DNA from: Bradyrhizobium sp.
GTDB taxonomy: Bacteria > Pseudomonadota > Alphaproteobacteria > Rhizobiales > Xanthobacteraceae
Assembly: GCF_030693485.1 (NCBI RefSeq)
Contig: NZ_JAUYAN010000256.1
Location: 1 to 45,548, forward strand
Length of the DNA: 45,548 nucleotides
Direction of reading: 5' to 3'
Shown here piece after piece: positions 1-45,548 of the stretch. The position numbers and the translations under genes were made by a program. Below the pieces are notes generated by a model, which was given only the letters and a program-made list of their open reading frames with translations, was not told the DNA's origin and did not search any database. Numbering within the stretch: the stretch's first letter is position 1; each line of letters opens with the position of its first letter.

Positions 1-68
1 TCCGCCGCGGCGTTGACGGCGCTGCGGACATCCTGGTCGCTGATGACGTTACAGGAACAGACAATCAT
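1..68 (-). CDS. bfd: Bacterioferritin-associated ferredoxin (partial, runs off left edge)
   Basis: The first 22 codons, read leftward from an ATG at 68-66, give a protein beginning MIVCSCNVISDQDV. That is the N-terminus of Bfd-type [2Fe-2S] proteins, with the Cys-x-Cys pair that supplies two of the four cluster ligands. Bfd takes electrons from a ferredoxin reductase and reduces ferric iron in the bacterioferritin core, releasing iron into the cytosol. The rest of the gene, including the second Cys pair, lies outside the window. An Irr-box-like site about 110 bp upstream fits iron control. The identification rests on the N-terminal motif alone. Confidence 0.8.
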   Translation of the reverse strand, partial: MIVCSCNVISDQDVRSAVNAAA

Positions 69-178
69 GAAACGGCAGGCCCATCGGTGATGCGTGACCC
101 CACAGATATTGAAGGGCGCCGCGGGATGCAAAAGGAAAAGCGGTCTTTTCAAGCAATTCCAAACTGCACCCGGGACAT

Positions 179-195
179 GCTAGAAGCAGTCTAAA
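179..195. promoter_or_regulatory. Candidate Irr box (iron control element, ICE-like)
   Basis: The 17-bp sequence GCTAGAAGCAGTCTAAA matches the rhizobial Irr/ICE pattern as I remember it (TTTAGAA-N3-TTCTAAA) at 5 of 7 and 6 of 7 half-site positions, with exact 3-bp spacing. It lies between bfd (start 68) and the plus-strand gene starting at 374. Irr controls iron-storage and iron-release genes in Bradyrhizobium, so bfd is the likely target. The match is imperfect and binding is inferred. Confidence 0.45.
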
Positions 196-373
196 CACAG
201 GCTGTTGCGGTAGATCAAAACTGCCAAGGCGTCCGCTTGTGCGCCGCCCAAAAACCGCCACGACGGCCGTGATTCCTCCGGGCTTGTCCGTTCATTGATC
301 GTTCAAGCAAAATGTGGAACTTTTGTCCCTGACAGACCGCTCCCTGTCCCTGCTCCATGAGAAAGGTGAAGCC

Positions 374-682
374 ATGAGGAAGACATTGATGGCGCTCGCT
401 GCCGTCGCCACGCTGGCTGTTGCAGCCGTGGCCGCGCCGCAAGCCGCCGAAGCTCGCAATGGCCGGGTTGCCGCGGGTGTCGCGGCCGGTTTGCTCGGCG
501 GCGCCGTTGTCGGCGGCATGATCGCGTCGCAGAACGGATATTACGGGCCGGGCTATTACGGCCCGGGATACGGCTATTACGGCGGTCCGGCCTATGTCGT
601 CGCGCCCAGCTGCTTCTGGCAGCGCCAGCGCTTCTGGGATGGTTATGGCTGGCGGGTCCGCGACGTTCGCGTCTGCGACTAG
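374..682 (+). CDS. Small secreted glycine-zipper protein (paralogue 1)
   Basis: Unknown function. The 102-aa product has a signal peptide (residues 1 to about 27), a Gly/Ala-rich hydrophobic stretch (about 31-52) resembling a glycine zipper, several GYYGP-type repeats (about 54-70), and a C-terminal motif with two Cys and RFWDGYGW. The ATG at 374 is preferred over upstream in-frame starts because it follows GAAAGGTG and begins the signal peptide. It is paralogous to the next gene: signal peptide, zipper and C-terminal motif are shared, while the Gly-Tyr repeats are not. Glycine-zipper proteins often act in the envelope, which is only an inference here. Confidence 0.75.
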   Translation: MRKTLMALAAVATLAVAAVAAPQAAEARNGRVAAGVAAGLLGGAVVGGMIASQNGYYGPGYYGPGYGYYGGPAYVVAPSCFWQRQRFWDGYGWRVRDVRVCD

Positions 683-712
683 GCCTGTTCATCTTCATTA
701 CAAAGCAAGGCC

Positions 713-744
713 ATGTCCCGGCAACCAGCGGTTTTCCGGGACAT
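713..744 (+). terminator. Stem-loop after paralogue 1
   Basis: ATGTCCCGG (713-721) pairs with CCGGGACAT (736-744). No T tract follows, so it may be a transcript-end or repeat structure rather than a classical terminator. A related arrangement in inverted orientation lies at about 133-180. Confidence 0.3.
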
Positions 745-917
745 TTGACGTCGCTGGCCTGAAAAAACCGCTTTTTCCGGACAAGACCTCGACAGCGTTT
801 ACTTTCGATTGACGGTTGTGCGCTTTCTCTGGTGCGACGGCCCATTTCGAAGACCGCCTGTGAGATCACCCTGAACCCGGCGCCGCCGCCAGGCGCCATC
901 CGAGGAGAGTCCTGGAC

Positions 918-1193
918 ATGAAGAAGACATTTGCTGCCCTGGTCGCGGTCGCCACCATCGCCGGTTCGCTCGCCACGACACCCGCCAGCGCGCAGCGCGG
1001 CGTTGCCGCGGGCGTCGTGGGAGGCCTGATCGGCGGCGCCATTATCGGCGGAGCCATCGCCTCCAGCCGCCCGGCCTACGCGGCCCCTGCCCCGGTATAT
1101 GTCGATGACTACCCGCCGTCCTGCCGCCTGGTGCGCGAGCGCTTCTGGGACGGGTACGGCTGGAGCTATCGCCGCGTCGAGATCTGCCACTGA
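918..1193 (+). CDS. Small secreted glycine-zipper protein (paralogue 2)
   Basis: Unknown function. The 91-aa product has a cleavable signal peptide (about 1-26, ending TPASAQ), a Gly/Ala/Ile zipper-like segment (about 28-48), and a C-terminal region with the same Cys-(x)-R-x-RFWDGYGW-(x)-Cys pattern as the gene at 374-682. It lacks the Gly-Tyr repeats of that paralogue. An AGGAGAG ribosome-binding site precedes the ATG. The two genes look like a local duplication, and a strong terminator closes this one. Confidence 0.8.
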   Translation: MKKTFAALVAVATIAGSLATTPASAQRGVAAGVVGGLIGGAIIGGAIASSRPAYAAPAPVYVDDYPPSCRLVRERFWDGYGWSYRRVEICH

Positions 1194-1230
1194 TCTGACC
1201 GGCGCGTTTCAAACGCATGACATGAACCAG

Positions 1231-1256
1231 ACCCGGCCCATGCGGCCGGGTTTTTC
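1231..1256 (+). terminator. Rho-independent terminator
   Basis: A perfect 8-bp stem, ACCCGGCC/GGCCGGGT with a 5-nt loop, is followed by TTTTTCTT. It ends the plus-strand gene at 918-1193 and sits just before the stop of the convergent transglycosylase gene. Confidence 0.8.
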
Positions 1257-1269
1257 TTGGCGCCGGCGC

Positions 1270-2538
1270 TCAGCGCGCCGCGCCCATCGCGCGCAGCACG
1301 GTCTCGCTCGGCCAGCAATCCACCTTGAGCCCGGCGGACTTCTGATAGGCGCCGAGCGCGGCGCGGGTCTTCATGCCCGCCTTGCCGTCCACCTTGTCGC
1401 TGTAGAGGCCGATGCGCGTGAGGTGACGCTGCATCGCTTCGACCGAGGTGGTGCGCAGTTGCATCGAGGCCGACCATGGCGTCGCGAACGGTTGCGGGCT
1501 CACGATGCGGTCAGCGAGGTGGCCGACGAACAGCACGTACAGGTCCGAGAAATTGTATTCCTTGATGACGAAATAGTTCTTCGTGGTCAGAAATGCCGGA
1601 CCGTAGATGCCCTCCGGCTGCAGCAAGGACGCCGGCTGCGCCTGCTCGGCGGCGCCGAGCTTTTGCGCGCGCACCGGCACGAAACCTTCGCGCAGCCACT
1701 GCCCGATCGGCTTTGTCACCTCGGGCACGCCCATGGTGCAATCGGCATTATCAGGCGCGCGCACTTCATAGGCCCAGCGCACGCCCGGCTGCCAGCCCTT
1801 GTTGACGAGCTGTTGCGCCGCGGATGCCAGCGCGTCCGGCACCGAATGCCAGATGTCGCGGCGGCCGTCGCCATCGAGATCGACGCCGTGCTTGCCGAGT
1901 TCGGAGGGCAGGAACTGGGTGAGACCGGTGGCGCCGGCCCAGGACGAACGCAGATCCTTGCGCGTCACCACGCCGTCGCCGATCAGCTTCAGCGCCGCAA
2001 TGAACTCGATGCGATACTGCTCCTTGCGGCGGCCGACATAGGCCTGCGTCGCCAGCACGCGCAGCCCGTCATAGGGCAGCCGGTGGCGACCGTAATCGGT
2101 TTCGCGTCCCCAGATCGCCAGCACGATGCTGCCGGGCACGCCGAAGCGCGTTTCGATCGCACCGAGCGTGGCGCGATGTTTTGCCATCAGCCTCTGCCCC
2201 TCGGCGGCCAGGCGCGCGATACTGGATTCCTTGACGTAGTCGGCCGGCACCTGCACGAACTCGGCCTGCGACGGCGCTCCGGTCGCGGGGCGTCCGGGCA
2301 GGATCAGATCGGGCAGTTTGTAATCCGGATCGAGGCCGCGGGTCTCGGCGTCGAACACCGCGCGCGCAACGCCGGCGGCCTGCGCTTCCGGCCACAATGC
2401 GGCGATGAACCGGGTGAATCCTGAGTCCGCGGCGTGGACCGGCAGCGCCGTGCCCAGCGACATTGCCGCCGCCACCAGAAGTGCCGGGATCGCGCGGCTT
2501 CGCAAAACCAAACTCCCGGCAAGCGTCATGGCGTCCAT
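1270..2538 (-). CDS. Lytic murein transglycosylase, MltB type, with peptidoglycan-binding domain
   Basis: Predicted periplasmic enzyme that cleaves the MurNAc-GlcNAc bond of peptidoglycan with formation of 1,6-anhydro-MurNAc. The 422-aa product has a signal peptide (about 1-37), an MltB-like catalytic domain with the AIWGRETDYG motif (catalytic Glu about residue 146) and the GATGLTQFLPSE segment, then a C-terminal PG_binding_1 domain (about 355-420). The reading frame stays open upstream to 3255, but the start at 2538 is chosen because its ATG overlaps the stop of the upstream gene (TGATG). An ATG at 2529 is an alternative. This overlap couples it to the YqhA-like gene. Confidence 0.9.
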   Translation of the reverse strand: MDAMTLAGSLVLRSRAIPALLVAAAMSLGTALPVHAADSGFTRFIAALWPEAQAAGVARAVFDAETRGLDPDYKLPDLILPGRPATGAPSQAEFVQVPADYVKESSIARLAAEGQRLMAKHRATLGAIETRFGVPGSIVLAIWGRETDYGRHRLPYDGLRVLATQAYVGRRKEQYRIEFIAALKLIGDGVVTRKDLRSSWAGATGLTQFLPSELGKHGVDLDGDGRRDIWHSVPDALASAAQQLVNKGWQPGVRWAYEVRAPDNADCTMGVPEVTKPIGQWLREGFVPVRAQKLGAAEQAQPASLLQPEGIYGPAFLTTKNYFVIKEYNFSDLYVLFVGHLADRIVSPQPFATPWSASMQLRTTSVEAMQRHLTRIGLYSDKVDGKAGMKTRAALGAYQKSAGLKVDCWPSETVLRAMGAAR

Positions 2539-3128
2539 CAATGCTTGACGGCGTGTTTCGCTTCTTCCGTGGCGATACTCGACAGCCGGTCTACATAGGC
2601 GATGCCCATGGCCGACAGGATGAAGACCGTGTGAATGATGGTCTGCCACATCACCCCGGTCTCGGTGTAGTTGCCTTTTCCCGACCCCAGCGCGCCGGCC
2701 TCGATGAAGGTTCGCAGCAGATGTATCGAGGATATGCCGATGATCGCCATCGCGAGCTTGATCTTGAGCACGCTGGCATTGACGTGGCTGAGCCATTCCG
2801 GCTCGTCGGGATGGCCCTGCAAATTGAGGCGGGAGACGAAAGTCTCGTAGCCGCCGACGATCACCATCACCAGCAGGTTGGAGATCATCACCACGACGAT
2901 CAGGCCCAGCACCGCCAGCATGATCTGCTGCTCGCTGAAGCTGAAAGCGTGGGCAAACAGGTGCCACAGCTCCTTGAGGAACAGCACGACATAGACGCCC
3001 TGCGCCACGATCAGCCCGACATAAAGCGGCAACTGCAGCCAGCGCGAGCCGAAGATCAGCATCGGGATCGGACGCAATGCCGCCCTGATGGCCTTGGGGG
3101 GCAGCGGTGTTTCCGGCGTCATGGACAT
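2538..3128 (-). CDS. YqhA/UPF0114-family inner-membrane protein
   Basis: A 196-aa polytopic membrane protein of the YqhA (UPF0114, TIGR00645) family, whose biochemical role is unknown. It shows a basic N-terminus, about four hydrophobic segments (around 28-50, 68-94, 124-146 and 164-186), and the family-typical [10 protein letters not shown] and [11 protein letters not shown] stretches. The stop shares one base with the ATG of the lytic transglycosylase, so the two are probably co-transcribed and translationally coupled. The pairing suggests an envelope role, which is inferred only. ATG 3122 is a possible alternative start. Confidence 0.85.
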
Positions 3129-3291
3129 GGATCGGGGGGCTTTCTGTGGGAGGACTGAGTCGGGCGAGTCGCGGCTGTTCTAGCACCGGATATATGGCAC
3201 ATTTTCGGACAGTCCGGGCCGAGCGGCCATTTGGCGCAGGCTGGATACCGCCCATGGAAATGCTTGTGACGCGAAAAGTACGGGAAGCCGC

Positions 3292-3407
3292 TCACGCGTC
3301 GGTCGGATCGAGGCGCCGCTCGATCCGCTCGATGCGGATGTCCATCCGATCCCGCCGGTTCGACATGGTAGCGTACTGGTTCGCCAGATTGCCGATACGC
3401 TGCTTCA

Positions 3408-3408
<1 letters not shown>
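3292..3408 (-). CDS. 38-aa basic helical microprotein coupled to ettA
   Basis: A short ORF whose ATG (3408-3406) overlaps the ettA stop codon in the arrangement TGATG, as in the yqhA-mltB pair. The product is highly charged, with repeated Arg/Asp/Ile heptad-like spacing (MDIRIERIERRLDP), and probably forms a helix or short coiled coil. Similar short segments occur in Bradyrhizobium proteins as I remember them, but I assign no function. The coupling and composition support translation; the small size is the main reason for doubt. Confidence 0.45.
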
Positions 3409-5057
<1,649 letters not shown>

Positions 5058-5309
5058 CGCGATCCCTTTGAAAACCGTGGATTTTACGGAAATTTGCTGC
5101 CGCTGATGTAGCGGGACGGGCCCCAAAGGGCAACCGCGCGGGCAGCGTTTTCCATCCGTTCACCACGGATCATTACCCTGTGGACACCATGTGTGCGGCA
5201 GATCACGACGATTGAAACCAACTTTTAATAAATCAGGCCAAAGCTGGATTTCGCGCCACAAAACGGCGAAAGCGGCGAACGCCGCGGACGAAAACGACAG
5301 GGCCGCGTC

Positions 5310-5498
5310 ATGGCAACCATCAACTCCGCATCGCTCTCCTCCCCGGCAGGCAGCCGGGACGGACAAGCGGGTATTCTGGCCGAAATCCGCGACTTCTGGC
5401 GCCAGTTCTTCCTCCGGGCGTTCGATCCCTACCGACCGGAACTGCATTACATGCGCGGCCCCGGACCGGCGTGTCGGGCCAAACAGGCCGGCTCTTAG
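5310..5498 (+). CDS. Small hypothetical protein (62 aa)
   Basis: Not recognised with certainty. The product has a Ser/Ala-rich N-terminus, an aromatic and basic helical middle (EIRDFWRQFFLRAF) and the tail YRPELHYMRGPGPACR. The ribosome-binding site is weak. The middle looks more protein-like than random shadow translation, and no competing gene overlaps it. It stands alone in the 586-bp gap between ettA and the dehydrogenase gene; the rest of that gap shows nothing recognisable. Confidence 0.4.
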   Translation: MATINSASLSSPAGSRDGQAGILAEIRDFWRQFFLRAFDPYRPELHYMRGPGPACRAKQAGS

Positions 5499-5643
5499 CA
5501 CCCGATCGATCGCGACGCTGGGTCAGCCCGCGGGCGCTTTCCGTACCCCGGGCGCTTGCGCGTCCGCCGATTGCGCGCGACCATGGCGCTTCCCCGACGG
5601 CGGCGTTTCCGCCCCGTCATCATCGCCATGAACGGACCTTTCC

Positions 5644-6603
5644 ATGACGCGGCTGCGCTGTGCAATTCTCGATGACTATCTCAACATGGCCCTTGATATC
5701 GCGGACTGGTCCCAAGTCTCCGATCGTATCGACGTCACCGTGTTCGACCAGCCCTTCGCTTCGCAGCAGGCCGCCGCCAGTGCGCTGAAGGATTTCGAGA
5801 TCATCTGCGCGATGCGCGAGCGCACGCCGTTTCCGCGCGCCTTGTTCGCGGCCCTGCCCAAATTGAAACTGTTCATCACGTCGGGCATGCGCAATGCCGC
5901 GCTCGATCTCGAGGCCGCCAAGGACCAGGGTGTCGTCCTGTGCGGGACGCAGTTTTCCCGCGATCCCACTGCGCCGCTGACGATGGGCCTGATCCTGGAA
6001 CTGACCCGCAACATCGGCCGCGAGAGCGCGCGCATGCATGCCGGCGAGCCCTTGCAGAAATTCGCCGGCATCGAGATCGAGGGCAAGACGCTCGGCGTGG
6101 TCGGACTCGGCAAATTGGGGGCCAAGGTGTCAGGGCTGGCGCAGGCCTTCGGCATGAACGTGATCGCATGGAGCCCGAACCTGACGCCGGAGCGATGCAA
6201 GGAGGTCGGGGTCGGTTACGCCAGCAAGGAGGAGTTGTTCGCCACCGCGGACATCGTCACCGTCCATGTGGTGCTGAGCCAGCGCTCGCGCGGCCTGGTG
6301 GGAGCTGCCGACCTCGCGCGGATGAAGCCGACCAGCTACATCGTCAACACCGCGCGCGGACCGATCATCGACGAAGATGCCCTGCTGCAGACCCTGCGGC
6401 AGCGAAAGATCGCGGGGGCCGCGATCGATGTGTTCTCGGTCGAGCCACTCCCGGTGGACCATCCGTTCCGCAAGCTCGACAACCTCGTGCTGACGCCGCA
6501 TCTCGGCTACGTCACCGAGGAAAGCTTTCGCCACCATTACGGCCAGATGGTCGAAGGCATCGACGCCTGGTTCAAGGGCGAGCCGCTGCGGAGGCTGGCG
6601 TAG
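5644..6603 (+). CDS. D-2-hydroxyacid dehydrogenase family protein
   Basis: Cytosolic NAD(P)-dependent oxidoreductase of the D-isomer-specific 2-hydroxyacid dehydrogenase family (319 aa), interconverting a 2-hydroxyacid and a 2-oxoacid. It has the Rossmann motif VVGLGKLG (about 157-164), NTARGPIIDEDAL with the substrate-binding Arg, a downstream acidic residue in the VEPLP segment, and the catalytic His in LTPHLGY (about 285). Substrate cannot be told from sequence; phosphoglycerate, glyoxylate and hydroxypyruvate enzymes share this fold. The last 117 bp recur at 8860-8976, flanking the next gene. Confidence 0.9.
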   Translation: MTRLRCAILDDYLNMALDIADWSQVSDRIDVTVFDQPFASQQAAASALKDFEIICAMRERTPFPRALFAALPKLKLFITSGMRNAALDLEAAKDQGVVLCGTQFSRDPTAPLTMGLILELTRNIGRESARMHAGEPLQKFAGIEIEGKTLGVVGLGKLGAKVSGLAQAFGMNVIAWSPNLTPERCKEVGVGYASKEELFATADIVTVHVVLSQRSRGLVGAADLARMKPTSYIVNTARGPIIDEDALLQTLRQRKIAGAAIDVFSVEPLPVDHPFRKLDNLVLTPHLGYVTEESFRHHYGQMVEGIDAWFKGEPLRRLA

Positions 6604-6901
6604 GCATCACGCCGAGTACTTGAATCGTAGTTCAGTGCTGGTGCCGCTCCTTCGAGAAGACCACTTCGCCGGGGTCTCGTCGCCGGGGTCTGGTCTTGTG
6701 CTTAGTGCCCATTTGCGTGAGATTCGGCCTCAACAGGCCGGTCATCCGGTGGATGTCGGTCCGTGGGGCCTTTCTGATTTTTCCCGGATCAACCCATCGC
6801 GCCCGGCAGGCCATTCCGGGATTAACTCACCAACCTGCGTTCTGGTTTGCAGGACCATCGGATAGTATGCCCGCGGCAACACCTGTTCCGAGAACACAGA
6901 C

Positions 6902-8635
6902 ATGATGCGAACCGGCGCGATCGTCCTGTCCCTGCTGATGACTCTCTCGGCCCAGGCCGCGCCGATCGAGAACAGCGATGGTTTCTGGAGCGCGTGGAGC
7001 GACGCGACCTTTGCCAGGGCCGCGCGCGAAAAGAAGTTCGTGATCGTATCGCTGCAGTCGTGGTGGTGCCGGTGGTGCCATGTGATGAACCGCGACACCT
7101 GGGCCGATCCGGAGGTCCGGAGCATCCTCAAGGACAGGTTCATCCCGGTCTATGTTGACCAGGACAGCCGGCTGGACATCTCGCAGCGCTACGAGCGCTG
7201 GGGCTGGCCCGCCACCATCATCTTCGGACCCGACGGCGTTGAAATCGCCAAGCTGCGCGGCTTTTACTCGCCGCAGTTTTTCAAGCCGATACTGACCGCC
7301 ACGATCGAGGATCCCTCGCCTGTGGTTTATCCCGACGCCGGCGGAGCCGAGCGGGCGCGAACCTTGACCGCTGGACTGACCGACGCGCAACGCGACGAAA
7401 TCCTCGGTTTCATCGACCAGGCCTGGGACGCGCAGCACAGCGGCTGGAGCAAGTCGAAATTTGTCGATGGAGCGATGCTGATCTGGGCCCTTCAGCGCGC
7501 GCGTCAGGGCGATGCGACCAATGCAGCCCGGATCAGGAAGGTTCTGAGCTTGATGGCCGGCAACATGGTCGACACGACCACCGGCGCCCTGGACCACGTC
7601 AATCTGAAGCCCGATTGGTCGGAGCCGGCTCGGGAGTTTCCGATGTTCGCGCAGGAGGCCGGACTTGGCGCCTTTGCGCGGGCCTGGACCATTTTCGGCG
7701 ATCCCGCCTACCGGCTGGCTGCGGACCGCATCTATGGATTTCTCAAGAACACGATGTCCGCTCCCGGCGGCGGTTTCTATACCTCGATGGGAATGAGCGA
7801 GGGTGAGCCCGGCGTCGACCGCCGCCAGTATGCGCGCGAAACCGCGCAGGCGATCGCGGCGGTGCTCGCCTATTTCGATGCCACCGGAGCGGTGGACGCA
7901 CGCGAACTGGCCGTCGGAGCAGCCCGCTGGGCGCTCGCCAACCGCGCGCTGCCCGGCGGCGGTTTCCGTCACGCCGAACAGGACGAGGGCGGTCCCTATC
8001 TCGCCGACAATGTCGAGATGGCAAAGGCGCTGCTGGCCCTGCACCGATCGACCGGAGAGCGTCAATGGCTCACCCATGCGCAAGCCGCCGCCGATTTCAT
8101 CGCCCGAACCTTTATCGACCCCGCGACCGGCGGCTTCGTCGCTTCGGCGTCGCCCGACGCGCAGCAGCTAACAAAGCCCATCAAGCAGCGCGAGGATAAC
8201 GTCACCGCGGTGCGGATGTTCAACCTGCTGTCGTCCTACACCGGCGACAGCAGCTACCGCGAGATCGCCGAGGCCGGCATGGGCTATCTGACGTCACCGG
8301 CGATTCTCGATGCCTTCGGCTTCCTGCCCGACGTCCTGCTGGCCGAAGACGAGTTGCGCAACGAGCCGGTTCACATCACCGTCGTAGGCGCCAGGGACGA
8401 CCCGCGCTCGGCGGCGCTCTATCGCGCCGCGCTGGCCTATCCGCTGGTGAACAAGCGCGCGGAGTGGTGGGACAAGCGCGAGGGAAAGCTCGCCAATCCA
8501 GACGTTGACTATCCGGACTTTCCCGACGGACCCGCCGCGTTCGCCTGCACCAGCACCTTCTGTTCCTATCCGGTGACGCAACCCGCTGATATCGCGGCGC
8601 AACTGGACAGCCTCAAACGCGCGCGAAAGAACTAA
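6902..8635 (+). CDS. Secreted thioredoxin-fold protein (DUF255/YyaL-like)
   Basis: A 577-aa protein with a signal peptide (about 1-20), then a thioredoxin-like domain carrying WCRWC (about residues 56-60) and a WGWPATIIFGPDG segment, the pattern of the DUF255/YyaL (SPATA20-like) family. The remainder resembles the alpha-helical (alpha/alpha)6-barrel part of that family, with repeated helical hairpins and GGGF motifs. A redox or thiol role in the periplasm is plausible, but no substrate is known. The ATG pair at 6902/6905 leaves the exact start ambiguous. The gene lies between an intact dehydrogenase and a duplicate of that gene's 3' end. The 298-bp gap upstream shows no recognisable gene. Confidence 0.85.
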   Translation: MMRTGAIVLSLLMTLSAQAAPIENSDGFWSAWSDATFARAAREKKFVIVSLQSWWCRWCHVMNRDTWADPEVRSILKDRFIPVYVDQDSRLDISQRYERWGWPATIIFGPDGVEIAKLRGFYSPQFFKPILTATIEDPSPVVYPDAGGAERARTLTAGLTDAQRDEILGFIDQAWDAQHSGWSKSKFVDGAMLIWALQRARQGDATNAARIRKVLSLMAGNMVDTTTGALDHVNLKPDWSEPAREFPMFAQEAGLGAFARAWTIFGDPAYRLAADRIYGFLKNTMSAPGGGFYTSMGMSEGEPGVDRRQYARETAQAIAAVLAYFDATGAVDARELAVGAARWALANRALPGGGFRHAEQDEGGPYLADNVEMAKALLALHRSTGERQWLTHAQAAADFIARTFIDPATGGFVASASPDAQQLTKPIKQREDNVTAVRMFNLLSSYTGDSSYREIAEAGMGYLTSPAILDAFGFLPDVLLAEDELRNEPVHITVVGARDDPRSAALYRAALAYPLVNKRAEWWDKREGKLANPDVDYPDFPDGPAAFACTSTFCSYPVTQPADIAAQLDSLKRARKN

Positions 8636-8859
8636 CCGCGGATGTCCGACCCCTGCTGCCGGCGTATAACGCGGATGCGCCGGCAAGAGTGATCGATCTT
8701 CAGGGGGTCGAACATTCCATATCGGATCGATGGTGTGGGGTGGTCTTGTCACTACCGGCCCGGATACAGCGCGCGCCATAAGCACGTCTGCGACTCTTCG
8801 GCGCGCTATGGCGACGCGCTGCTTTGCGGGGCAGCGCGAAGAGCGCTGCACCGCGTCCT

Positions 8860-8976
8860 GTGCTGACGCCGCATCTCGGCTACGTCACCGAGGAAAGCTT
8901 TCGCCACCACTATGACCAGATGGTCGAGGGCATCGACGCCTGGTTCAAGGGCGAACCGCTGCGCAGGCTGGTGTGA
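8860..8976 (+). pseudogene. 3'-end fragment of the 2-hydroxyacid dehydrogenase gene (duplication)
   Basis: These 117 bp match 6487-6603 over the full length with about nine differences. They encode the same last 38 residues from LTPHLGYVTEESF except for Gly to Asp and Ala to Val changes, and end in TGA instead of TAG. Similarity stops abruptly at the 5' edge, inside the gene, so this copy has no start, cofactor domain or promoter. It is a broken duplicate bracketing the thioredoxin-fold gene in direct orientation. Confidence 0.9.
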
Positions 8977-9021
8977 GGCACCCGGTTCCTGCTTCAAGCA
9001 AAAAACTCGAAAACAACCCCA

Positions 9022-9070
9022 CTTCATGCTGAGGAGCCGCGCTTTTCGCGCAGCGTCTAGGCTGGGATGA
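9022..9070. repeat. Partial palindromic intergenic repeat (CTGAGGAGC...GCGTCT type)
   Basis: Resembles one half of the element at 20110-20216: CTGAGGAGC, a GC-rich hairpin (CGCGCTTTTCGCGC), then GCGTCT and GGATGA. Such repeats are frequent between Bradyrhizobium genes. The gap 8636-9506 otherwise holds only the dehydrogenase fragment and one doubtful small ORF. Confidence 0.55.
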
Positions 9071-9201
9071 TGTCTTCGTGGTGAAGGTACGTACCGTGCC
9101 GCAATGCCGCAACCGCCCAAATCGAGAATTGTGACTTCAATCACATTCCTCAGTTTCGCAACACACTAATCTGAACGCATTGGAAACAGGGGACGACGAA
9201 C

Positions 9202-9396
9202 ATGAATTCGCATTTTTTCGTGGCTGCATTTTTAGCAATCGCATGCACAACAACTTTGCTTCCCGTCAGGTCAACGCCTCCAGTTATGCTTTCGAATGCA
9301 GACGGGGTGACTTGGAACTGCCGCAGATCGGCGCTGGTGCTAACCACCTGCACGCCCAGCCACGAGGTTCGGCTTACCTCGTCTGACGTCATCTGA
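9202..9396 (+). CDS. Doubtful small secreted protein (64 aa)
   Basis: The ATG follows AGGGG at good spacing, and the first 20 residues (MNSHFFVAAFLAIACTTTLL) look like a signal peptide. The remaining 44 residues show no motif beyond two Cys. A minus-strand frame across the same region is also open. Reported at low confidence because of the ribosome-binding site and signal-like start. Confidence 0.25.
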   Translation: MNSHFFVAAFLAIACTTTLLPVRSTPPVMLSNADGVTWNCRRSALVLTTCTPSHEVRLTSSDVI

Positions 9397-9506
9397 TCGA
9401 CCGCAGGTCCGCCGCGGCGTCCATCGCTACGATGCGTTAGCCGGCAAGCCGTGATCGAAGTCCGCTTTGGCCCGAGACCGAAGCAATCCATTGTACAAGC
9501 CGGTGG

Positions 9507-10037
9507 CTACCGAGCGAAAGCGTTACCACTCTGCACTGAACAGGTCGGCGAGCCCACGGAAACCGAATCGATCACATACATCCGGCCGTCGGGTCCCTTT
9601 CGCGAAATTTTCCCGCCCGCCCCTTTTCCATCGATCACAGAGAGAGAACAGCTTGAAAAACCAGGATCGAACGTCGCGGAATACCGGGTGGCGCCGTTGG
9701 CCCAGGTTTGCACCCCCACCAATTTGCTTCCTTCGAAGCGTAGGCTCCCTGGGTATGCGCCGGATTCTCCCGGGCCCTTGCTCAATTCCGCCGCTTTGCC
9801 TCGCATCGAAGTGAGCCGCTTTCTTTGAAACAAGCGACCTGCACTGCTTACGTAAATCGTAAGTGCAACCGTGTTGTTGAAGCTCATCGGCGCACCATCG
9901 GCGCTCTTTCCGCTGCCGGACACCGCCCAGGATAGAGTGACGGTCTTGTTCAAGGCTGCTTGCGGCGCACTGCTGGCGGATAAGGGTCCAACCGAAAGGA
10001 CACCGAAGAAACAGGCGAGGGCGAAATGTGCGCGCAT
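9507..10037 (-). CDS. Hypothetical secreted protein
   Basis: Unknown function. The 176-aa product starts MRAHFALACFFGVLSVGPLSASSAP, read here as a cleavable signal peptide of about 25 residues, followed by a Ser/Gly/Thr-rich, beta-strand-like body with two Cys near the C-terminus (around FSSCSLSVIDG and PTCSV). ATG 10037 is chosen because AGGA lies nine bases upstream; an in-frame TTG at 10046 is less likely. No membrane anchor or catalytic motif is visible. An exported, possibly disulfide-bonded protein is inferred. It stands alone, so context gives no clue. Confidence 0.65.
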   Translation of the reverse strand: MRAHFALACFFGVLSVGPLSASSAPQAALNKTVTLSWAVSGSGKSADGAPMSFNNTVALTIYVSSAGRLFQRKRLTSMRGKAAELSKGPGESGAYPGSLRFEGSKLVGVQTWANGATRYSATFDPGFSSCSLSVIDGKGAGGKISRKGPDGRMYVIDSVSVGSPTCSVQSGNAFAR

Positions 10038-10226
10038 TTTTCTCAATCCTGCTGGTTTCCAATGCTTGCAGGCTTACTCCGGCGGTTGGACCTTGCCAAT
10101 CCGTCTGAATACATCAAGAGCTGCCGCTCAATTCCGAGGGGTTAAGTCAGAACTCCACAGTCACCGATCACCTGGTCGGCGCGGGCGAGCAGCGCGCACG
10201 ACCCGCTGGCTCGCAACGAAGCATAA

Positions 10227-10260
10227 AAAAGGCCCGCTTCAGCGGACCTTTTCTCATTTT
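10227..10260 (-). terminator. Terminator for the L,D-transpeptidase gene
   Basis: On the minus strand AAAAGGTCCGC and GCGGGCCTTTT pair across a 4-nt loop with one mismatch, followed by TTTTTTAT. On the plus strand the same hairpin is followed by a T-rich run, so it may act in both directions. It lies 18 bp past the transpeptidase stop. Confidence 0.75.
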
Positions 10261-10277
10261 TTTTCGATACCCGACCC

Positions 10278-11474
10278 CTACCGTACCGTCACCGGAGCGG
10301 GCAGCGGCGGCACCACAGTAGGCTGCTGGCCGGGCACCGGGGCGTTCGCCGCCTGAGCCGGACCCGGGCCCGGCAGCGGCTGTGCCGAGGCAGTGGCGGT
10401 TGCCGAAGGCGGCGCGCCGCCGGGAAGCACGACCACGCGGGTGCCGACCTTGACCCGGTCGAACAGGTCCGAGACGTCCTCGTTCAGCATGCCGATGCAG
10501 CCGGAGGAGACGAACTTGCCGATGGTCGAGGGCTGGTTGGTGCCGTGAATGCGAAACACGGTGGACCCGAGATACATGGCGCGCGCGCCCATCGGAGTGC
10601 CGGGGCCGCCGGCCATGAAGCGCGGCAAATAGGGCTGACGCTCGATCATCTCGGTCGGCGGATGCCAATCCGGCCATTCGGCCTTGCGCGTGACCTTCTG
10701 CACACCGTTCCAGGTGAAACCGTCGCGGCCGACGCGGACGCCGTAGCGGATCGCCCGCCCATTGCCCAGGATGTAATAGAGGTGGGTGTTGGGGGTATCG
10801 ACAACAAGCGTTCCCGCCGGCTCCTTGCTGGCGTAGGCCACTTCCTGCTTGCGCAGGTGCGGCGGAAGCTGCGCCGGACCGACTTCGGGCTGCTCTTCGG
10901 GCGGCAGTGCCGACAATACCAACGGACGGCCGTCCGTCCCCTGCGGGGCGCCTGGCTGCACCGTTCCGGTGACGCCGGCCGGCTCGCCGCCAATGGCGCC
11001 CGGCGGCCGCAGCGCGCGCGGGTCGTCATAGCGTCGATCCGAATAGGTCTGTTGCGGCGGACCGGGGCGGTCCGAATAGATCACCGGCGGCGGTCCGTCG
11101 GGACGGCCATAACGCGGATCGCTCGGAGACAGGATCGGACCGGGCGCGCGGTCGGAATAGACCGGCCGGCTGTCCGGCCGGCCATAACGCGGATCGGCCG
11201 GGGAAAGCACCGGGCCGGGCGGCGACAGGGCGGTTGAACTCTGCGCGTTCGGCGCGTCGTCGTCGTCATCCAGCGCGTCGAAATCCGGCGCGCCGGGACC
11301 GCGGCGTTCATCGACAATGTAGCCGCCGGGCGGATAGGGCGCCGGGGATGCCGAATACAGGGGACCGGAGGGCTGCGAATAGCCCTGCGCCAGGGCAAGA
11401 GAGATCCCCAGCGAGGTTCCCGCCGCGCCCGCCGCCAAGGCAGCACAAATCGTCAGAATGCGTTTGATCATCAT
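10278..11474 (-). CDS. L,D-transpeptidase (YkuD domain) with Pro-rich N-terminal region
   Basis: Predicted periplasmic enzyme that forms 3-3 peptidoglycan cross-links or anchors proteins to the wall. The 398-aa product has a signal peptide (about 1-29), a long Pro/Tyr/Asp-rich low-complexity region (about 30-190) with repeats of LSPxDPRYGRPD and YSDR, a YkuD catalytic domain (about 205-350), and a Pro/Ala-rich tail. The active-site signature HGTNQPSTIGKFVSSGC is intact, with His about 310 and Cys about 326. ATG 11474 begins the signal peptide and is preferred although the frame is open to 11762. The gene stands alone and is divergent from the gene at 11822. Confidence 0.9.
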   Translation of the reverse strand: MMIKRILTICAALAAGAAGTSLGISLALAQGYSQPSGPLYSASPAPYPPGGYIVDERRGPGAPDFDALDDDDDAPNAQSSTALSPPGPVLSPADPRYGRPDSRPVYSDRAPGPILSPSDPRYGRPDGPPPVIYSDRPGPPQQTYSDRRYDDPRALRPPGAIGGEPAGVTGTVQPGAPQGTDGRPLVLSALPPEEQPEVGPAQLPPHLRKQEVAYASKEPAGTLVVDTPNTHLYYILGNGRAIRYGVRVGRDGFTWNGVQKVTRKAEWPDWHPPTEMIERQPYLPRFMAGGPGTPMGARAMYLGSTVFRIHGTNQPSTIGKFVSSGCIGMLNEDVSDLFDRVKVGTRVVVLPGGAPPSATATASAQPLPGPGPAQAANAPVPGQQPTVVPPLPAPVTVR

Positions 11475-11821
11475 CGCTCTTGTATAGACCCCAAGCCGAC
11501 ACCGGACCGTTAATGGCAGATGGCCGAAGATAGCGGCGCATTCAAGACAAATCGGTGAAATCACGCCCGATTCCGGCATATTGTGATGAACCGGCCGGCG
11601 TTGCAACGAGGCCGCACCCCGCAAGAAAACGGGGTCGGCGGGGTCCTTCCCGCCGATTTGTAACCATCGCGCGCGAAGCGGTTGCGCTATCCTGAAGTCA
11701 GCCTGATTCGCAGCGCGCTGGCGGCGGCCCGCGTCGCGAAGCTGATCGAATTGTGTGGTCACCGCGTTCCCCGGGGTTCAAAGGCCTTCCCAGATCAGCT
11801 GCGAAGGCGGAAATCGCGTCC
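11475..11821. other. 347-bp gap between divergent genes with two consecutive hairpins
   Basis: No coding sequence was recognised. Two adjacent stems occur: ACCCCG/CGGGGT (11616-11635) and TCGGCGGG/CCCGCCGA (11635-11656), the second followed by TTTGT. They could end an upstream-initiated transcript or lie in the leader of the plus-strand gene. Confidence 0.4.
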
Positions 11822-12613
11822 ATGCTTCCCGGCTTCCGTTTTCTGCTCGCCGCGATCGTGCTGTCGATATCGGTCCTGGTGTTTGGGCTCGGCGCGGCGG
11901 CCTTGCTGCGCGCCGCCCACGAGGAATTCGCCAGCGCCCCGGCATGGCGTGTGGCGCCGGAGCCGAAATTTGCCCGGCAGAACGACCTCCCGAAGGAAGC
12001 TTCGCGGGAGCCCCCAAAAGATGAGCCGATGCCCGTGCTGGCTATGCTGCGTGTCGAACCGGAGCCGGCGCGGCCGGGTCCGGCGGTCGCGGAGCCGGCC
12101 GAGCCACCGGCCATCGCCCCGGCGCTGGAGTTGCCCGGGAAAATCGCCGCGCTGGAGCCGCCGGACAAAACCCTGCCGCAGGCGACCCAGGCTGCCATCC
12201 CGGTCCCGGAAATTCCAGTGGAAAGCGAGGCGCCTGCCGCCGACATCCCCGCTCTCGCCGAGGGAGTCAGGATTGCGGCGGTAGAACAGGCCTCGCCGCC
12301 TGCCAATGAAGCCTTGGCACCCGCACCTGAAACAGCGATCGTACCTTCCGCGGTCGACACCGATCTCATCGCAGCCAAGATCGCCACCCTGGGCGGTCCG
12401 CCGGTCGCGATCGAGACGCAGCGGAAGGGCGAGGTCGTCAGCGTCAAGCCCGACCGCAGCGCGGCGAGGAAACTACTGCAAGCGCAGCGCGCCAAGGAGC
12501 GCCGCGCGCAGCGGGCGCGGGCGGCGCGGCAAGCCGCGGCGCGACAGGCCGCCGCTCAGCAACAGGCCGCCGATCCCTTCGCGCAGCCGACGATCACCAC
12601 CCGCAGCCGCTGA
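11822..12613 (+). CDS. Membrane-anchored Pro/Ala/Glu-rich hypothetical protein
   Basis: Unknown function. The 263-aa product has one N-terminal transmembrane segment (about 7-32) followed by a long Pro/Glu/Ala-rich region and a C-terminal Arg/Ala/Gln-rich, probably helical segment (about 215-250). The layout suggests a periplasmic, extended protein held by a single anchor. No catalytic motif is visible. ATG 11822 is chosen over the longer frame from 11753 because AGGCGG precedes it and it begins the hydrophobic segment. The stop is five bases from the end of the convergent sseA gene. Confidence 0.7.
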   Translation: MLPGFRFLLAAIVLSISVLVFGLGAAALLRAAHEEFASAPAWRVAPEPKFARQNDLPKEASREPPKDEPMPVLAMLRVEPEPARPGPAVAEPAEPPAIAPALELPGKIAALEPPDKTLPQATQAAIPVPEIPVESEAPAADIPALAEGVRIAAVEQASPPANEALAPAPETAIVPSAVDTDLIAAKIATLGGPPVAIETQRKGEVVSVKPDRSAARKLLQAQRAKERRAQRARAARQAAARQAAAQQQAADPFAQPTITTRSR

Positions 12614-12618
12614 AGTTT

Positions 12619-13476
12619 TCAGGCCGGACCGGTCGCGACCGGCGGACCTTCAGGCAGGCCCCATTCCGCCCACGAACCGTCATATAGCGCTGATCCGCGC
12701 ACGCCGAGCCGGTACAGCGCCAGCGTCAGCACCAGCGCGGAGACGCCGGAGCCGCAGCTGGTCACGATCGGCCTGGTCAGGTCGACACCCGCTCCCGTGA
12801 AGGCTTTACGCAAGTCCTCCAGCGGCTTCATCGCGCCGGTGCCGGCGTCGAACAATTCGGAGTAGGGCACGTTGCGGCTGCCGGGGATATGACCGGAGCG
12901 GCGGCCCGGCCACACCTCGGCGACCGTTCCCTCGAAACGCGGCCGCGCGCGCGCGTCAATCACCTGCTCGGCCTTGGTTTCGAGATTGCCCACCAATTGC
13001 TGCTGGCTGCGGACATAGTTGGGATCGAGTTTCGCGCGGAATTTGCCGGGCTTCGGCGTGACCTTGCCGGAATGCGTCGGGCGGCCTTCGCGCAGCCATT
13101 TCTTCAGGCCGCCGTCCAGCACCTTCACATTGGGATGACCGAACGACAGGAACATCCACCACGCCCGGGGAGCCGCGGTCCAGCCACCGGAATCATAGGC
13201 CACCACGGTATCGTCGGAGGAAATGCCGAGCGCCGCAACGTCGCGCGCGAACTGCGCGGCATCGGGATACATATGCGGCCGCGGGTCATCGGGCGCGGCA
13301 ATGGCGTTGACATCAAAGAACACCGCGCCCGGAATATGTCCGCCGAGATAATCCTCCGACGGCAGCGGCAGCACGCCGGGCAGCTTGGAGGAGGCGTCGA
13401 TGATCCTGACCTTGGGATCGTCGAGACGGGCGGCGAGCCAGTCGGTGGTCACAAGCGGATCGTCGGTGGATGTCAT
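12619..13476 (-). CDS. sseA: 3-mercaptopyruvate sulfurtransferase
   Basis: Transfers sulfur from 3-mercaptopyruvate to thiols or cyanide, giving pyruvate. The 285-aa product has the two-rhodanese-domain layout of SseA/TST: an inactive N-terminal domain and a C-terminal domain with the active-site loop SCGSGVSA (Cys about 241). The CGSG[VT]-type loop favours mercaptopyruvate over thiosulfate sulfurtransferase. It lies 119 bp downstream of a single-domain rhodanese on the same strand, with a palindromic repeat between them. The N-terminal DDPLVTTDWLAARL is typical of the family. Confidence 0.92.
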   Translation of the reverse strand: MTSTDDPLVTTDWLAARLDDPKVRIIDASSKLPGVLPLPSEDYLGGHIPGAVFFDVNAIAAPDDPRPHMYPDAAQFARDVAALGISSDDTVVAYDSGGWTAAPRAWWMFLSFGHPNVKVLDGGLKKWLREGRPTHSGKVTPKPGKFRAKLDPNYVRSQQQLVGNLETKAEQVIDARARPRFEGTVAEVWPGRRSGHIPGSRNVPYSELFDAGTGAMKPLEDLRKAFTGAGVDLTRPIVTSCGSGVSALVLTLALYRLGVRGSALYDGSWAEWGLPEGPPVATGPA

Positions 13477-13493
13477 CGTGCCAAATCCCAGTT

Positions 13494-13586
13494 GTCATTC
13501 CGGGATGCGCCGCCAGGCGCGGACCCGGAATCCCGAAGTTGTAGCGAGAGATTCCGGGTTCGCGCTGGCGCGCGTCCCGGAATGAC
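13494..13586. repeat. Palindromic intergenic repeat (GTCATTCCGGG type)
   Basis: GTCATTCCGGG at the left end is exactly inverted at the right end (CCCGGAATGAC), enclosing internal inverted segments built on GCGCC and CCCGGAATC/GATTCCGGG. It sits between the two sulfurtransferase genes. A second copy is at 14032-14134. Confidence 0.85.
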
Positions 13587-13595
13587 GAAAAAAAC

Positions 13596-14009
13596 TCAAG
13601 CCTTCTTCTTCGGCTCGAATTTCTCCACCGGGCCGCCGGCGTCGCGCCAGGCGGCAAAGCCGCCGGCCAGATGCGCGACCGGCGTCAGCCCCATGTCCTG
13701 CGCGGTCTTGGCCGCCAGCGCCGAGCGCAGGCCGCCGGCGCAATGAAAGATGAATTTCTTGTCCTGCTGGAATAGCGGCTTGGCATAGGGGCTCGCCGGG
13801 TCGATCCAGAATTCGAGCATGCCGCGGGTGCAGGAGAACGCGCCCGGGATTCGTCCGTCGCGCTCGATCTCGCGGGGGTCGCGGATATCGACGATGACGA
13901 CGTCGTCGCTACTGGCGGCGTCGATGGCCTCGGCCGCGCTCAAGGTCTCGATCTGCGCATTGGCCTCGTCGATCAAGGCCTTGATGCCGGTATGGATGGT
14001 CTGGGGCAT
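13596..14009 (-). CDS. Single-domain rhodanese-like protein
   Basis: A 137-aa cytosolic protein with one rhodanese domain: VVIVDIRDPREIERDGRIPGA, a Phe-His-Cys-Ala-Gly-Gly-Leu-Arg active-site loop (Cys about 90), and GGFAAWRDAGGPVE near the end. The Cys loop is intact, so persulfide transfer is expected, though partner and substrate are unknown. ATG 14009 is preceded by AGAGGGA and begins MPQTIHTGIKAL; the frame continues upstream only through a palindromic repeat. The neighbouring sseA suggests a local sulfur-transfer theme. Confidence 0.88.
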   Translation of the reverse strand: MPQTIHTGIKALIDEANAQIETLSAAEAIDAASSDDVVIVDIRDPREIERDGRIPGAFSCTRGMLEFWIDPASPYAKPLFQQDKKFIFHCAGGLRSALAAKTAQDMGLTPVAHLAGGFAAWRDAGGPVEKFEPKKKA

Positions 14010-14031
14010 TGATGGTCCCTCTTGCTGCTCC

Positions 14032-14134
14032 GTCATTCCGGGGCAACGCGAACGTTGAACCCGGAATCCCGATCGATTCATCGCCAATTACATCGAGATT
14101 CCGGGTTCGCGCTAACGTGCGCCCCCGAAATGAC
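14032..14134. repeat. Palindromic intergenic repeat (GTCATTCCGGG type), second copy
   Basis: Starts GTCATTCCGGGG and ends CCCCCGAAATGAC, with an internal GAACCCGGAATC / GATTCCGGGTTC inverted pair. Same family as 13494-13586. It lies between the rhodanese gene and the VWA-protein gene. Confidence 0.8.
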
Positions 14135-14143
14135 GACAATAAA

Positions 14144-15319
14144 TTAACGCACCAGTTCCTTCATCGCGCCTTCGAGGCCCTCGATCGTGATCGGGTACAT
14201 GCGCTCGGAGAACAGCCGGCGGATGATGGTGGTGGATTCCGAATAATCCCAATGCTTCTGCGCCACCGGGTTGAGCCACACCGCATGCGGATAGGTCCGG
14301 GTGATGCGCTCCAGCCAGACCGAGCCGGCCTCCTCGTTGACGTGCTCGACCGAGCCGCCGGGCACCATGACTTCGTAGGGGCTCATCGAGGCGTCGCCGA
14401 CGAACACCACCTTGTAGTCGTGCGGATATTTATGCAGCACGTCCCAGGTCGGCGTGCGATCGGTGAAGCGCCGCTTGTTCTGCTTCCAGACGCCCTCATA
14501 GAGGCAGTTGTGGAAGTAGAAATATTCCATGTGCTTGAATTCGCTCTTCGCCGCCGAGAACAGCTCCTCGACCTGTTCGATATGCGAATCCATCGACCCG
14601 CCGATGTCGAAGAACACCAGCACCTTGACCGCGTTGCGCCGCTCGGGGCGCATGTGGACGTCGAGATAACCGTGGTTGGCGGTCTCCCGGATCGTGGTGT
14701 CGAGGTCGAGTTCGTCGGGGGCGCCGGTGCGGGCGAATTTACGCAAGCGTCGCAGCGCGATCTTGATGTTGCGGATGCCGAGTTCGACATTGCCGTCGAG
14801 ATCCTTGAACTCGCGCTTGTCCCATACCTTGACCGCGCGGTTGTTGCGGTTCTTGTCCTGGCCGATCCGCACGCCCTCGGGATTGTAGCCATGGGCGCCG
14901 AACGGCGAGGTGCCGGCGGTGCCGATCCACTTGTTGCCGCCCTGGTGCCGGCCCTGCTGTTCCTTCAGGCGCTGGCGCAGCGTCTCCATGAGCTTGTCCC
15001 AGCCCATCGCCTCGATCTGCTTCTTCTCGTCCTCGGTGAGGTATTTCTCGGCCAGCTTCTTCAGCCATTCGGCGGGAATGTCCGCCTTCTCCATGGCGTC
15101 GAGCAGGCTCTCCAGCCCCTTGAACACGGAGCCGAACACGCGGTCGAACTTGTCGAGGTTGCGCTCGTCCTTCACCAGCGCCGCGCGCGACAGGTAATAG
15201 AAATTTTCCACGGTCTGATCGGCGAGGTCGGCGTCGAGCGCCTCCATCAGCGTCAAATATTCGCGCAAGGTGACCGGGACCTGGGCATCGCGCAGCGATG
15301 TGAAGAATTGCAAGAACAT
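14144..15319 (-). CDS. VWA domain protein, CoxE-like (MoxR-associated)
   Basis: A 391-aa cytosolic protein with an N-terminal helical region, a Gly-rich middle (around 127-145), and a C-terminal von Willebrand A domain whose metal-binding motif reads DIGGSM (238-243). CoxE-like VWA proteins work with MoxR-type AAA+ ATPases as chaperones that mature or load metals into enzymes. The MoxR gene is 471 bp away on the opposite strand, divergent, with GlsB between. The start MFLQFFTSLRDAQVPVTLREY is the usual N-terminus of this family. The client enzyme is unknown; no cox dehydrogenase genes are in the window. Confidence 0.85.
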   Translation of the reverse strand: MFLQFFTSLRDAQVPVTLREYLTLMEALDADLADQTVENFYYLSRAALVKDERNLDKFDRVFGSVFKGLESLLDAMEKADIPAEWLKKLAEKYLTEDEKKQIEAMGWDKLMETLRQRLKEQQGRHQGGNKWIGTAGTSPFGAHGYNPEGVRIGQDKNRNNRAVKVWDKREFKDLDGNVELGIRNIKIALRRLRKFARTGAPDELDLDTTIRETANHGYLDVHMRPERRNAVKVLVFFDIGGSMDSHIEQVEELFSAAKSEFKHMEYFYFHNCLYEGVWKQNKRRFTDRTPTWDVLHKYPHDYKVVFVGDASMSPYEVMVPGGSVEHVNEEAGSVWLERITRTYPHAVWLNPVAQKHWDYSESTTIIRRLFSERMYPITIEGLEGAMKELVR

Positions 15320-15441
15320 GAGCTACAGATTGCCCGCCGGCCCGCCAACGTCAAGGGCCTTGCGCGGCTCCAAGAGGCCTAGACCTGCCGGGTTTTTCAA
15401 CTAGAATTGACCCATCGGGGCTTTTCAACGGGGCAGGATCA

Positions 15442-15687
15442 ATGAGTATTCTAGCGGCAATAGTGATCGGCGCGATCGCCGGCTGGCTCGCCGGCCTGAT
15501 CGTGCGCGGCGCCGGCTTCGGGCTGATCGGCAACATCGTCATCGGCATCATCGGCGCGCTGGTGGCGAGCTGGATATTGCCGCAACTGGGCGTCAGCCTC
15601 GGCGGCAGCGCCGTCCGCGATATCGTCAACGCCACCATCGGTGCGGTGATCGTCCTCGTTATTCTCTCGCTGGTCAAACGCGTCTGA
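15442..15687 (+). CDS. GlsB/YeaQ/YmgE-family stress-response membrane protein
   Basis: An 81-aa protein with three hydrophobic segments and repeated Gly pairs (GAIAGWLAGLIVRG, GNIVIGIIGA), the signature of the transglycosylase-associated GlsB/YeaQ/YmgE family. Members are inner-membrane proteins linked to envelope stress, with no proven enzymatic activity. A purine-rich GGGGCAGG sequence precedes the ATG. A terminator follows, so it probably forms its own transcript. Confidence 0.88.
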   Translation: MSILAAIVIGAIAGWLAGLIVRGAGFGLIGNIVIGIIGALVASWILPQLGVSLGGSAVRDIVNATIGAVIVLVILSLVKRV

Positions 15688-15708
15688 CCAGACTCTCACC
15701 CCCGTGGC

Positions 15709-15736
15709 GACCGCCGATCCGGCGGTCGTTTCCTTT
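15709..15736 (+). terminator. Rho-independent terminator after glsB-like gene
   Basis: A perfect 7-bp stem GACCGCC/GGCGGTC with a 5-nt loop is followed by GTTTCCTTT. It separates the small membrane protein from the MoxR gene. Confidence 0.65.
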
Positions 15737-15790
15737 AGAGACCGAGGCGCGGCGTCGCGCTCAAGAACAAGCAACAAGGCAACGACTGAA

Positions 15791-16633
15791 ATGAAATTTA
15801 CCGGCACCAAGAACTACGTCGCCACCGATGACCTCAAGATCGCCGTCAACGCCTCGATCGTGCTGGAGCGCCCGCTGCTGATCAAGGGCGAGCCGGGCAC
15901 CGGCAAGACCGTGCTGGCCGAGGAAGTCGCCAAGGCGCTCGGCGCGCCGCTCTTGACCTGGCACATCAAGTCCACCACCAAGGCGCAGCAGGGCCTCTAC
16001 GAATACGACGCGGTGTCGCGACTGCGCGACAGTCAGCTCGGCGATGCCAAGGTCTCCGACATCGCCAACTACATCAGGCGCGGCAAATTGTGGGACGCCT
16101 TCACCCACGAGAAGCGCCCGGTGCTGCTGATCGACGAAATCGACAAGGCCGACATCGAATTTCCCAACGATCTCCTGCTTGAGCTCGATCGCATGGAATT
16201 CTTCGTCTACGAGACCGGCGAGAACATCAAGGCCAGCCTGCGCCCGATCGTGATGATCACCTCGAACAACGAGAAGGAACTGCCGGACGCGTTCCTGCGC
16301 CGCTGCTTCTTCCACTACATCAAGTTCCCCGACGCCGACACCATGCAGCGGATCGTCGACGTGCATTTCCCCGGCATCAAGAAGCGCCTGGTGGAAGAAG
16401 CCTTGCGGATCTTCTTCGAGGTGCGCGAAGTGCCCGGCCTGAAGAAGAAGCCGTCGACCTCGGAGCTGCTGGACTGGCTCAAGCTGCTGTTGAACGAGGA
16501 GATGACGCCGGAAATGCTGCGGGAGCGCGACCCGCGCAAGCTGATCCCGCCGCTGCACGGCGCGCTCCTGAAGAACGAGCAGGACGTGCACCTGTTCGAG
16601 CGGCTGGCGTTTCTGAGCCGGCGCGAGGTGTAG
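15791..16633 (+). CDS. MoxR-family AAA+ ATPase
   Basis: A 280-aa AAA+ chaperone ATPase. It has Walker A GEPGTGKT (33-40), Walker B LLIDEID (112-118), sensor-1 MITSNNEKELPDAF, and sensor-2-like arginines in the C-terminal part. MoxR proteins act with VWA-domain partners to mature enzyme complexes, and the CoxE-like gene at 14144-15319 is the obvious partner. ATG 15791 gives the family-typical MKFTGTKNYVATDDL; the frame extends upstream to 15704 through the terminator, so that longer form is rejected. The next gene starts immediately after the stop. Confidence 0.92.
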   Translation: MKFTGTKNYVATDDLKIAVNASIVLERPLLIKGEPGTGKTVLAEEVAKALGAPLLTWHIKSTTKAQQGLYEYDAVSRLRDSQLGDAKVSDIANYIRRGKLWDAFTHEKRPVLLIDEIDKADIEFPNDLLLELDRMEFFVYETGENIKASLRPIVMITSNNEKELPDAFLRRCFFHYIKFPDADTMQRIVDVHFPGIKKRLVEEALRIFFEVREVPGLKKKPSTSELLDWLKLLLNEEMTPEMLRERDPRKLIPPLHGALLKNEQDVHLFERLAFLSRREV

Positions 16634-17836
16634 GTGGAGAAGCCTGCCCTGGCCGGCACGGCGAGCGCCTCACCGGAAAGTGCGGCCCTCGACGCCAGCC
16701 TGCGCGGCGCGATCGAGCGCAAGGACGTGCCGGGCGTGGTCGCGCTGGTCACTGACCGCGAGCGCGTGCTGTATCAGGGCGCCTTCGGCGTAGCCGATGT
16801 CGCGACCGGGCGCCCGCTCACAACAGACGCGCTGTTTCGCATCGCCTCGATGACCAAGCCGGTCACATCAGTAGCCTTGATGCAGCTCGTCGAGCAGGGC
16901 CGCCTCGGCCTCGATGACCCGGCGGAAAAATACCTGCCCGAGCTTGCGGGATTGAAGGTCGTCGAATCGTTCGACGCCGCGACCGGCGCCTGCAAGCTGC
17001 GCCCGGCATCGCGACCGGCAACCGTCAGGCACTTCCTGACGCACACGTCGGGCCTCGCCTATCCTTTCACCAGCGCGATCTGGCGTGATTTCAAGCCGTG
17101 TGCCGGCGAATCCTATCCGTTCGGCGGACCGCTGCTGTTCGATCCGGGCGAGCGCTGGCACTACAGCACCTCTACCGATGTCGTCGGTCGGCTGGTCGAG
17201 GTGGTGTCCGGCGAGTTGCTCGAGGACTATTTCCGCCAGCACATCTTTGCGCCGCTCAGGATGGATGACACGTTCTACAACGTGCCGGAGGCCAAGGGCT
17301 CTCGCCTTGTCGCGCAACAGTGGCGCGGCGGCGAGCGCATGGACGGCGCCATTGAACTTCAAAAGCCGCAGCTCGGGCTCACCATTGCATCACCGATCGG
17401 CGGCGGCGGCCTCGCCTCGACCGCCGAGGACTACGGCCGCTTCATGCGCATGCTGCTGAACGGCGGCGCACTCGAAGGCGTGCGCGTGCTCGAGGCCGGG
17501 ACGGTGGCGCTGATGGGCCAGAACCACATCGGCGCGGTGGCAGTCCCCGCGCTCAAGAGCGTGCTGCCGCGCAGCGCCGACTTCACCTTCATCGCGGACG
17601 GACGCGACAAATGGGGCCTCGGCTTCCTCATCACGGTCGACCAGGTGCCCGGCAAGCGCTCGCCCGGCAGCCTGAGCTGGGCCGGCATCAACAACACCTA
17701 CTTCTGGATCGATCCCATCAGCGGCATCGCCGGCGTGATCATGATGCAGTATTTGCCGTTCGCCGACGCCAGGGCGCTGGCCGTCCACGACGCGTTCGAG
17801 CGCGGCGCCTATCAACTCGTGAGCGCCGGGCGGTAG
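16634..17836 (+). CDS. Serine hydrolase of the beta-lactamase/class C (EstB-like) family
   Basis: A 400-aa protein starting at GTG directly after the MoxR stop codon, with no intervening base, so the two are very likely coupled. Class C-like motifs are present: SMTK (72-75) with nucleophile Ser72, YST (177-179), and an HTSG segment (137-140). No signal peptide is evident, which favours a cytosolic esterase or peptidase over an antibiotic-resistance enzyme. Family members include EstB-type esterases and D-amino-acid peptidases. Its position suggests expression with MoxR, though a functional link is unproven. Confidence 0.85.
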   Translation: MEKPALAGTASASPESAALDASLRGAIERKDVPGVVALVTDRERVLYQGAFGVADVATGRPLTTDALFRIASMTKPVTSVALMQLVEQGRLGLDDPAEKYLPELAGLKVVESFDAATGACKLRPASRPATVRHFLTHTSGLAYPFTSAIWRDFKPCAGESYPFGGPLLFDPGERWHYSTSTDVVGRLVEVVSGELLEDYFRQHIFAPLRMDDTFYNVPEAKGSRLVAQQWRGGERMDGAIELQKPQLGLTIASPIGGGGLASTAEDYGRFMRMLLNGGALEGVRVLEAGTVALMGQNHIGAVAVPALKSVLPRSADFTFIADGRDKWGLGFLITVDQVPGKRSPGSLSWAGINNTYFWIDPISGIAGVIMMQYLPFADARALAVHDAFERGAYQLVSAGR

Positions 17837-17840
17837 CCGC

Positions 17841-19475
17841 CTATCGCAGCACCACCGCCTCCGGCGCGGCCTTGCCGCGGATCATGTCGGAGGCCTTGTC
17901 GGCGATCATCAGGGTCGAGGCGTTGAGGTTGGCCGAGATCATGCGCGGCATGATGGAGGCATCGACCACGCGCAGGCCCTGCAGCCCGTGGACGCGCAAC
18001 TGGTCGTCGACCACGGCCCATTTGGCGTCGGCCGGGCCCATCCGGCAGGTGCAGCCGGGGTGGAAGGTGGTGGTGCCGCGCTCGGTCGCCGCCGCCAGAA
18101 ACTCGTCATCACTCTGCACGTTGGGCCCGGGATAATCCTCATAGGCGTAATACGGCGCCAGCGGCGACGATGACAGCAGACGCCGCGCCAGCTTCATGCC
18201 GTCGACCACGGTGCGACGGTCGAGCTCCTCGACCAGATAATTGGTCTGGATGATCGGCGGCGCGAACGGATCGGCCGAGCGGGCGCGGACATAGCCGCGG
18301 CTTTCCGGCCGCTGCTGCCAGGAGGCGACCGTCATGCCGGGCTCGTCCTCGAGCTGGCCCTGCACGCCCTCCTTGTAGCTCGCGGGCGTAAACGTCAGCT
18401 GCAGGTCGGAGCTTTCGGTGCTCTCGCCGGAATGCCAGAAGCAGTAGACCATGGTCGGCGACAGCGACAGCAGGCCGCGCCGCGTCGTCGCCCATTTCAG
18501 CGCCTCCACCCACAGGCTGAGGCCGCGCCTAAGTTCATTGATGGTCTTGATGTTCTTGACGCGGGCGACTGAACGCGGCGCGTAATGGTCCTGCAATCCC
18601 TCGCCGACGCCGGTGAGTGCGTGCCGCACCTCGATGCCGAGCGAGCCCAGCAGTTCAGGCGATCCGACGCCGGACAATTGCAGCAGTTGCGGCGAGTTGT
18701 AGGTGCCGCCGGCCAGGATGACTTCCTTGGCCGCCCGTACTTCCACCGGCGTGCCGCCCTTGCCGCCCTTGATGTAGCGCACGCCGACCGCGCGCTTGCC
18801 CTCGAAGATGATGTTGGTGGCATGCGCATGGGTGCGCACATGGACGTTGGGCCGTTTCATCGCCGGGCGCAGGAACGCAGTCGCGGCACTGACGCGCAGG
18901 CCATTCTGGATGGTGCGCTGGGCGTAGGAGACGCCCTCCTGGATCCCGCCGTTGTAATCGTCGTTTTTGGGAATGCCGAGGCTCACTGCGCCGGCCATGA
19001 AGGCCTCGCAGAGCGGATCGCGCCAGTCCATGGTGGTGACGGTGAGCGCGCCGTCGCGCCCGCGAAACGTATCCTCGCCCTCGCCGACCCGCCGCTCCAG
19101 CCGCTTGAAATACGGCAGCACATCCGGATAGCCCCAGCCGCGATTGCCGAGCTGTGCCCAGGTGTCAAAGTCCTGGCGCTGGCCGCGATTGTAGATGTGG
19201 CCGTTGATCGAGGAGGAGCCGCCGAGCGTCTTGCCGCGCGGCGCGTAGATGCTGCGCCCGCCGGTCCAGGGCCCCGGCTCCTGCTGGTAGGCCCAGTTGA
19301 TGCTCTTCATGTGGAAGGTCTTGATGAAACCCGCCGGCAGATGGATGTAGGGGTGCCAGTCGCTGGGGCCGGCCTCCAGCACGCAGATGCTGGTGCCGGC
19401 GTCTTCGCTCAGCCGGTTGGCGAGCACGCTGCCCGCGGAGCCCGCGCCTATAATCACGTAATCGAACGTTTCCAT
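17841..19475 (-). CDS. GMC-family FAD oxidoreductase (choline dehydrogenase-like)
   Basis: A 544-aa flavoenzyme of the glucose-methanol-choline family, oxidising an unidentified alcohol or polyol. It shows the FAD-binding GAGSAGS (10-16), the GMC signature around RGKTLGGSSSINGHIY, a second GMC stretch around AGGTYNSPQLLQLSG, and a C-terminal FHPGCTCRMG region followed by NLNASTLMIADKASDMI with the conserved Asn. Similar proteins are annotated as BetA-like, but no choline-pathway genes are nearby, so the substrate is open. It ends four bases from the convergent serine hydrolase and follows a GNAT gene on the same strand. Confidence 0.92.
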   Translation of the reverse strand: METFDYVIIGAGSAGSVLANRLSEDAGTSICVLEAGPSDWHPYIHLPAGFIKTFHMKSINWAYQQEPGPWTGGRSIYAPRGKTLGGSSSINGHIYNRGQRQDFDTWAQLGNRGWGYPDVLPYFKRLERRVGEGEDTFRGRDGALTVTTMDWRDPLCEAFMAGAVSLGIPKNDDYNGGIQEGVSYAQRTIQNGLRVSAATAFLRPAMKRPNVHVRTHAHATNIIFEGKRAVGVRYIKGGKGGTPVEVRAAKEVILAGGTYNSPQLLQLSGVGSPELLGSLGIEVRHALTGVGEGLQDHYAPRSVARVKNIKTINELRRGLSLWVEALKWATTRRGLLSLSPTMVYCFWHSGESTESSDLQLTFTPASYKEGVQGQLEDEPGMTVASWQQRPESRGYVRARSADPFAPPIIQTNYLVEELDRRTVVDGMKLARRLLSSSPLAPYYAYEDYPGPNVQSDDEFLAAATERGTTTFHPGCTCRMGPADAKWAVVDDQLRVHGLQGLRVVDASIMPRMISANLNASTLMIADKASDMIRGKAAPEAVVLR

Positions 19476-19499
19476 GGTATTTTTCCGGCGCGAATGAAA

Positions 19500-20093
19500 C
19501 TAGCGCGCCTTTTCGTTGAGTTGATAGGTGAGATGCACCTTCGCCGTCGGCCATTCGCTGGCGATGATGCTGTAGACCACGGTATCGCGCAACGTGCCGT
19601 TGGGTGCGACCTGATGGTTGCGCAGGATGCCGTCCTGCTTGGCGCCCAGACGCTCGATGCCGCGCCGGCTCTGGTGGTTGAAGAAATGGGTGCGGAACTC
19701 GACCGCAATGCAATCGAGCTTCTCGAAGGCGTGGCCGAGCAGCAGCAATTTGCACTGGGTATTGAGCGCGCTGCGCTGCACGCGCCTGGCGTACCAGGTC
19801 GAGCCGATTTCAACCCGCCGGTTGCCGGCGTCGACATTCATGTAGGTCGACATGCCCGCGATCTTGCCGTCGGCATCGAACACCGTGAACGGCAGCATCG
19901 ATCCCGCCGCCTGCAGGCCGAGCCGGCGATCGATCTCCTTGCGCATGTCCTCAGCCTTCGGGATGAAGGTATACCAGAGATTCCACAGCTCGCCGTCCCG
20001 CACCGCCTCGGTCAGCCCGTTGAGGTGCTCATGCGAAAGAGGCTTCAGCTGCGCATGCGCGCCGATTAGCGTAACCGGTTCCGGCCAGGGCAT
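19500..20093 (-). CDS. GNAT-family N-acetyltransferase (RimJ/RimL type)
   Basis: A 197-aa acetyltransferase of the Acetyltransf_3/RimJ-RimL type that would use acetyl-CoA to acetylate an amine. The segments GKIAGMSTYMNVD and RRVEIGSTWY lead to the strand beta-4 region, and RTHFFNHQSRRGIERLGAKQDG matches the C-terminal part of such proteins. The motif A glycine loop is poorly conserved, which is common in this subgroup. Substrate unknown. The spacing to the GMC gene is 24 bp, so an operon is likely, with this gene first. Confidence 0.85.
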   Translation of the reverse strand: MPWPEPVTLIGAHAQLKPLSHEHLNGLTEAVRDGELWNLWYTFIPKAEDMRKEIDRRLGLQAAGSMLPFTVFDADGKIAGMSTYMNVDAGNRRVEIGSTWYARRVQRSALNTQCKLLLLGHAFEKLDCIAVEFRTHFFNHQSRRGIERLGAKQDGILRNHQVAPNGTLRDTVVYSIIASEWPTAKVHLTYQLNEKAR

Positions 20094-20109
20094 TTTATCA
20101 TCCTCTCCG

Positions 20110-20216
20110 CCTCATCCTGAGGAGCGCTTCGCTTGAAGCGCGTCTCGAAGGATGGGCCTCCAGTTCGCTCATGGTTCGAGACGCGTCGCAAAGGCGACGC
20201 TCCTCACCACGAGGGT
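20110..20216. repeat. Palindromic intergenic repeat (CCTCATCCTGAGGAGC type)
   Basis: CCTCATCCTGAGGAGCG and a GCGTCTCGAAGGATGG segment form the left half; the right half has the inverse (GGTTCGAGACGCGTC, GCGACGCTCCTCACCACGAGG). Each half also has a local hairpin. The layout is that of a short palindromic element frequent in Bradyrhizobium intergenic regions. Confidence 0.8.
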
Positions 20217-20233
20217 CAGCGCAAGCTGCGACA

Positions 20234-21160
20234 TCACTTATTCAAAAAATTCAGCGCCAGACCGGGCCGCGCCCAGTCCATCGCGATCAGTTCCCCCTTG
20301 CCTGACAGCGTTATGTAGGCGGTCTTCAACTCGGGTCCGCCGAAAGCGATGTTGGTGGTGACGCGGTCGCCGGTAGGGATCTGCTCGACCAGCGTGCCGT
20401 CGGGCGCAATCACCGAGATGCAGCCCGAGACCAGCGTGGCGACGCAGATATTGCCATTGGCCTCGACGGCCAGCGAGTCGAACATCTGGTAGCCGCCGAG
20501 ACCGCAGATCGGCTTGCCGCGCTCGCCGCGATAGATCACGTCGCGCGGCTTCAGCATTCCGGGCTCGGATATCTCGTACGCCCACAGCCGGGCGGTCGGC
20601 GTCTCCGCGATGTAGACGGTGTTCTCGTCCGGCGACAGGCCGATGCCGTTGGCCGGCAGCACGCCATGCACTACCTCGACGATCTCCTTCATGCCGGGCT
20701 TCAGGTAATACATGCCGCCGACATCCATCTCGCGGGCGCGGCGCTTGCCGAGGTCGGAGAACCAGAGGCCGCCATGCCTGTCGAACACAAGGTCGTTCGG
20801 CCCCCGTAACCCGTACTCGCCGCATTTGGAAATGACCGTCTCGACCTTGCCGCTCTGCAGATCGATCCGCTGGATCGAGCCGCCGAGATAATCGTCGGGC
20901 TGCGGACCCGGCATGATCATGTTCTTGGTCGGAATCCAGCTGAAGCCGCCATTGTTGCAGATGTACATCTTGCCGTCGGGCCCGAGCGCCGCGCCATTGG
21001 GGCCGCCCGGAATCTCCGCCACCACTTCCTTGCGGCCGTCGGGCCAGACGCGCGTGAGCCGCCGGCCGCGGATTTCGACCAGCACCACCGAACCGTCCGG
21101 CATCACCACCGGCCCCTCGGGAAACTCCAGACCCGTGGCAAGAACGCGAATATTGGACAT
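20234..21160 (-). CDS. SMP-30/gluconolactonase-family protein
   Basis: A 308-aa six-bladed beta-propeller protein of the SMP-30/gluconolactonase/LRE family, predicted to hydrolyse a sugar-acid lactone in a metal-dependent manner. Repeated propeller motifs are visible: EFPEGPVVMPDGS, GGPNGAALGPDGKMYICNNGG, RGPNDLVFDRHGGLWFSD, and ANGIGLSPDENTVYIAETPTA, with the metal-binding Glu and Asn/Asp at the expected places. Start MSNIRVLATGLEF is preceded by a purine-rich site. A 16-bp palindrome lies about 53 bp upstream and may be an operator. Substrate unknown. Confidence 0.9.
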   Translation of the reverse strand: MSNIRVLATGLEFPEGPVVMPDGSVVLVEIRGRRLTRVWPDGRKEVVAEIPGGPNGAALGPDGKMYICNNGGFSWIPTKNMIMPGPQPDDYLGGSIQRIDLQSGKVETVISKCGEYGLRGPNDLVFDRHGGLWFSDLGKRRAREMDVGGMYYLKPGMKEIVEVVHGVLPANGIGLSPDENTVYIAETPTARLWAYEISEPGMLKPRDVIYRGERGKPICGLGGYQMFDSLAVEANGNICVATLVSGCISVIAPDGTLVEQIPTGDRVTTNIAFGGPELKTAYITLSGKGELIAMDWARPGLALNFLNK

Positions 21161-21516
21161 GGAATCCCCCGCTTTTATGGCTGCAGGCGGACTCCTGGGT
21201 CATTCCGCACGCGCAACGATTTCGTTGCCTGATGTTATGGCAAAGTCGATATCGCTTGCCAAGCAATTGACGGTGCAGGGCAGCCCAGCGGCAGCGTCTG
21301 CCCGGACCGGCGCAGAACTCGAGGCCACCGGCGTGCCCCTGCGTCTGCGCGATATTTGCACGAGAATCCGCAAATCCTGACCATGCCGCGCAAACGCGCT
21401 GTCAACCGGCGGCGCATCGTCAGGTCATGACGCGATTTGGCACGGCCGTGCCGGATCGGCCCGCGGCTGAAATTCGCAACCGGCTGCAACAGGCCTTGAA
21501 CTGCTGTGAGGGAAAG
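21161..21516. other. 356-bp intergenic region between divergent genes
   Basis: No credible coding sequence was found. It holds the palindrome at 21213-21228, which faces the SMP-30 gene, and the short leader of the plus-strand membrane protein gene. Confidence 0.5.
21213..21228. promoter_or_regulatory. Candidate operator palindrome upstream of the SMP-30 gene
   Basis: GCAACG-ATTT-CGTTGC is a perfect 6-bp inverted repeat with a 4-bp spacer, the size of sites used by GntR or LacI-type regulators. No regulator gene of those families lies in this part of the window, so the partner is unknown. Confidence 0.3.
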
Positions 21517-21792
21517 ATGCAACGAGCATCCAGCCTTTTCTGCTTCATTCTCGCTCTGCTGACCATACTCAGCGTCACGCCGGCATTCCTGCTGTTCTGC
21601 GCCTGCGAACTCTCTCCCGGTTGCCTCGCCCGCAGCTTCGGGAATTTTCTGATCGGCCCGTGGGGCGTGCGCAAGCCGGCCGTCGTGATCATGCTCGGTC
21701 CGCTGTTCGTGCTGCTCGCCTATGTCGTTGTATTTCTCAGATGCCACCGAAGCCGCGACGTGCTTGACTTCGCGGGCCGCTCTCCGGGCTGA
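21517..21792 (+). CDS. Small two-helix membrane protein
   Basis: Unknown function. The 91-aa product starting MQRASSLFCF has a hydrophobic segment at about 7-29 and another at about 58-78, with several Cys between and after them (CAC, PGC). ATG 21517 is chosen because TGAGGGAAAG precedes it; the longer frame from 21427 adds a non-membrane N-terminus without support. It lies 139 bp before the enolase-superfamily gene on the same strand and may share its transcript. Confidence 0.55.
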   Translation: MQRASSLFCFILALLTILSVTPAFLLFCACELSPGCLARSFGNFLIGPWGVRKPAVVIMLGPLFVLLAYVVVFLRCHRSRDVLDFAGRSPG

Positions 21793-21931
21793 ACGGCGCC
21801 TGCTGAAAAATCATCCTTCGCAAATGCCGGACCCATCCCGGCGCTTGTGGAGAGCCGCAGAAAAGCAGGCCCGTTTGCGGCATCTGCTCTATGATCGATC
21901 CTGTCTCGCCGGTTCAAACAAGGGTCGCGCC

Positions 21932-23038
21932 ATGCTGATCACCGAGGTCCGCGCTCACCACATCCGCATTCCCTATGATTCGGGGGTGGCCAGCTTCAAG
22001 CAGGGCGCCTCCTCCATCGCCGCGCTCGATATCGTTGTCGTCGAGGTCTCGACCGATACCGGCCTCACCGGCTGGGGCGACGCTTTCAGCTATGTCTGCC
22101 CGAAGACGACCTGTGCCGCCATCGACGAGATGATCGCACCGCAGGCGCGAGGCCTTGAAGTGCCCGACGCCGCGGGCATTCCCGCCTTCATGGAGAACAT
22201 CCAGCGCAATCTGCATCTGTTCGGCCGCTACGGCATTACCATGTTTGCGATCTCCGGGCTCGACATCGCGCTGTGGGATCTGGCCGCAAGGGTGCAGGGC
22301 GTGCCGTTGCATCGGCTGATCGGACAGGCCAAACGCAGCCAAATTCCAGCCTATGCCAGCCTGCTTCGGATCGGTACGCCGGATCTGGTGGCCGGCGAAT
22401 GCCAGACCGCCCTGCGGCAGGGATACGGCGCGATCAAGCTGCACGAGACCGCCACGCCGGCGGTGTTCGCGGCACGGCAGGCGATCGGCGCCGGCATCCC
22501 GCTGATGGTCGACATGAACTGCCCGATGAACGGCGCGGCGGCGATCGCTTTCGCGCAGGCCTGCCGGGCGGCGGCGCCGATGTTCCTCGAAGAGCCGGTC
22601 TGGCCGCCGGAGGATTTTGCCACCCTTGCGGAGGTGCGGTCAAAAGGCGGAGTAAACGTTGCAGCCGGAGAGAACGCCTGCACGGTCTACCAGTTCCGGC
22701 AGATGATGACAGCGGGCGCGGTCAGCCACGCCCAGCCCTCGGTGACGAAAGTCGGCGGCGTGACCGAATATCTGAAAGTCGCGGCGCTGGCCGACGAACA
22801 GGGCGTCAGGCTTGCGCCGCATTCCCCTTATTTCGGCCCCGGCCTGCTGGCGACGCTGCAACTGATGTCGCTGCGCGACGACGGCACTTTCGTCGAAGTG
22901 TTTTACATGAAGCGCGCCGCCTGCCTCTGGCGCGGCCGCATCGATGTCGATGCCGGCGGCACTATCGCGGTCCCGGAGGGACCCGGGCTCGGCTACGAGC
23001 CGGACAAGGAGATCATGGAGCGTTACCGGGTCGCCTGA
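21932..23038 (+). CDS. Mandelate racemase/muconate lactonizing enzyme family protein
   Basis: A 368-aa enolase-superfamily enzyme. The barrel shows GAIKLH with Lys169 and His171, metal ligands Asp194 (VDMN), Glu220/221 (LEEP) and Glu247 (GEN), and His297 (PHSP), so the acid-base and Mg-binding residues are present. The family dehydrates or racemises sugar acids and related carboxylates; the substrate cannot be told here. ATG 21932 follows GGGTCGCGCC and matches the usual MLITEVRAHHIRIPY start, whereas the longer frame to 21722 overlaps the upstream membrane gene. It is probably part of the sugar-acid gene group around 17.8-23 kb. Confidence 0.9.
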   Translation: MLITEVRAHHIRIPYDSGVASFKQGASSIAALDIVVVEVSTDTGLTGWGDAFSYVCPKTTCAAIDEMIAPQARGLEVPDAAGIPAFMENIQRNLHLFGRYGITMFAISGLDIALWDLAARVQGVPLHRLIGQAKRSQIPAYASLLRIGTPDLVAGECQTALRQGYGAIKLHETATPAVFAARQAIGAGIPLMVDMNCPMNGAAAIAFAQACRAAAPMFLEEPVWPPEDFATLAEVRSKGGVNVAAGENACTVYQFRQMMTAGAVSHAQPSVTKVGGVTEYLKVAALADEQGVRLAPHSPYFGPGLLATLQLMSLRDDGTFVEVFYMKRAACLWRGRIDVDAGGTIAVPEGPGLGYEPDKEIMERYRVA

Positions 23039-23055
23039 GCACCGCCGGCGTCAAT

Positions 23056-23406
23056 CTATTTCGCGCCATCCTTCGCCGCCGGCGCATCCACTTTCTTTTT
23101 CGTGTCCTCAGGCACTTTCTTCTGCGCCGCCTGCAAATCATCGATGGTCTTTTGCAAGCTGACGACCGCGCTTTTCAGGCCGTCGATCTGGCGGTTGGCG
23201 GCGTCGAGTTTCTGCCGCTGTTCGCCGCTCAGTTTGGTGATCGTCTTCATCAGGAAATCGACGTTGCTCTGCAGGCAGCTGGTGCGCCGCTCCATGGTCT
23301 TTTCGACGGTGCAGATCTCGATGCCGGGAACGTCCTGGGCGCAGGCAGGCGTCAGCAGAAGGGGCGCCAGAGCTATCGACGCGACAAGAACGATCCGGCC
23401 CATCAT
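23056..23406 (-). CDS. Secreted coiled-coil hypothetical protein
   Basis: Unknown function. The 116-aa product has a signal peptide (about 1-23, ending ACAQ), a region with two Cys (ICTVEKTMERRTSC), then a coiled coil of about 40 residues (FLMKTITKLSGEQRQKLDAA onward) and a Lys/Ala-rich tail. It is expected in the periplasm, perhaps as an oligomeric helper. It converges on the enolase-superfamily gene with 17 bp between stops. MMGR at 23406 is the best start because it begins the signal peptide. Confidence 0.75.
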   Translation of the reverse strand: MMGRIVLVASIALAPLLLTPACAQDVPGIEICTVEKTMERRTSCLQSNVDFLMKTITKLSGEQRQKLDAANRQIDGLKSAVVSLQKTIDDLQAAQKKVPEDTKKKVDAPAAKDGAK

Positions 23407-23596
23407 TTAAATCCTCATTCAAGGGCTGGCGTCGCGGTCAATTTGTCGCGAACTGGAACCAGCCACCGAGGCTACCATACTGAAACCTCATTCGCGCGTT
23501 GAGGTTTGGCGGACATTCTGCCTGGAGCAGGCGACGGCACCGATGGCGGGGAACCGGAGCCACGGCACCAGCTTGTCACTGAAGGAGACTCACTCG

Positions 23597-23821
23597 ATGG
23601 CAACACGCGAACGACGGCTGGCCGAGTTCAATGGCAATGGCGAACCGCCGCCGGATCAGCCGGTTCAGGTGCTTTGCGAAGATCACAGCGGCACCTACCA
23701 ACTGCCGTTCGCCTGCCGCTTCGTCGATGGCGCATGGCGCAACAACGATTCCGGCGGCGCCGTGGAGGCCACCGTGGTCGGCTGGCGCCTGCCCGCTGCC
23801 GGCATTCGCGCCCGGTCCTGA
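23597..23821 (+). CDS. Small hypothetical protein (74 aa)
   Basis: Unknown function. The product is soluble and acidic in its middle part, with no signal peptide or membrane segment. It begins MATRERRLAEFNGNGEPPP and contains CEDHSGTYQLPFACRF and a C-terminal VEATVVGWRLP. GAAGGAGA lies seven to twelve bases before ATG 23597, which is a strong ribosome-binding site and decides the start over the frame from 23543. No partner is evident. Confidence 0.65.
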   Translation: MATRERRLAEFNGNGEPPPDQPVQVLCEDHSGTYQLPFACRFVDGAWRNNDSGGAVEATVVGWRLPAAGIRARS

Positions 23822-24123
23822 GACCGGCTCGCTGTACCACAATGCAACGGCAAGCGACCCAGCATTAAGCTTTGGAACGCTGACGGAACGAATCGCGCCC
23901 GAATCGGCGATTCGGGGCTGTACCCTCCTGTTCCCGGCTAGATATCGGCCGAAAAGTGATGCGGCGCACCACATGCAGCACGATCACAATCGGCCGCGGC
24001 CAGCGGCCGGGGACAAAGGTTAATCCTCCGTCGATAACATCGCGCAACTCCCCCTGGCAGGCCCGATCGACGCAAGGATCCAACCCACCTAAAATCAGCT
24101 CTGCCTGATTACGTCATCGGCCG
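23822..24123. other. 302-bp stretch without a recognisable gene
   Basis: No start with a convincing ribosome-binding site and no protein-like frame was seen. It leads into two gene remnants and could be decayed coding DNA. Confidence 0.4.
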
Positions 24124-24231
24124 CGCATTCGCGCGACTTCCTGGCTCTATCCGAAACCGCGACAGATCGTCTTCATCGGCCTGATCTCCTATTCGCTTTA
24201 TTTGTGGCATTGGCCGCTGATCGTGTTTCAG
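24124..24231 (+). pseudogene. Acyltransferase-3 family remnant
   Basis: An open frame without start or stop encodes PKPRQIVFIGLISYSLYLWH followed by WPLIVFQ. The ISYSLYLWHWP segment is characteristic of the membrane acyltransferase-3 (OafA/YrhL) family. Only about 36 codons remain. The frame breaks off at 24231 where a fragment of an unrelated gene begins, so this is a fossil of a larger gene. Confidence 0.75.
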
Positions 24232-24232
24232 C

Positions 24233-24385
24233 TTCATCCAGCAGATGCGCGACTGGTTCGCGCAGAACGAAGACAGAATCGCCTATGCCGCCTATTTCGA
24301 CGTCGACGGGCAATGGCCGACGCAGATCGACAACAACCAGTTTCCGCAGTCCCAGAAGCTGTTCCGGAAGCTGTTCAGCCGCTGA
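24233..24385 (+). pseudogene. 3'-end remnant of a glycoside hydrolase (GH26-like)
   Basis: Fifty codons, then a TGA stop, encode FIQQMRDWFAQNEDRIAYAA then YFDVDGQWPTQIDNN, ending KLFRKLFSR. This resembles the C-terminal end of GH26-type mannanase or related glycosidase domains, where the last strand carries YFDxDG and a QFPQS-like segment; the family call is from memory. No start or catalytic residues remain. It joins the acyltransferase remnant one base away in another frame. Confidence 0.6.
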
Positions 24386-24409
24386 TCCCGATAGAAGAAC
24401 TGATCGGGA

Positions 24410-24802
24410 ATGAAGGACTTCAAAGTGGATACCATCCGGCTTGTCATCAGGCGCGCGGCCTGGCTCTCGATCCTGATCGTGCTCCTGGTCACGCTGGTTC
24501 CCATCGGGTGGCGGCCCGCTACGGGGCTGTCCCCGAACATCGAACGGTTTTGCGTGATGGCGACGGTCGGCGTGCTGTTTGCCGCCGCCTATCCCAGGCG
24601 ATTCTGGCTGATCGTGCTGACGCTGTCGCTGACGGCTGCGACCGTCGAGCCGTTGCAGTCGCTCGCCACCGGGCGTCATCCAAGCCTCCGCGACGTGGAA
24701 TTCAAGTCGCTGGGCGCCGCGATTGGCGCGGTCCTCGGCTATGCGGCCACGTTCGCGGCGGGCGCCGTCAGCCCGCCTTTGCGCTGGCCGCCGGCACCTT
24801 GA
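24410..24802 (+). CDS. VanZ-like membrane protein
   Basis: A 130-aa membrane protein with about four hydrophobic segments (around 17-36, 47-63, 66-84 and 101-119) and the arrangement TLVPIGWRPATGLSPNIERF / ATVEPLQSLATGRHPSLRDVEFKSLG, which matches VanZ-family proteins. In the founding member VanZ confers low-level teicoplanin resistance; the role of stand-alone homologues in alphaproteobacteria is unknown. Its last 35 bases overlap the 3' end of the convergent MFS gene. Confidence 0.8.
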   Translation: MKDFKVDTIRLVIRRAAWLSILIVLLVTLVPIGWRPATGLSPNIERFCVMATVGVLFAAAYPRRFWLIVLTLSLTAATVEPLQSLATGRHPSLRDVEFKSLGAAIGAVLGYAATFAAGAVSPPLRWPPAP

Positions 24803-25952
24803 TCTCGGTCGGCAGGATGATCGCGGCGGCGATGACGAACAGGCACAGCCCCGCGAATGCATGCAGCATGGTGACGAAACCGCCCTGCTCGTACAGCCAT
24901 GCCACCAGGCCGACGGACGCGCCCGCCGCGGTGAAGCCGATAAAGTAGCGCACCGAATAGGCGCGCGAACGCCATTCCTCGCTGGTGTATTTGCCGACCA
25001 TGGCGTCGTTGACCGTGACCTGGCCGAACGCCCCCATCACGATGCCGATCGCGGCGAGAATCAGCGGCAGGTTGGACAGCGTCGCCGCCAGATACAGGAA
25101 CGGCGCCAGCAGCAGGGACAGCGGCAGCGAGATCGCCTTCAACGAATAGCGGTCGATCAGCTTGCCGATGGTGTATTGCGTCATGGCGCCGAACACGTAG
25201 ACGCAGGCCGCGATCACCCCGAGCAGTGCCGGGCTTGCGGTCATGTCGGCGAGGCGCTCGGCGAACAGTTTTGGCAGCGCCACCGTTACCGCGTTGAAGG
25301 TGGTGGAGATCGCGATCACCACGATGAACAGCGCCAGAATCACCCGCCACATGTCGGCTTTCGCGACCCGCGCCTGCGCCGCCGCCTGCCTGAAGCCGGA
25401 GCGGTCCTCATGCACGACGGTTCGCGCAAACGCGATGCCGATCAGGATAGTGACGATGCCGGGAATGACAAAAGCCCAGCGCCAGCCGAGATACTGGCCG
25501 ATCACGCCGGTGACCAGCGCCGACGAGGCCACGCCGAGATTGCCCCAGACGCCGTTGATCCCCATTTCGCGGCCGAGCTTGTCGGCATAGGACACGATCA
25601 TCGCGGTGCCGACGGGGTGATAGATCGAGGCGAACAGGCCGATTGCGAGCAGCGCCGCGCCGAGCTGCAGCGGGGTCTGCACGAAGCCGACCGCGATCAT
25701 CGACAGTCCGATGCCGGCAAAGAAGATCACCATCATGTGGCGGCGGCTCCAGCGGTCGCCGAGCCAGCCGGTCAGCAGCGAGCCCGCGCCGAAGGCCACG
25801 AAACCGGGGGTCGCGTAGGGCAGCAGCTCGGAATAGGCCATGCCGAGCGCCGGCCCCATCACGATGATGGCGGCGGCGAAGATCAGCATCGAATAATGGT
25901 CGATGAAGTGGCCGGCGTTGACGTAGCCGATCACCCGGCTTGGGCTGTTCAT
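24768..25952 (-). CDS. Major facilitator superfamily transporter
   Basis: A 394-aa integral membrane transporter with about 12 hydrophobic segments. The loop 2-3 motif reads GWLGDRWSRRHMM (about 69-81), the MFS signature, and a second related loop is IGKLIDRYS in the C-terminal half. The substrate is not evident; the sequence fits the general aromatic/organic-compound transporters often placed beside AraC regulators. ATG 25952 (MNSPSRVIGYVNAGHFIDHY) is chosen over the longer frame to 26048, which would overlap the divergent regulator gene. Divergence from an AraC gene 52-61 bp away suggests that protein controls it. Confidence 0.9.
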   Translation of the reverse strand: MNSPSRVIGYVNAGHFIDHYSMLIFAAAIIVMGPALGMAYSELLPYATPGFVAFGAGSLLTGWLGDRWSRRHMMVIFFAGIGLSMIAVGFVQTPLQLGAALLAIGLFASIYHPVGTAMIVSYADKLGREMGINGVWGNLGVASSALVTGVIGQYLGWRWAFVIPGIVTILIGIAFARTVVHEDRSGFRQAAAQARVAKADMWRVILALFIVVIAISTTFNAVTVALPKLFAERLADMTASPALLGVIAACVYVFGAMTQYTIGKLIDRYSLKAISLPLSLLLAPFLYLAATLSNLPLILAAIGIVMGAFGQVTVNDAMVGKYTSEEWRSRAYSVRYFIGFTAAGASVGLVAWLYEQGGFVTMLHAFAGLCLFVIAAAIILPTEIKVPAASAKAG

Positions 25953-25970
25953 TGGCGAATCCCGCAATTT

Positions 25971-25988
25971 CCTAAAATAGGTTATAGG
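25971..25988. promoter_or_regulatory. Candidate operator between the MFS and AraC genes
   Basis: CCTAAAATAGG is an inverted repeat with a 3-bp centre, followed by TTATAGG, a third half-site-like copy. It lies in the gap of 52 to 61 bp between the divergent starts, so one protein bound here could control both genes. The divergent AraC-type regulator is the natural candidate. Confidence 0.4.
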
Positions 25989-26004
25989 GTGTTGTGCTGA
26001 CGGG

Positions 26005-26814
26005 ATGTGGCCAATGAATATCGCCGAAAAGCCAATTGCTGCCATCAAGGGACGCCGGATCTCGACCGGCGACGGCCTCCATCTGATTGCGAACCACTAC
26101 CGCAGGGGCACGCGGCTCGACACCCATATGCACCGCGAGGCGCAACTGGTGTACGCCGCCCGCGGCACCATGCAGGTCACCACGCCGAAGGGGCGCTGGC
26201 TGGTGCCGCCGGACCGCGCGGTGTGGGTGCCGGCCCGATCGGAACATGCCATCGACGTGCTCGCCGATATCGACATGCGCACGCTGTATTTCGACCTCGC
26301 CTGGCTCGCGCGCGAAGACCGCAGCGCCAGCCTCGATGCCGAATTCGTGGTGCGAGTCTCGCCCCTGCTGCACCAGGCCATCCTCGCGCTGTTCGACGGC
26401 CGCAACGACCCCGACCGCACCGCGCTCTTGATAAAACTCGTGATGCTCGAACTGCACCAGGCCGAGGATTCCGCGACCTTCATTCCGCTGCCACGCGAGC
26501 CGCGCTGCCGCCGCGCCGCCGACATCGTGCTCGACGATCCCACCGGCAGCCACGAGATCGTGGCGCTGGCGCGCGAGGTCGGCACCTCGGCGCGAACCCT
26601 GTCGCGGCTGTTCGCGTCGGAAACCCAACTCAGCTTCAAGAGCTGGTGCCAGCGCGCCCGCATCGCCGCCGCGATCGAACGCCTGTCCGTCGATGCCAAT
26701 GTTTCGGTAAAACAACTCGCCGCCGACCTCGGCTACGCCAGCGTGCCGGCGTTTTCGCATGCGTTCCGCCAGGTGACGGGGAAGACGCCGACGGAATTTG
26801 CGGAAACGAAGTGA
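26005..26814 (+). CDS. AraC-family transcriptional regulator
   Basis: A 269-aa regulator with an N-terminal cupin-like sensing domain (about 25-110, including THMHREAQLVYAARGTMQV) and a C-terminal AraC DNA-binding domain with two helix-turn-helix units (about 185-262; EIVALAREVGTSARTLSRLF and VKQLAADLGYASVPAFSHAF). The layout matches the AraC subgroup that controls an adjacent exporter. Starts at 26005 or 26014 are both possible. The divergent MFS gene is its likely target and an inverted repeat lies between. The ligand is unknown. Confidence 0.9.
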   Translation: MWPMNIAEKPIAAIKGRRISTGDGLHLIANHYRRGTRLDTHMHREAQLVYAARGTMQVTTPKGRWLVPPDRAVWVPARSEHAIDVLADIDMRTLYFDLAWLAREDRSASLDAEFVVRVSPLLHQAILALFDGRNDPDRTALLIKLVMLELHQAEDSATFIPLPREPRCRRAADIVLDDPTGSHEIVALAREVGTSARTLSRLFASETQLSFKSWCQRARIAAAIERLSVDANVSVKQLAADLGYASVPAFSHAFRQVTGKTPTEFAETK

Positions 26815-26829
26815 AAGGAAAGCAGGATC

Positions 26830-26906
26830 GTCATACGCGGGCTTGACCCGCGTTATCCACCGCACCTCATCCGAAGACGTTTTGCCGGGTCAGGCCCGGC
26901 AATGAC
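26830..26906. repeat. Palindromic intergenic repeat (GTCAT...ATGAC type)
   Basis: GTCAT at the left end is matched by ATGAC at the right, with internal CGCGGGCTTGACCCGCG and GCCGGGTCAGGCCCGGC hairpins. Similar short palindromes occur in Bradyrhizobium gaps. Confidence 0.6.
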
Positions 26907-26989
26907 AAGCGATGGGTGGAACGGAAGGGATACCCATCATGTTCTGGACGACGACGCTGCCGCTTACTGTACATGGGGTTGTTTTCGAT

Positions 26990-27510
26990 ATTTTTGGTTT
27001 GGGACGGCGCCCACCTTCGGAAACCCGCGACAAACGACCCGACGGGCAAATCACTTCCGATTATCGGAATTCGTGTCAAGCCCATCGCAAGAAAATATTT
27101 TGCTTAACACGTCGGGCAAATCACCTTTAGTAATTCGTCCGTCTCACCCGATGAGAGGGGCGATCGCGATCGTCACGAACGCGCGTTGGGATGCGGTGGA
27201 CGCGGCAGTTGCGACTGACGAGCGCAACTTGAGCGGACGGTGAAGACGCGTGGTTCCGACACCCCAAGGCTGGTGTCAAGTTCGCGGGTAGCAAAACTCC
27301 CCGGGGGCGACGGCGGCAAAAGTGCAGGGCTCGCCGAGGAGATCGCGGGATAATCCGTAAACCACTGCGCAGGGAAGGCCGGATGCCTCCGCTGGACCTG
27401 TATGCTCGTGTGCGCATTTACTCGTACTTTTTGCACACGAGACCGCGGGTGCAGCGTGCACCCGGTCTTCCCTGCGCCCTCTTTCCTGTCGAGGGCGGCA
27501 AATGACGCAA
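26990..27510. repeat. Long dispersed structured repeat (copy 1)
   Basis: A roughly 0.5-kb intergenic repeat of a type I remember from many Bradyrhizobium genomes. The right third (27367-27477) folds into a long outer stem, GCGCAGGGAAG/CTTCCCTGCGC, extended inward with one mismatch, enclosing the hairpin CTCGTGTGC/GCACACGAG. A truncated copy in opposite orientation is at 45330-45548. The frames read across it look like shadows. The element is not shown to be a transposon: no transposase is present. Confidence 0.75.
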
Positions 27511-27570
27511 TGCTCGGGCGACATGCGCCGCGAGATCGCGAAGGCGTGTCTGATGCAAGCGAAATCTCAT

Positions 27571-27709
27571 CCGTCGTCCCTGCGCACGCAGGGACCCATA
27601 ATCCCGGTAGCTTTATGCAGCGTGCAATGGTTCAAGAAAATCCTCTCGCGCCAACCACAATCACGACAGCACGGCGTATGGGCCCCTGCGTTCGCTGGGA
27701 CGACGACTA
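27571..27709. repeat. Palindromic intergenic repeat (CGTCGTCCCTGCG type)
   Basis: CGTCGTCCCTGCG...CAGGGACCCATA at the left and TATGGGCCCCTGCG...GGGACGACG at the right are mutually inverted. It fills the gap between the long dispersed repeat and the malonyl-CoA decarboxylase gene. Confidence 0.75.
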
Positions 27710-27827
27710 TTGAGGGAGCGGTGCAGTCCATGACAATTTTTTACTCACCCACACCAGCTTGATTGTGATCCGTTCCGTCTTAAATCTCGTGTAGGATTTC
27801 CATCCAGTCAGGATTCGACCGCCCGGT

Positions 27828-29183
27828 ATGAGCAGCAACGCCTTCTTCTCCGACCTTCTCGCCTCGATTTCCGAGCGCGGCCGCACGCTGCTTCGCCGCG
27901 GCGGGGCGCCGGATGCGAAACAGGATGCTTCCGAGCTGATCGAATTGTGCGAGGCGCTGCTGTCGGGCCGCGGCGAGGCGTCCGGCATCGCGATCGCGCG
28001 CGAGGTGCTTGACCGCTACCGCCAGCTCGACGAGGCCGGCCGGCTGGCGTTTTTCGAGACGCTGGCGCGCAACTATGGCCCGGACCGCGAGCGGCTGTCG
28101 CAGGCGATCGAGGCCTGGCGCGCGCAGCCGTCCGACGAGGACGCCAGCGACCTGCATTTTGCCTCGGAGCCGCGGCGGCAGGAATTGATCCGGCGGCTCA
28201 ACCGCGCGCCCGGCGGCACCAGCGAGCTGGTGGCGCTGCGCGCCGACCTGCTCGGCCTGCTGAACCGGCACCGGGATCTGGCCGCGCTCGACCGCGACGT
28301 CGTGCATCTTTTGTCTTCATGGTTCAACAGGGGATTTCTCGTGCTGCGCAGGATCGATTGGCAGACGCCAGCGAACATTCTGGAACAGATCATCCGCTAC
28401 GAGGCGGTGCACGAGATCCGCGACTGGGACGATCTGCGCCGCCGCATCGATCCGGTGGACCGGCGCTGCTACGCCTTCTTTCATCCAGCGCTGATCGACG
28501 AACCCCTGATCTTCGTCGAGGTGGCGCTGACCGAGACAATTCCCGCCGCGATCGCGCCGCTGCTGGCGGAAGACCGGGCGCTGGTGCCGACCGAGCGCGC
28601 CCGCACCGCGGTGTTCTATTCGATCTCCAACACCCAGAAAGGCCTCGGCGGCATTTCGTTCGGCAGCTTTTTGATCAAGCAGGTGGTCGAGGAATTGCGG
28701 CGCGAACTGCCGAAGCTGGAAAATTTCGTTACGCTTTCGCCGGTGCCCGGCTTTGTGCAGTGGCTGAAGCAGGCGAGCGACGTTCCGGTTTCAGACGACG
28801 AGCGAACGCTGCTCGAAAACCTGGAACAGCCCGGCTGGTTCGAGGATGCCGAACTCGCATCAAAACTGCGCGCGGTGCTGGAACCGCTGGCCGCGCATTA
28901 TTTCCTGAAGGCGAGGACGCCGAAGGGGCGGCTGATCGATTCGGTGGCGCGATTCCATCTCGGCAATGGTGCGCGGCTGGAGCGGATCGACTGGCTCGGC
29001 GATCTCTCGCCCAAGGGCCTGCGCGAATCCGCCGGCATCATGGTCAACTATCTCTACCGGCTCGAGGACATCGAGAAGAACCACGAGGCCTACGCCAACG
29101 ACGGCGCGGTCGTCGCCTCCAGCGCGGTGAAGAAACTGCTGAAGGGCGAGGGGCGGCGGCTGCTGGACATGCGGTTGTCGTAG
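27828..29183 (+). CDS. matA: Malonyl-CoA decarboxylase
   Basis: Cytosolic enzyme converting malonyl-CoA to acetyl-CoA and CO2, used in malonate catabolism and to limit malonyl-CoA. The 451-aa product matches the whole family: an N-terminal helical domain (1 to about 160) and a GNAT-like catalytic domain with FYSISNTQKGLGGISFG, the catalytic Ser in LSPVPGF (Ser304), and the catalytic His in VARFHLGNGA (His377). It is not next to malonyl-CoA synthetase or transporter genes in this window, so it acts apart from a mat operon or the partners lie elsewhere. The first ATG is used. Confidence 0.93.
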   Translation: MSSNAFFSDLLASISERGRTLLRRGGAPDAKQDASELIELCEALLSGRGEASGIAIAREVLDRYRQLDEAGRLAFFETLARNYGPDRERLSQAIEAWRAQPSDEDASDLHFASEPRRQELIRRLNRAPGGTSELVALRADLLGLLNRHRDLAALDRDVVHLLSSWFNRGFLVLRRIDWQTPANILEQIIRYEAVHEIRDWDDLRRRIDPVDRRCYAFFHPALIDEPLIFVEVALTETIPAAIAPLLAEDRALVPTERARTAVFYSISNTQKGLGGISFGSFLIKQVVEELRRELPKLENFVTLSPVPGFVQWLKQASDVPVSDDERTLLENLEQPGWFEDAELASKLRAVLEPLAAHYFLKARTPKGRLIDSVARFHLGNGARLERIDWLGDLSPKGLRESAGIMVNYLYRLEDIEKNHEAYANDGAVVASSAVKKLLKGEGRRLLDMRLS

Positions 29184-29197
29184 CTGCGCTCTCCCAG

Positions 29198-29319
29198 CGT
29201 CATTGCGGGCCAACGGGTCGGCGCTAAGCGCCGCCCGATGACAGGCTCCGCGAAGCAATCCATATATCCGCGCAAAGAAAGCATGGATTACTTCGTCGCA
29301 AGAGCTCCTCGCAATGACG
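29198..29319. repeat. Palindromic intergenic repeat (CGTCATTGCG type, copy 1)
   Basis: CGTCATTGCG on the left is matched by CGCAATGACG on the right. The interior contains GAAGCAATCCAT and its inverse, and GGCGCTAAGCGCC. The element at 45127-45247 is an inverted copy with the same sub-blocks. Confidence 0.85.
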
Positions 29320-29338
29320 TGGAGACGTTGGAGGCTCC

Positions 29339-30508
29339 TTATTCCGCCAGCGCCTTCATCTCAGCATACAGATCGCTCTTGCCCTCGAACCCGATGCCCG
29401 GCAGATCCGGCATGGTGATGTGGCCGTTCTCGACACCCACCCCGTCCGGGAAGCCGCCATAGGGCTGGAACAGATCAGGATAGCTCTCATTGCCGCCAAG
29501 CCCAAGCCCGGCCGCGATGTTGAGCGACATCTGGTGGCCGCCATGGGGAATGCAGCGGCTCGCCGGCCAGCCCTGCGCCTGCAGCACGGCGAGCGTGCGC
29601 TGGTATTCGCACAGTCCGTAGGACAGCGCGCAGTCGAATTGCAGCCAGTCGCGGTCGGGCCGCATGCCGCCGTAACGCAGCAGGTTGCGGGCGTCCTGAT
29701 GGCTGAACAGGTTTTCGCCGGTCGCCATCGGTCCCGGATAGAATTCCGCGAGCGCCGCCTGCAACTGGAAATCGAGCGGATCGCCGGCCTCCTCGTACCA
29801 GAACAGCGGATAGTCGCGCAGCATCCTGGCATAGGCGATCGCGGTCTCCAGATCGAAACGGCCGTTGGCGTCGACCGCGAGCCGGGCCTCGCTGCCGATC
29901 TCCCGCAGCACCGCCTCGATGCGCTGGCTGTCTTCCAGGAGCGGCGCGCCGCCGATCTTCATCTTGACGACGTTGTAGCCGCGGTCGAGATAGCTTCGCA
30001 TCTCGCCGCGCAGTGCCGTGAGATCCTTGCCGGGATAATAATAGCCGCCGGCGGCATAGACGAACACGCGCGGGTTGGCGTCGCGCCGGTGACGCTCCGC
30101 CAATAACCGGAACAGCGGCTTGCCCGCGATCTTCGCCACCGCGTCCCACACCGCCATGTCGATGGTGCCGACCGCGACCGAGCGCTCGCCATGACCGCCC
30201 GGCTTTTCGTTCGACATCAGCGCGGCCCACACCCTGTCCGGATCGAGATTGCCGCCGGCCTCATCGAGCAAGGTCTTGGGATCGGCCTCCAGCAGACGCG
30301 GCGCAAAGCGCTCGCGGATCAGCCCACCCTGTCCGTAACGGCCGTTGGAATTGAAGCCGTAACCGACCACCGGCTTGCCGTCGCGCACCACGTCGGTGAC
30401 GACGGCGACGAGGCTGGTCGTCATTTTGGTGAAATCGATATAGGCGTTGCGGATCGGCGACGAGATCGGCTTTGTGATTTCGCGGACGTCGACGATGCGG
30501 ACCGACAT
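29339..30508 (-). CDS. tarD: D-tartrate dehydratase
   Basis: Enolase-superfamily enzyme converting D-tartrate to oxaloacetate. The 389-aa product has Lys184 (KMKIGG) and His322 (PHGGHQ) as acid-base residues and Asp213, Glu239 and Glu265 as metal ligands, the same positions I recall for the characterised Bradyrhizobium japonicum enzyme. The whole sequence also reads as a close homologue. It is the last gene of a tight minus-strand run: only three bases separate its start from the DUF3297 stop. The operon otherwise has no tartrate uptake gene, so how the substrate arrives is open. Confidence 0.93.
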   Translation of the reverse strand: MSVRIVDVREITKPISSPIRNAYIDFTKMTTSLVAVVTDVVRDGKPVVGYGFNSNGRYGQGGLIRERFAPRLLEADPKTLLDEAGGNLDPDRVWAALMSNEKPGGHGERSVAVGTIDMAVWDAVAKIAGKPLFRLLAERHRRDANPRVFVYAAGGYYYPGKDLTALRGEMRSYLDRGYNVVKMKIGGAPLLEDSQRIEAVLREIGSEARLAVDANGRFDLETAIAYARMLRDYPLFWYEEAGDPLDFQLQAALAEFYPGPMATGENLFSHQDARNLLRYGGMRPDRDWLQFDCALSYGLCEYQRTLAVLQAQGWPASRCIPHGGHQMSLNIAAGLGLGGNESYPDLFQPYGGFPDGVGVENGHITMPDLPGIGFEGKSDLYAEMKALAE

Positions 30509-30511
30509 GGC

Positions 30512-30781
30512 TTACGACTCTGTCTTGTCCCTGAAATACGGCTCGACCGGACCGTGCACCTTGATGGTCAGCGGATTGCCGTAGCGGTCCTTGGCATTGC
30601 CGGCGGTGACGCGGACCCAGCCCTCGCTGATGCAGTATTCCTCGACATTGGTCTTCTCGGCGCCCTTGAAGCGGATGCCGACGTCGCGCTGCAGCAGCTC
30701 TTCATTGTAGTAGGGGCTTTTCGGGTTGGTGGAGAGGCGGTCCGGAAACGCATCGCTCATGGTCTCGTTCTTGTCGTTCAT
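30512..30781 (-). CDS. DUF3297 family protein
   Basis: Unknown function. The 89-aa product contains DRLSTNPKSPYYNEELLQRD, VGIRFKGAEKTNVEEYCISE and GWVRV, which is the DUF3297 pattern. It is soluble, with no signal or membrane segment. The ATG overlaps the last bases of the glutathione peroxidase gene (ATGA), so the two are translationally coupled; a Met at residue 8 is an alternative start. It lies between gpx and tarD, which hints at a shared transcript but not a shared role. Confidence 0.85.
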   Translation of the reverse strand: MNDKNETMSDAFPDRLSTNPKSPYYNEELLQRDVGIRFKGAEKTNVEEYCISEGWVRVTAGNAKDRYGNPLTIKVHGPVEPYFRDKTES

Positions 30782-31257
30782 AGCAGTGCCTCGATTTCTC
30801 TGGTCAGGCCTTCCGGCTTCGCCGTCGGCGCATGCCGCGCCACCACCTTGCCGGAACGGTCGACCAGAAACTTGGTGAAATTCCATTTGATCGACGGCCC
30901 AAGCAGGCCGGACTTCGCATTCTTCAGATACGCAAACAATGGATGCTCGTTGCTGCCATTGACGTCGACCTTGGCAAACATCGGAAAGGTGACGGCATAT
31001 TGACTCGAACAGAACTGCTCGATCTCTGAGGCGTCGCCCGGTTCCTGGCCGCCGAACTGGTTGCACGGAAATCCGAGCACCGAAAAGCCGCGCGGGCTCA
31101 GCGCCAGGTGCAGCGTCTCGAGGCCCTTGTATTGCGGCGTGAAACCGCACTTGCTCGCGGTATTGACGATCAGCAGCACCTGGCCCTCGAACCGCTTCAG
31201 CGGAACGTCTTCGCCGGCCAGCGACTTCGCCGTGAAATCAAGAACGCCAGTCATCAT
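30778..31257 (-). CDS. gpx: Glutathione peroxidase-like thiol peroxidase
   Basis: Reduces hydroperoxides. The 159-aa product is the Cys form of the GPx family: peroxidatic Cys37 in NTASKCGFTPQY, Gln71 in the GGQEP motif, Trp125 in WNFTKF, and Cys65 in the FPCNQ motif. Such Cys-GPx proteins often use thioredoxin rather than glutathione. Start MMTGV at 31257 or 31254 is uncertain. The stop overlaps the next gene (ATGA), and the amidase gene ends 27 bp upstream. Confidence 0.93.
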   Translation of the reverse strand: MMTGVLDFTAKSLAGEDVPLKRFEGQVLLIVNTASKCGFTPQYKGLETLHLALSPRGFSVLGFPCNQFGGQEPGDASEIEQFCSSQYAVTFPMFAKVDVNGSNEHPLFAYLKNAKSGLLGPSIKWNFTKFLVDRSGKVVARHAPTAKPEGLTREIEALL

Positions 31258-31284
31258 GTTCTTTCGTCTGGACGCGCAAATCCA

Positions 31285-32682
31285 TTAACCGGCTGGATCG
31301 ATCGCCGCCGAGGGGGTGCCGCCGGCTTCGATCGCCTCGCCCGCGGCGAGGCAAAGATCCTCTCGGTAGCGGCTAGAGACGACCTGCACGCCGACGGGAA
31401 CGCGGCCCACCAGTCCGGTGGAAACGGTCAGCCCCGGCAGCCCCATGAAAGGAATCGCGATCTGCGTCAATTGTGCGTGCCACACCCGGGCGAAGGAGGC
31501 ATCGTCCTTGACGTCGAGCTGATCGGGAAACGGCAATTCGCCGGAGACCGGCATCACCAGCACGGCATACTTCTCCAAAAATTGCAGCCATTGCCGGGTC
31601 AGGGTCGCGCGCCGCGTCAGGACTTTCGAAAGGGTATCGACGTCAAACGGAAATACCTTGGACCGGTTGCCGCGCAGGCAGGCCAGCGCGCCGGGATCGC
31701 CTTCGCGTTCGGCTGCGGCCAGTTGCGCCTCATAGCCGTCGCCGAGCCACAGTTTGGTCTGGAGCTCCGCGGCCTCGCGCAGCGGCGGCGTCTCGACCTC
31801 TTCGACCACCCATCCCGCGCGCTCCAGCCGCTTGCCGGCATCGGTAACCGCGGCCCGTACTTCGGCGACCGGATCGAGCCCGTCGGGATTGAGACACAGC
31901 GCGGCGCGCTTCGGCATCGCCGGCCCCTGCAGCGGTGCCGGCACCCACCAGGGATCGCGCGAATCGTAGCCCGACATCGCCGCCAGCGCGATCCTGAGAT
32001 CGCCGATGGTGCGCGCCAGCGGACCCGATACCGCGGAGATCTGCGGCCCGATCGGGCGCTCCGGCAGCGCCGCATTGAAGGCCGCGATACGTCCGATGGT
32101 CGGACGCAGGCCATGCACGCCGCAGGCATAGGCGGGATAGCGGATCGATCCGGCGATATCGGTGCCGTGCGCGATGTGGCCGATGCCCGCCGCCACTGCC
32201 GCCCCTGCTCCGCCCGACGAGCCGCCCGGCGTGATGCCGGGGTCGCGCGGATTTTTGGTATCGCCATGAATGAGGTTGGTAGAGAACCAGCGATAGGAGA
32301 ACGCCGGGCAATTGGTGCGCCCGAGAATGACGGCACCGGCCTTGCGCAGATTGTCGACCACCGGGTTGTTGGTCTTCGCGATGACATCGCGCTGTAGCTT
32401 GAGGCCGTTGGTGGTGGCGAACCCCTCCTGGTCGATATTGACCTTGACGGTGACCGGCACCCCCGCCAGCGGGCCCACCGCATCGCCCCGCGCGAGCGCG
32501 GCATCGATGGCGGCGGCCTGCGCCAGCACATCCGCCGGCCGATGGTCTACCACGGCGTTGATTTTCGGATTGACCGCGTCGAGCCGGGCCAGCGCCGCGG
32601 AAGCGGCCTCCTTCGCCGAGATTTTCTTCGATCTTACCAGGGCAGCGATATCGGTAGCCGACAGACGCCAGAGATCTTGCAT
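31285..32682 (-). CDS. Amidase signature family enzyme
   Basis: A 465-aa cytosolic amide hydrolase with the Ser-cisSer-Lys triad: Lys80 (PVTVKVN), the cis-Ser within GGSSGG (155/156), and nucleophile Ser179 (GTDIAGSIR). GatA-like proteins share this fold, but no gatB or gatC is near, so a stand-alone amidase is preferred. Substrate unknown. It is the first gene of the minus-strand run amidase-gpx-DUF3297-tarD and probably carries the promoter of that run. Confidence 0.9.
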   Translation of the reverse strand: MQDLWRLSATDIAALVRSKKISAKEAASAALARLDAVNPKINAVVDHRPADVLAQAAAIDAALARGDAVGPLAGVPVTVKVNIDQEGFATTNGLKLQRDVIAKTNNPVVDNLRKAGAVILGRTNCPAFSYRWFSTNLIHGDTKNPRDPGITPGGSSGGAGAAVAAGIGHIAHGTDIAGSIRYPAYACGVHGLRPTIGRIAAFNAALPERPIGPQISAVSGPLARTIGDLRIALAAMSGYDSRDPWWVPAPLQGPAMPKRAALCLNPDGLDPVAEVRAAVTDAGKRLERAGWVVEEVETPPLREAAELQTKLWLGDGYEAQLAAAEREGDPGALACLRGNRSKVFPFDVDTLSKVLTRRATLTRQWLQFLEKYAVLVMPVSGELPFPDQLDVKDDASFARVWHAQLTQIAIPFMGLPGLTVSTGLVGRVPVGVQVVSSRYREDLCLAAGEAIEAGGTPSAAIDPAG

Positions 32683-32760
32683 GAATAGCTCCGTTGATCG
32701 CCCGCTTGTAGCGCCGCGCGGAGGGCAAGGCCACCGGGAAAAGCGCCTGTCCGGCCCTGA

Positions 32761-33090
32761 TCAGCGCACGCGGGCGAGAAAATAGGCGAGGTCGGCGATC
32801 TGCCCCGGCGTGACCGGCGCCATCACGTCCGCCATCGAAGCATCATAGCCGGTGCGACTATTGTCCTTGTACTCGGCCAGCGTCCTGGCGAGATAATCCT
32901 CGCGCTGGTTGGCGATGCGCGGGACATTCTCCTTGCCGGAAAAATCCGGATTGTGACAGGTGTCGCAACGATGCTGCTGCGCCAGCGCCTGGGCGCGCTG
33001 CATCCGCGCGGGGTAGACCTCGCCGTTTCAGTCGTCCGACACCAGCAGCGAACCGTCCTTCATCTGCAGCACATCGACCGGCGCGTGATC
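32761..33090 (-). pseudogene. Remnant of a PQQ sugar/sorbosone dehydrogenase 3' end joined to a cytochrome c
   Basis: In one frame the strand reads DHAPVDVLQMKDGSLLVSDD, then a TGA, then [20 protein letters not shown] and a class I cytochrome c. The first part is the C-terminal end of PQQ-dependent sugar (L-sorbosone-type) dehydrogenases, where homologues have DDWNG: TGG has become TGA (33030-33028). The cytochrome part has a CDTCH haem site and a likely axial Met in MADVMAPV, but no signal peptide. An ATG at 33003 could start an 80-aa ORF, but without export haem attachment is unlikely. The 5' part of the dehydrogenase is missing. Confidence 0.75.
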
Positions 33091-33109
33091 AAGTGCGGGT
33101 CATGTTGCG

Positions 33110-33367
33110 TCAGTGCCTGGTGCCTGCTTCGCCCGACATGTCGAGGATCGCCTCGGTGAAAGGAAACTCCAGCACGATCTCGCCCGCGTCATCCGTCACC
33201 TCGAGGGTCGCGTTCAACAGGCCGCCTTCCGCGCCTTCGAGCTTGAGCAATTCCCGGATCATGGCGCGCGCAATTTCCCAAGCCTGATCCGGATCCCTCA
33301 GTTGTTCGCCTTCGGGGTCGGCGATCAGTTCGTCCGCGATCCGAGTGTTGAAAAAATACCGGGGCAT
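33110..33367 (-). CDS. DUF6894-type small protein
   Basis: Unknown function. The 85-aa product begins MPRYFFNTRIADELIADPEG and carries LRDPDQAWEIARAMIRELLK, the two hallmark segments of the DUF6894 family common in Rhizobiales. It is soluble and acidic. Its start faces the pqqA leader 295 bp away, so the two regions share a divergent intergenic stretch. Its 3' end abuts the decayed dehydrogenase remnant. Confidence 0.8.
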   Translation of the reverse strand: MPRYFFNTRIADELIADPEGEQLRDPDQAWEIARAMIRELLKLEGAEGGLLNATLEVTDDAGEIVLEFPFTEAILDMSGEAGTRH

Positions 33368-33662
33368 GCGGCCTTTCCGTTGCGGGCTCCAGCCAAAGTC
33401 CGCGACATCTCACAAGTTCCTTATCCGAAAGGCGGCGGCCCGCCACCCCGGCGCGAGGTCTGCATCTAGGTTGCTGCGCGCGACTTTGAACCCGTTGATC
33501 TCACGTTGTTTTGGGACGTTCTCACACAATGACGTGATTCCTTGTGCGTCGCAGCATGGAAAACGCAAAGAACGTGACCAAAGATTTAACTGGCGAACTT
33601 TTCATTCCGCGGTAGTTTATCTCTCTGAGGGCGGAAGTCGTCCGTTCGAAAAGGAGCGCCAA

Positions 33663-33743
33663 ATGGCCTGGAAAACCCCGAAGATCGTCGAAGTGCCGGT
33701 CGGCATGGAAATCAACATGTATGCGTGCGCCGCCCGCAAGTAA
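33663..33743 (+). CDS. pqqA: PQQ precursor peptide PqqA
   Basis: A 26-residue peptide whose conserved Glu16 and Tyr20 (in the GMEINMYACA segment) are cross-linked by PqqE and become the carbon skeleton of pyrroloquinoline quinone. ATG 33663 is preceded by AAAAGGAG. It is the first gene of pqqABCDE and is followed by a 146-bp gap holding a large hairpin. The 295-bp region upstream, toward the DUF6894 gene, carries no gene; it contains inverted segments such as TTGTGCGT/ACGCAAAG, but no clear promoter was fixed. Confidence 0.97.
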   Translation: MAWKTPKIVEVPVGMEINMYACAARK

Positions 33744-33770
33744 GCGGCTGCGCCAGCTTCGCATGATCTG

Positions 33771-33833
33771 AGGTGGACCTCCGGGCGTGACACGATCCCG
33801 ACCGCGGAATTGTGTCCCTATCGGTGTCCACCT
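33771..33833 (+). promoter_or_regulatory. Large hairpin between pqqA and pqqB
   Basis: AGGTGGAC (33771-33778) pairs with GTCCACCT (33826-33833), an 8-bp outer stem closing a 47-nt region with further pairing near GTGACAC/GTGTC. It falls 27 bp past the pqqA stop and 56 bp before pqqB. It could be an attenuator or a stabilising 3' end that raises pqqA RNA over pqqBCDE. Confidence 0.45.
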
Positions 33834-33889
33834 TTGAAGCTTGTGCACCTCACGCTTTTATACGCTTAGGAATTTCCAGGAGACGAATC

Positions 33890-34819
33890 ATGCTTCGCGT
33901 CGTCGTCCTGGGCGCCGCGGCAGGTGGTGGCGTTCCGCAGTGGAATTGCGGATGTCCGGTGTGCTGGGCAGCAAGAAGCGAACACCCTGAACTCCAGAGC
34001 ACCCAGGCCTCGATCGCGATCAGCGCCGACGGCGAGCACTGGTTCCTGATCAATGCCTCCCCCGACCTGCGCCAGCAGTTGATCGCGACCCCGCAGCTTC
34101 ACCCCAAGGCCGGAAAGCTTCGCCACAGCCCGATCTCGGGCGTGATCCTGACCAACGGCGAGATCGATGCCTTAGCCGGCCTGCTGTCGATGCGCGAGGG
34201 CTCACCATTTACGGTCTATGCGCATGGCAAGGTGCTGGCGATCCTCCGGGACAACAGCATCTTCAACGTGCTGAACGAGAAGAACGTAAAACGCCAGCCG
34301 ATCGAACTGGACGAGACGTTCGAGCCGACGCTGCCCAATGGCACGCCGTCCGGGATCGAAATCCTGCCGTTTGCCGCTCCCGGCAAGAGCGCCTGGTATC
34401 TGGAGGGCAAGGCCCACCCTGCGGGCGATACCGGCGCGGGCGACACGCTCGGCTTACGACTCGGCGACAAGGCAACGGGCAAGTATTTCTATTTTCTCGC
34501 CGCCTGCGCCGAAGTAACACACGATCTCAAATCCAGGCTTGCCGGCGCGCCCCTGATCTTCTTCGATGGCACGGTGTGGCGCGACGACGAGTTGATCGTG
34601 GCCGGCCTCGGCAACAAGACCGGGCAAGGCATGGGACACATTGCCATGTCCGGCGAGAGCGGCGCGATCGAAGCCTTGTCGGGCCTCAATATCGGCCGGA
34701 AGGTGTTTCTGCATATCAACAATTCCAACCCGGCGCTGCTGCACGATTCCGCCGAACGGCAACAAGCCGAGCGCGCGGGTTGGCAAATCCCCGCCGATGG
34801 AACGGAGATTACGCTGTGA
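33890..34819 (+). CDS. pqqB: PQQ biosynthesis protein PqqB
   Basis: A 309-aa protein of the metallo-beta-lactamase fold, proposed to oxidise the PqqA-derived intermediate before PqqC. It starts MLRVVVLGAAAGGGVPQWNC and has the CGCPVCW segment and LTNGEIDALAGLLSMREG in place of the canonical HxHxDH zinc motif, as is usual for PqqB. ATG 33890 follows CCAGGAGAC. The stop overlaps the GTG start of pqqC by two bases. Confidence 0.95.
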   Translation: MLRVVVLGAAAGGGVPQWNCGCPVCWAARSEHPELQSTQASIAISADGEHWFLINASPDLRQQLIATPQLHPKAGKLRHSPISGVILTNGEIDALAGLLSMREGSPFTVYAHGKVLAILRDNSIFNVLNEKNVKRQPIELDETFEPTLPNGTPSGIEILPFAAPGKSAWYLEGKAHPAGDTGAGDTLGLRLGDKATGKYFYFLAACAEVTHDLKSRLAGAPLIFFDGTVWRDDELIVAGLGNKTGQGMGHIAMSGESGAIEALSGLNIGRKVFLHINNSNPALLHDSAERQQAERAGWQIPADGTEITL

Positions 34820-35595
34820 ACGCGATAGCCCTGACCGGGATGACAGCCTTCTCGCTCGCCGGCTGCGCGCCGCTCAACAATGCCGAGGAACTGGAAGCTG
34901 CGCTTCGCCACATCGGCGCGACCCGCTACCACAATCTGCATCCGTTTCACCGGCTGCTGCATGGCGGCAAGCTGAACAAGGGCCAGGTGCAGGCCTGGGC
35001 GCTCAACCGTTATTTCTACCAGAGCACCATTCCGATCAAGGACGCGGTGGTGATCTCGCGCTTCCGCGACCGCAGCATTCGAATGGAATGGCGGCACCGG
35101 ATCGAGGACCATGACGGCGACCTCGGCGCCGAGGGCGGCATCGAGCGCTGGCTGAAGCTGACCGAGGGGCTCGGGCTCGACAGCGCCTATGTGGAATCCA
35201 CCGAGGGCATTCTGCCGGCGACGCGTTTCGCGGTGGAGGCCTATGTGCATTTCGTTCGCGACAAGAGCCCGCTCGAGGCCATCGCCTCGTCGCTGACCGA
35301 GCTGTTCGCGCCGAACCTGCACGAAGAACGCATCTCGGGGATGCTGGCGCATTACGATTTCGTCAACCCCGATATCATGAGCTATTTCAGCCGCCGCCTG
35401 ACGCAGGCGCCACGCGATGCCGGCTTTGCGCTGGAATATGTGAGGGAACACGCGAAGACGCCGGCGGAACGCGCGGCGGTCTGCAATGCGCTGATATTCA
35501 AGACCAATGTGCTATGGGCTCAGCTCGATGCGCTGTATCATGCCTACGTCGATGGCCACATACCACCCGGGGCGTTCGTTCCCAAAGCCGGTTAG
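34816..35595 (+). CDS. pqqC: Pyrroloquinoline-quinone synthase PqqC
   Basis: Cofactor-less oxidase catalysing the final ring closure and eight-electron oxidation that yields PQQ. The 259-aa helical product contains HPFHRLLHGGKLNKGQVQAW, NRYFYQSTIPIKDAVVISR, WRHRIEDHDGD and the ATRFAVEAYVHFV region, all typical of PqqC. The start is a GTG at 34816 inside the pqqB stop (GTGA), with GGAG eight bases upstream; ATG 34840 is the alternative. It is followed by a 17-nt tandem repeat before pqqD. Confidence 0.95.
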   Translation: MNAIALTGMTAFSLAGCAPLNNAEELEAALRHIGATRYHNLHPFHRLLHGGKLNKGQVQAWALNRYFYQSTIPIKDAVVISRFRDRSIRMEWRHRIEDHDGDLGAEGGIERWLKLTEGLGLDSAYVESTEGILPATRFAVEAYVHFVRDKSPLEAIASSLTELFAPNLHEERISGMLAHYDFVNPDIMSYFSRRLTQAPRDAGFALEYVREHAKTPAERAAVCNALIFKTNVLWAQLDALYHAYVDGHIPPGAFVPKAG

Positions 35596-35621
35596 AGATG
35601 AGACCCAGTTAGAGATGAGAC
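35591..35621 (+). repeat. 17-nt tandem repeat between pqqC and pqqD
   Basis: GTTAGAGATGAGAC occurs twice (35591-35604 and 35608-35621) with a 17-nt period. The first copy contains the pqqC stop codon and the second supplies the weak ribosome-binding site (AGAG) of pqqD. It looks like a small slippage duplication that created or spaced a second translation signal. Confidence 0.7.
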
Positions 35622-35622
35622 G

Positions 35623-35940
35623 ATGGCAACCCCGCGTAACCGCAACATCAACGTCAGCGAGAGCAGCAGGCCGGTTCTGCCGCGGCATGCCAAGCTGAAG
35701 TTCGATGAAACCCGGCAGGTCTGGGTCATTCTGGCGCCGGAGCGGGTGCTGGCGCCGGACGAAATCGCGGTGGAAGTGCTGCAGCTGTGCGACGGCGTTC
35801 GCAGCGTCGCCGACATGGTCGACCAACTCGCCGCCAAATATGCCGCCGAACGCGAGGCGATCTTGACCGACGTCATCGCCATGCTGCAGGACCTGGCCGA
35901 CAAGGGATTTTTGACGGAAGCACGCGAGAAGACATCATGA
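35623..35940 (+). CDS. pqqD: PQQ peptide chaperone PqqD
   Basis: A 105-aa protein with the RiPP recognition element fold; it binds PqqA and delivers it to the radical SAM enzyme PqqE. The segments RPVLPRHAKLKFDETRQVWV, LAPERVL and IAVEVLQLCDGVRSVADMV are the family pattern. Its ATG lies 27 bp past pqqC, and its stop overlaps the pqqE start (ATGA), so D and E are coupled. The N-terminal 15 residues precede the conserved domain. Confidence 0.95.
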   Translation: MATPRNRNINVSESSRPVLPRHAKLKFDETRQVWVILAPERVLAPDEIAVEVLQLCDGVRSVADMVDQLAAKYAAEREAILTDVIAMLQDLADKGFLTEAREKTS

Positions 35941-37145
35941 GTCCGACGCGGTCAGATGCCGGCGTAGCGGCCAGCGACCCCCACGACGGGCTCGCGGTGC
36001 TGGAGGCGCGGGGCTCGACGGCGGAGGCTTTTGGCATTCCGCTCGCGGTGCTCGCCGAACTGACGCATCGCTGTCCGCTGCAATGCCCTTATTGTTCCAA
36101 TCCGGTCGAACTCGACCGCGGCGGCAGCGAACTCACCACCGAGGAATGGAAGAAGGTTCTCACCGAACTCGCCCAGATCGGCGTGCTGCAGATCCATTTT
36201 TCCGGCGGCGAACCCACCGCGCGCAAGGACCTGGTCGAGCTGGTGCAGCACGCCAGCGATGTCGGCCTGTACTCCAATCTCATCACGTCGGCAGTGTTAC
36301 TGACCCGGGAAAAGCTTTCCGCGCTGGCCGATGCCGGGCTGTGCCACGTGCAGATCAGCTTTCAGGGCAACGAGCCCATGGTGGCCGATCGCGTCGCCGG
36401 ATTGAAGAATGCCCATGAAAAGAAGCTCGAAGTCGCAAGGTGGACCCGCGAGCTGGATCTGCCGCTGACGGTCAACGCGGTGATGCACCGGCAAAACCTG
36501 CATCAGCTCGCCGACATCATCGAGATGGCGGTCGATCTCGACGCCGACCGGCTGGAGGTCGCCAACGTGCAGTATTACGGCTGGGCGCTGAAAAACCGCG
36601 CGGCGCTGATGCCGACGCTGTCGCAGATCGAAGAGACCAGCCGCATCGTCGAGGAAGCCGCGGTGAGGCTGAAGGGCATCCTCACCATCGATTATGTGGT
36701 GCCGGATTATTATGCGTTGCGGCCGAAGAAATGCATGGGCGGCTGGGGCCGGCAATTCTTCAACATTTCGCCTGCGGGGAAAGTCCTGCCTTGCCACGCC
36801 GCCGAGTCCATCACCGGGCTGGAATTCGAAAGCGTGCGATCCAATCATTCGATCGCCTGGATCTGGCAGAACTCCGAAGCCTTCAACCGCTATCGCGGCA
36901 CCGGCTGGATGAAGGAGCCGTGCAAGAGCTGCGAATTCAGGGAGATTGATTTCGGCGGTTGCCGCTGCCAGGCTTTTGCGCTGACCGGCGATGCCGGCAA
37001 TACCGATCCGGCCTGCACGCTGTCGCCGATGCACGAGCAGCTCTTCAAGCAGGCCGAGCTTGAGGCTGCTTCCGACAACAACCGTTTTCTCTATCGCAAT
37101 TTTTCCGGTGGCACGCTGGAGACGGGCGACAATCATGGCGCCTGA
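35937..37145 (+). CDS. pqqE: Radical SAM enzyme PqqE (PqqA peptide cyclase)
   Basis: Forms the C-C bond between Glu16 and Tyr20 of PqqA using S-adenosylmethionine. The 402-aa product has the radical SAM cluster motif CPLQCPYC (Cys46, Cys50, Cys53) and a C-terminal SPASM region with further cluster Cys (CMGGWG, CHAAESITG, CKSCEFREIDFGGCRCQAF, DPACTLSP). The N-terminal extension before residue 34 is not conserved in the family as I know it. ATG 35937 overlaps the pqqD stop. The stop overlaps the start of the next gene by 11 bases. Confidence 0.96.
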   Translation: MSPTRSDAGVAASDPHDGLAVLEARGSTAEAFGIPLAVLAELTHRCPLQCPYCSNPVELDRGGSELTTEEWKKVLTELAQIGVLQIHFSGGEPTARKDLVELVQHASDVGLYSNLITSAVLLTREKLSALADAGLCHVQISFQGNEPMVADRVAGLKNAHEKKLEVARWTRELDLPLTVNAVMHRQNLHQLADIIEMAVDLDADRLEVANVQYYGWALKNRAALMPTLSQIEETSRIVEEAAVRLKGILTIDYVVPDYYALRPKKCMGGWGRQFFNISPAGKVLPCHAAESITGLEFESVRSNHSIAWIWQNSEAFNRYRGTGWMKEPCKSCEFREIDFGGCRCQAFALTGDAGNTDPACTLSPMHEQLFKQAELEAASDNNRFLYRNFSGGTLETGDNHGA

Positions 37146-38124
37146 CGCCGACGCCGGCAAAGCCAGCAGCAACCGTTCCGATCCATTCGCACCGCTGACA
37201 TCGGAGCTGATGCCGGTCGGCGACGGCCACGAGCTCCATGTCGAAACCGTCGGCCGCGCCGATGGCATTCCCGCGGTCTACCTGCACGGCGGCCCGGGCA
37301 GCGGCTGCCAGCCTGACCACCGGCGGCTGTTCGATCCCGAGCGCTTCCACGCGGTGCTGTTCGATCAGCGCGGAGCCGGACGAAGCCGTCCCAAGGGCCG
37401 GCGCGACGACAACACGCTGCCGCATCTGATCGCCGACATGGAGCTGATGCGCGAGAAATTCGGGTTTCAGCGCTGGATGATCGTGGGCGGATCCTGGGGC
37501 GCGACGCTGGCGCTGGCCTATGCGCAAGCGCATCCCCAGCGGGTCACCGGCATCGTGTTGCGTGCAACCTTTCTCGGCACCCGCCGGGAGCTTGAAGATG
37601 TATTTCTCGGCGCACTGCCGCGCCTGCATCCCGGCCTCTCCGAGGATTTTCTCGGTGTACTGCCGCCGGAAGAACGCGTCGAGCCGCTGGATGTCTACTT
37701 CCGCCGTATCCTCGATGCCGATCCGGCGGTGCATGGCCCTGCCGCCCGCGCCTGGGGCGAGACCGAACGCATTCTCTCCGAACACACCTCGTCGCGGGTT
37801 CGGCTCGATCTCAACGCGCTGAACTCAACGCGGACGCTGCCTTCGACGCCGTTCATGGAGGCGCATTACTTTCAAAACGATTGCTTCATGAAGCCCGATC
37901 AGCTCCTCCGCCATGCCGGCCGGCTCGAAGGCATCCCCGGCATCATCGTGCAGGGCCGCTATGATCTGTTGTGTCCGCCGGCAACCTCGCATGCGCTGGC
38001 CGCGGCGTGGCGCGGATCCGAAATCCGCATTGTCGAGGGCGCCGGCCACTCGCTGTATGATCCCGACGTCAGGGACGCCGTGATGAAGGCGATCGCGGAT
38101 ATGGCTTCCAAAATCAAACGATAA
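37135..38124 (+). CDS. Proline iminopeptidase-like alpha/beta hydrolase, in the pqq operon
   Basis: A 329-aa cytosolic serine peptidase of the prolyl aminopeptidase (S33) family, which removes N-terminal Pro from peptides. It has the oxyanion motif HGGPGSG (51-57), nucleophile Ser120 in GGSWG, Asp277 (GRYDLLCP) and His305 (GAGHS). ATG 37135 lies inside the 3' end of pqqE, giving an 11-bp overlap, so it is translated with the pqq genes. It could trim PqqA or recycle its leader peptide; no PqqF/PqqG-type zinc protease gene is present in the window. That role is inferred. Confidence 0.88.
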   Translation: MAPDADAGKASSNRSDPFAPLTSELMPVGDGHELHVETVGRADGIPAVYLHGGPGSGCQPDHRRLFDPERFHAVLFDQRGAGRSRPKGRRDDNTLPHLIADMELMREKFGFQRWMIVGGSWGATLALAYAQAHPQRVTGIVLRATFLGTRRELEDVFLGALPRLHPGLSEDFLGVLPPEERVEPLDVYFRRILDADPAVHGPAARAWGETERILSEHTSSRVRLDLNALNSTRTLPSTPFMEAHYFQNDCFMKPDQLLRHAGRLEGIPGIIVQGRYDLLCPPATSHALAAAWRGSEIRIVEGAGHSLYDPDVRDAVMKAIADMASKIKR

Positions 38125-38135
38125 GGAGGATTGAA

Positions 38136-38801
38136 ATGCCGCTCGCCGGAAAGGGAATGCTGCTGACGTCGATGGACATCGACGCTTCCAACGAGGCCGA
38201 ATTCAACCGCTGGTATGACCGCGAGCATCTCGAGGAGCGGGTCGCGATTCCCGGCTTCCTCGAGGCCCGGCGCTACGTCGCCCATGACGGCAAGCCGAAA
38301 TATCTCAGCCTCTATTCCACCGAAACCTTCGAGGTGCTCGACAGCCCGGCCTATCGCACGGCGCTCGCGAACCAGACCGACTGGTCGAAGGCGAACATCG
38401 CGCGCTTCAGGAACATGATCCGCGCAGTCGCGCGGATCAGCATCAGCCGCGGCCAGGGCCGAGGCGCCGTACTCGGCATCGTCCGCCTGCGTGCCGTGGA
38501 CAAGGACAGGTTGCGTATCGCACTGCGGGATCAACTCGAGCCCGGGAAGCTGGACGGAATCCTCTCGATGCACCTGCTCGAAAGCGATCCTTCACTGTCC
38601 AAACCGATCACCGACGATCCCTCGGCCCCCAATCCCGGCGCAGGCGACTGGTTCGTGCTGATCGAGGGGACCGACGTGAAGGCGGTCTCGGCCGCCGTCA
38701 CTGCGCGCCTGGGCGATGCCGCAATCAAATCCGCCGTGATCTCGACCGGCCTCTATCATCTGATGTGGGACCTGGCGAAGTGCGACCTCCCGACGATTTG
38801 A
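38136..38801 (+). CDS. Unknown protein with dimeric alpha/beta-barrel-like halves, end of pqq operon
   Basis: Function unknown. The 221-aa product is soluble; its N-terminal half (about 1-95) contains NEAEFNRWYDREHLEERVAI and PGFLEARRYV, reminiscent of the ferredoxin-like dimeric alpha/beta-barrel families in which Tyr, Asp and His (NRWYDREH) line a pocket. The second half may repeat the fold without the motif. TAAGGAGG stands seven bases before the ATG and only 11 bp separate it from the peptidase stop, so it belongs to the pqq transcript. Redox or small-molecule binding is possible but not shown. Confidence 0.7.
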   Translation: MPLAGKGMLLTSMDIDASNEAEFNRWYDREHLEERVAIPGFLEARRYVAHDGKPKYLSLYSTETFEVLDSPAYRTALANQTDWSKANIARFRNMIRAVARISISRGQGRGAVLGIVRLRAVDKDRLRIALRDQLEPGKLDGILSMHLLESDPSLSKPITDDPSAPNPGAGDWFVLIEGTDVKAVSAAVTARLGDAAIKSAVISTGLYHLMWDLAKCDLPTI

Positions 38802-38857
38802 ACACGACGTGAACCGCGTTGCAGATGCTGCACTGCCGCAATTACCTCAACGCCGTG

Positions 38858-38876
38858 GCCTTCAACTAATGAAGGC
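38858..38876 (+). terminator. Weak terminator hairpin after the pqq operon
   Basis: GCCTTCA-ACTAA-TGAAGGC is a perfect 7-bp stem with a 5-nt loop, 57 bp past the last pqq-operon gene. No T tract follows (TGGTGG), so termination would be partial or need other factors. Confidence 0.35.
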
Positions 38877-38898
38877 TGGTGGTGAGACAAATTTGCCT

Positions 38899-38927
38899 TT
38901 GTGCAGGCTCTGGAATGCCTCTAATAA
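38899..38927 (+). promoter_or_regulatory. Candidate sigma-70 promoter for the oxidoreductase operon
   Basis: TTGTGC, then 17 bases, then TAATAA, about 104 bp before the start at 39031. The spacing is ideal and the -10 box is good. The intergenic region 38802-39030 otherwise has only the hairpin above. Confidence 0.35.
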
Positions 38928-39030
38928 GATAAGCATATGATCCAATTCAAAAACCACAAGAACGCCGACTGAGCGTTCGCAGGTAAAGATAAGGCCGCGC
39001 CTTCCTTGAAATCGCGCGGACAAGGTAGGA

Positions 39031-40830
39031 ATGAAACCGACTGATATTTCGGCGCCGGACTACTTCCATAAAGTGGTCGATTGCCAATGGGCCTGTCCTG
39101 CGCATACGCCCGTTCCAGAATACATCCGTTTGATTGCTGAAGGCCGCTACAGCGACGCCTACATGATCAATTGGAGATCGAACGTGTTTCCGGGAATTCT
39201 CGGACGCACCTGCGATCGCCCGTGCGAGCCCGCCTGCCGCCGCGGCCGCGTCGAGGATACGCCGGTCGCGATCTGCCGGTTGAAGCGCGTCGCCGCCGAT
39301 TTCAAGGACGACGTCAAGCACCGCATGCCGAAGCCGATGGCGAAGAACGGCAGGCGGATCGCGATTGTCGGTGGCGGCCCTGCCTCGCTGACGGTGGCCC
39401 GCGATCTCGCCCCCCTTGGTTACCACTGCACCGTGTTCGATTCCGACCCCAAGGCCGGCGGCATGATGCGGACGCAGATTCCGAAATTCCGGCTGCCCGA
39501 TTCGGTGATCGACGAGGAAACCGACTACATCCTCGATCTCGGCATCGAGTTCAAGGGCGGTCACCGCATCGACAGCCTGAAGCAGCTGCTCACCGAGAAC
39601 TTCGACGCGGTGTTTGTCGGCTCCGGCGCGCCGCGCGGCCGTGAGCTGGAAATTCCTGGCCGCAAGGAAGCCGCCGCTAATATTCACATCGGCATCGAAT
39701 GGCTCGCGTCGGTCTCGTTCGAGCATGTCAGCAAGATCGGCAAGCGCGTCATCGTGCTCGGCGGCGGCAACACCGCGATGGACTGCTGCCGCACCGCGCG
39801 CCGGCTCGGCGGCGAAGACGTCAAGGTGGTCGTGCGCTCCGGATTCGAGGAAATGAAGGCCAGCCCCTGGGAGAAGGAAGACGCCCTCCACGAGGACATC
39901 CCTATCCTCAATTTCATGGTGCCAGTCGCCTTCATCCACGACAACGGCAAGCTTACCGGCGTCACCTTCCAGAAGGTGAAGGCGGAATACGACGCCAAAG
40001 GCCGCCGCAATCTGGTGCCGTCGGGCGAAGCGGACGAGACGATCAACTGCGACGACGTATTGGTGGCGGTCGGCCAGGAGAATTCCTTTCCCTGGATCGA
40101 ACGCGACTGCGGCGTCGAATTCGACAAGTGGAACATGCCCAAGGTCGATGCCAAAACCTTTGTTTCGACCAATCCGAAGGTGTTCTTCGGCGGCGACGCC
40201 GCGTTCGGGCCGAAAAACATCATCTGGGCGGTGTCGCACGGCCACGATGCCGCGCTGTCGATCCACAAGATGCTGTCCGGCGAGGACATCACCGAACGGC
40301 CGCTGCCCGAGGTGATCGTCTCCTCGCAAAAGATGGGCATCCACGAATGGAGCTACGACAACGACGTCTCCAACGACAAGCGCTACAAGGTGCCGCATCG
40401 CGACAAGGTAATCGCGCTGAAGGACATCCGCGCCGAAGTCGAACTCGGCTATGACGTCAAGCTCGCGCTCGGCGAGGCGCAGCGCTGCCTGAACTGCGAC
40501 ATCCAGACCGTGTTCGCAGCGCCCTTGTGCATCGAATGCGACGCCTGCGTCGATATCTGTCCGATGGACTGCATCACCTTTACCGACAATGGCGAGGAAG
40601 AGGATCTGCGGACCCGGCTGAAGGCGCCGTCGCTGCATCCGGACCAGGACCTCTATGTCGCCGACGGCCTCAAGACCGGCCGTGTCATGGTCAAGGACGA
40701 AGACGTCTGCTTGCACTGCGGCCTGTGCGCCGAACGCTGTCCCACCGGCGCCTGGGACATGCAAAAGCACCTCATCGATATGACCCACGCAGGAACATCA
40801 TGTCCGTCCAAAGCCCGATCAGCAGCGTAA
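39031..40830 (+). CDS. GltD-like FAD/NAD(P) oxidoreductase fused to a 2[4Fe-4S] ferredoxin domain
   Basis: A 599-aa predicted electron-transfer subunit. N-terminal Cys18, Cys22, Cys61, Cys65 and Cys69 form the cluster site of glutamate-synthase-small-subunit-like proteins; GGGPAS (114-119) binds FAD; a second Rossmann motif GGGNTAMDCC (about 245) binds NAD(P); and the C-terminus has two [4Fe-4S] motifs, CIECDACVDIC (Cys500-510) and CLHCGLCAERC (Cys560-570). It heads the operon and overlaps the alpha-subunit start by 31 bp. It should shuttle electrons between NAD(P) and the oxoacid oxidoreductase, as the third subunit of NADP-linked 2-oxoglutarate oxidoreductases (KorC-like) does. Confidence 0.88.
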   Translation: MKPTDISAPDYFHKVVDCQWACPAHTPVPEYIRLIAEGRYSDAYMINWRSNVFPGILGRTCDRPCEPACRRGRVEDTPVAICRLKRVAADFKDDVKHRMPKPMAKNGRRIAIVGGGPASLTVARDLAPLGYHCTVFDSDPKAGGMMRTQIPKFRLPDSVIDEETDYILDLGIEFKGGHRIDSLKQLLTENFDAVFVGSGAPRGRELEIPGRKEAAANIHIGIEWLASVSFEHVSKIGKRVIVLGGGNTAMDCCRTARRLGGEDVKVVVRSGFEEMKASPWEKEDALHEDIPILNFMVPVAFIHDNGKLTGVTFQKVKAEYDAKGRRNLVPSGEADETINCDDVLVAVGQENSFPWIERDCGVEFDKWNMPKVDAKTFVSTNPKVFFGGDAAFGPKNIIWAVSHGHDAALSIHKMLSGEDITERPLPEVIVSSQKMGIHEWSYDNDVSNDKRYKVPHRDKVIALKDIRAEVELGYDVKLALGEAQRCLNCDIQTVFAAPLCIECDACVDICPMDCITFTDNGEEEDLRTRLKAPSLHPDQDLYVADGLKTGRVMVKDEDVCLHCGLCAERCPTGAWDMQKHLIDMTHAGTSCPSKARSAA

Positions 40831-42650
40831 ACGACTTCGTCGTCCGCTTCGCCAACGTCAACGGCTCGGGTTCGGCGAGCGCCAACGAAATGTTCGCGCG
40901 CTCGATCCTGCGCCACGGCGTGCCGGTTAGCCCACGCAACGTCTTCCCTTCCAACATCCAGGGCCTGCCGACCTGGTACGAGGTGCGGGTGACCGAGGAC
41001 GGCCATCTCGGCGCCCGCGGCGGCGTTGACATGATGGTGGCGATGAACCCGCAGACCTGGGACAAGGACATCGCCTCGATCGAGCCCGGCGGTTACTTGT
41101 TCTACGATTCGACCAAGCCGATGCCGGCGTCGAAGTTCCGTGCCGACATCACCGTGATCGGCGTGCCGCTGACCGCCATCACCAACTCGACCTATACCGA
41201 TCCGCGCCAGCGCCAGCTTTTCAAGAACATCATCTATCTCGGCGCGATGTGCGCCCTGCTCGACATGGATGCCAAGCTGGTCGAGCAGCTGATCGGCGAG
41301 CAGTACAAGGGCAAGGAGAAGCTCTTGTCGTCGAACATCCACGCGCTGCATCTCGGCCGCGACTGGGCGCTGCAGAACCTGAAATGCCCGATCGGCCTGC
41401 GCGTCAGGAAGGCCGACAAGGTCGGCGACCGCATCTTCATCGAAGGCAACAGCGCGGCCGCTCTCGGCGCAGTCTATGGCGGCGCCACGGTATGCGCGTG
41501 GTATCCGATCACGCCGTCGTCGTCGGTGGCCGACGCCTTCACCAGCCACTGCAAGAAGCTGCGGCACGATCCCGTCACCGGAAAGGCGAAATATGCCATC
41601 GTGCAGGGCGAGGACGAACTGGCCTCGATCGGCATCGTGATCGGCGCATCGTGGAACGGCGCCCGCGCCTTCACCGCCACCTCCGGGCCCGGCATCTCCC
41701 TGATGACGGAGTTCATCGGCCTGTCTTATTTCGCCGAGATTCCGGCCGTGATCATCAACGTGCAGCGCGCCGGCCCCTCGACCGGCATGCCGACGCGAAC
41801 CCAGCAATGCGACATCATCGCCTGCGCCTATGCCTCGCATGGCGACACCAAGCATGTGCTGCTGTTGCCGGAAGACCCGGCCGAGGCCTTCGAATTCGCC
41901 GCCCAGGCCTTCGATCTCGCCGAGCGGCTGCAGACCACGATCTTCCTCATGCTCGATCTCGACATCGGCATGAACCACCGCCTGTCCCGTCCGCTGAAGT
42001 GGGACGACGCCCGGCACTACGACCGCGGCAAGGTGATGACGGCGGAGATGCTGGATGAACCCGGCCGCGACTTCGGGCGTTACCTCGACGTCGACGGCGA
42101 CGGCATCCCGTACCGCACCTATCCCGGCACCCACCCGACCAAGGGCTCGTTCTTCACCCGCGGCACCTCGCGCAACCGCTATGCGATCTATTCCGAGGAA
42201 GGCCCTGTCTATGCCGACAACATGCAGCGGCTGGTGCGCAAGTTCGAGACCGCCCAGGACATGGTGCCGCGGCCGCTGCAGGCCAACGCTGCCAAGCCGA
42301 CCAAATACGGCGTGATCTATTTCGGCTCGACCGCGCCGGCCATGGACGAGGCGATCGGCATCCTGGAATCGCGCGGGCATCAGCTTGATCGCCTGCGCAT
42401 CCGCGCCTTCCCGTTCCATTCCAGCGTCGCCAGCTTCATCGCCGACCACGACTTCGTCTATGTGGTCGAGCAGAACCGCGATGCGCAGCTTCGCTCATTG
42501 ATCGTCAACGAGAACGGCATCGATCCGGTCCGCCTGATTCCGATCCTGCATTATGACGGCACGCCGATTACCGCGCGCTTCATCGCCGGCGCCATCGGCG
42601 ACCATCAGGATCAGCTCAAGGTGACCCCGCTCCGCAAGGTGAAGTCATGA
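40800..42650 (+). CDS. 2-oxoacid:acceptor oxidoreductase, fused gamma-alpha subunit
   Basis: A 616-aa subunit that binds CoA and oxidises a 2-oxoacid with the beta subunit. Residues 1 to about 200 are the gamma domain (GGVDMMVAMN, EPGGYLFYDS), here with NGSGSASANEMFARSI instead of the usual Gly-rich loop. From about 225 the alpha domain follows, with YPITPSSSVADAF (235 onward), EDELASIGIVIGASWNGARA and TSGPGISLM. Such fusions are typical of KorA/IorA-like 2-oxoglutarate or branched-chain enzymes. ATG 40800 overlaps the upstream gene; the frame is open from 40527, but that part is antisense-like and lacks support. Confidence 0.9.
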   Translation: MSVQSPISSVNDFVVRFANVNGSGSASANEMFARSILRHGVPVSPRNVFPSNIQGLPTWYEVRVTEDGHLGARGGVDMMVAMNPQTWDKDIASIEPGGYLFYDSTKPMPASKFRADITVIGVPLTAITNSTYTDPRQRQLFKNIIYLGAMCALLDMDAKLVEQLIGEQYKGKEKLLSSNIHALHLGRDWALQNLKCPIGLRVRKADKVGDRIFIEGNSAAALGAVYGGATVCAWYPITPSSSVADAFTSHCKKLRHDPVTGKAKYAIVQGEDELASIGIVIGASWNGARAFTATSGPGISLMTEFIGLSYFAEIPAVIINVQRAGPSTGMPTRTQQCDIIACAYASHGDTKHVLLLPEDPAEAFEFAAQAFDLAERLQTTIFLMLDLDIGMNHRLSRPLKWDDARHYDRGKVMTAEMLDEPGRDFGRYLDVDGDGIPYRTYPGTHPTKGSFFTRGTSRNRYAIYSEEGPVYADNMQRLVRKFETAQDMVPRPLQANAAKPTKYGVIYFGSTAPAMDEAIGILESRGHQLDRLRIRAFPFHSSVASFIADHDFVYVVEQNRDAQLRSLIVNENGIDPVRLIPILHYDGTPITARFIAGAIGDHQDQLKVTPLRKVKS

Positions 42651-43702
42651 CCTATATCGCCAAGCCGAAATTCCAGCATCCGGGACTTCCGAGGAACGAT
42701 CTCGGCTTCACCCACAGGGATTACGAGGGCAAGGTCTCGACGCTGTGCGCCGGCTGCGGCCATGACTCGATCACCGCATCGATCATCGAGGCCTGCTTCG
42801 AGCTGTCGATCGAACCGCACCGGGTCGCCAAGATTTCCGGCATCGGCTGTTCGTCGAAAACCCCGGACTATTTCCTGGGCAACTCGCACGGCTTCAACTC
42901 GGTGCACGGCCGGATGCCGTCGGTGCTGACCGGCGCCAACCTCGCCAACCGCGACCTGATCTATCTCGGCGTTTCCGGCGACGGCGACTCGGCCTCGATC
43001 GGCTTCGGCCAGTTCGCGCATTCGATCCGGCGCGGCGTCAACATGACCTATATCGTCGAGAACAACGGCGTCTATGGCCTCACCAAGGGCCAGTTCTCGG
43101 CCACCGCCGACCGCGGCTCGAAGTCCAAGAAGGGCCTGATCAACAGCGACAGCCCGATCGATCTGGTGGCGATCGCGCTGCAGCTCGGCGCCAGCTTCGT
43201 GGCGCGCAGCTTCTCCGGCGACAAGACCCAGTTGGTGCCGCTGATCGCAGCCGCGATCCAGCACAAGGGCGCGGCGTTCATCGACGTCATCAGCCCCTGC
43301 GTCGCCTTCAACAACCACGCCGGCTCGACCAAGAGCTTCGACTATGTGCGCGAGCACAATGACGCGGTGAACCGGCTCGACGTCATCAGCGGACGCGACC
43401 CGATCACGGTGGATTATGCCCCGGGCACCGTGCAACTGGTCGAGCAGCACGACGGCACCCGGATCGCGCTGCGCAAGATCGATGCCGACTATGATCCGCA
43501 TGATCGCGTCGGTGCGATGTCGTTCCTGCAGAAGCACGCTGCGCGCGGGCAGATCGTCACCGGGCTGTTGTATGTCGATCCGGAATCGGACGACCTGCAC
43601 AGCCATCTCGACACCGTGGAAGCGCCGCTCAATACGCTGGACGCCGTGGAGCTTTGCCCCGGCAACGCCGCACTCGAGAAGATCAACGCGAGCCTGCGCT
43701 AG
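42647..43702 (+). CDS. 2-oxoacid:acceptor oxidoreductase, beta (TPP-binding) subunit
   Basis: A 351-aa subunit carrying thiamine pyrophosphate and one [4Fe-4S] cluster. TPP/Mg is held by GDGDSASIGF (111-120) with downstream VENNGVYGLTKGQFS, and the cluster by Cys34, Cys37, Cys68 and Cys218 (in CAGCGHD, GIGCSS and ISPC). This is the KorB/PorB pattern. The ATG overlaps the alpha stop (ATGA), so alpha and beta are coupled. The substrate is probably 2-oxoglutarate, by comparison with KorAB, but pyruvate or other oxoacids cannot be ruled out. Confidence 0.92.
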   Translation: MTYIAKPKFQHPGLPRNDLGFTHRDYEGKVSTLCAGCGHDSITASIIEACFELSIEPHRVAKISGIGCSSKTPDYFLGNSHGFNSVHGRMPSVLTGANLANRDLIYLGVSGDGDSASIGFGQFAHSIRRGVNMTYIVENNGVYGLTKGQFSATADRGSKSKKGLINSDSPIDLVAIALQLGASFVARSFSGDKTQLVPLIAAAIQHKGAAFIDVISPCVAFNNHAGSTKSFDYVREHNDAVNRLDVISGRDPITVDYAPGTVQLVEQHDGTRIALRKIDADYDPHDRVGAMSFLQKHAARGQIVTGLLYVDPESDDLHSHLDTVEAPLNTLDAVELCPGNAALEKINASLR

Positions 43703-44981
43703 GCTGCAATAACTGCGCCCACTCTGCCTCCAGCCGCTCGATCGCCGCGGGCAGCGGCAAAGCCGACAGCATGCCGCCGCTGTCGTCCAATAGCCCGAGG
43801 CGCTGCAACTGCGTCGCCGCCTCGTCGATCGCAAAATCGGCCGAAACGCTGAAACGGTGCGACAAGAGCGCTTCGATGCTTGCACCGAGCACCGCGCGCG
43901 TCACCGGTTTACCCGCTATGGCCAGGCAGTAATAGGCGAGCAGCGCTTCCTTGCATTCCTGTTCCTCGGCCTCACCGATCAGATAACTGAAAATGCCGGA
44001 ATTATTGTTGATGTTGCGATAGTAGACATTGTCGGTCAGCTGCTTCTGATGGATCAGCGACTGACGGTGGAAGTTCCCTCGTTGCCGCAGCAGAAAGGCG
44101 CCAAGCGCAAACAAGCCGCTGAGCGCGGCCAGCGCCTGCTCGAGATCGTTGTCGCCGAGCGTGCCGTTGACGCCGAGATAGAAGCCGGCGACCAGAAACA
44201 GGATCACCATGGTCGAGGCCAGCTTGATCAGGATCGGGATGCCGCCGAAAATGGCTGGCACCCCCAGCATGAGCTGGTCGGACAGACTCATCACCACCCG
44301 CACATTGGGAAACAGCGCCTCAAGATCGGCGCGGGCGACGTGCCGGAAATACTTGAACAGCACCGCGCCGCCACGAATTTTCTGACTGCTCCGTTTCCCG
44401 CTCCAGCGTACCTTGCGGGCATCGGCCGGCGTGTCACTCCCCGGCCGGGTCGCAACCATCATCACCACGTCGTCGAACACCTCGATTTCATGCGATCGCT
44501 TGCGCAAGCCCCGCCAGACCGGAATTTCGACGGTTTCCTGGTGACTGCCGCGGCGGAACATGCGGACATCGCGATACTCCTCGACCGGAGCCTTGAGCTT
44601 GACTCGAACCAAAGCATGCTCGGCAAAGGCGCTGATAATTTCGTCGTGCGTGATCTCGATGAAATTGGCCTCGGTGAGCACACGGACCACCTCCTCGCTC
44701 AGTCGGCGATAGGCCGCCTCGTTATCCTGCTGAGGTCCGCCGATCCGCGGGTCGACTTCGGGATCGAAGTGAAAATACGCCTCGCGCAGCAGGTCGAGCT
44801 GTTCGAAATACTGATAGTGAAACAAGGCGCCGAGCTGGCGGGCAAATTGCATGAACCTCGCCTGTCCGCCATCGTCGAGGTTATCAACGGCCAGCAGGCC
44901 GTCGATCAAATCCGACTTCCGCAACGGAATGAAACGATCCCGCGACTCCGTTACGGCCGTTTCGCCAGGTACTCCGTTCAC
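43683..44981 (-). CDS. DUF3754 (TMEM143-like) membrane protein
   Basis: Unknown function. The protein has the DUF3754 core: RDRFIPLRKSDLIDGLL, RMFRRGSHQETVEIPVWRG, VLFKYFRHVARADLEALFPN and the segment SDQLMLGVPAIFGG, then two transmembrane segments (around residues 300-360 of the open frame) and a soluble C-terminus. The frame is open from an ATG at 45158, but that N-terminus is encoded by a palindromic repeat, so I prefer the GTG at 44981 with AGGACGG upstream. The gene converges on the beta subunit and overlaps it by 20 bp. Confidence 0.8.
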   Translation of the reverse strand: MNGVPGETAVTESRDRFIPLRKSDLIDGLLAVDNLDDGGQARFMQFARQLGALFHYQYFEQLDLLREAYFHFDPEVDPRIGGPQQDNEAAYRRLSEEVVRVLTEANFIEITHDEIISAFAEHALVRVKLKAPVEEYRDVRMFRRGSHQETVEIPVWRGLRKRSHEIEVFDDVVMMVATRPGSDTPADARKVRWSGKRSSQKIRGGAVLFKYFRHVARADLEALFPNVRVVMSLSDQLMLGVPAIFGGIPILIKLASTMVILFLVAGFYLGVNGTLGDNDLEQALAALSGLFALGAFLLRQRGNFHRQSLIHQKQLTDNVYYRNINNNSGIFSYLIGEAEEQECKEALLAYYCLAIAGKPVTRAVLGASIEALLSHRFSVSADFAIDEAATQLQRLGLLDDSGGMLSALPLPAAIERLEAEWAQLLQPSAGSR

Positions 44982-45126
44982 AAAACTACCGTCCTCGCTG
45001 GAATCGTCGTCGCTGGCGTTATCTGGCCTGCCATTTCCCGGTTGAATTTTCCCCGGGCCGGCCGCCCCGCACACGATAGCTTCGTTGCTGCGGTTGCGCC
45101 ACTCCACCGGCCCATCAACGTCATTA

Positions 45127-45247
45127 ACGTCATTGCGAGCGGAAGCGAAGCAATCCATTTTGCAACGGTGCCGGTGGTGAGATGGATTGCTTCGCGGAGC
45201 CTGTCATCGGGCGGCGCTTCGCGCCGACCCGTTGGCTCGCAATGACG
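45127..45247. repeat. Palindromic intergenic repeat (CGTCATTGCG type, copy 2)
   Basis: Starts CGTCATTGCG and ends CGCAATGACG; contains GAAGCAATCCAT, its inverse ATGGATTGCTTC, and GGCGGCGCTTCGCGCC. It is an inverted copy of the element at 29198-29319 and supplies the upstream ATG in the DUF3754 reading frame. Confidence 0.85.
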
Positions 45248-45329
45248 TGGAGGGAGTTGCAATTCATTGTGGACACCGGATACACGTCCGCGTTCTCGCG
45301 GCATGATTTGCCCGAGGTTTGAATATCGT

Positions 45330-45548
45330 TCTCCCTCAACGAGGGAGCAGGGAATGCCGGATGCGCGCTGCACCCGCGGTCTCGTGTGCAAATGGGTAGA
45401 AAAAACCGCACACGAGCATACAGGGCAGCGGAGAACATCCGACATTCCCTGCGCAATGGCTTGACGGCTTATCACGTGCTCACCTCGGAGAATTCCGGCC
45501 TTTGTCGCCTCCGTCGCCCCGCGGAAACCGGCACTGCGGCCCGGTCGG
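45330..45548. repeat. Long dispersed structured repeat (copy 2, inverted, cut by window end)
   Basis: Inverted relative to 26990-27510. It keeps the hairpin stem CTCGTGTGC/GCACACGAG and an outer stem GCAGGGAATG/CATTCCCTGC (45347-45356 with 45443-45452) extended inward by CGGATG/CATCCG. Similarity continues to the window edge (for example CGCGGGGCGACGG on the other strand). The frames across it are not convincing genes. Confidence 0.75.

Follow-up and report, generated by a model that had tools for sequence, protein, structure and literature searches.

The window, i.e., the whole stretch of 45,548 nt of a Bradyrhizobium sp. contig that was analyzed, contains two inverted copies of a repeat. 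Copy 1 is located at 27367–27477 on the plus strand and copy 2 at 45345–45454 on the minus strand, and BLAST revealed 82% identity of copy 2 to copy 1 over positions 7–145 of the 161-base query (E 8e-29). A preliminary description had claimed that the two copies differ by changes that preserve base pairing, and direct reading of the sequence verified this. Inside GCAGGGAA, three successive stem pairs are G-C, G-T, and C-G in copy 1 and T-A, G-C, and T-G in copy 2, the latter read on the minus strand, and an A-C mismatch in copy 1 is an A-T pair in copy 2. The 9-bp stem CTCGTGTGC/GCACACGAG is the same in both copies, and the loops it closes are unlike, with lengths of 19 nt (copy 1) and 18 nt (copy 2). 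The competing GGGTGC/GCACCC hairpin that had been proposed for copy 1 was found at 27446–27464. The suggested check with a covariance model was run with copies of other genomes (model R2); it recovered copy 1 with 103 bits and copy 2 with 91 bits, both on the expected strands, and the scores on the opposite strands were far lower (38 and 28 bits, respectively).

The limits given for the feature did not hold. The 111 bp turned out to be only a core, and the unit to which they belong measures about 0.4 kb, about four times more than had been noted; in addition to the core, it comprises a 5′ domain (27134–27200), a long-range domain (27233–27363), and two further 3′ hairpins. The full unit of copy 1 extends from about 27134 to 27545, plus a promoter-side segment, and its sequence conservation fades past about 27545; around the hairpin, the conserved stretch reaches from about −400 to +150. 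The following features were found:

27035–27133, plus strand: promoter-side segment of copy 1 with the palindrome half-sites GGGCAAATCA and AAAATATTTTGCTT; conserved upstream of copies
27134–27200, plus strand: 5′ domain, with an outer stem, GAGGGGCG, a GATCGTC loop, and then GCGGTGG; model R3, 62.8 bits, E 3e-12 (copy 1 is not a row of this model)
27233–27363, plus strand: long-range-closed domain (ACGG...CCGT, CGCG...CGCG) with the inner hairpins GACACC/GGTGTC and CGGCG...CGCCG; alignment A2, covarying pairs 219-321, 234-247, and 288-306
27367–27477, plus strand: core rod of copy 1 with outer stem P1, side hairpins, and central hairpin; model R2, 103.1 bits, E 4.8e-22 over 27365–27492
27405–27441, plus strand: central 9-bp hairpin P4 with a variable loop of 19 nt; 100% of cells paired and 4 pairs changed on both sides in alignment A3
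27405–27413 with 27433–27441, plus strand: stem CTCGTGTGC/GCACACGAG of copy 1, read from the sequence
27446–27464, plus strand: hairpin B (GGGTGC/GCACCC), alternative to inner P1; 94.8% of cells paired, 2 pairs changed on both sides
27477–27495, plus strand: first 3′ hairpin, CCCTC...GAGGG, read from the sequence; position conserved among copies
27512–27534, plus strand: second 3′ hairpin, CTCGGGCG...CGCCGCGAG, read from the sequence; conserved among copies
45274–45548, minus strand: part of copy 2 inside the window, comprising the 3′ hairpins, the core, and a portion of the long-range domain; 91% identity to positions 135–412 of the 561-base L010 query
45330–45456, minus strand: core of copy 2 with the first 3′ hairpin; model R2, 90.8 bits, E 3.2e-19
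45381–45389 with 45408–45416: stem CTCGTGTGC/GCACACGAG of copy 2, read from the sequence

Copy 2 runs off the contig end, beyond which the 5′ domain and the promoter side would be expected. The promoter-side segment 27035–27133 of copy 1 is the place where the copies of other genera carry −35/−10 elements. Half-sites of the type TGATTTGCCCGACGGGCAAATCA, present at 27035–27125 and upstream of Bradyrhizobium copies, adjoin many copies and are possibly an operator or a separate repeat. Pairs of CGTC-type REPs (CGTCATTGCGAG...) are present in the window at 29198–29308 and 45128–45246, and one of them adjoins copy 2. A sequence containing GCTGTTTGA follows the last hairpin at the loci L183, L184, L186, L188, L189, L191, and L193 (fullest form GGCTGTTTGAnAATCGAATC) and is partially present in L175 and L180; it is reminiscent of the boxA of rRNA antitermination.

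Collection of copies and alignments

A scan of GTDB contigs with the hairpin pattern yielded at least 117 loci; 99 represented the element, and 18 without it were dropped. The 99 listed element loci were mostly labelled Bradyrhizobium, with few from Rhodopseudomonas, Afipia, and other MAGs. The full-length set consisted of 61 rows, i.e., the 56 of the 99 loci with the 5′ anchor plus five of the six own-genome copies tried (L022 lacked the anchor), and alignment A1 contained 59 of them. The core alignment A3 comprised 55 of the 64 listed cores, corresponding to 54 distinct rows, and its 55 rows, exclusively copies of other genomes, made up model R2. The 5′ domain was recognized in 40 of 52 loci tried, and 37 of these 40, including L283, formed alignment A4. 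Model R1 was used for searching only because it has just 25 bp and its alignment misplaces the Afipia and Rhodopseudomonas rows. Paralogous rows are not fully independent. Two copies, L087 from a MAG labelled Reyranella and the copy of genome G691, are closely Bradyrhizobium-like, which suggests binning contamination; in the alignment rows, L087 matches the own-genome copy L003.

Conservation of the fold

Compensatory changes, which had been expected to be in excess over background, were found when many copies were compared. A tree-aware covariation analysis of the 61 full-length copies with 40 simulations along the tree yielded 24 column pairs at E<0.05, eight in the predicted fold and 16 outside of it. 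The four strongest pairs were all in the fold, namely 351-442 in the outer core stem, 234-247 and 288-306 in the inner hairpins, and 219-321 in the long-range stem (columns of the 609-column alignment). In these four pairs, compensatory changes thus exceeded those due to phylogeny under the tree-simulated null, with E-values that are somewhat too good because the simulated alignments contained 4815 changes, compared to 5271 observed.

In alignment A3 (54 distinct rows), 93.3% of the stem cells were paired, compared to 86.0% in shuffled and 32–57% in slid controls, and 144 cells were changed on both sides, compared to 46 in the shuffles; both values were beyond all 500 shuffles. No excess was observed for the number of doubly changed pairs (12 versus 10.3, reached by 32 of the 500 shuffles) and for further pair types (33 versus 31.4, reached by 116 of the 500 shuffles). 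The individual stems of A3 did not yield uniform results. Paired cells amounted to 99.5% in the outer stem P1 and to 100% in the central stem P4, with four doubly changed pairs in each; the constancy of P4 in rows fetched with the hairpin pattern exists because they were selected that way. Stem P3 was poorly kept, with only 58% of the cells paired. P4 varies as a whole stem, with the types CTCGTGTGC/GCACACGAG, CTGCTGTGC/GCGCAGCAG, and CTCATGCGC/GCGCATGGG.

Two possible folds had been proposed for copy 1 and turned out to be a property of the whole family. The inner 5′ strand of the outer stem has two possible partners: it can pair with the 3′ strand, or it can fold back locally as hairpin A, and 93.7% of the hairpin A cells were paired. 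In an alternative fold with a P1 of 16 bp, 99.2% of the P1 cells were paired, and therefore, both conformations are possible family-wide.

Strand specificity

The preliminary description had left open whether selection acts on a folded RNA or on a cruciform DNA. A cruciform should tolerate G-T and A-C alike, and this was not what was observed. In the A3 stem cells, 134 G-U and 25 A-C combinations were counted (90 versus 3 excluding P3). The full-length set had 340 G-U versus 131 A-C over the whole Watson-Crick-only fold and 76 versus 13 in the 44 best-kept pairs. C-to-T (9.7%) and G-to-A (8.8%) were alike in unpaired columns, and thus, the G-U excess is not mutational. The prevalence of G-U over A-C in stems, together with the lack of such a bias in unpaired columns, argues that selection acts on one strand as RNA and not on a DNA cruciform. 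With RNAalifold, the 61 full-length copies yielded −274.6 kcal/mol for the plus strand and −235.5 kcal/mol for the minus strand. Better folding than in shuffled sequences was seen for the minus strand, too (z −3.15 versus −4.16), as expected of any palindrome. Selection on a folded RNA is thus supported by paired and doubly changed cells above shuffles and slid controls, by tree-aware covariation that peaks in the fold, and by non-Watson-Crick pairs that are mostly G-U on one strand, and a pure DNA cruciform was rejected because of the strand asymmetry.

The same results bear on the explanation that the unit is a palindromic DNA repeat of the REP, BIME, or MITE kind that is spread by a transposase, so that the DNA hairpin would be the substrate and any RNA would be incidental. 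A surplus of G-U over A-C is not predicted for a DNA hairpin, and the covarying long-range stems, which lie outside the palindrome, also speak against it.

Promoter-like sequences and neighbouring genes

The 40 copies with a recognized 5′ domain were scored for promoters. The best −35/−10 pair had on average 3.15 mismatches, compared to 4.80 in shuffled sequences, and a match with at most three mismatches was present in 22 of the 40 copies, although its place was not the same in all of them. Outside the genus, 19 of the 26 scored copies carry a sequence of the sigma70 promoter type, TTGAC(A/G/T)-N16-18 followed by a −10 box such as TATATT, which ends about 6–9 nt before the 5′ stem, and the other seven have no promoter match at this fixed place. 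The kept spacing in these 19 copies is a further point against a mere DNA repeat. A good promoter match was found in none of the 14 scored Bradyrhizobium-type copies, none of which had fewer than four mismatches. Copy 1 is outside the 40 scored copies, and by eye, no promoter was seen for it. The consensus of the full-length copies, mostly of the Bradyrhizobium type, contains a box similar to TATAAC, and its conserved upstream sequence is a different one. Judged from these motifs, the unit of many relatives resembles a transcription unit of its own.

The two competing folds and the 3′ hairpins would also suit a cis-acting leader or trailer of the neighbouring genes, i.e., an attenuator, a terminator, or an mRNA stabilizer, and Br-REP elements have been found in 3′-UTRs (PMC5082802). 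A cis-acting role is nevertheless very unlikely, because promoter-like sequence lies upstream of the unit in many relatives, the downstream reading frames are in either orientation at the 15 loci inspected, and the few scanned neighbours differ: no Pfam family was common to the 10 neighbour proteins of five low-copy loci.

Coding potential and relation to known elements

Each of the six reading frames is stop-free in only 3 to 12 of the 61 copies, the lengths of the unit and the loops are not restricted to multiples of three, and a consistent three-base or third-position pattern was absent from the 61 copies. In agreement with the earlier claim that selection does not act on protein frames, a protein gene was ruled out by the stops, the unconstrained lengths, and the lack of a three-base pattern. 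One annotation would favor a small protein gene, degenerate or real: in a plasmid copy from Bradyrhizobium (L344, NZ_CP100605.1 324542–325645), a "hypothetical protein" is annotated across the 5′ domain, on the strand opposite to it. The rarity of stop-free frames and the unconstrained lengths and third positions render this explanation extremely improbable.

An Rfam search of the window yielded no match, and searches with seven and four element loci (E up to 1 and 5, respectively) yielded few listed matches, all off the element. A known Rfam family was rejected as no Rfam 15 match lay on the element. Large bacterial ncRNA classes such as HEARO, GOLLD, OLE, and ROOL comprise hundreds of nucleotides and have complex folds, and some are multicopy and element-borne; the unit differs from classes of this kind in that no Rfam 15 family matches it. 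RIME and other rhizobial intergenic mosaic elements are mosaic repeats of Rhizobiales that measure about 100 bp and contain large palindromes. RIMEs are not known to be constrained at the RNA level. A published account of the present unit was not found among titles and abstract openings.

GTAG and CGTC REPs have been described in Bradyrhizobium and Rhodopseudomonas strains (PMC3733652). They resemble the unit in being dispersed, intergenic, and palindromic and in occurring in these two genera, and both G-T pairs and alternative complementary residues in their stems have been noted. They differ in that they are single palindromes of 20–40 bp, whereas the unit has about 0.4–0.55 kb, long-range RNA structure, and promoter-like sequence in many relatives. 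In addition, the unit is not associated with Y1 (RAYT) in 32 genomes and lacks a terminal GTAG/CGTC tag. Throughout the rows of A1 and A3, its core stem starts with GCG (GTG in one A1 row), and the CGTC-type REPs are neighbours distinct from the unit.

In B. japonicum USDA 110, Br-REP1 and Br-REP2 are described as stem-loop repeats with cDNA reads (PMC5082802), and Br-REP2 is reported there to lie inside a larger repeat that is also present in Nitrobacter, Oligotropha, and Afipia. Like the unit, they are stem-loop repeats of Bradyrhizobium and Rhodopseudomonas. Even when up to 4 and 10 mismatches were allowed, neither published consensus was found in any of the 61 full-length copies, and identity with Br-REP1/2 was thus rejected. 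The unit may overlap with the flanking palindromes of Br-REP1 or the larger Br-REP2 repeat.

Distribution and movement of copies

In the own genome, BLAST found 27 places with the 161-base query, one being the reverse strand of copy 1 itself, and 43 places with the 561-base query, a number of which match only a REP at the 3′ end of the query. Many of the places lie near contig ends, and their number shows that the repeat is no coincidence. The closed genomes G109 and G022 contain 21 and 17 distinct places, respectively, counted from model matches; the match counts for these two genomes and for the family scan with model R1 include opposite-strand double matches of the palindrome. Model R1 matched in 41 of 119 genomes and 15 of 41 genera of the family, own genome included, with the best 31 candidates at most considered per genome. 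At the level of the order, model R2 matched in 12 of 249 genomes, 10 of them in the family. Outside the family, G290 (E 1.6e-11) has a locus with both the 5′ domain and the core, and G246 has a weak match (E 0.0017). The three R2 matches among 289 genomes of the class were the own genome, the probable contaminant G691, and G636 (weak, E 0.008).

The 5′ domain model R3 matched in 19 of 249 genomes of the order, nine of them outside the family. One of the nine, G290, provides a row of the model, and its match holds by construction because A4 includes L283; the other eight had one to four weak matches each with E of about 9e-5 to 8e-3. At R3 loci outside the family, TTGACA-N17-TATATT precedes the stem in L324 and a TATACT box in L321 and L322, while L325 resembles coding sequence. 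Nine of the 28 genomes in the family of G373 had a match at E up to 0.01. As a lead from these model matches, this RNA class may have an older origin in the order and have expanded in some genera.

The araC-mcd gap of the window has 1014 bp. Among the matches listed, 28 of 29 related loci have a gap of 119–309 bp without the element (59 of 60 genomes matched), and the nearest relative (L245) has a promoter-side remnant only. The occupied gap also contains REP arrays, which obscure any clean junction or target-site duplication of the kind that, with terminal inverted repeats, marks a MITE. Judged by the comparison of such loci, copies are gained at new sites. For other copies, there is some inheritance of position: both flanks are common to the copies L183 and L187. 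In four genera, a copy lies 1.8–3.8 kb downstream of groEL (L179, truncated; L180; L182; L188), with groES/groEL identified by eye from translations, and this position may be an old one. In G094, six copies have a nearly identical core including the loop and diverged flanks, which points to gene conversion or a recent spread of the core. The many-copy genome G024 (genus g24; L284, L294, L303) contains a divergent subfamily with a number of copies at contig ends, suggesting a burst there.

For potential mobility proteins, 32 genomes, 15 with and 17 without the element, were picked by hand from the R1 family scan. The Y1 transposase (PF01797) was found in five of the 15 and five of the 17 genomes, and reverse transcriptase (PF00078) in four of the 15 and seven of the 17. 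No Y1 transposase match was found in the many-copy genomes G000, G109, G024, and G062, and no reverse transcriptase in G000, G024, and G062. Dependence on RAYT or, as for a SINE-like retroposon, on reverse transcriptase was thus rejected for lack of co-occurrence in these 32 genomes. Phage carriage was also rejected, as one Bradyrhizobium copy had no match in phage records and one hairpin pattern had no exact match in viral contigs. The window copy did not match any plasmid, and a plasmid search with a Rhodopseudomonas copy yielded one match over 14% of the query.

Some of these results are what a transposase-spread DNA repeat would produce: the copies are dispersed, intergenic where examined, and located beside CGTC-type and other REPs, they contain long inverted repeats, and they are present or lost at araC-mcd depending on the genome; the REPs of related strains (PMC3733652) provide a precedent. 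The lack of a Y1 transposase match in the four many-copy genomes adds to the counterevidence from pairing and promoters, and we consider this explanation unlikely. Slightly more doubtful is a selfish non-autonomous element that needs its RNA for spreading, as a guide, a reverse-transcription template, or an assembly scaffold, and the structure of which is selected for copying. The high copy number together with RNA-level constraint, the homogenized cores of G094, the lineage-specific presence at araC-mcd, and the lack of a family common to the 10 neighbour proteins would all fit. However, copying includes the segment that precedes the presumed start and therefore takes place at the DNA level; moreover, neither reverse transcriptase nor Y1 transposase tracks the element.

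Discussion

We propose that the unit is a member of a gene family, with many copies in related soil bacteria, that encodes a structured non-coding RNA of some 400–550 nt. With transcription and function inferred from sequence comparison, we assign this reading a probability of roughly 0.6. An intact unit consists of a promoter-side segment, a 5′ stem-loop with a conserved GAUCGUC-type loop, a long-range-closed domain, a rod of about 110 nt, and 3′ hairpins. The rod can re-pair between one long stem and two side hairpins. The unit would be transcribed alone from its own promoter, and the mutually exclusive folds would act as a conformational switch. The RNA would act in trans, and its most likely role would be that of a folded scaffold to which a protein binds. 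New copies would arise not through reverse transcription but through duplication at the DNA level that includes the adjacent REP arrays, with gene conversion as a subsequent step.

A more far-reaching and tentative version, which we regard as possible at low odds, is that a class of large structured RNAs in Hyphomicrobiales has become a dispersed RNA gene that propagates itself, the fold being kept for the spread of the element or for a chromosome-wide role. If this was true, bacteria would possess a counterpart of short interspersed RNA-gene repeats, one that does without both RAYT and reverse transcriptase.

Dispersed repeats in bacteria are generally interpreted as short palindromes of DNA, whereas the repeat described here looks like a long RNA gene. 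In a genus that is central to nitrogen-fixing symbiosis, compensatory changes appear to maintain its structure while the positions that it occupies turn over. The competing folds, the GAUCGUC-type loop, and the homogenized cores offer handles on a binding protein, a switch, and multiplication without a visible transposase. If the copies are transcribed, about twenty of them per genome would represent a substantial amount of unannotated RNA.
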